IMG/VR virus record: IMGVR_UViG_3300024255_001495
Coordinates: 1 to 20,377 of that record
Direction: 5' to 3' (one strand)
DNA from: a virus
Length of the DNA: 20,377 nt
Shown here: positions 1-20,377 of the stretch, one piece after another
Numbering within the stretch: the first letter of the stretch is position 1
How the letters are laid out: each line of letters begins with the position of its first letter
The notes under the pieces: generated by a model
Told to the model about the DNA's origin: nothing
The model's input: only the letters and a program-made list of their open reading frames with translations
Databases searched by the model: none
Translations under genes and position numbers: made by a program

Positions 1-33
1 TCCAGCAGCAATATAATTATTGACGTTAGCCAT
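1..33 (-). CDS. 5' end of a leftward gene, cut by the window edge
   Basis: Read leftward from an ATG at 33-31, the sequence gives eleven codons (MANVNNYIAAG) with no stop before the window edge. Eleven residues are too few to assign a function. The case that this is a real start rests on context. On the same strand a TAGAAT hexamer (plus-strand bases 63-58) lies exactly 24 nt before the ATG, which is the spacing seen before most other genes here. The gene is divergent from the packaging cluster to its right. Confidence 0.5.
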   Translation of the reverse strand, partial: MANVNNYIAAG

Positions 34-101
34 ATTACTTTCAAATAAGTTAACTACATTCTAACTTTGTAGAATAAGAAGAGATATAGCTAAAAGCGCA
101 G
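34..101. promoter_or_regulatory. Divergent promoter region with back-to-back TAGAAT boxes
   Basis: Two perfect inverted copies of a hexamer, ATTCTA at 58-63 and TAGAAT at 70-75, are separated by six bases. Read outward, each is a -10-like TAGAAT. The left one ends 24 nt before the leftward ATG at 33 and the right one ends 26 nt before the rightward ATG at 102. No -35-like sequence is evident in either direction. The two boxes are so close that simultaneous polymerase binding is unlikely, so the divergent genes may compete. No start site has been measured. Confidence 0.5.
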
Positions 102-914
102 ATGGCAACGAATACAGGCTTATTTAATTTTCAGTCCATCATGAACCAATTCTATAATTGGAGTCCTGATGCAGACGATACTGCGGGTCAAGCACTGAAG
201 AATACTTTCTTGGCAGATAATGTTCAGACCGTGCTGAACAACCAGATGGCAAAGGATTTGGCATACACCAATGCTGAGATTGCGACTGGTCAAATGACTG
301 ATGCTGCAAAGCTTGAGTTAGCAAACACTTCCATAATCATGGGAGATGAGTTTAAATACGGCATGGGGAAGATGGGTGCTGAATTTGATTATCAATCTAA
401 GTTTGCTGTCGATGAAGCAAACCGTGGACTTAACGCTGCAGCACAAGCGGGTGATATCCAACAAGGTCAGACTAAGTTAGAAGGTGACCAGAACAGACTA
501 AATATTGCAACACAGGGTAGAGAAGAGCTCAAGCAGATTAATGCAACTGGTGATGAAGCGGTTCGTCAGGTAAATACTCAAGGCAATGTAGATATCAATA
601 AGATTGGTGCACAAGGTCAAGTCGATAAAGATAAGATCAATACACAAGGAAATGTAGACTTAAGCAAAATTGGAGCTCAGGGTGACCAAGATGTCCGTAA
701 GATTGATGCTCAAGGTTATATGGAACAAGCACTGACTAAAGTAAAAGGTTCAGAAGACCGTAAAACAATCATCGGTCAAGGTGACCAAGATGTTCGTAAG
801 ATAGGAGCAACAGGTAGTGAGGAACGTAAGAACATGATGCAACAAACAACGGAAGAAGGTAAAACAGCTGCAAGGCAGAGTAAGTATGCACGTGGCTTAG
901 CAGGAATGTTCTAA
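102..914 (+). CDS. Coiled-coil protein with ten 11-residue repeats, probable virion component
   Basis: This 270-residue protein has no family I can name. Residues 1-134 are polar, with few Pro and many Ala, Gln, Asn and Asp. Residues 135-244 are ten consecutive 11-residue repeats close to I-x-x-Q-G-x-x-D-x-x-K, for example IGAQGDQDVRK at 190-200 and IIGQGDQDVRK at 223-233. An 11-residue period suits a straight or slightly right-handed helical coiled coil. The C-terminus is basic (KTAARQSKYARG). The gene opens the packaging operon after a TAGAAT box and overlaps the next gene by TAATG. A fibrous tail, neck or internal virion role is inferred. ATG 102 is chosen because it fits the promoter spacing. 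Confidence 0.7.
   Translation: MATNTGLFNFQSIMNQFYNWSPDADDTAGQALKNTFLADNVQTVLNNQMAKDLAYTNAEIATGQMTDAAKLELANTSIIMGDEFKYGMGKMGAEFDYQSKFAVDEANRGLNAAAQAGDIQQGQTKLEGDQNRLNIATQGREELKQINATGDEAVRQVNTQGNVDINKIGAQGQVDKDKINTQGNVDLSKIGAQGDQDVRKIDAQGYMEQALTKVKGSEDRKTIIGQGDQDVRKIGATGSEERKNMMQQTTEEGKTAARQSKYARGLAGMF
504..833 (+). repeat. Ten tandem 33-bp (11-codon) hendecad repeats
   Basis: The codons for residues 135-244 of the 102-914 protein form ten uninterrupted 11-codon units with no insertion between them. Two units, near 682 and 780, are almost identical at DNA level (both contain ggtgaccaagatgt), which points to duplication within the gene. Others have diverged but keep the I/V-x-x-Q-G-x-x-D pattern. 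Confidence 0.8.
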
Positions 915-1450
915 TGACTACTTCGACTGCAAAAGGTTCAAAGGTCTACCTAACGTATGTAGACCAATGGCTGGATACACTTCCAGCATCAGAGAGCGAA
1001 GAGTTCAAAGAGTTTGCTGAATACACTCCATCAATTATTGAAATTTGGGTATACGCAGGCATACTTGGATATCCAGGCACATTCAATGACCTATCTAGGT
1101 GGGTCAAAATGAAGTATAAGAAACTGAACAGGCGTGAAATCCTTAACAGTGAGATTGCTGCACTACACAGTGATATTCAAGAGTTGCGCATGGCAGTGAC
1201 ATCCGGTGAAATCAAAGGTGACAACGGTGCTGCGCGCCTAGCGGCGCTAGAGAAAGAGCTCAGGTCACACATCGAAGTCAGTGAGCGTATCAATCGTTCT
1301 ACCGATAAGCGTGGATTAATCCTTGCTGGTGCTGACCGTGTGATGCGTGAACTAACAAACATCTTTAAAGATGACCCCCAGTTTGCAGAACCCATCGATA
1401 ATGCAATGAATGCTGTATGGGCAAAAGTCTATAGCGAGGTAAGCAACTAA
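914..1450 (+). CDS. Candidate terminase small subunit
   Basis: This is a 178-residue, largely helical protein. Residues about 40-70 (IIEIWVYAGILGYPGTFNDL and following) could hold a DNA-binding helical domain. Residues about 74-125 are a charged heptad-like stretch (NSEIAALHSDIQELR, ALEKELRSHIEVSERIN) suited to oligomerisation. A DNA-binding N-terminus followed by a coiled coil, in a gene close upstream of the large terminase, is the usual plan of small terminase subunits, which recognise the packaging site as a ring. The family is very divergent, so position carries much of the argument. Its ATG overlaps the previous stop (TAATG), with an SD-like AGGA at 902-905. Another packaging-associated protein is possible. 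Confidence 0.5.
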   Translation: MTTSTAKGSKVYLTYVDQWLDTLPASESEEFKEFAEYTPSIIEIWVYAGILGYPGTFNDLSRWVKMKYKKLNRREILNSEIAALHSDIQELRMAVTSGEIKGDNGAARLAALEKELRSHIEVSERINRSTDKRGLILAGADRVMRELTNIFKDDPQFAEPIDNAMNAVWAKVYSEVSN

Positions 1451-1737
1451 TGATGATACCTGAAATACCAGAATTACCAGAGATTAGGGAGCACAGTACA
1501 CGTGCCATACGTCTACGTGGAACTATTCAAGCGCCTCTGCCTGGAATGCAAAGAGTAGACTTATCTGACTACTATGCCGTTGACCCACGTATTGAGGAAA
1601 GACGTAGGTTTCAAGAAGCAATAAGGATTGCCTATGAAATTACACGTAGACAGAATAGAATTCAAGCTGCTCGTGCATCTTATGCTGACCGAATGTTGCA
1701 GTATCAGGCGGAACGCAGACGTGGGTGGTGGCGTTAG
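1450..1737 (+). CDS. Small basic protein of unknown function, packaging operon
   Basis: This 95-residue protein is not recognised. It starts with a proline/glutamate-rich segment (MMIPEIPELPEIREH) and becomes strongly basic, with a predicted helix rich in Arg (RRRFQEAIRIAYEITRRQNR) and the C-terminus AERRRGWWR. It overlaps the previous stop by TAATG, and a GAGG lies ten bases upstream, so translational coupling is likely. Its place between the candidate small terminase and the large terminase suggests a DNA-packaging or head-assembly accessory role. That is inference from position and charge only. Confidence 0.65.
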   Translation: MMIPEIPELPEIREHSTRAIRLRGTIQAPLPGMQRVDLSDYYAVDPRIEERRRFQEAIRIAYEITRRQNRIQAARASYADRMLQYQAERRRGWWR

Positions 1738-1740
1738 ACT
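1735..1740 (+). promoter_or_regulatory. -10-like TAGACT box for the large terminase
   Basis: TAGACT ends 22 nt before the ATG at 1763. The same hexamer precedes the portal gene (6371-6376, 24 nt). It begins with the TAG stop of the upstream gene, so part of the match is forced by the stop codon. No -35 box is visible. Confidence 0.35.
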
Positions 1741-1762
1741 GTAAACACTATTAGATGTTTAT

Positions 1763-3301
1763 ATGGCAGTCCCAAGTGTTGCTTTAGCTTATAGAAGAAC
1801 GGCATTAATGAATGCCACTAAAGTAACAGTAAAACCACCATCACCTGAAGTATTAAAAGCAAGAGATAACTTTCAAGATTTCTGCGTATTAATGGGTAAG
1901 AAGCCAGCCAACCATATGTTGGAATGGCACGCCGAGCTATGCACAGGTGTTGATAGTGAATGTCTACTGGGAATTGGTGGACCTAATACAGCAATCCTTG
2001 CCCCACGGGGTTCAGCTAAATCAACAGTCCTTGGATTGTTTGCAGCATGGATGATTGGTAGACATACAGCTGCCAAGCAAATGCTACGAATACTGTATAT
2101 CGCCTATATGGTTGACATCAGTAGAGCTAAAAGTGCAACTATCAAAGGTATTTTAATAAGTAATAAATACCGTGAAATCTTTCCGATGGTGAGATTATCA
2201 AAAATTAAACGTTCAGATGAATACTGGAGTATTGACTATGACTTTGCAGGAATTGATACAGCAGGTGAAGAGGCGTTTACCATTGCGTGTGGAGGTCTCA
2301 AAGGAGCCATTACTTCAAAACGGTCACAATTGGTGCTTATCGATGACCCTATTAAATCCGCTGCGTCCATTAACAACCCAGACATTAGAAGGGAGATGGA
2401 GCAAACGTGGTCCAATGTCATTGCACCTACTATGTTCCAAGGAGCACGAGCTATATGTTTGGGAACTAGATTCCACTTTGACGATATCCATGCAACACTT
2501 TTTGTTCCCAAAAACAACTGGAAACAAATTATCCAGAAAGCTGTCATAACAGACGCAGAAGGTAGACAACGTTCGTATTGGCCAGAGTTCTGGTCTATGA
2601 AATACTTAAACGAACGCAAGATGGAGAACCGTGTTGCATTCGCATACCAGTATCTCAATACAGCAGTTCAATCAAGTGACGTTGGTATCTCACCAGACCT
2701 AATTGTCAAAGGCGAAGTCCCAGAAGATTATGACTGCCTAGGCGTCGGCATTGACCTTAGTGCTGGACTGAACGAAAAGAACGACTGGACTGTCTTCACG
2801 TTAGGTGGAATTAAGGACGGAAAGATATTCCTGATTGACCAGCGTAGGGTCAAGAGTATGGGAAACCTAGAGAAGATGGATACGCTGTGCGAAATGTTAG
2901 CTGACTGGAATGTGGTGCTTGAAAACGATGAGGGTCAATACTTCCCAACGATGTCACCGTGCATGATATGGCCAGAAGCCGTTGCCTACCAGTCATCATT
3001 TGAAGGCGACTTCAAACGTGTGATGTTTGAGCAACGTGCTCTGTATAACCTGAGCTGCTCACCAGTCAAAGGGTTTAAAGGTGACAAGCTTGCAAGACTA
3101 CGTGGAGTGCTTGGCCTGTATGAACACCGTAAGGTTGTATGGAACAAGTGGCGTAAGTGGAACATCCTTGAGGATGAACTCATCAACTTCGGACATTCGC
3201 CACATGATGACGCAGTGGACTCAATGGTGCTGACGATGGGCGGACTACTTAGACGTGGGGCTCTGCATTTGGAATATAACGAGAGTGCAATGGAGCTTTA
3301 A
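1763..3301 (+). CDS. terL: Terminase large subunit (ATPase and nuclease)
   Basis: This is the packaging motor that pumps DNA through the portal into the procapsid and cuts the concatemer. At 512 residues it is of normal length for the family. Residues 80-88 (APRGSAKST) are the Walker A loop. Residues 189-196 (QLVLIDDP) are Walker B with acidic D194-D195. Residues 231-243 (ICLGTRFHFDDIH) match the coupling motif. The C-terminal RNase H-like nuclease shows D331 in GVGIDLSAG, a candidate E405 in WPEA, and D482/D483/D486 in HDDAVDS. Both halves look intact. The gene sits downstream of the candidate small subunit and has its own TAGACT box. No frameshift or intron is seen, and ATG 1763 is the first start in the open frame after that box. 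Confidence 0.93.
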   Translation: MAVPSVALAYRRTALMNATKVTVKPPSPEVLKARDNFQDFCVLMGKKPANHMLEWHAELCTGVDSECLLGIGGPNTAILAPRGSAKSTVLGLFAAWMIGRHTAAKQMLRILYIAYMVDISRAKSATIKGILISNKYREIFPMVRLSKIKRSDEYWSIDYDFAGIDTAGEEAFTIACGGLKGAITSKRSQLVLIDDPIKSAASINNPDIRREMEQTWSNVIAPTMFQGARAICLGTRFHFDDIHATLFVPKNNWKQIIQKAVITDAEGRQRSYWPEFWSMKYLNERKMENRVAFAYQYLNTAVQSSDVGISPDLIVKGEVPEDYDCLGVGIDLSAGLNEKNDWTVFTLGGIKDGKIFLIDQRRVKSMGNLEKMDTLCEMLADWNVVLENDEGQYFPTMSPCMIWPEAVAYQSSFEGDFKRVMFEQRALYNLSCSPVKGFKGDKLARLRGVLGLYEHRKVVWNKWRKWNILEDELINFGHSPHDDAVDSMVLTMGGLLRRGALHLEYNESAMEL

Positions 3302-3305
3302 TTTG

Positions 3306-3317
3306 TATAATTAAAAT
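3306..3317 (+). promoter_or_regulatory. Two overlapping -10-like boxes before the module-protein operon
   Basis: TATAAT at 3306-3311, a perfect consensus -10, is followed directly by TAAAAT at 3312-3317. They end 35 and 29 nt before the ATG at 3347. This is the one unit whose box lies further from its start than the 22-26 nt seen elsewhere. No -35 box is evident. Confidence 0.45.
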
Positions 3318-3346
3318 ACTGAGAGTCTATAAGTGTAGTTAGTGTT

Positions 3347-4924
3347 ATGGGTTGGTATCAACGTGAACAAGAGAGTAATGCACGAATAGCACGTGAAAAA
3401 CAAGAGCAAGCTGCTGCTCAAGCTAAGAAAGACCAGCAAGCTGCTGCACGTGACCAATTAGTTGGTAGCTGGCAAGATTTATATAACACTGGTGGTGACC
3501 AAGCAGTAGCAGACAATATTATTACCAACTATTCAGCTGAAGGTAGTTCTTATACAGCACAAGACTTAGCAGATGCTAAAGCAGTTAAAGAAGGTAAAAC
3601 CTTTCAAGAAGTAAGCTCAGCTAAAACTGACGCAGCCTACAAACGATACAACCAACTCTTTGGTAGCAACAGAACAAGATATGGGCCTCAAGGACAACTT
3701 GTTACTCAAATAATTACATGGGATGATTGGAGTAAGAACATACAAAAGTATGATAACTTCAGCGGATACGTAGACCCACAAATTCAAATTGACAAAGATA
3801 AAGCAGCTGCTGATAAGGCGGCAGCAGATAAAGCGGCAGCAGATAAAGCAGCAGCAGATAAGGCGGCAGCAGATAAAGCAGCAGCAGATGCAGCAGCCAA
3901 ACGTCAGGCTGACCTTGATGCAGCTCAAAGGCAAAAGGATGCAGCAGCTCAGGCTGCACTAAACAAGGAGCCAGCTCCTACTCCTCAAGCTCCGGTTAAA
4001 AAAGAAACACCAATAGAAGAAGCTAAAGGCCGAGCCGAAGAATATACAAACACAACGACTAAAGAGGGTAATACAATCACCAACAACATTACTCAGAATG
4101 TTGGAAACAAGGGAGATATGAAAACTGACATTGGGGATGATAATACAATTACAAACTCAGAAATTGGTAATGACAGCAGTGAGAATACTGGTAACATAAA
4201 TGTATCAAATCAACAAATAAATAAAGATACTCAAGAGTCACAGCAGAACAAAGCACGAGAAGAAGCAAAAGAGAGAGCAAAAGAATATAAGAATAAAAGC
4301 GACAAGAATACAAATACAGTGACTAATAACATTGAACAGAACGTTGGTAACAAAGGGGATATGACAACGGAGATTGGGAATGAAAATACAATTACTAACT
4401 CACAAATTGGTAATGACAAGAGTGAAAACAATGGCAACATAAATGTTAACAACCTGCAACAACAAGAGGAAACAAAAGCATTTAGGTCAGATTTGCTAAA
4501 TAGATTAGGCTCGTTAGAAGCGCAAGAAACTCAAAGAGCTGCCGATAAAAAAGCTGCAGCAGATAGAGCAAAGGCAGAACAGGCAACAGCAGCTGAAGCT
4601 CGGGCACAGCAAGAAGCTGCAGCTAAAGCTCAGGCACAGCAAGCAGCAGCCGATAAAAAGAAAAAGGACAAAGATGATTATGTATGGGGCTTAGTAGATA
4701 AAAGAGCTGACGCTTATAGGGCCAACGCAGATTACAGAGTAAGTAACGGAAACACCACAATTAATAATTCATATAGAGTAAATAATGATTTTCTACAAAA
4801 TACAGGAAACAAAGGCAACATGACTACAAGCTTCGGCAATAACAATAAGCTGAACAATGTTAGAGCTGGAAATGACTACAGCATCAACTTAGGGAATATC
4901 AACAGTTCAAACTACTCAATGTAG
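3347..4924 (+). CDS. Low-complexity protein with three helix-beta modules, probable virion appendage
   Basis: This 525-residue protein belongs to no family I recognise. Residues 1-40 are a charged Ala/Gln-rich helix. Residues 41-148 look globular (aromatics, WDDWSK). Residues 151-180 are six DKAAA pentapeptides, with further Ala/Lys/Gln helices to about 205. Modules follow at 224-286, 305-367 and 448-520. Each begins with a short helix (such as EEAKERAKEY) and continues with an Asn/Gly-rich stretch with the core QNVGNKGDM and IGND. A second Ala/Gln-rich coiled-coil region lies at 395-440. The modules recur once in each of the next two genes. Helical stalks alternating with Gly/Asn beta repeats suggest a fibre or decoration. 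The position between terminase and portal fits a structural role, but this is inference. Confidence 0.7.
   Translation: MGWYQREQESNARIAREKQEQAAAQAKKDQQAAARDQLVGSWQDLYNTGGDQAVADNIITNYSAEGSSYTAQDLADAKAVKEGKTFQEVSSAKTDAAYKRYNQLFGSNRTRYGPQGQLVTQIITWDDWSKNIQKYDNFSGYVDPQIQIDKDKAAADKAAADKAAADKAAADKAAADKAAADAAAKRQADLDAAQRQKDAAAQAALNKEPAPTPQAPVKKETPIEEAKGRAEEYTNTTTKEGNTITNNITQNVGNKGDMKTDIGDDNTITNSEIGNDSSENTGNINVSNQQINKDTQESQQNKAREEAKERAKEYKNKSDKNTNTVTNNIEQNVGNKGDMTTEIGNENTITNSQIGNDKSENNGNINVNNLQQQEETKAFRSDLLNRLGSLEAQETQRAADKKAAADRAKAEQATAAEARAQQEAAAKAQAQQAAADKKKKDKDDYVWGLVDKRADAYRANADYRVSNGNTTINNSYRVNNDFLQNTGNKGNMTTSFGNNNKLNNVRAGNDYSINLGNINSSNYSM
3797..3886 (+). repeat. Six tandem 15-bp repeats encoding DKAAA
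   Basis: Six consecutive 15-bp units of the form gataargcrgcwgcw encode DKAAA six times, followed by a degenerate DAAAK unit. The units differ only at third codon positions, typical of a young tandem array. They encode a continuous charged alanine helix. Slippage here could change the length of the helix in steps of five residues without breaking the frame. Confidence 0.85.
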
Positions 4925-4944
4925 GACTAGTAATTAATATTTGC

Positions 4945-4950
4945 TAAAAT
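4945..4950 (+). promoter_or_regulatory. -10-like TAAAAT box
   Basis: TAAAAT, preceded by TTGC, ends 26 nt before the ATG at 4977. The gap between the two genes is 52 bp. No -35 box and no convincing SD are seen. Confidence 0.45.
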
Positions 4951-4976
4951 CAGGAAAGATAACGCATTAGGCACAA

Positions 4977-5582
4977 ATGGGATTAAATACTGGAGCTGTA
5001 GGAGCCGATAGAGGCAAACCCGGAGAAGGTTCCGTAGATTATTATGGCCATGCTGATTACGAAAGAGACAAGCGTGCAGGCATCAGTGATGCAGATCTGC
5101 TAGCTAAAATCAATGCTGACCCAAGCAAAATGGGCAACGGCGGTGTAGGTGGAGATTTATATAGACAAATTCAAGCAGGCGCTAAGTCAGGTGGCGGCGG
5201 AGGTGGCGGTGGCGGTGGCGGTGGCTACTCAGGTGGAAGTGTAGGTGCTGGTGCTGGTTCATATAGGCCACCAGCTGTGAACTTCAACCCAGGCGGAATC
5301 GACATGGGTGGTGGCATGGGTGATAGTGGACCAGTATGGGATAACGATGATTTTATCCGTGGCCTAGCAAAAGAACGAGCTGAATCATTTACTGAAAGTG
5401 GCAGCACTAGCCAAAGCAACAGCATTACCAATAACATTGAACAGAACGTTGGCAATAAAGGCGACATGACAACAACTATTGGAGACGGCAATACAATTAA
5501 TAATTCTTCAATTGGTAACGATTACAGCTTAAACATGGGCAGCATTAACGTTGCCAATAGTCAAAGAAATCTTGCCTTATAG
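4977..5582 (+). CDS. Glycine-rich protein with one C-terminal helix-beta module
   Basis: This is a 201-residue protein in three parts. Residues 1-70 look like a small helical domain (HADYERDKRAGISDADLLAK, then DLYRQIQAGA). Residues 71-119 are flexible, with an uninterrupted run of twelve glycines (72-83) and further Gly/Pro-rich sequence. Residues 126-192 are one copy of the module shared with both neighbouring genes (GLAKERAESF, QNVGNKGDM, IGNDYS, SINV). The arrangement reads as a docking domain, a flexible linker and a shared beta module. It has its own TAAAAT box, and the next gene follows after nine bases, so the two are probably co-transcribed. Function unknown; a virion surface or neck part is my inference. 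Confidence 0.7.
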   Translation: MGLNTGAVGADRGKPGEGSVDYYGHADYERDKRAGISDADLLAKINADPSKMGNGGVGGDLYRQIQAGAKSGGGGGGGGGGGGYSGGSVGAGAGSYRPPAVNFNPGGIDMGGGMGDSGPVWDNDDFIRGLAKERAESFTESGSTSQSNSITNNIEQNVGNKGDMTTTIGDGNTINNSSIGNDYSLNMGSINVANSQRNLAL

Positions 5583-5591
5583 AGAAAACAA

Positions 5592-6356
5592 ATGAGCAAC
5601 TACGGACTCGACTTAAATAAAATTAAAAAGAAATTTAAGCAGTATCAGCAACCTGAATCACCTCAGATGTTTGCAGGGGGTAATCCTAATTTTGATGAGA
5701 AGAGTGGAACAGATAAAAAGAAGCCTAAAGGTAAAGTCACTAACTTTCCTGCTGATGCTGTAACAAATGAGCGTCCTCCAGCAGGTTCTTACAAAAAATC
5801 AGCGCAGCAGTTCAAAACAGACTATGCGAATGATTTAACAAGATACATGAACAAAAAGGGTGATACAACGACCAATACAACCAGTACTGAAACCAATAAC
5901 ATTGGCCAAAATGCTGGCAACAAAGAAGATATGACAACTAATATCGGTGACTATAACGACATTAAATACTCTAATATTGGCAATGATTACAGTGTCAATA
6001 TTGCTGGTATTGGTGATGGCTTCAGCAATATGCAAGGTGCTGCTGCTTATACAGCACTAAACAATAATCAGCATGCAAGGTCAAGTAGTGAAACCAATGG
6101 AATAAAACGTGCTGCTCAAGCATCTGAACAGGCAACAGGCTTGGTTGGAGCTAAAGACCGTGCAGCGAATTTGTATAACAGCCTTGGTTATTCACAGAAC
6201 TACTGGCGACAGAAAGCTGATGCACAGCAGAACTTCTACTTAGGTGATATTTTCGCACAGAAGGCACCTGATTTCCAGATGCCTGAATCACCTTCAGACC
6301 CAATGGATAATGATACAACGAAGGACTCAGTGAAAAAGTTCGAAGATAGTCTGTAA
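5592..6356 (+). CDS. Unknown protein with one divergent central helix-beta module
   Basis: This 254-residue protein starts with a lysine-rich segment (IKKKFKQYQQ). Residues 75-140 carry the most divergent copy of the shared module: helix (QFKTDYANDLTRYM), TNNIGQNAGNKEDM, TNIGDYND, then NIGNDYSVNI. Unlike its neighbours, which end on a module, it continues for over 100 residues that look helical (AAQASEQATGLVGAKDRAAN, then NYWRQKADAQQNF) and finishes in an acidic tail. No SD is obvious, and it lies nine bases after the previous gene with no TANAAT box of its own. The gene order up to the portal suggests a structural role. No known family is recognised. Confidence 0.7.
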   Translation: MSNYGLDLNKIKKKFKQYQQPESPQMFAGGNPNFDEKSGTDKKKPKGKVTNFPADAVTNERPPAGSYKKSAQQFKTDYANDLTRYMNKKGDTTTNTTSTETNNIGQNAGNKEDMTTNIGDYNDIKYSNIGNDYSVNIAGIGDGFSNMQGAAAYTALNNNQHARSSSETNGIKRAAQASEQATGLVGAKDRAANLYNSLGYSQNYWRQKADAQQNFYLGDIFAQKAPDFQMPESPSDPMDNDTTKDSVKKFEDSL

Positions 6357-6370
6357 TAATTATCACTCGC

Positions 6371-6376
6371 TAGACT
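6371..6376 (+). promoter_or_regulatory. -10-like TAGACT box for the portal gene
   Basis: TAGACT, preceded by TCGC, ends 24 nt before the portal ATG at 6401. It repeats the hexamer found before the large terminase. Here it is not part of a stop codon, since the upstream gene ends at 6356. Confidence 0.4.
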
Positions 6377-6400
6377 AAATAAAGATATGAAGAAATAGAA

Positions 6401-8665
6401 ATGTCCAACAATAGCACTCAGTTTCAAGAGATACTTAACGCAGCTAAAGAGAAGAGAGGTGACTTACCTGTAGACACAATGATTGTGTCATCACACCTTG
6501 CTCAAATGCGTCTGTTTATCTTGAGACGTGGTGTTGAGTTTTTCTGTGACCAGGATTCTTACGCAGGACGCCGTGAATTCATAAAAGGAGTTTACGAAAG
6601 CAATATGCTTGAAATGAAGCTTGACAGCATCATTGATTATTTCTTGTGTGATGGACAAGGTTTATTCTATTTCAGGCCATCAGGAGATACCTATCAGATT
6701 CTATACTTCCCGAAAGATAGCTACAGATGTTATAGAGACCAGAATGGTGATATTGAACATGTAGAGCTTATCTATACGTTTGCTGTGAAAGAGCCACATA
6801 TGATGGATGCGTATGCTGTGCCTAATAAGCGTGGCGGACGTAAGAAGTATATAAAACTAAAAGTCTATAAAGACCGTATCGAGCAGACAATCTCAAACGA
6901 AAAGATTGACTTCGAGAATGGCACCAATGCAATGACCATGCAGCAGCCAGGTCAAACAGAAACACTGAGCAACAGCCTTGGTTTCATTCCTGCAGTTGAA
7001 GTCTTTAATCACTTGGATTGCACTGGCGAATCAACAGGGGTAGGTGAGTTTGATTGGATGGCTAATCAAATCCTGTTCCACGATGAGCTTGTACGTAACG
7101 TCCGTAAGAACATGAAGTTCTTCGGTAACCCCACACTGGTATCCAGCCGTCCACGTCACGACATTCTTGAAAGTGGTGATGAAGGTGCAATGCGTCCAAC
7201 CATTAGCTCACAAGCTGGGTTCTATGCAATGGATAGGCCAAGCACACGCACAAGTCAGCCAGGCTTCAGTGCTGGTATCGATGGACAAATCAAAGTTCCA
7301 CGTGTAATTGCAAACCTTGAGCCAACTGACCGTGTGTCCTATATGACACCTGATGCTGTCAGTGGTGACCAGAACATGTACGTCAAACAGTACAGGTCAG
7401 AAATTCGTCTAGCACTTGGTGGAGTAGATGACCTTGACTTCAACATGGCATCTTCTGCTTATGAGATGAAGTCTCTGTATGGCAGATGTGCAGCAACTGC
7501 AGAGAAAAAAGCAAAGGCATTGTTCGAGTATGGACTGTGCAAATTATTTGCAATGATGATTCAGCATGAAGAATATTTGTTTGAACAATCTTTCGCCACA
7601 GCAATGGGGCTTACAAATCCTGAGCCAGTTCTACAAGAGCAGTATCAAGACCCTGCTGAGTTTGAACAAGCACAAAAGATTTATCAGCAAGAACAGCAAA
7701 AGTTCCTTGATACAAGGGCACAATTGTTTTCTGCTAGTATTGAGTCAGGTCAAATACCTAATGGGGTTACTGGTTTAATCCCAGATGGCAGCAGCAAAGT
7801 TAATTGGCGCTGGACCGGGGAGATTTTCGAAGAGGATTCTCAAGGCATTCTAAATAACAGTATTGTCGTTAGAAACCTACAAGAATTAGGTGTCGATTCT
7901 ATTGAAGCACTTAAGTATCTCTTCCCTAGCAAAACTGATGAAGAACGTGCTGCCATGTTGACTGGATTCCCATTCAGGATGGTTCAACAATCTCAACAAG
8001 CTTTTAATTCATTCATAGGGATGATTGGTCAGTTATATCAGCTGCCACATCCACAAATGCCCAATCAGCCATTAGCGGCTGACCCGAATCTTGATATCAC
8101 AGGATTCCTATATAGATCACTCGAATTTTTACGTAAGGAGTTAAGTTACAGTGGAAAGTACCAGCCCGACAATGGCGACAGCGCCATCAGCAAGCTCAGC
8201 GACGCCGATCGTAAGCGCTCCCAGCTTGGCCTCCCCACACGGGATGAGCGCCCCGTCCAGTTACCAGGCAGCTCCTCAAGTGGCTCCGGTGGGTTCAATG
8301 GCCTACCAGCAAACGGCGGCCCCGCAGGCTTCGGCGGCCCCGGCAGCAGCAGCGAATCCATGGCAGGAAGCGTTCCAGGCACTCAGCGCAAGCCTGAATA
8401 CGCCTCAAGCCTCCCCGGCCCAGGCGTCATACTCGGCGTATCAGACGCCAACAACTCAAGCCAGTACCCAGGCCAGTTGGGGCTCACCCGCGCACCAGCA
8501 ATGGGCGAGTCAGGCGCAGCAGACTTACGCTCCCCAAGCTTCAACCCAGGGTTATTCGGCCCAGGAGCTCAGCCAAATCCAGCAGCTGGTGGCTCAGCAG
8601 CAGCACGCGGCTCAAGCGCAGGCTCAGGCTCAGTATCTAAGTCAAAGTCAAAGCGCTCCAAGTGA
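6401..8665 (+). CDS. Portal protein with a long Gly/Ser/Pro tail read over the next gene
   Basis: The portal forms the dodecameric ring at one capsid vertex through which DNA enters and leaves and to which the tail joins. Residues about 1-580 read as a phage portal: an N-terminal alpha/beta part, a segment near 205-245 (CTGESTGVGEFDWMANQILF, then DELVRNVRKNMKFFGNP), the region PTDRVSYMTPDAVSGDQNMY, and long helices (SLYGRCAATAEKKAKALFEY). At 754 residues it is long for the family. The excess is residues 584-754, a Gly/Ser/Pro-rich, probably disordered tail ending SKSKSKRSK. This tail lies entirely inside the overlap with the scaffold-like gene, where base composition turns markedly GC-rich. 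The fold assignment is by pattern and gene order. Confidence 0.85.
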   Translation: MSNNSTQFQEILNAAKEKRGDLPVDTMIVSSHLAQMRLFILRRGVEFFCDQDSYAGRREFIKGVYESNMLEMKLDSIIDYFLCDGQGLFYFRPSGDTYQILYFPKDSYRCYRDQNGDIEHVELIYTFAVKEPHMMDAYAVPNKRGGRKKYIKLKVYKDRIEQTISNEKIDFENGTNAMTMQQPGQTETLSNSLGFIPAVEVFNHLDCTGESTGVGEFDWMANQILFHDELVRNVRKNMKFFGNPTLVSSRPRHDILESGDEGAMRPTISSQAGFYAMDRPSTRTSQPGFSAGIDGQIKVPRVIANLEPTDRVSYMTPDAVSGDQNMYVKQYRSEIRLALGGVDDLDFNMASSAYEMKSLYGRCAATAEKKAKALFEYGLCKLFAMMIQHEEYLFEQSFATAMGLTNPEPVLQEQYQDPAEFEQAQKIYQQEQQKFLDTRAQLFSASIESGQIPNGVTGLIPDGSSKVNWRWTGEIFEEDSQGILNNSIVVRNLQELGVDSIEALKYLFPSKTDEERAAMLTGFPFRMVQQSQQAFNSFIGMIGQLYQLPHPQMPNQPLAADPNLDITGFLYRSLEFLRKELSYSGKYQPDNGDSAISKLSDADRKRSQLGLPTRDERPVQLPGSSSSGSGGFNGLPANGGPAGFGGPGSSSESMAGSVPGTQRKPEYASSLPGPGVILGVSDANNSSQYPGQLGLTRAPAMGESGAADLRSPSFNPGLFGPGAQPNPAAGGSAAARGSSAGSGSVSKSKSKRSK
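8134..8140 (+). promoter_or_regulatory. Strong Shine-Dalgarno site inside the portal gene
   Basis: TAAGGAG lies ten bases before a GTG at 8151, within the portal coding sequence. It is one of the best SD sequences in the window. It fixes GTG 8151 as the start of the scaffold-like gene and argues that the long overlap is real. Confidence 0.8.
8151..8665 (+). other. 515-bp dual-coding overlap (portal tail / scaffold-like N-terminus)
   Basis: Two plus-strand frames remain open together for 171 codons, both end in ordinary gene features, and the inner one has its own SD. The bases are visibly richer in G and C than flanking DNA. Portal-frame codons end mostly in C (ggc, agc, ccc, gcc) because that base is the second codon position for Ala, Ser and Pro in the inner frame. 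Composition returns to normal shortly after the portal stop at 8665. Confidence 0.8.
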
Positions 8666-9197
8666 TTCTTACCTCAGCCAAATCTCTGACGTAAGCCTTG
8701 AAGTTCTTGAGCACTTTGGTGCTGAAGCTCCTGCTCTGCTTAATCACTACGCATGTGCAGTAGAAGACGCCCTAATTGAACAGGTCGGACGTAACGGCAC
8801 AATGAACTTGATGCTTGATGCAGCCTCTGAAGAGCGTGCTGCAATGAACATCATGCTCACCAATCCTGACGTCCTTGCTGATTATGTGAACGGCTTCTTC
8901 GGTGCTGAAGGTCCTTATCCAACTCTGACTGCATCAGAGAAAGCACAAGTTGCAGAGTATCGGATGCGTGAACAGTTTGCAAATGAAATTGCACAACAAG
9001 AAGAGCGTGGAGTTCCTACGAACTTCCAGCGTCCAGTAATGGATATGCCTACACCAGGTCGTGCACAAAGCGCAGCCAACTCTTTCTGGGGTGACTTCAG
9101 CCAGCTGATGGACAACAACCCTGAGAACGCATGGCAGTATCTGTCCGGTGCACCTGCTCAGGCTTTCCAAAGCAAGATGCTCGTTCAAGACTTCTGA
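8151..9197 (+). CDS. Probable capsid scaffolding protein, starting inside the portal gene
   Basis: This 348-residue protein starts at GTG 8151 behind TAAGGAG, in the +1 frame relative to the portal. Residues 1-172 are Ala/Gln/Ser/Pro-rich and probably disordered, and they match the stretch shared with the portal tail. Residues 173-348 look helical and globular (LSQISDVSLEVLEHFGAEAP, MLDAASEERAAMNIMLTNPD, AEYRMREQFANEIAQQEERG). A gene after the portal with a disordered half and a helical half fits a scaffolding protein, which guides coat assembly and then leaves the procapsid. The coat gene is unusually far away (12882), so another head protein is possible. A base-paired hairpin follows the stop. 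Confidence 0.6.
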   Translation: MESTSPTMATAPSASSATPIVSAPSLASPHGMSAPSSYQAAPQVAPVGSMAYQQTAAPQASAAPAAAANPWQEAFQALSASLNTPQASPAQASYSAYQTPTTQASTQASWGSPAHQQWASQAQQTYAPQASTQGYSAQELSQIQQLVAQQQHAAQAQAQAQYLSQSQSAPSDSYLSQISDVSLEVLEHFGAEAPALLNHYACAVEDALIEQVGRNGTMNLMLDAASEERAAMNIMLTNPDVLADYVNGFFGAEGPYPTLTASEKAQVAEYRMREQFANEIAQQEERGVPTNFQRPVMDMPTPGRAQSAANSFWGDFSQLMDNNPENAWQYLSGAPAQAFQSKMLVQDF

Positions 9198-9206
9198 TAA
9201 ATAACC

Positions 9207-9235
9207 GTAGGGGATTACTTAAAGTAGTCCCTTAC
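9207..9235 (+). terminator. 13-bp hairpin after the scaffold-like gene, without a T-run
   Basis: Bases 9207-9219 pair with 9223-9235 around a TAA loop. There are thirteen pairs, two of them G-U. The hairpin begins ten bases after the stop at 9197. No run of T follows, so it is at best a weak intrinsic terminator. It may instead protect the 3' end of the message or be a processing site. Its last three bases are shared with the TACAAT box of the next gene. Confidence 0.5.
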
Positions 9236-9238
9236 AAT
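9233..9238 (+). promoter_or_regulatory. -10-like TACAAT box overlapping a hairpin
   Basis: TACAAT ends 24 nt before the ATG at 9263 and continues as AGAA, as does the box before 11109. Its first three bases are the end of the hairpin arm at 9223-9235. Confidence 0.5.
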
Positions 9239-9262
9239 AGAACTATAGATAGTTGATTAAAG

Positions 9263-9751
9263 ATGGCACAACGTATTACACAGATGCCCCAACAGGCATT
9301 ACCTGCAACACAGGAAGCATTTATTGGTTCGTCAGTAAATCGTGGCGTTGCTGCAATGACTCAGCCAAACTCTGGCATGAAGAATCAGCAAGACGGCGGG
9401 ACATACACTAACTTTGAAAATCCTCAGTTAGAGAGGAATCAAATGCAGCTGATGCAGAATATTCAACAGAATGGCATCTCGGCAGCACCTCAGCGAGCAG
9501 CTGCAGGAATTGGTCAAGTAACCAATCAATTGACACAGCAGAGCACCGCTGAGTATCAAGCTCAGATTGGAATGAATAATACTATTGCCAACATCATGGA
9601 AGCAACCGGTAACGGTAAAGCAACCATGGAGATGGGCAACCCTGTATTAGTAGATAAGCGTATGAATGATATTGCAGTTAGTCGTGCAATGGGCTCAATG
9701 CAAGCTGCTGAACTCGGACAGATTCAAGCAGAAGCTGGACGTTACGGTTAA
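9263..9751 (+). CDS. Gln/Met/Ala-rich protein of unknown function
   Basis: This 162-residue protein is not recognised. The N-terminal half is Gln/Asn/Met-rich and probably disordered (ERNQMQLMQNIQQNGISAAP). The C-terminal half is likely helical (QQSTAEYQAQIGMNNTIANI, KRMNDIAVSRAMGSMQAAEL). It has no Cys, no signal peptide and no membrane segment. It stands alone between a TACAAT box upstream and another one for the next gene. Composition and the position after the scaffold-like gene suggest an internal head or other virion protein, but nothing in the sequence proves this. Confidence 0.65.
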   Translation: MAQRITQMPQQALPATQEAFIGSSVNRGVAAMTQPNSGMKNQQDGGTYTNFENPQLERNQMQLMQNIQQNGISAAPQRAAAGIGQVTNQLTQQSTAEYQAQIGMNNTIANIMEATGNGKATMEMGNPVLVDKRMNDIAVSRAMGSMQAAELGQIQAEAGRYG

Positions 9752-9759
9752 AGTTTTAC

Positions 9760-9765
9760 TACAAT
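9760..9765 (+). promoter_or_regulatory. -10-like TACAAT box
   Basis: TACAAT ends 25 nt before the GTG at 9791. The agreement with the spacing elsewhere supports GTG 9791 as the start. No -35 box is seen. Confidence 0.5.
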
Positions 9766-9790
9766 AAAGTATAAGTAGTAGGCAGGTCTT

Positions 9791-10081
9791 GTGAGTCAAT
9801 TGCGCAAAGCTGGCGAAGAAGTAACGCCTGAGGTATATCAGAATATTTGGAAACATCTCAAGTCAGATGGTATTCCAGACCAAGCTGCTAATCAAATGGC
9901 AGCAGAGATGGTAACTCATGACGACTTTGAAGGAAGTGTAGAAAAGTATCAACAATACGAAGACAATTACAAGTCAAAAGGCTTTAACGAACACGCTGCA
10001 CAAGCCATGGCAGTAGAAGCCTTAGAAGGCAGAGAAGAGGCACCTTCAGAATCAACTAGGTTCGCAATGATGCGCAGTTAG
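9791..10081 (+). CDS. Small acidic helical protein of unknown function
   Basis: This 96-residue protein with a GTG start is not recognised. It appears wholly helical and contains two related segments, GIPDQAANQMAAEMVTHDDF (about 27-46) and GFNEHAAQAMAVEALEGREE (about 64-83), each with the pattern G-[IF]-x-[DE]-x-A-A-x-x-M-A-x-E. This internal repeat suggests a duplicated small helical unit. No DNA-binding motif or catalytic signature is visible. It ends immediately before the sigma-factor promoter, whose -35 box starts four bases after its stop. A link to the sigma factor is possible but unsupported. Confidence 0.6.
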   Translation: MSQLRKAGEEVTPEVYQNIWKHLKSDGIPDQAANQMAAEMVTHDDFEGSVEKYQQYEDNYKSKGFNEHAAQAMAVEALEGREEAPSESTRFAMMRS

Positions 10082-10084
10082 GTA

Positions 10085-10114
10085 TTGACAAGAGCTAGAA
10101 TTACAGGCTATAGT
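10085..10114 (+). promoter_or_regulatory. Complete sigma-70 promoter of the sigma-factor gene
   Basis: TTGACA at 10085-10090, a perfect -35 box, is followed after 18 bp by TATAGT at 10109-10114, which ends 23 nt before the ATG at 10138. This is the only promoter in the window with a clear -35 element, so it is the one best suited to unmodified host polymerase. Confidence 0.7.
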
Positions 10115-10137
10115 TAATACATAGGCAAGCGTAGTAT

Positions 10138-11079
10138 ATGACATCAATCAAACTTTCAGGTGATTCTGTCCGAGCATATTTAAGAGATATCGGACGAATC
10201 CCATTGCTAGAGCACGAAGAAGAAATCTTGCTCGGTCGCAAAGTCCAACGTCTAATGGAGATTAAAGAAATTGAAAGCGAAATGGAAATTCAGAGCCAAG
10301 ATGATTTGGCTGGGATTCTTGGTATCCCTGTTAAGGACCTCAAGCGTCAACTAAGGGAAGGTGAGAAAGCTAAGGACAAAATGGTCACAGCGAACCTACG
10401 TCTGGTCGTTAGTGTTGCCAAGAAATATACCAAGCGCAATATGGAACTCTTGGACATCATTCAGGAAGGGACGATTGGTCTCGTCCGTGGTGTCGAGAAG
10501 TTTGACCCTGGTCGTGGCTATAAGTTTAGTACCTATGCTTATTGGTGGATACGGCAAGGCATCACGCGGGCCATTGCGGAGAAATCGCGGGCAATACGCC
10601 TACCAATTCACGTTACAGAAAACCTCAACAAACTCAAGAAAGCTCAACGGGAACTAAGTCAAATCAACGGTGAGATGCCAACAGTATTCCAGCTTGCTGA
10701 ATACCTGGAGTTCACAGTAGATGAAATTAAAGACTTGATGTGTAAGTCACGTCAGCCGACATCACTAGAAATCAAGATTGGTGAGAACCGCGATACTGCC
10801 CTAATCGACTTGCTTGAAGATGAAACACAGTTACCAGAGATGCTGCTAGAACGTCAGTCCATCAAAGAGAACATGCGTGAAATCATTCATGATCTTCCTG
10901 AGATGCAAGCAGCGGTGGTACGTATGCGATATGGCATCGGAGAAGAGATTTTAGAGCCAATGTCAATGACTGCAATTGGTCAAGTACTTAATATGAGCAG
11001 AGACCGTGTACGCACTTTAGAAAACAAGGCTATGCGTGCTATCCGTGAGCAATCTGAGAATTTGAACGAATATCTTTAA
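10138..11079 (+). CDS. RNA polymerase sigma-70 factor, cyanobacterial group 2-like
   Basis: Sigma factors direct RNA polymerase to promoters. This 313-residue protein has all major regions: 1.2 (residues 8-40, DSVRAYLRDIGRIPLL), 2.1-2.4 (about 78-155, with LDIIQEGTIGLVRGVEKFD and YAYWWIRQGITRAIAEKSR), region 3 (about 160-230) and region 4 with its helix-turn-helix (276-300, SMTAIGQVLNMSRDRVRTLE). Residues equivalent to E. coli Y430, W433, W434, Q437 and T440, which contact the -10 box, are kept. In region 4.2 the residues equivalent to E585 and Q589 are Asp and Thr, which could weaken or change -35 reading. It lacks the long N-terminal region 1.1 of primary sigmas. Its likely job is redirecting polymerase to phage late promoters. 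Confidence 0.93.
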   Translation: MTSIKLSGDSVRAYLRDIGRIPLLEHEEEILLGRKVQRLMEIKEIESEMEIQSQDDLAGILGIPVKDLKRQLREGEKAKDKMVTANLRLVVSVAKKYTKRNMELLDIIQEGTIGLVRGVEKFDPGRGYKFSTYAYWWIRQGITRAIAEKSRAIRLPIHVTENLNKLKKAQRELSQINGEMPTVFQLAEYLEFTVDEIKDLMCKSRQPTSLEIKIGENRDTALIDLLEDETQLPEMLLERQSIKENMREIIHDLPEMQAAVVRMRYGIGEEILEPMSMTAIGQVLNMSRDRVRTLENKAMRAIREQSENLNEYL

Positions 11080-11085
11080 TACAAT
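11080..11085 (+). promoter_or_regulatory. -10-like TACAAT box
   Basis: TACAAT ends 23 nt before the ATG at 11109 and continues as AGAAG. It begins one base after the sigma-factor stop codon. No -35 box is seen. Confidence 0.5.
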
Positions 11086-11108
11086 AGAAGAAACAGCACA
11101 GCATATAG

Positions 11109-11786
11109 ATGGATGTTACACAAGAGATTCAGAGGAATCATATCGTCTATGGTGCTAGCGATTACACAGGCCCTGGACATTTAGCTGCAGCCAAGTCGTT
11201 AAATTACGCCAGAGGCGCATCTATATTAAAACCAGACGAGACAAGCATTAGCGTGGCTCCGCATACTCTTCGTTACGAAGATACTGTAGGGCTATTTGGT
11301 GCTGAGAACTATTTTCTTAAAGTTAACCTAGAGATTATTGGTGACGTAGCAAAGGCATGCTATGAGGAATCTGGCTGGGATTGTACGCTTGTAAATTACT
11401 TAGCAATAGAAAATGATTACGGCTGGGAGAGTGCAGAAATAGATGCAGATGGAGACCCAATCACTCTTAATAGCTACGACCCAGCAAACATAATTCCTAA
11501 TCAATTACCTAAAGTCGTTAACGGACATATCAGTGTAGAGCTACATAACCTAAAAGTAGGTAATAGGTTTATTGATGATTGGCTAGACGTTCGTCTATAT
11601 ACAATGCACCGTGAAGAGCATCCGTTTGACATTATGTATATACGTCCTAATGATTACTTCTATATCGGCATTCATGCAAGGAACACAAAAAGATTGCCCT
11701 ACAACATCGAATGTGTCATAGGGCGAGAGTATAGGTCTTATGAATCTATTGATAACAAACAGTATGTTATGCGATTGATTAAGTAA
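11109..11786 (+). CDS. Unknown protein, possible virion component
   Basis: This 225-residue protein has mixed alpha/beta composition with many aromatics, suggesting a compact fold. It differs in this from the low-complexity proteins around it. Notable stretches are a Gly-rich N-terminal region (IVYGASDYTGPGHLAAAKSL) and a C-terminal half that reads as beta strands (VVNGHISVELHNLKVGNRFI, then MYIRPNDYFYIGIHARN). No catalytic signature, transmembrane helix or signal peptide is evident. It follows the sigma factor behind its own TACAAT box. Its last eight bases overlap the end of the convergent gene at 11779-12258. A head or tail structural role is a guess from the neighbourhood. Confidence 0.65.
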   Translation: MDVTQEIQRNHIVYGASDYTGPGHLAAAKSLNYARGASILKPDETSISVAPHTLRYEDTVGLFGAENYFLKVNLEIIGDVAKACYEESGWDCTLVNYLAIENDYGWESAEIDADGDPITLNSYDPANIIPNQLPKVVNGHISVELHNLKVGNRFIDDWLDVRLYTMHREEHPFDIMYIRPNDYFYIGIHARNTKRLPYNIECVIGREYRSYESIDNKQYVMRLIK

Positions 11787-12258
11787 CTGAAGAGCTCTCA
11801 GTGTCCTCGTCACTAGTAGTACCATCATCAGTCACTGTGACCGTACCGATACTAGTAATAGTACTTGGCTTAGGCGCAGAGCCAGCAGGACTGACAGTCA
11901 TTACTTTGCCTCCACTAATCCGAGGGAAGACGTAGTGTTCGATCATTTCCCAGCCACTGGTAAAGAGAGCAGCTCGTTCAATACCAGTATTAATGTAGAA
12001 ATTAAATCCAAAAGCACCGTCGTGATCAACACGAACAGTTGACTTTTCCTGAGTATCGATTGCAAGCAGACATTCGTTACTACCAACAGTTACTTTAAAT
12101 ACAGAGCAGCCAACATAAACCGTCTGTGCTGTATTTACCGACCACCACTTCTTGACGGGGTAAGAATTACCACCACGCTTAGGATTCATAAGCAGCATCT
12201 CGCTGCCGGTGTGCTTACGAACGTCCTTAAGACCTTTAAGTACAAGACTATCTGACAT
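11779..12258 (-). CDS. Unknown protein carried with an HNH endonuclease
   Basis: This 159-residue leftward protein begins five bases after the end of the HNH gene, with which it is probably co-transcribed. Residues 1-115 look like a compact, mostly beta domain (VKKWWSVNTAQTVYVGCSVF, VRVDHDGAFGFNFYINTGIE). The last 35 residues are Thr/Ser/Asp-rich (TVTVTDDGTTSDEDTESSSV) and probably disordered. That composition resembles a surface or decoration protein more than an enzyme. It converges on the gene at 11109-11786 with an eight-base overlap. No SD is seen, so translational coupling to the HNH gene is plausible. Function unknown. Confidence 0.65.
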   Translation of the reverse strand: MSDSLVLKGLKDVRKHTGSEMLLMNPKRGGNSYPVKKWWSVNTAQTVYVGCSVFKVTVGSNECLLAIDTQEKSTVRVDHDGAFGFNFYINTGIERAALFTSGWEMIEHYVFPRISGGKVMTVSPAGSAPKPSTITSIGTVTVTDDGTTSDEDTESSSVT

Positions 12259-12263
12259 CAGAA

Positions 12264-12773
12264 TTAGGTATCACTTTCTTCTATTTTAACTGCTTTCTGT
12301 TTATCTCTGAGACGACGCATGTAGTCACGCTTTGATATACGTTGACGCTCCTTTGCAGCAGCAGCTTGTTCAGGAGTATTCTTAGGTCTACGTTGGTATT
12401 CACGCTTAGTATTATTCTCAGTCCAGCTAACCCATCGCAAATTCGATGCATCAGGATTAGTTTTATCTTCATCAATATGGTCAACGATAGTACATCCTTT
12501 TGCATTCCCATAAGGTGTAGGTGGTGGACCTAGAAATGCAAATGCAACAAGCTTGTGCACACAGACATCAAGTATTTTGCCTTTACCAATCCGCTGAGTC
12601 AAACATACTGTTGGATAACCAGCCTTATGTGGACGATGCTTTAGCAATCTATCTTTATTTTGCTTAGTAGATTTAACGTCACCTTTGCGATTTACATAGT
12701 ATTCAATACAAGCCTCAAACCCCGGCAATGTATGAACTGGAACCCATTCTTGTGTATCAATAAACCTTTCCAT
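12264..12773 (-). CDS. HNH homing-type endonuclease
   Basis: This 169-residue protein resembles free-standing phage HNH endonucleases, which nick or cut DNA and spread their own gene. Residues about 8-36 (EWVPVHTLPGFEACIEYYVN, then RKGDVKS) resemble a NUMOD4-type DNA-binding segment, with the usual Tyr-x-Val-Asn and Gly-x-Val-Lys-Ser. The HNH core runs from H73 (VHKLVAFAFLG) through D98-H99 (VDHIDEDKTNPDASNLRWVS) to the Asn residues near 105, 111 and 120. The C-terminus is very basic (KERQRISKRDYMRRLRDKQK), suited to DNA contact. It is on the opposite strand to the structural genes, just before the capsid gene, as expected for an inserted mobile gene. The residues look intact. Confidence 0.85.
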   Translation of the reverse strand: MERFIDTQEWVPVHTLPGFEACIEYYVNRKGDVKSTKQNKDRLLKHRPHKAGYPTVCLTQRIGKGKILDVCVHKLVAFAFLGPPPTPYGNAKGCTIVDHIDEDKTNPDASNLRWVSWTENNTKREYQRRPKNTPEQAAAAKERQRISKRDYMRRLRDKQKAVKIEESDT

Positions 12774-12881
12774 AAGTATATTCGGGAAACTCCTTTATTT
12801 ACTTAATATAACATGTAGTATCTTACTATGTGACTAAGTCGAAGTCACTTATATAACAATTAGTTTGGAGTTAGATATCCC
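12774..12881. promoter_or_regulatory. Divergent control region between the HNH and capsid genes
   Basis: This 108-bp gap serves both strands. Rightward, TATAAC at 12852-12857 ends 24 nt before the capsid ATG, and TTTGGAG at 12864-12870 is a clear SD. A six-base dyad, GTGACT at 12830-12835 and AGTCAC at 12843-12848 with a seven-base gap, covers the place where a -35 box would be and could be an operator. Leftward, AAAGGAG lies about 16 nt before the HNH ATG, further than a normal SD, and TATATT about 31 nt before it is a weak -10 candidate. The leftward promoter is uncertain. Confidence 0.45.
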
Positions 12882-14039
12882 ATGTGGATTGACAATGACT
12901 TTCCCAAGCTTCTTGGTGCAGAACTTTACCGTCCTCATCCTGCTTACATCATTGAGATGGCAGTTGAGCCTGTGGTAGTACACGATTTCTCTAAGCAGCC
13001 TGGTCAGACCGTGCAGCTTGATCGTTACCGCTTCTGGGGTAAGCCAGGCACTAAGGAGTCCCGTGAGCGGACCGCCGACCAAACCCTCGGAACCGCTTCA
13101 GCTCGCAACATCGTCAAGGACAAAGTACTTGTGACTCTTCGTGAGTACACCGGTCCTGCCGATACCCGCGACAGTGCACAGCCTTCTACTTTCAAAGTTG
13201 CACGTGAAACCCTGATCACTGCTCAGCGTCTGCTGCTTGATACAGGTAATTTGAATGTATTTCACCAGTCAATCGGTAGCTTGACGCTGCTTGATGACTA
13301 TCGTCGTTGGCGTGACCGCGTCTTTGCAAACGAACTGCTTAAGGCTGAAGCCTGTGGCAAGTCCTCGAAAGAGCAAGGCGGTTACTACCTTCCCGGTGGC
13401 AAAGAAAAAGGCGTTGACACAACAGCTAATAACACCCTTGGTGTTAAGTATGAAGCTGGTGAGTCTGCCAAGTTCGATATCACTACCGACCTTCTCGAAG
13501 TTGTGAAGGACATGCGTAAGCGTAATGTTCCCACCTTCGCTGATGGTTACTACCGCTGTATCGTTGACCCCACGGCAATGATGCACCTTCGTCAGAATTC
13601 TGACTTCCGCGAGATTGCTCGCTATCCCGGCAGCGGCATGATTAACCCCATGCAGCCTAACCAAGCACCTAACGCCAATTTCTACCAAGGAATGGGTCCT
13701 GCTTATGGTCAAGCCGGTTTTGTGGCTGGTCAACCCGTTATGCCTACTGGCTTCCTCTTTGAGGGTGTCCGTTGGTTCGAGTCCACCAACCTTCCCGAAA
13801 CTAATTACGACCTGGTCATTACTGATGAAAGCGCTAGCGTCTCAAGCTACGCAGCTTCTCAGTTGATCTTCTTTGGTCCCCAAGCTGTTGGCGTGGGTAT
13901 CGGTGGTAATAACGCTCAGATTCTTCTGAACAACAATGATGACTTCTCACGATTCATCATTATGATCTGGAGTCTGTTCGCCGGATTTGAAACCCTGAAT
14001 AAGGATTTCATCACGGTTGGTTACTCTTTCGTATATTGA
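12882..14039 (+). CDS. Major capsid protein
   Basis: This 385-residue protein resembles HK97-fold coat proteins of the N4-gp56-like type and would form the capsid shell. Supporting features are the N-terminal arm region (YRPHPAYIIEMAVEPVVVHD), the segment GQTVQLDRYRFWGKP, a spine-helix candidate (FKVARETLITAQRLLLDTGN), DGYYRCIVDPTAMMHLRQNS, which matches the family pattern of a Gly-Tyr strand followed by a Pro and a helix, and a C-terminal strand-rich part (GFLFEGVRWFESTNLPE). Codon use is different from most neighbours, with many ctt, cgt, ggt, ttc, gac and ccc codons, as expected for the most highly translated protein. It has a strong SD. The next gene follows after 14 bases and both end at one terminator. 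Confidence 0.82.
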   Translation: MWIDNDFPKLLGAELYRPHPAYIIEMAVEPVVVHDFSKQPGQTVQLDRYRFWGKPGTKESRERTADQTLGTASARNIVKDKVLVTLREYTGPADTRDSAQPSTFKVARETLITAQRLLLDTGNLNVFHQSIGSLTLLDDYRRWRDRVFANELLKAEACGKSSKEQGGYYLPGGKEKGVDTTANNTLGVKYEAGESAKFDITTDLLEVVKDMRKRNVPTFADGYYRCIVDPTAMMHLRQNSDFREIARYPGSGMINPMQPNQAPNANFYQGMGPAYGQAGFVAGQPVMPTGFLFEGVRWFESTNLPETNYDLVITDESASVSSYAASQLIFFGPQAVGVGIGGNNAQILLNNNDDFSRFIIMIWSLFAGFETLNKDFITVGYSFVY

Positions 14040-14053
14040 TAGGAGAACTAACT

Positions 14054-14692
14054 ATGTCCGTAATTTTTCCAGGTAACTATGTAGCCCACTTGAACGCATA
14101 TCGCGATCAAGGTGTTGTGGCTATCCCCGGTGTTGAGTTCTACCGCCTTGTAGGCGCTGTGCTCGTCAACCCAGATAACGATAGCATCAGTGAGATTGAT
14201 GGTTCTCTTGCTATCGGCACTTATGCATGCAAAGTGCTGTCTCCTGACCTTCGTCAAGATGACAAGCCTCGCATGGATCGTCCTATGACAATCCCTGCTG
14301 GTGCTGTTGTATACCGCACAGCTATTTCTGCACCTGGTTTGCAGGAAGCAACTGTTGCTGGTACAACAACCATCGTGCTTGAAACTCTCGGCGGTAATGC
14401 TCCTGGTACAGGAACATTGACTGCTGAAGCTGACGGCTTCTTCTCTGCTGAAGGTGTGTCTTCCGCACTTAACGGCATTGTTGATGGAAGCGCAGTTAGC
14501 GCGACCGATGATACTGATGTTGAAGTAACAACTGACGCTATCCTCGTCCCTGCACTTAAGCCATCTGCTGGCGCTTGCCGTAACTCACCTTCTGCCATCT
14601 TGGTTGAAGTGTGCTATTACCTCCCTGCACCTGCACCAGACGTCGATGACGTAAGCATCCCTTACGCTATTGAAGCTGGCCAAGGTTATTGA
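14054..14692 (+). CDS. Probable capsid accessory (decoration) protein
   Basis: This 212-residue protein is in the capsid operon. ATG 14054 is preferred because AGGAG at 14041-14045 lies eight bases before it. A TTG at 14036 in the same frame overlaps the capsid stop and has no such site. The sequence is strand-rich, with Gly, Ala, Thr and Val prominent (EATVAGTTTIVLETLGGNAP, GTGTLTAEADGFFSAEGVSS) and few charged helices. It shares the codon preference of the capsid gene, so it is probably made in similarly large amounts. The position, dosage and beta composition suggest a decoration or stabilising protein on the shell. No named family is recognised. Confidence 0.7.
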   Translation: MSVIFPGNYVAHLNAYRDQGVVAIPGVEFYRLVGAVLVNPDNDSISEIDGSLAIGTYACKVLSPDLRQDDKPRMDRPMTIPAGAVVYRTAISAPGLQEATVAGTTTIVLETLGGNAPGTGTLTAEADGFFSAEGVSSALNGIVDGSAVSATDDTDVEVTTDAILVPALKPSAGACRNSPSAILVEVCYYLPAPAPDVDDVSIPYAIEAGQGY

Positions 14693-14712
14693 TATATAAC
14701 CAATAACGAATT

Positions 14713-14742
14713 AGAACGTCTTTTCGGAGGCGTTCTTTTTTT
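14713..14742 (+). terminator. Intrinsic terminator of the capsid operon
   Basis: A ten-pair stem (AGAACGTCTT with GAGGCGTTCT, including G-U pairs) closes a TTCG tetraloop and runs into seven T residues (14736-14742). It lies 20 bases after the stop at 14692. This is the only classical rho-independent terminator in the window. Confidence 0.9.
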
Positions 14743-14747
14743 GTGCC

Positions 14748-14753
14748 TATAAT
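14748..14753 (+). promoter_or_regulatory. Consensus -10 TATAAT box after the capsid terminator
   Basis: A perfect TATAAT begins five bases after the terminator T-run and ends 23 nt before the ATG at 14777. A -35 box would have to lie inside the terminator hairpin, and none is seen there. Confidence 0.6.
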
Positions 14754-14776
14754 GAACAAGTGTAGTAAGTATAGTA

Positions 14777-15208
14777 ATGAGTAACTTATTTCAAGATTCC
14801 AAAACTGGAAAGCTCGTTGAGTTTATCAACAAGCATGATAAAGAATTTGCAATGGTGCGTGATGCTGGAGGGAATATTACTTATGTCAACCTTGAGCAAC
14901 TTGTGCCTTATGACCGTGATAAAGGACGTCTCGCAAAAGTCGCTGCCCCGCAAATTGCACCAGAACCAGAAGAGCAAATGCCCAACACAGTTGTTCCTAT
15001 TGAAGATACACGTTTGAATTTGAATACAGCACCTGCTGAACAAATTGCAAAACGTCTGCCTGGAGTAGGTTATGCAACAGCTAAGCGTATCGTTGAGCTA
15101 CGTATGTCCCTCAGTGGTGAGAGGTTTGCAAACCTCAAGCAGCTAGAGAACATTCCACGTGTGAATTGGGAACAGTTGATTGATGAAGACCTTATCTTCA
15201 TTAGTTAA
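14777..15208 (+). CDS. Helix-hairpin-helix (ComEA-like) protein in the structural cluster
   Basis: This is a 143-residue protein. Residues 1-50 look like a small beta domain (GKLVEFINKHDKEFAMVRDA, then NITYVNLEQLVPYD). A Pro/Glu-rich linker spans about 58-78. Residues 80-135 match the helix-hairpin-helix domain of ComEA-type proteins, with the hallmark LNLNTAPAEQIAKRLPGVGY and ATAKRIVELR, followed by FANLKQLENIP. HhH pairs usually bind DNA backbones without sequence preference. In a run of head and connector genes, such a protein might hold the end of the packaged DNA or link to the connector. That is inference. It begins a unit behind TATAAT with no clear SD. Confidence 0.72.
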   Translation: MSNLFQDSKTGKLVEFINKHDKEFAMVRDAGGNITYVNLEQLVPYDRDKGRLAKVAAPQIAPEPEEQMPNTVVPIEDTRLNLNTAPAEQIAKRLPGVGYATAKRIVELRMSLSGERFANLKQLENIPRVNWEQLIDEDLIFIS

Positions 15209-15211
15209 AAT
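15206..15211 (+). promoter_or_regulatory. -10-like TAAAAT box
   Basis: TAAAAT begins with the TAA stop of the HhH gene and ends 25 nt before the ATG at 15237. Part of the match is forced by the stop codon. The leader contains AAAGG, a possible weak SD. Confidence 0.4.
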
Positions 15212-15236
15212 ATTAATAACAAAGGTGTAGACAGTA

Positions 15237-15635
15237 ATGGACCCACGTATTGAAGAGGTGCTATTAGCACAAGCGGCGCAAGAAGCTGAACAGGGTCCAC
15301 GTCTGAGTGACATGGTTGCACTTGGAGCGGGTGGTGGTGCCGCTATGGGAGCACTAACAGGTGCTGTCCCACACATGGTGGGTAAAGGTATTGGTCATCT
15401 ACGTGGAACAAACCACATGATGAAACCAGGTGCTCGTATGGCTGGTGGGCTTGTTGGTGCAATCCTCGGTGGTGGCCTAGGTGCTGTTGCACAACATCAG
15501 ATGGCTAATCAAACAGGCTCAGCTGGCGCAATGCTTGCCAAAATTCAGGCACAAGGTGGAATGATGCCAGGTGACGAAGCAGCACTAGAGAACATTCTCC
15601 GCGATGCCTATTCATCACAGGGGTTACTGGGATAA
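15237..15635 (+). CDS. Glycine-zipper protein, possible membrane or ejection component
   Basis: This 132-residue protein has an acidic helix at 1-24. Two hydrophobic, glycine-patterned segments follow at about 26-45 (MVALGAGGGAAMGALTGAVP) and 69-86 (AGGLVGAILGGGLGAVAQ). The G-x-x-x-G type spacing is that of glycine zippers, in which helices pack closely or cross membranes. The C-terminal part (about 95-132) is soluble and helical. There is no signal peptide. Among structural genes, such proteins may be internal virion proteins ejected to form a channel, or small connector parts. A holin is less likely because no lysis gene adjoins. It is coupled to the next gene through TAATG. Confidence 0.65.
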   Translation: MDPRIEEVLLAQAAQEAEQGPRLSDMVALGAGGGAAMGALTGAVPHMVGKGIGHLRGTNHMMKPGARMAGGLVGAILGGGLGAVAQHQMANQTGSAGAMLAKIQAQGGMMPGDEAALENILRDAYSSQGLLG

Positions 15636-16114
15636 TGCAGTTAGACGACCTACTAAAGACTAAAACAAGATTTCATATTGGTATCAACGCAGGTTCACAA
15701 ATCCCTGCTGGTGATAGAGCACGCCTAGAAGAAGCAATGGCGTTAATCCCCGATGAATACTGGTATAACCAAATCGTTAATCACATCAGACGTTGTGACC
15801 TAGCATTTGAGGCAAGTGAATACTACGACATTGATAACGGACAGGTCAATGCAAGTAGGATTGAACAGATTGCAGGCGATGTCCAACGAACAATTAGAAC
15901 GACAGACCCACTTAAGGGTGACGAGTATGCGTGGGAAATCTACCTGCGTGAAGTGGACCGTCTAGCAGAAACTTTATATGTAGCAAACTACAGGCGTCCA
16001 GAAGTGAGACGCTATCTCTTCGATAGAGCTGGCTCTGAATTTATTATGGCTGTGCCTGGCCCTGCTGATACTGCAGTTGGTTCACGCATCATGCTCAACA
16101 CAATGTGGCGTTAA
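15635..16114 (+). CDS. Possible head-tail connector or head-completion protein
   Basis: This 159-residue protein appears mostly helical and charged (RARLEEAMALIPDEYWYNQI, EYAWEIYLREVDRLAETLYV), with a C-terminal segment PGPADTAVGSRIMLNTMWR that could be an extended arm. Size, helical content and position a few genes after the coat protein resemble adaptor proteins that sit below the portal, but no diagnostic motif is seen, so the call is tentative. Its ATG overlaps the previous stop, with AGGGG at 15619-15623, so it is translated with the glycine-zipper protein. Confidence 0.6.
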   Translation: MQLDDLLKTKTRFHIGINAGSQIPAGDRARLEEAMALIPDEYWYNQIVNHIRRCDLAFEASEYYDIDNGQVNASRIEQIAGDVQRTIRTTDPLKGDEYAWEIYLREVDRLAETLYVANYRRPEVRRYLFDRAGSEFIMAVPGPADTAVGSRIMLNTMWR

Positions 16115-16117
16115 CTG

Positions 16118-16123
16118 TAGAAT
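16118..16123 (+). promoter_or_regulatory. -10-like TAGAAT box
   Basis: TAGAAT ends 25 nt before the ATG at 16149. The ten bases TGTAGAATAA at 16116-16125 are identical to those at 68-77, before the first gene of the packaging operon. Confidence 0.5.
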
Positions 16124-16148
16124 AAACATAGGAAATAATTAGAAAATT

Positions 16149-16580
16149 ATGGCAACTCAAAAAATTACAATGGGTCGCGGTAGAGATACTGATTACGAAT
16201 CCAAGAAAGCTGCTGCACTAGCACAAGCTGGAATGGGTGGTGATTTTGTTTGGGGTGTCCAGTCCGTGTACGAAAACGGAACAGGTCAAGCATCAAAGGC
16301 TTCTCGTGACCCACGTTATGGAAACGTGAACATCACAACAGGTGATGCAATCGATGGAGCTTACGGCAACTTTAAACCTCAGTTTGATAACGCCGGTAAT
16401 CAAGTAATGGAAGAGCCACGTAATCAAACTGGTTATCTTGACGGTGGTTACTCACAAACAATTGCGCCTCAAGCAGATAACGAAATGGCAGGACAGCAAG
16501 CTGCTGAACGTGTCCAAATGATGGCTCAAGGTCGTCAATACATGGGCCTCAATGACCGTCAACAAATGTATCAGGTTTAA
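16149..16580 (+). CDS. Gln/Gly/Asn-rich protein of unknown function
   Basis: This 143-residue protein is not recognised. It has a basic start (KITMGRGRDTDYESKKAAAL), a Gly/Asn/Asp-rich middle (KASRDPRYGNVNITTGDAID) and a Gln/Met-rich helical end (AERVQMMAQGRQYMGLNDRQ). Much of it is probably disordered. It starts a unit behind a TAGAAT box and is followed two bases after its stop by another low-complexity protein, which suggests joint expression. By composition it resembles the protein at 9263-9751. A minor virion protein is plausible but unproven. Confidence 0.6.
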   Translation: MATQKITMGRGRDTDYESKKAAALAQAGMGGDFVWGVQSVYENGTGQASKASRDPRYGNVNITTGDAIDGAYGNFKPQFDNAGNQVMEEPRNQTGYLDGGYSQTIAPQADNEMAGQQAAERVQMMAQGRQYMGLNDRQQMYQV

Positions 16581-16582
16581 TC

Positions 16583-17284
16583 ATGTCAGAAGCAAAGCGT
16601 AAGCGTCGGATGCAAATGGGTGATGCAGACCCCAGCGGTGCACAGACAGTATCTACAGACCCCACAAGTGGTATCCCAGCCCAACCAATTCCTGGTATGC
16701 CACAAGGTGCAGGCAATATGATGAACAATCCTCAAGTAGGGATGTCAATGGGTGGTGGTGCAGCTCAATCAAGTTCAATGAGTGGAACTAACTTGTATCC
16801 CTACGGTGATGGTGGACTAAGCCTTGCTGATGGACGTATGGGTGGTGTCGGTTTTGTACAAAACTCTGGACAACCAGAAAATCAAGTACCAGGACAAATG
16901 CTTAATCAACAAGCATATGGCACCGTCCAACAGCCTAAAGAAGGCATGGGGATGGAGATGCTGAATCCAATGGCAGCAGCAATGGAAGCAACAAGCCGTG
17001 CCCAAAAACTGTATGCCTCTAGTAGTGACACAACACCTTCTTATCAAGTTGGTCCTCTAGGTATGATGGGGACACCTGTTGAAACACAGATAGCAGGTCA
17101 AACTAATCCTGGTCAGTTCTCATCAAATATGGGAGGCCAAACAAATACAATAATGCCTATGGTTGGTAATAACACCCAATCACTAGAATTAGGTAATCCT
17201 GAAAATCTAGGTTCTGGTAAAACTGGAAGCCTTGGAATGAGCACAGGCCGTGGTGGCGGTCGCAATCAAAAACCAAACGCATAA
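16583..17284 (+). CDS. Met/Gly/Gln/Pro-rich low-complexity protein
   Basis: This 233-residue protein begins with a basic segment (MSEAKRKRRMQMGD). The rest is dominated by Gly, Met, Gln, Ser, Asn and Pro, as in GMPQGAGNMMNNPQVGMSMG, with a short helical island (NPMAAAMEATSRAQKLYASS) near residues 127-146 and a basic Gly-rich end (GRGGGRNQKPNA). There are no Cys residues and no membrane segments. The frame is real because it is long, in order, and flanked by tightly spaced genes. Its function cannot be read from the sequence. A flexible virion or assembly protein is the most likely kind. Confidence 0.6.
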   Translation: MSEAKRKRRMQMGDADPSGAQTVSTDPTSGIPAQPIPGMPQGAGNMMNNPQVGMSMGGGAAQSSSMSGTNLYPYGDGGLSLADGRMGGVGFVQNSGQPENQVPGQMLNQQAYGTVQQPKEGMGMEMLNPMAAAMEATSRAQKLYASSSDTTPSYQVGPLGMMGTPVETQIAGQTNPGQFSSNMGGQTNTIMPMVGNNTQSLELGNPENLGSGKTGSLGMSTGRGGGRNQKPNA

Positions 17285-17295
17285 GGTAAATAACA

Positions 17296-17790
17296 ATGGC
17301 ATCTACTTCAACTAATAAGCAACCACTTCTAGTAGATAGAGTTCTGCATGAAGTTGTCAACCTTGCTGGTGCAACTATTGCAGAAGATACTGGACTAGAA
17401 ATCAGTGGAACAAACAGTGCAGTTCTTGTTATCGATTGCACTACAAACGATGGAGCAATCGCTGAAGACATTTACGCAATTGCAAGAAAAGTAACTACTG
17501 GATACACAATTAACTTGTATTTAAGTAGTGCATCAGACTACCTACGTTCACAACAAAGTGTATACATTGGAACACTGCTGGGTGGCACAACGTTAGGCCA
17601 AAAGACAAGAATAGCAACAGGTAACTTACCGTTTGTTTTGGCACCAATGCCACACTCAGGCAGCGATAGCCAATTCAATGCTCTCTATATCCCTAGAGGT
17701 AAAGCGTTGTGGGCAGCTGTAGAAGAACAGTCAAAGGGTGACCAAGCTGCAGATGCACCATTGCTTGGAGTGCAAGGCGGATATTATTAA
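17296..17790 (+). CDS. Beta-rich structural protein candidate
   Basis: This 164-residue protein looks mostly beta. It includes hydrophobic strands (EVVNLAGATIAEDTGLEISG, SAVLVIDCTTNDG) and TTGYTINLYLSSASDYLRSQ, then GNLPFVLAPMPHSGSD and a C-terminal arm (LLGVQGGYY). It has no low-complexity region, unlike the two genes before it. A weak SD (AAGG at 17283-17286) overlaps the end of the preceding gene. The following gene begins on its stop codon (TAATG). This pairing with the large SWIM-motif protein suggests that both belong to the same virion substructure, perhaps the tail. No named family is recognised. Confidence 0.65.
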   Translation: MASTSTNKQPLLVDRVLHEVVNLAGATIAEDTGLEISGTNSAVLVIDCTTNDGAIAEDIYAIARKVTTGYTINLYLSSASDYLRSQQSVYIGTLLGGTTLGQKTRIATGNLPFVLAPMPHSGSDSQFNALYIPRGKALWAAVEEQSKGDQAADAPLLGVQGGYY

Positions 17791-19550
17791 TGCCAAGGAA
17801 AAAGAATGGGTATGGTAAAACAGATTCATTTGCATTAAAACCGTTTAAAGACCTAGGACGAGTAGATAAAGGTAAAGGTAAAGGGGCTGCTGGACTGTAT
17901 CCGTCAAATAGACGATATGGCTCATCAGTCAATCGTAGTGTTATTGAAAAATGGAACTTAGATTCAGACTGGGTTAAATGGCGTAAAGGATACGAGTACT
18001 ACAACCGTGCTGCTTGGTATCAATTAGAAACATACGATTCCTTATCACAGGAGTATGAGCAATCACGGAACAAATCAGTGCTGTATCAGGGAACACCTAA
18101 CGAAGTTGATGTAGAGTTTACAGGGTATAAGTTTGCAACTAAAAATGCTGACAGTAACAATCACTATGTAATTAAAAGAACATGCACAAGTGAACCGGAC
18201 TTAGGTGTAATTACAGAAGTAAAGAGTGACCCACTACTGTATCCAAACAATAAAGCTAATAGAGAAATCTGGTGTAAAGGGGCACCCGGTGCTGATTCAA
18301 GCTTATTACTACGAATGATTGGTGAACGTCTCACAGATGGCGAAACAGAAGCATCACTAACTTACGTTCTAGACAGTGAAGAGAAACCAGCACTATATGT
18401 AGGTAAGTCATTTCAAGATTTAACGAATATCAAAGTCATCATACCAGTCGATAGCATTGTTCTAAATGAAAATGTATCAATAGAAAATTACGAAAACTTA
18501 GTAGGACAAGTAGTATATATTCCAAACTTCTATGTGGAAAAACCAGTAGCAGATGTTGAAAGCATTAACTGGATAGACGGTATTGATTACTTTGGCTTAG
18601 AGTTGCAAGATACAAACAAGGGTGCTTCAATCTCAGTATTAGATGCACAATCCGAGGCATTACCCCCAAGCCTATACGACATCAAATCACTACCGAAAAT
18701 ATTTAGTTCGGATGAATGTACATACTCAATCAATGGAACATACATTTATCAAAAGGACTTATATCAACGATTTTTTGGCAGACAGTATTTAACAGCCGAT
18801 GTTGTCAAAGACAGAGTTGAAACATTATCATATTCAGTAATGCCATTTACAATCCTTGGCGTAGCAATGGTACAAGGTAATTTGGAGATAACTGCAGTTC
18901 CAGCAATTACATCTGTTGAACTATATTCCAACATTGGCAATAGTGGAACTCTTATATTTACTGACTATGGTTTTACAAAATCAAAGCTGGGCCAAGAAGA
19001 AGACCCTTGGCTGTATATAAATACTGACGTAGACCCATGGATGGATGAGGTATTTACTTCGGGTAACCCGTTACAGCCTGCGACGTTATATAGCTGCAGC
19101 TGCCCTAATTACTCACATGCAATGCTGTCATCGCCACAGCAAACTGAGGATTCCGGGCAACGAAAAGTTAACAGGCAAAGAAGATATCCGTTGCCGACAG
19201 TGCTAGGCCAAGGTGACTTTGATGCGTTAGGTAAAAATCAAGCTGCTGGTAAGATCGAAAGCTGGGAGAGCCGAGAGCATCGCATGAGTTACAAGCTATG
19301 CAAACATTCTATTGCTGCTATGTTTATTGAGCACAAGCAGGTAATTGAGCCAAGTCAATATCCGACAGTAGAAGCACGTGTAAATTTTGAAGAAAAATTA
19401 AATAAGGAAATGAATGAAGTAGGAGATAAGTTTGAAGCATCTTATAAGCGTGGAGGAATTACGACACTAGAGGTTATATTTGCAATGGCACAGGGCCTCA
19501 ATCTAGATGATGTTGAGCTAGCATATGTGGTTTTGAATAGTAACTTCTAA
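17790..19550 (+). CDS. Large virion protein with a SWIM-like zinc motif
   Basis: At 586 residues this is the second longest protein in the window. Its N-terminus is very basic (MPRKKNGYGK, then GRVDKGKGKGAAGL). The middle, about 100-400, is strand-rich and aromatic. Residues 431-506 contain YSCSCPNYSH and, after a 65-residue insertion, YKLCKHSIAAMF. C436, C438, C504 and H506 form the C-x-C-x(n)-C-x-H zinc pattern of SWIM domains, with an insertion much longer than usual. The insertion includes a basic, Pro-rich part (RKVNRQRRYPLP). A charged helical tail follows. My recollection is that similar Cys-rich segments occur in cyanophage virion proteins; this needs a database check. Tail or baseplate is inferred. 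Confidence 0.72.
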   Translation: MPRKKNGYGKTDSFALKPFKDLGRVDKGKGKGAAGLYPSNRRYGSSVNRSVIEKWNLDSDWVKWRKGYEYYNRAAWYQLETYDSLSQEYEQSRNKSVLYQGTPNEVDVEFTGYKFATKNADSNNHYVIKRTCTSEPDLGVITEVKSDPLLYPNNKANREIWCKGAPGADSSLLLRMIGERLTDGETEASLTYVLDSEEKPALYVGKSFQDLTNIKVIIPVDSIVLNENVSIENYENLVGQVVYIPNFYVEKPVADVESINWIDGIDYFGLELQDTNKGASISVLDAQSEALPPSLYDIKSLPKIFSSDECTYSINGTYIYQKDLYQRFFGRQYLTADVVKDRVETLSYSVMPFTILGVAMVQGNLEITAVPAITSVELYSNIGNSGTLIFTDYGFTKSKLGQEEDPWLYINTDVDPWMDEVFTSGNPLQPATLYSCSCPNYSHAMLSSPQQTEDSGQRKVNRQRRYPLPTVLGQGDFDALGKNQAAGKIESWESREHRMSYKLCKHSIAAMFIEHKQVIEPSQYPTVEARVNFEEKLNKEMNEVGDKFEASYKRGGITTLEVIFAMAQGLNLDDVELAYVVLNSNF

Positions 19551-19554
19551 TAGA

Positions 19555-19560
19555 TACAAT
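19555..19560 (+). promoter_or_regulatory. -10-like TACAAT box for the tail-fibre-like gene
   Basis: TACAAT, followed by AG, ends 25 nt before the GTG at 19586. A TTGAAT at 19533-19538 with a 16-bp spacer is a poor -35 candidate inside the previous gene. Confidence 0.45.
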
Positions 19561-19585
19561 AGTAGAAAGTTAAGCTGTAATTAGT

Positions 19586-20377
19586 GTGGATACTCCTACG
19601 TATAATTCTGAAGGCTTGCAGACTTGGAAACCTCAGCCTGGTGAACACTACAAATTAGGTCTAAAGCAGCGTGAAAGCTACGGCGGAATTATTGCGGCAG
19701 TTAAAGATGCTTTAGCCGTTACTAGCTGTGGTGTAACCAAAGCATACCCCCATAACTTTGCTGGCATTATTGCTGCTATTGAAGACCTAGCAGATTGTAT
19801 AGGTGGTGCTAATAATATTGACATTGGAACATACCCACCGGGTTGGGAAATCATCATTAACCCTGATGGGTCAATTGAAGGTAATTGGACTGAGCTTCCA
19901 GACGATGGTAATTTATGGTTTGATACTAGACAGGGTCGTCTGTTCGTATCAATCGATGGTCAGTACTGGCAGACCAACGGTGGTGACGGACTGGCATATG
20001 TAGGCAACAGTGTTCCGCAACAGCAAGCAGTCATTGGTTCTACTTGGTATGATACATATAACAACATCCTGTATGTATGGACTGATGCTGGATTATGGGA
20101 AGCAGTAAAGGGTGCTGAAGATGTAGCACAAACAACCGCTACTTTACCTCTAGCATTTAAATCACGACTGACCTCAGGTGGTGGCGGTGGAGCACGCATC
20201 CTCCCTGATGATTTTCCGACATCAGATAACTTTCCTTCAGTTTTACCTCCGTTAGATTTAACGGCACAGAATGTACAAGCTGATTACAACGAGTGGCTGC
20301 TGTGGGCGCTGCTGCGTGTAGGAGAAGCAACTGAATACAACACCATTAACTTTGGTCCTAATCCACCACCTGAAGAT
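19586..20377 (+). CDS. Tail-fibre-like protein, 3' end beyond the window
   Basis: From GTG 19586 the frame is open for 264 codons to the window edge, so the gene is partial. GTG 19586 is chosen because it lies 25 nt after TACAAT. Residues 32-45 (YGGIIAAVKDALAV) and 59-70 (AGIIAAIEDLAD) form an internal repeat. Residues 108-131 (GNLWFDTRQGRLFVSIDGQY and following) and 151-174 (GSTWYDTYNNILYVWTDAGL and following) are two copies of a strand-turn-strand unit with the pattern x-W-[FY]-D-x-x-x-x-x-L-[FY]-V. I associate this unit with cyanophage tail fibres. Residues 198-202 are a glycine run. Host binding is the likely role, by analogy. Confidence 0.75.
   Translation, partial: MDTPTYNSEGLQTWKPQPGEHYKLGLKQRESYGGIIAAVKDALAVTSCGVTKAYPHNFAGIIAAIEDLADCIGGANNIDIGTYPPGWEIIINPDGSIEGNWTELPDDGNLWFDTRQGRLFVSIDGQYWQTNGGDGLAYVGNSVPQQQAVIGSTWYDTYNNILYVWTDAGLWEAVKGAEDVAQTTATLPLAFKSRLTSGGGGGARILPDDFPTSDNFPSVLPPLDLTAQNVQADYNEWLLWALLRVGEATEYNTINFGPNPPPED

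Follow-up and report, generated by a model that had tools for sequence, protein, structure and literature searches.

The locus analysed here raises the question why three adjacent phage proteins, encoded in the slot between the terminase and the putative portal gene, should carry copies of one and the same module. The window, i.e. the whole stretch of DNA that was analysed, is an entire IMG/VR virus record of 20,377 bases (20.4 kb). Its source is an uncultured relative of the Synechococcus phage S-EIV1, a marine cyanobacterial virus: a related large terminase subunit (TerL) and a related structural protein were found in the same gene order. The window TerL is 54.8% identical to that of S-EIV1 (KJ410740) at 97% coverage, and the order TerL-slot-portal is as in S-EIV1, whose slot was located by means of both genes. 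The protein downstream of the slot is a putative portal, judged by its size and position. Together with the window 80 relatives were fetched, labelled L001 etc. (L001 is S-EIV1). The slot and its boundaries contain the following features.

1763..3301, + strand: TerL, left slot boundary (phrog_38, E = 3.4e-69; 55% identity to S-EIV1 TerL)
3347..4924, + strand: protein A (ORF), 525 aa, long alpha-helical segments alternating with three module copies
4061..4210, + strand: module copy A1, conserved core (HMM domain match; against B E = 1.1e-19)
4304..4453, + strand: module copy A2, conserved core (HMM domain match; E = 2.4e-18)
4763..4912, + strand: module copy A3, C-terminus of A (HMM domain match; E = 2.8e-14)
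4977..5582, + strand: protein B (ORF, domain layout), 201 aa, N-terminal helical domain, glycine-rich linker, helix, C-terminal module
5037..5183, + strand: N-terminal domain 'NTDa' of B (YYGHADY...LYRQI; HMM E = 1e-25), exchangeable among slot proteins of relatives
5409..5558, + strand: module copy B1, C-terminus of B (HMM domain match)
5592..6356, + strand: protein C (ORF; homologue alignment A5), 254 aa, N-terminal linker, module, conserved C-terminal tail domain
5871..6011, + strand: module copy C1 (HMM domain match; E = 7.3e-13)
6024..6311, + strand: conserved tail domain of C, ~95 aa, ...QNYWRxKADAQQNFYLGDIF..., constant element of the slot
6401..8665, + strand: putative portal / virion structural protein, right slot boundary (phrog_20475, head and packaging, E = 2.4e-179)

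Several other genes of the window were characterized. A complete sigma-70 factor (10138-11079, + strand; regions 1.2, 2, 3 and 4, E down to 6e-23) lies within the phage structural cluster and could drive late transcription. An HNH endonuclease with a NUMOD4 motif (12264-12773, - strand), encoded on the strand opposite to the structural cluster, is probably a homing endonuclease inserted in it. Between capsid-region genes there is a small protein with a ComEA-like helix-hairpin-helix domain (14777-15208, + strand; HHH_3, E = 4.9e-10). A 270-aa protein (102-914, + strand) consists in part of ~12-residue repeats (GNVDINKIGAQGQVDKDKINTQG...) unlike the module of A, B and C; Pfam and PHROG scans assigned it to no family above threshold.

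As claimed in an earlier note on this DNA, five module copies are distributed over the three adjacent proteins, three in A and one each in B and C. A search of the record with B retrieved the remaining four copies at 47-66% identity and with the E values listed above (1.1e-19 to 7.3e-13), indicating that their similarity is far above chance. The core consensus is roughly xQNxGNKGDMTTxIGDxNTIxxSxIGNDYSxNxGxINV, with G, I, GND and S as ordered invariant positions. The earlier note had described a module of 63-73 residues that starts with a helix and usually contains GxINV. This description needed trimming: the conserved core comprises only ~50 residues, the leading helix is present in the window and in close relatives and absent from some module-bearing relatives (e.g. 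L017, L018 and L078), and GxINV is matched exactly in three of the five copies. The proposed 10-11-residue recurrence held. The commonest spacings between [VILFA]-G-x motifs are 10 (24 cases) and 11 residues (25 cases), and the autocorrelation of hydrophobicity has maxima at lags 6, 10 and 11 (z = 5.7, 4.4 and 5.5 relative to shuffles).

Iterated HMM searches detected the module in about 20 relatives, always within the terminase-portal slot, and in the 10 records (23-78 kb) that were searched whole it lies nowhere outside this slot. Homologues of protein A with two to three copies occur in L014/L015 and L021. IMG/VR scans with three module alignments gave matches only in phages of this lineage, and the single match in a genome collection scan fell on a contig of a metagenome-assembled genome that itself carries this terminase and portal. 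(Collection scans were run with subsets of the module alignment, the variability of all 37 rows together being too high.) Annotated phages were also searched at the DNA and protein levels, with A, B, C and variants of the module as queries, but no match was obtained; these searches were low-complexity filtered and may have omitted close records. Profile searches likewise yielded no convincing Pfam, PHROG or PDB family, in agreement with the earlier note, whose author did not recognise the module. A, B and C had no Pfam match up to E = 1, and the slot proteins of the window and its relatives gave only weak or biased matches in Pfam and PHROG. The module is thus, together with the tail domain and the N-terminal domains described below, outside any curated family found.

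The 59 non-redundant slots include 56 of the marine type, which encode one (30/56), two (23/56) or three proteins (3/56). Since about half of them encode a single protein, a heteromer is not universal. The total length of the one to three slot proteins ranges from 209 to 1,154 aa, beside a TerL of 88.5% median identity and a portal of 71.6%. A second module type (VNQDNDI...GDNNTV...QDNSIRQYGG) is common to neighbouring slot proteins and occurs only beside the same terminase family, and in some other relatives this slot contains an Asn-rich module of another type. The slots of L035 (3389-5953), L078 (2834-4783) and L056 (4066-5967) contain quite different short-period repeats (YEGDNVSAYGDES..., NNSINDSMNTN... 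and NSGNTSIDKR...), as if any short-period repeat would do. Modules are absent from the slots of freshwater relatives and of S-EIV1, indicating that they are dispensable for this type of virion. The S-EIV1 slot differs from that of the window in encoding proteins of 97, 61 and 114 aa without modules. In L081-L086 the slot has shrunk to one 60-aa protein (phrog_661, unknown function), to which the 61-aa protein of S-EIV1 looks related.

The constant element of the slot is the ~95-residue tail of C, which follows the module. It was found in exactly one copy in 52 of the 56 non-redundant marine-type slots, and among 10 large records (49-87 kb) eight contain it exactly once. Profile searches of PDB that started from the tail yielded no informative match. 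In slots of two or three proteins B usually consists of a small N-terminal helical domain and a C-terminal module whose type matches that of C of the same phage. Three recurrent types of N-terminal domain were recognised on B, and these domains shuffle among B, C and single slot proteins. NTDa, located on B in the window, is found on C of L076 (where B carries domain c) and in the single slot protein of L035. The parts of the three proteins outside the module, which had been called unrelated, are therefore in part exchangeable between slot proteins. Domain b (GFSxxDIxxxAxxxGxxxGxxAQxxL) is present in 27 copies (L053:3670-3825 and 26 others, alignment A9) and resembled TALE-like BurrH repeats and the CBL UBA domain in a PDB profile search. 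The large-looking BurrH match is a sum of sub-threshold repeats and was kept as a lead only; the likeness may reflect merely a common helix-capping pattern.

The matching of module types between neighbouring proteins was tested in 24 phages with at least two slot proteins. Each B was aligned to each C, and z-scores were calculated relative to residue-shuffled sequences. The mean z of same-phage B-C pairs was 12.3, compared with 4.6 for permuted partners, a value reached in none of 20,000 permutations. With 11 representatives of at most 85% portal identity the difference persisted (z 13.7 versus 5.0; 0/50,000 permutations). It was weaker with five representatives (395/50,000), and three had no power. 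The best-scoring alignment of B with C coincided with, or contained, a shared repeat or module close to the C-terminal end of B in 23 of the 24 phages; the repeat region of L045, a member of this set, is less regular. Self pairs were not always the top match (ranks 1-10 in the 24-phage test). Among the closest seven phages the matching persisted with the core alone (8/5,040 permutations). Parallel residues could be seen directly: M follows G[DN] in all five window copies, W follows GD in both B and C of L008 and likewise of L016, and in L007 both proteins have F instead of I at two positions of the core.

It was important to consider whether the resemblance comes from mere low-complexity Asn/Gly/Asp/Ser sequence, i.e. 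a common composition, or from recent gene conversion. The composition of the modules is indeed biased, and A1 and A2 are 81% identical at the amino acid level over a 31-residue core, share 16 of 24 codons and look like a recent duplicate, more recent than the resemblance between B and C. However, the z-scores were measured against residue-shuffled sequences, and the invariant positions G, I, GND and S are ordered. At residues identical in B and C of the same phage the same codon was used at a fraction of 0.471 (871 sites), with 0.428 expected from codon usage; for different-phage pairs the values were 0.435 and 0.424. Fractions so near to expectation show that synonymous sites are near saturation and that the B-C match is kept at the protein level. 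Recent gene conversion of the B-C pair was therefore rejected, and recent duplication is not needed to explain the match. Given the small codon excess, some conversion between B and C in the more distant past is conceivable, and the same-codon fraction was somewhat higher in L008 and L016. Composition and conversion, largely refuted by the z-scores and the codon test, are very improbable as the explanation. The covariation of module types between adjacent proteins in 24 relatives, which does not result from recent gene conversion, strongly supports the suggestion of the earlier note that the shared module marks parts that co-assemble.

The fold of the module was approached by AlphaFold2 prediction of the A and C monomers. 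For A, helices were predicted at residues 2-47, 144-205 and 370-463 with pLDDT mostly 80-96, and most of the module sequence had a pLDDT of about 27-41. Protein C had about 45 overall. Structure prediction, which had been suggested as a check, thus failed for the module parts. Such low values would be expected for an obligate oligomer, or for disorder, and the poor models leave a beta fold unproven. The module profile gave weak PDB matches to LpxA (E = 2) and GlmU (E = 7.4), and Pfam Hexapep matched one relative at a weak E = 0.0043 and none of the window proteins. A short beta-solenoid would be consistent with these hexapeptide-like signals and with the periodicity at lag 6. The beta-solenoid part of the original proposal therefore stands only as far as periodicity and weak matches carry it, and a curli-like module found no counterpart in Pfam.

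On balance we consider it probable, if only just, that the slot encodes a small, fast-evolving, multi-subunit structure, possibly an appendage, with C anchored by its tail and the module serving as a joint for B and A through beta rungs. In such a structure C would be the constant component and its C-terminal tail the probable anchor. The joint would be present once on C, once at the end of B and three times on A, where long helices separate the copies. Within one phage all module copies would belong to the same matched type and bind one another in register; an oligomer, for instance a trimer, of short beta rungs that are stacked or intertwined is the most likely arrangement. One anchor could thereby bear N-terminal domains of different kinds, whether these are carried by B or by C. 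Direct contact between modules, the oligomeric state and the beta-solenoid-like fold are what we infer from these data. The least certain element, deduced from gene position, is the site of the slot proteins as a virion appendage, a fibre or spike near the portal or tail that contacts the host. An appendage is nevertheless the likeliest location of the putative joint structure, and the high variability of the slot beside a near-constant terminase fits an exposed one. The mixed fibre or surface layer proposed in the earlier note is a possible form of it.

The same genes might instead encode internal core or ejected proteins, as the position of gp6.7 and gp7.3 in T7 would suggest, with the module organising them in the head or in the portal-tail channel. 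In T7, gp6.7 is a component of the core, and gp7.3 helps to assemble the nozzle (PMC11784390). The slot genes adjoin the portal gene, the helices predicted in A are long, and by eye no signal peptide or membrane segment was seen in the slot sequences. On the other hand, PHROG scans found no match to an ejection protein, and the extreme variability, the domain shuffling and the Pro/Gly linkers look more like an exposed part. An internal role is thus possible but appears rather unlikely. Somewhat less probable still is that the modules do not touch, and that each binds a common third phage component (e.g. the portal, an adaptor or a scaffold) and coevolves with it. Phage-specific matching of B and C modules would equally arise in this way. 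However, the parallel changes affect apolar, core-like positions, which is more natural for mutual packing than for surface sites, and TerL, encoded next to the slot, hardly varies. That the covarying positions are apolar speaks for direct packing rather than for a common third partner.

We regard as improbable that the module is an amyloid-like beta-solenoid motif templating between neighbouring proteins, as in HET-s/NWD2 or in bacterial amyloid signalling pairs. Short matched motifs in adjacent genes, with one or several copies per protein, are exactly the signature by which amyloid signalling motifs are searched for (PMC9815663), and the 10-11-residue periodicity would suit them. Against this, the genes lie in a structural cluster, neither an NLR nor a cell-death partner was found, and the module profile had no HET-s match in PDB at E up to 10.

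If the preferred reading, a tail-anchored structure joined by modules, is correct, one may tentatively go further and think of a private 'docking code': a short beta-solenoid module type, specific to a phage group, common to two or three neighbouring proteins and undescribed so far. We hold this extension to be doubtful. Were it true, only subunits of the same phage would co-assemble on the conserved anchor, the mounted domains could reshuffle freely, and cross-assembly in mixed infections would be prevented. Module types that covary between neighbouring genes beside a near-constant terminase are a clean natural experiment in co-assembly specificity. The proteins are small, so matched and mismatched pairs are directly testable, and the model offers candidate roles for hypothetical genes of a widespread cyanophage lineage.

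Comparison with known systems helps to place the slot. The Hexapep family is characterized by tandem [LIV]-[GAED]-x2-[STAV]-x repeats forming a triangular left-handed solenoid. Like LpxA and GlmU, the module shows a hydrophobic lag of 6, and relatives have hexapeptide-like runs (in L017 IGNGND-FGDGVR-VGGDYS-ITLGRN); unlike them, the window type has a period of 6+5 = 11, sequence for about two turns and no acyltransferase. Curlin repeats follow the pattern S-x5-Q-x-G-x2-N-x-A-x3-Q, and curli is an extracellular fibre nucleated by CsgB and encoded with csg operon partners. A CsgA/CsgB-like family is not supported, the locus being a phage packaging and structural cluster and A, B and C lacking Pfam matches at the cutoff given above. 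The genes of the small T7 structural proteins gp6.7 and gp7.3 directly precede the portal gene, as the slot genes precede that of the putative portal, but no homology to the slot proteins was detectable in PHROG scans; gp6.7 and gp7.3 are not known to share a repeated module.

Amyloid signalling pairs combine an NLR or receptor with a cell-death effector, and the motif forms amyloid fibrils. The likeness to HET-s/NWD2 and to bacterial amyloid signalling sequences (BASS) lies in a matched motif, single or repeated, in the proteins of adjacent genes (PMC9815663), as the covariation in 24 phages shows for the slot. The difference is that the module sits in a phage structural context, that HET-s chains show no sequence match to it, and that no NLR or cell-death Pfam domains were found in the slot proteins of the window or its relatives. 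In the branched tailspike complex of phage CBA120 (TSP1-4) several structural proteins are reported to be joined to one anchor protein via dedicated assembly domains, with variable partners (PMC8825819). The slot structure would resemble it in joining several structural proteins to one anchor. In TSP4 of CBA120 the anchor and the assembly domains (XD, T4 gp10-like) are N-terminal, whereas in the slot the C-terminal tail of C would act as anchor and a module of ~50 residues as joint. Pfam and PDB profile searches of the slot proteins found no XD or gp10-like domains and no sequence relation to the CBA120 proteins. The mounting of different subunits on one anchor via a shared domain is already known, but in a module outside the curated families found.

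Follow-up and report, generated by a model that had tools for sequence, protein, structure and literature searches.

How many proteins does the 3' end of this phage portal gene encode? The question is raised by a virus sequence of 20,377 bases (hereafter the window, meaning the whole stretch of DNA that was analysed), which comes from a marine relative of Synechococcus phage S-EIV1. A first-pass annotation of the window had proposed that the same DNA encodes, in two frames, the tail of the portal protein and a scaffold-like N-terminus. We compared this locus with its relatives, looking at the conservation of the two frames, the likely identity of their products and the selection that acts on each of them.

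Geometry and conservation of the overlap

The features of the locus are listed in Table 1. The first 171 codons of the second gene, called here the inner gene, lie on the DNA of the portal tail, and are followed by about 175 codons that belong to the inner gene alone. The positions given in the first-pass annotation (Shine-Dalgarno (SD) sequence at 8134-8140, GTG at 8151, portal end at 8665, shared stretch of 171 codons) were exact.

Table 1. Coordinates of the portal gene, the inner gene and related features in the window
Feature	Position	Strand	Basis or remark
Terminase large subunit (TerL) gene	1763..3301	+	phrog_38, E=3.4e-69
Portal gene, 754 aa (core 1-583, dual-coded tail 584-754)	6401..8665	+	ORF
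SD TAAGGAG of the inner gene, within the portal gene	8134..8140	+	Conserved; clade-specific SDs outside the marine clade
Stop TAA in the inner frame, just 5' of the inner start	8142..8144	+	Sequence; excludes upstream read-in
Inner start codon GTG	8151..8153	+	Replaced by ATG outside the marine clade
Inner gene, 348 aa, probable scaffold	8151..9197	+	ORF; A/Q/S/P-rich N-half dual-coded, helical C-terminal domain
Dual-coding overlap, 515 nt, inner gene in +1 of portal	8151..8665	+	Open in 221/222 loci; purifying selection in both frames, from substitution patterns
Inner-frame block with the strongest conservation in the overlap, NPWQEAFQALSASLN, residues 69-86	8355..8408	+	Predicted short helix 70-82
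Conserved portal-frame block V658...E666...P672, P674, G675	8372..8425	+	Overlaps the DNA of the inner 69-86 block
Inner-only helical C-terminal domain	8670..9194	+	Inner w=0.05, fake portal frame 0.81; helices 180-347
Major capsid protein (MCP) gene	12882..14039	+	phrog_1357, E=6.8e-16; 66% identical to an unannotated S-EIV1 ORF

Viral contigs were scanned three times and genome contigs once; together with S-EIV1 and the window, this gave 222 loci in which both genes are present. These loci fall into three clades, with 44-58% identity of the portal core from one clade to another. Whether the portal, the inner protein or the MCP was used, the sole relative in a set of 50,697 phage records was S-EIV1 (KJ410740), a polar Synechococcus phage and the only isolate found for the lineage. 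Its TerL, portal, inner protein and MCP are homologous to those of the window (55, 44, 33 and 66% identity, respectively, the value for the inner protein being that of its C-terminal domain) and their order is kept. TerL was found upstream in 191 loci and the MCP downstream in 170, giving the order terminase - portal - ... - MCP. The lineage is a widespread, barely studied family of cyanobacterial phages, represented by hundreds of environmental contigs. Some contigs of these phages (L240-L252) were binned in metagenome-assembled genomes (MAGs) labelled Euryarchaeota, Bacteroidetes, Blastopirellula and others, so that the host assigned to a MAG contig of this type should not be relied upon.

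The overlap was kept in the +1 register, with both frames open, in 221 of the 222 loci. Its length ranged from 446 to 641 nt, and was 554 nt in S-EIV1. The sole exception (L222, 3250-4167) contains a non-triplet indel that breaks both frames and fuses inner-frame with portal-frame sequence, which is the mark of either an assembly error or a broken genome. In another locus (L008), the portal frame has a stop upstream of the overlap, the overlap itself being open. A sequencing or assembly artefact was rejected in view of the 221 concordant loci, S-EIV1 among them. The first-pass annotation had named stops or frameshifts confined to one frame in relatives, and an indel near 8150 merging the two frames, as observations that would speak against dual coding; what was found was 221 intact loci and one in which both frames are broken.

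In 217 of the 221 loci, an upstream stop in the inner frame ends only 3 or 6 nt (1-2 codons) before the inner start. Marine loci start with GTG, and those of the two other clades with ATG; each clade has an SD of its own before the start. The segment AAGGAG.TAAGTTACAGTGGA was invariant at the nucleotide level, synonymous positions included, over 49 marine homologues. The spacing between SD and GTG is 10 nt, which is longer than ideal. The inner gene has a strong SD, the portal start no clear one (weak).

Composition also sets the overlap apart. As previously noted, it is GC-rich only there (0.63-0.67, versus 0.35-0.53 elsewhere between positions 5500 and 11000 of the window), and in 216 of 216 relatives its GC content was higher than that of both flanks (means of 0.61, 0.45 and 0.51, respectively). 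A minus-strand ORF at 8146-8382 was discarded, as its length was not consistent among relatives.

In a single genome, the openness of the second frame is only moderately improbable, and one sequence proves little. When the portal gene was shuffled synonymously, the proportion of shuffles that left the inner frame open varied between genomes from 0.3 to 100% and was 1.7% in the window, while the portal frame stayed open in 0.2-11% of synonymous shuffles of the inner gene. Chance openness, though not excludable from one sequence, is excluded by the comparative tests presented below.

Several other genes of the window deserve mention. Three consecutive ORFs upstream of the portal gene (3347-4924, 4977-5582 and 5592-6356) have in common an Asn/Gly-rich repeat module, approximately NNIxQNVGNKGDMTTxIGDxNTIxNSxIGNDYSxNxGxI, which is present in three copies in the first ORF and in one copy in each of the others; a Pfam scan of ORFs 3347-4924 and 5592-6356 gave no match. 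The first ORF of the window (102-914) contains a short unit (KINTQGNVDLSKIGAQG-like) repeated in tandem, which points to a fibrous or coiled structure. A sigma-70 factor encoded by the phage (regions 1.2, 2, 3 and 4; 10138-11079), detected in 59 loci, is located between the inner gene and the MCP gene in the marine clade, and a homing-type HNH endonuclease with a NUMOD4 motif is encoded on the minus strand just upstream of the MCP gene (12264-12773).

Identity of the two products

The upstream product matched phrog_20475 ('virion structural protein, head and packaging') with E=2.4e-179. The portal family phrog_64 matched 24 of 60 homologues, weakly (best 4.8e-4), and a Pfam search with the window protein gave no match. 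In a fold search, all 24 PDB matches with E<=0.001 were portals, including those of 80alpha/SaPI1, T7, SPP1 and cyanophage P-SCSP1u; the AlphaFold model used was of low confidence (pLDDT 50). These exclusively portal fold matches, together with the weak phrog_64 matches, agree with the identity initially given to this gene, and its assignment as a portal is well supported by the fold search. The core ends near residue 583 and is followed by the dual-coded tail, rich in Gly, Ser and Pro and with basic residues at its end.

The AlphaFold model of the inner protein (pLDDT 57) is disordered over residues 1-135 except for a short helix (70-82), which is followed by a helix at 137-165 and by helices spanning 180-347. 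The N-terminal arm is rich in Ala, Gln, Ser and Pro, and a conserved helical domain starts at about residue 174. The earlier statement that the helical part begins where the portal stops is therefore only approximate, the model helix 137-165 lying within the overlap.

We call the inner protein a probable scaffold on account of its place between portal and MCP, its helical C-terminal domain and weak fold matches with scaffolding proteins. In the fold search, two scaffolding proteins ranked, weakly (E=0.064), after an entry of 133 aa, which from its length and identity is probably the shortened annotation of S-EIV1's own protein. The inner protein gave no confident match to any named family and none to a scaffold family in PHROGs, Pfam or NCBIfam, and profile comparison with the T7 and P-SSP7 scaffolds (hhalign) gave no match. 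Thus the designation 'scaffold-like' made in the first-pass annotation is supported by gene order and architecture, though not by membership of a known family in these three collections.

The absence of a family match would also be expected if the overlap were real but the inner protein were another protein of the head or neck, such as an internal virion protein, a portal-associated protein or a decoration protein. In the marine clade, several other genes are present between the inner gene and the MCP gene, small ones among them, and one of these could be the scaffold. Against such an identity, the MCP gene directly follows the inner gene (within 150 nt) in 18 loci, where the inner gene is alone between portal and MCP; furthermore, the predicted protein is helical with a disordered arm, and its named, weak fold matches are scaffolding proteins. 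A head or neck protein other than the scaffold is possible, though we think it rather unlikely.

Selection on the two frames

Further evidence on dual coding was obtained with a four-class substitution test, in which the single-base changes found in 49 independent close pairs were sorted by their effect in both frames. For each class, w, a ratio similar to dN/dS, is the rate relative to that of doubly silent changes, with bootstrap intervals. In the overlap, w amounted to 0.37 (0.28-0.50) for changes that modify the portal and are silent in the inner frame, and to 0.19 (0.15-0.25) for changes that modify the inner protein and are silent in the portal frame. In the portal-only control, w was 0.11 in the real frame compared with 0.80 in a fake inner frame; in the inner-only control, it was 0.05 in the real frame compared with 0.81 in a fake portal frame. 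Codon-position-specific constraint, which the first-pass annotation had proposed as a check, is therefore present in both frames of the overlap when compared with the 0.80-0.81 of unused frames, the inner frame being about twice as constrained as the portal tail. Judged from these substitution patterns, purifying selection acts on both frames, as the proposal of dual coding implied.

Changes that create stops pointed to the same conclusion. Portal-silent changes giving a stop in the inner frame were found at 2.5 of 122 sites in the overlap, versus 130 of 531 in the portal control, and inner-silent changes giving a stop in the portal frame at 2.5 of 450 sites, versus 138.5 of 379 in the inner-only control. 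In close pairs, differences at the third positions of portal codons (second positions of inner codons) were 0.15-0.29 times as frequent within the overlap as upstream of it, while those at the first positions (third positions of inner codons) were two to three times as frequent.

The most conserved block of the inner frame includes N69, P70, W71, A74, F75 and L82, each present in at least 95% of 59 homologues. In the portal frame, E666, P672, P674 and G675 are invariant in 60 homologues.

These data also bear on where the inner gene starts. The S-EIV1 record annotates only the 3' 133 codons of this gene, as a CDS that begins at 59863, past the portal stop at 59840, and so misses the dual coding. 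If this start were correct, the conservation seen upstream would have to reflect an RNA or DNA element, and the long SD-GTG spacing of the marine clade could be taken in the same sense. However, it is in the first quarter of the overlap that the inner frame tolerates nonsynonymous changes least, and an SD and a start codon are conserved in every clade. Moreover, sites that are synonymous in both frames evolve freely (0.31), which indicates that there is no general nucleotide constraint in the overlap, and the RNA fold around the inner start was ordinary (z=-0.10). A start downstream of the portal stop is therefore very improbable. An RNA structure at the inner start was also rejected as a feature in its own right, based on the same z value.

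We attach equally little credence to the idea that the overlap serves a +1 frameshift leading to a portal-inner fusion, with or without independent initiation. The +1 register and the continuity of the frames over about 170 codons would permit such a fusion, but the inner gene has a conserved SD and start of its own directly behind an in-frame stop, so that no frameshift is needed. Over the region surveyed in the 49 marine homologues, the long stretch free of nucleotide changes coincides with the SD and start, and no slippery site was evident in the overlap. Least credible of all, and already contradicted, is the view that one frame only is real, the other being a stop-free accident of GC-rich, low-complexity sequence with few stops: although the inner frame stays open in more than half of the portal-synonymous shuffles in some freshwater genomes, both frames show constraint when set beside the two controls, both are depleted of changes that create stops, and loci whose portal cores are 44-58% identical still have the open frames, the SD and the start.

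Expression, origin and comparison with known systems

The reading that we consider very likely is that of a bona fide dual-coding region, with internal initiation in the portal gene and a probable scaffold as the second product. One mRNA would carry the portal gene and, at the end of the portal core, an internal ribosome-binding site (RBS) from which the second gene is read in the +1 register. Initiation at the portal start would give the portal with its flexible Gly/Ser/Pro tail and basic end, and initiation at GTG 8151 a larger amount of the scaffold, with its disordered Ala/Gln/Ser/Pro arm and its helical, presumably capsid-binding domain. With some 500 nt between the inner start and the portal stop downstream of it, termination-reinitiation could not serve the inner gene, and ribosomes would have to initiate within the portal gene. 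The strong SD of the inner gene, compared with the lack of a clear one for the portal, would fit with a scaffold needed in larger amounts than the dodecameric portal, and the two products may be tied in dosage.

In solved portals, the C-terminal crown or barrel faces the capsid interior, which would place the portal tail inside the procapsid together with the scaffold. Both low-complexity arms would then be inside the procapsid, and their loose sequence requirements might make double coding tolerable. Disorder is indeed thought to ease dual coding (reviewed in PMC8227390). It is also conceivable, though doubtful in our opinion, that the portal tail and the scaffold arm bind each other and start procapsid assembly at one vertex, and that the overlap is kept for this reason. 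If so, the common DNA would lock the supply and the evolution of both arms together; unlike mere tolerance of disorder, such a partnership predicts correlated changes and direct binding.

Since it is present in all three clades, the overlap predates them. No homologous relative without the overlap, or with only one of the two frames, was found. A comparison of codon usage between the frames did not discriminate the direction in which the overlap arose (r of 0.26 versus -0.09; confidence interval of the difference, -0.14 to 0.74). The RBS of the inner gene is exactly at the end of the portal core, the usual place for the RBS of a downstream gene. This position, together with the stronger constraint on the inner frame, is a hint that the portal may have lost its stop and grown into the scaffold gene. 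The idea of overprinting formulated in the first-pass annotation, according to which one gene was extended into the other, would fit these observations. Phages Mae-Yong1326-1 and HTVC023P, which are relatives by TerL, have a portal gene and a next gene without long overlap; homology of these genes to the window pair was not detected.

The nearest architecture is that of the overlapped spanin gene pairs of tailed phages. In the lambda Rz/Rz1 and P2-type spanins, as here, two proteins acting in one process are encoded by a pair of genes of which the second begins inside the first, with its own start. Overlapped and embedded spanin genes are mostly in the +1 register, may extend past the stop of the first gene and are routinely missed by gene callers (PMC6139136). 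The present pair differs in that it encodes structural proteins (portal and probable scaffold) rather than lysis proteins, and in that its architecture is fixed in all three clades, whereas overlapping spanins coexist with separated versions.

The order portal, scaffold, MCP is also that of T7 (genes 8-9-10) and P-SSP7, and the predicted fold of the window portal resembles the portals of T7 and P-SCSP1u, though profile comparison with T7 and P-SSP7 disclosed no sequence similarity. The portal and scaffold genes are separated by a gap in T7 and overlap by 1 nt in P-SSP7, as opposed to about 500 nt here. Microcystis phage Mae-Yong1326-1 also has this order, with a Pro/Gly/Ala-rich portal tail and an Ala/Pro-rich N-terminus of the protein in the scaffold slot, followed by the MCP. 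In contrast with the present locus, the portal and scaffold-slot genes of this phage are separate, 67 nt apart, which indicates that tails and arms of this type also exist apart.

The first-pass annotation had described the overlap as far longer than usual; at 515 nt, it compares with a median of 14 nt (interquartile range 8-26) for +1 overlaps in virus genomes (PMC8903798). Long overlaps on one strand are uncommon and in most cases reflect annotation errors: in a survey of prokaryotic genomes, none of the co-directional overlaps of more than 60 bp was real (PMC2478687). A literature search, the coverage of which did not extend to the S-EIV1 genome paper, found no description of a portal-scaffold dual-coding region. 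The overlap described here is a real and unusually long one between two structural genes, a known kind of gene pair that is new in combining a portal with a probable scaffold. About 500 nt are common to two genes of head assembly in large tailed phages, with selection measurable in both frames. Being well sampled in nature, this pair lends itself to studies of how dual coding persists where genome space is not limiting, and of whether an overlap can couple assembly partners.

The analysis also corrects the annotation of S-EIV1, the only isolate and reference genome of the lineage, in which the overlap is absent. Two further observations were made on this genome. Its terminase (L002:3118-5658) contains an intein (Pfam Intein_splicing, E=1.4e-11), which splits the region matching the window terminase and is not found in the window copy. 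Its MCP gene (L002:9897-11048, corresponding to 60859-62010 of KJ410740; an ORF of 383 aa, 66% identical to the window MCP) is not annotated as such: in the record, most of this ORF is covered by a CDS on the opposite strand (60784-61545), and its 3' end by a short CDS.
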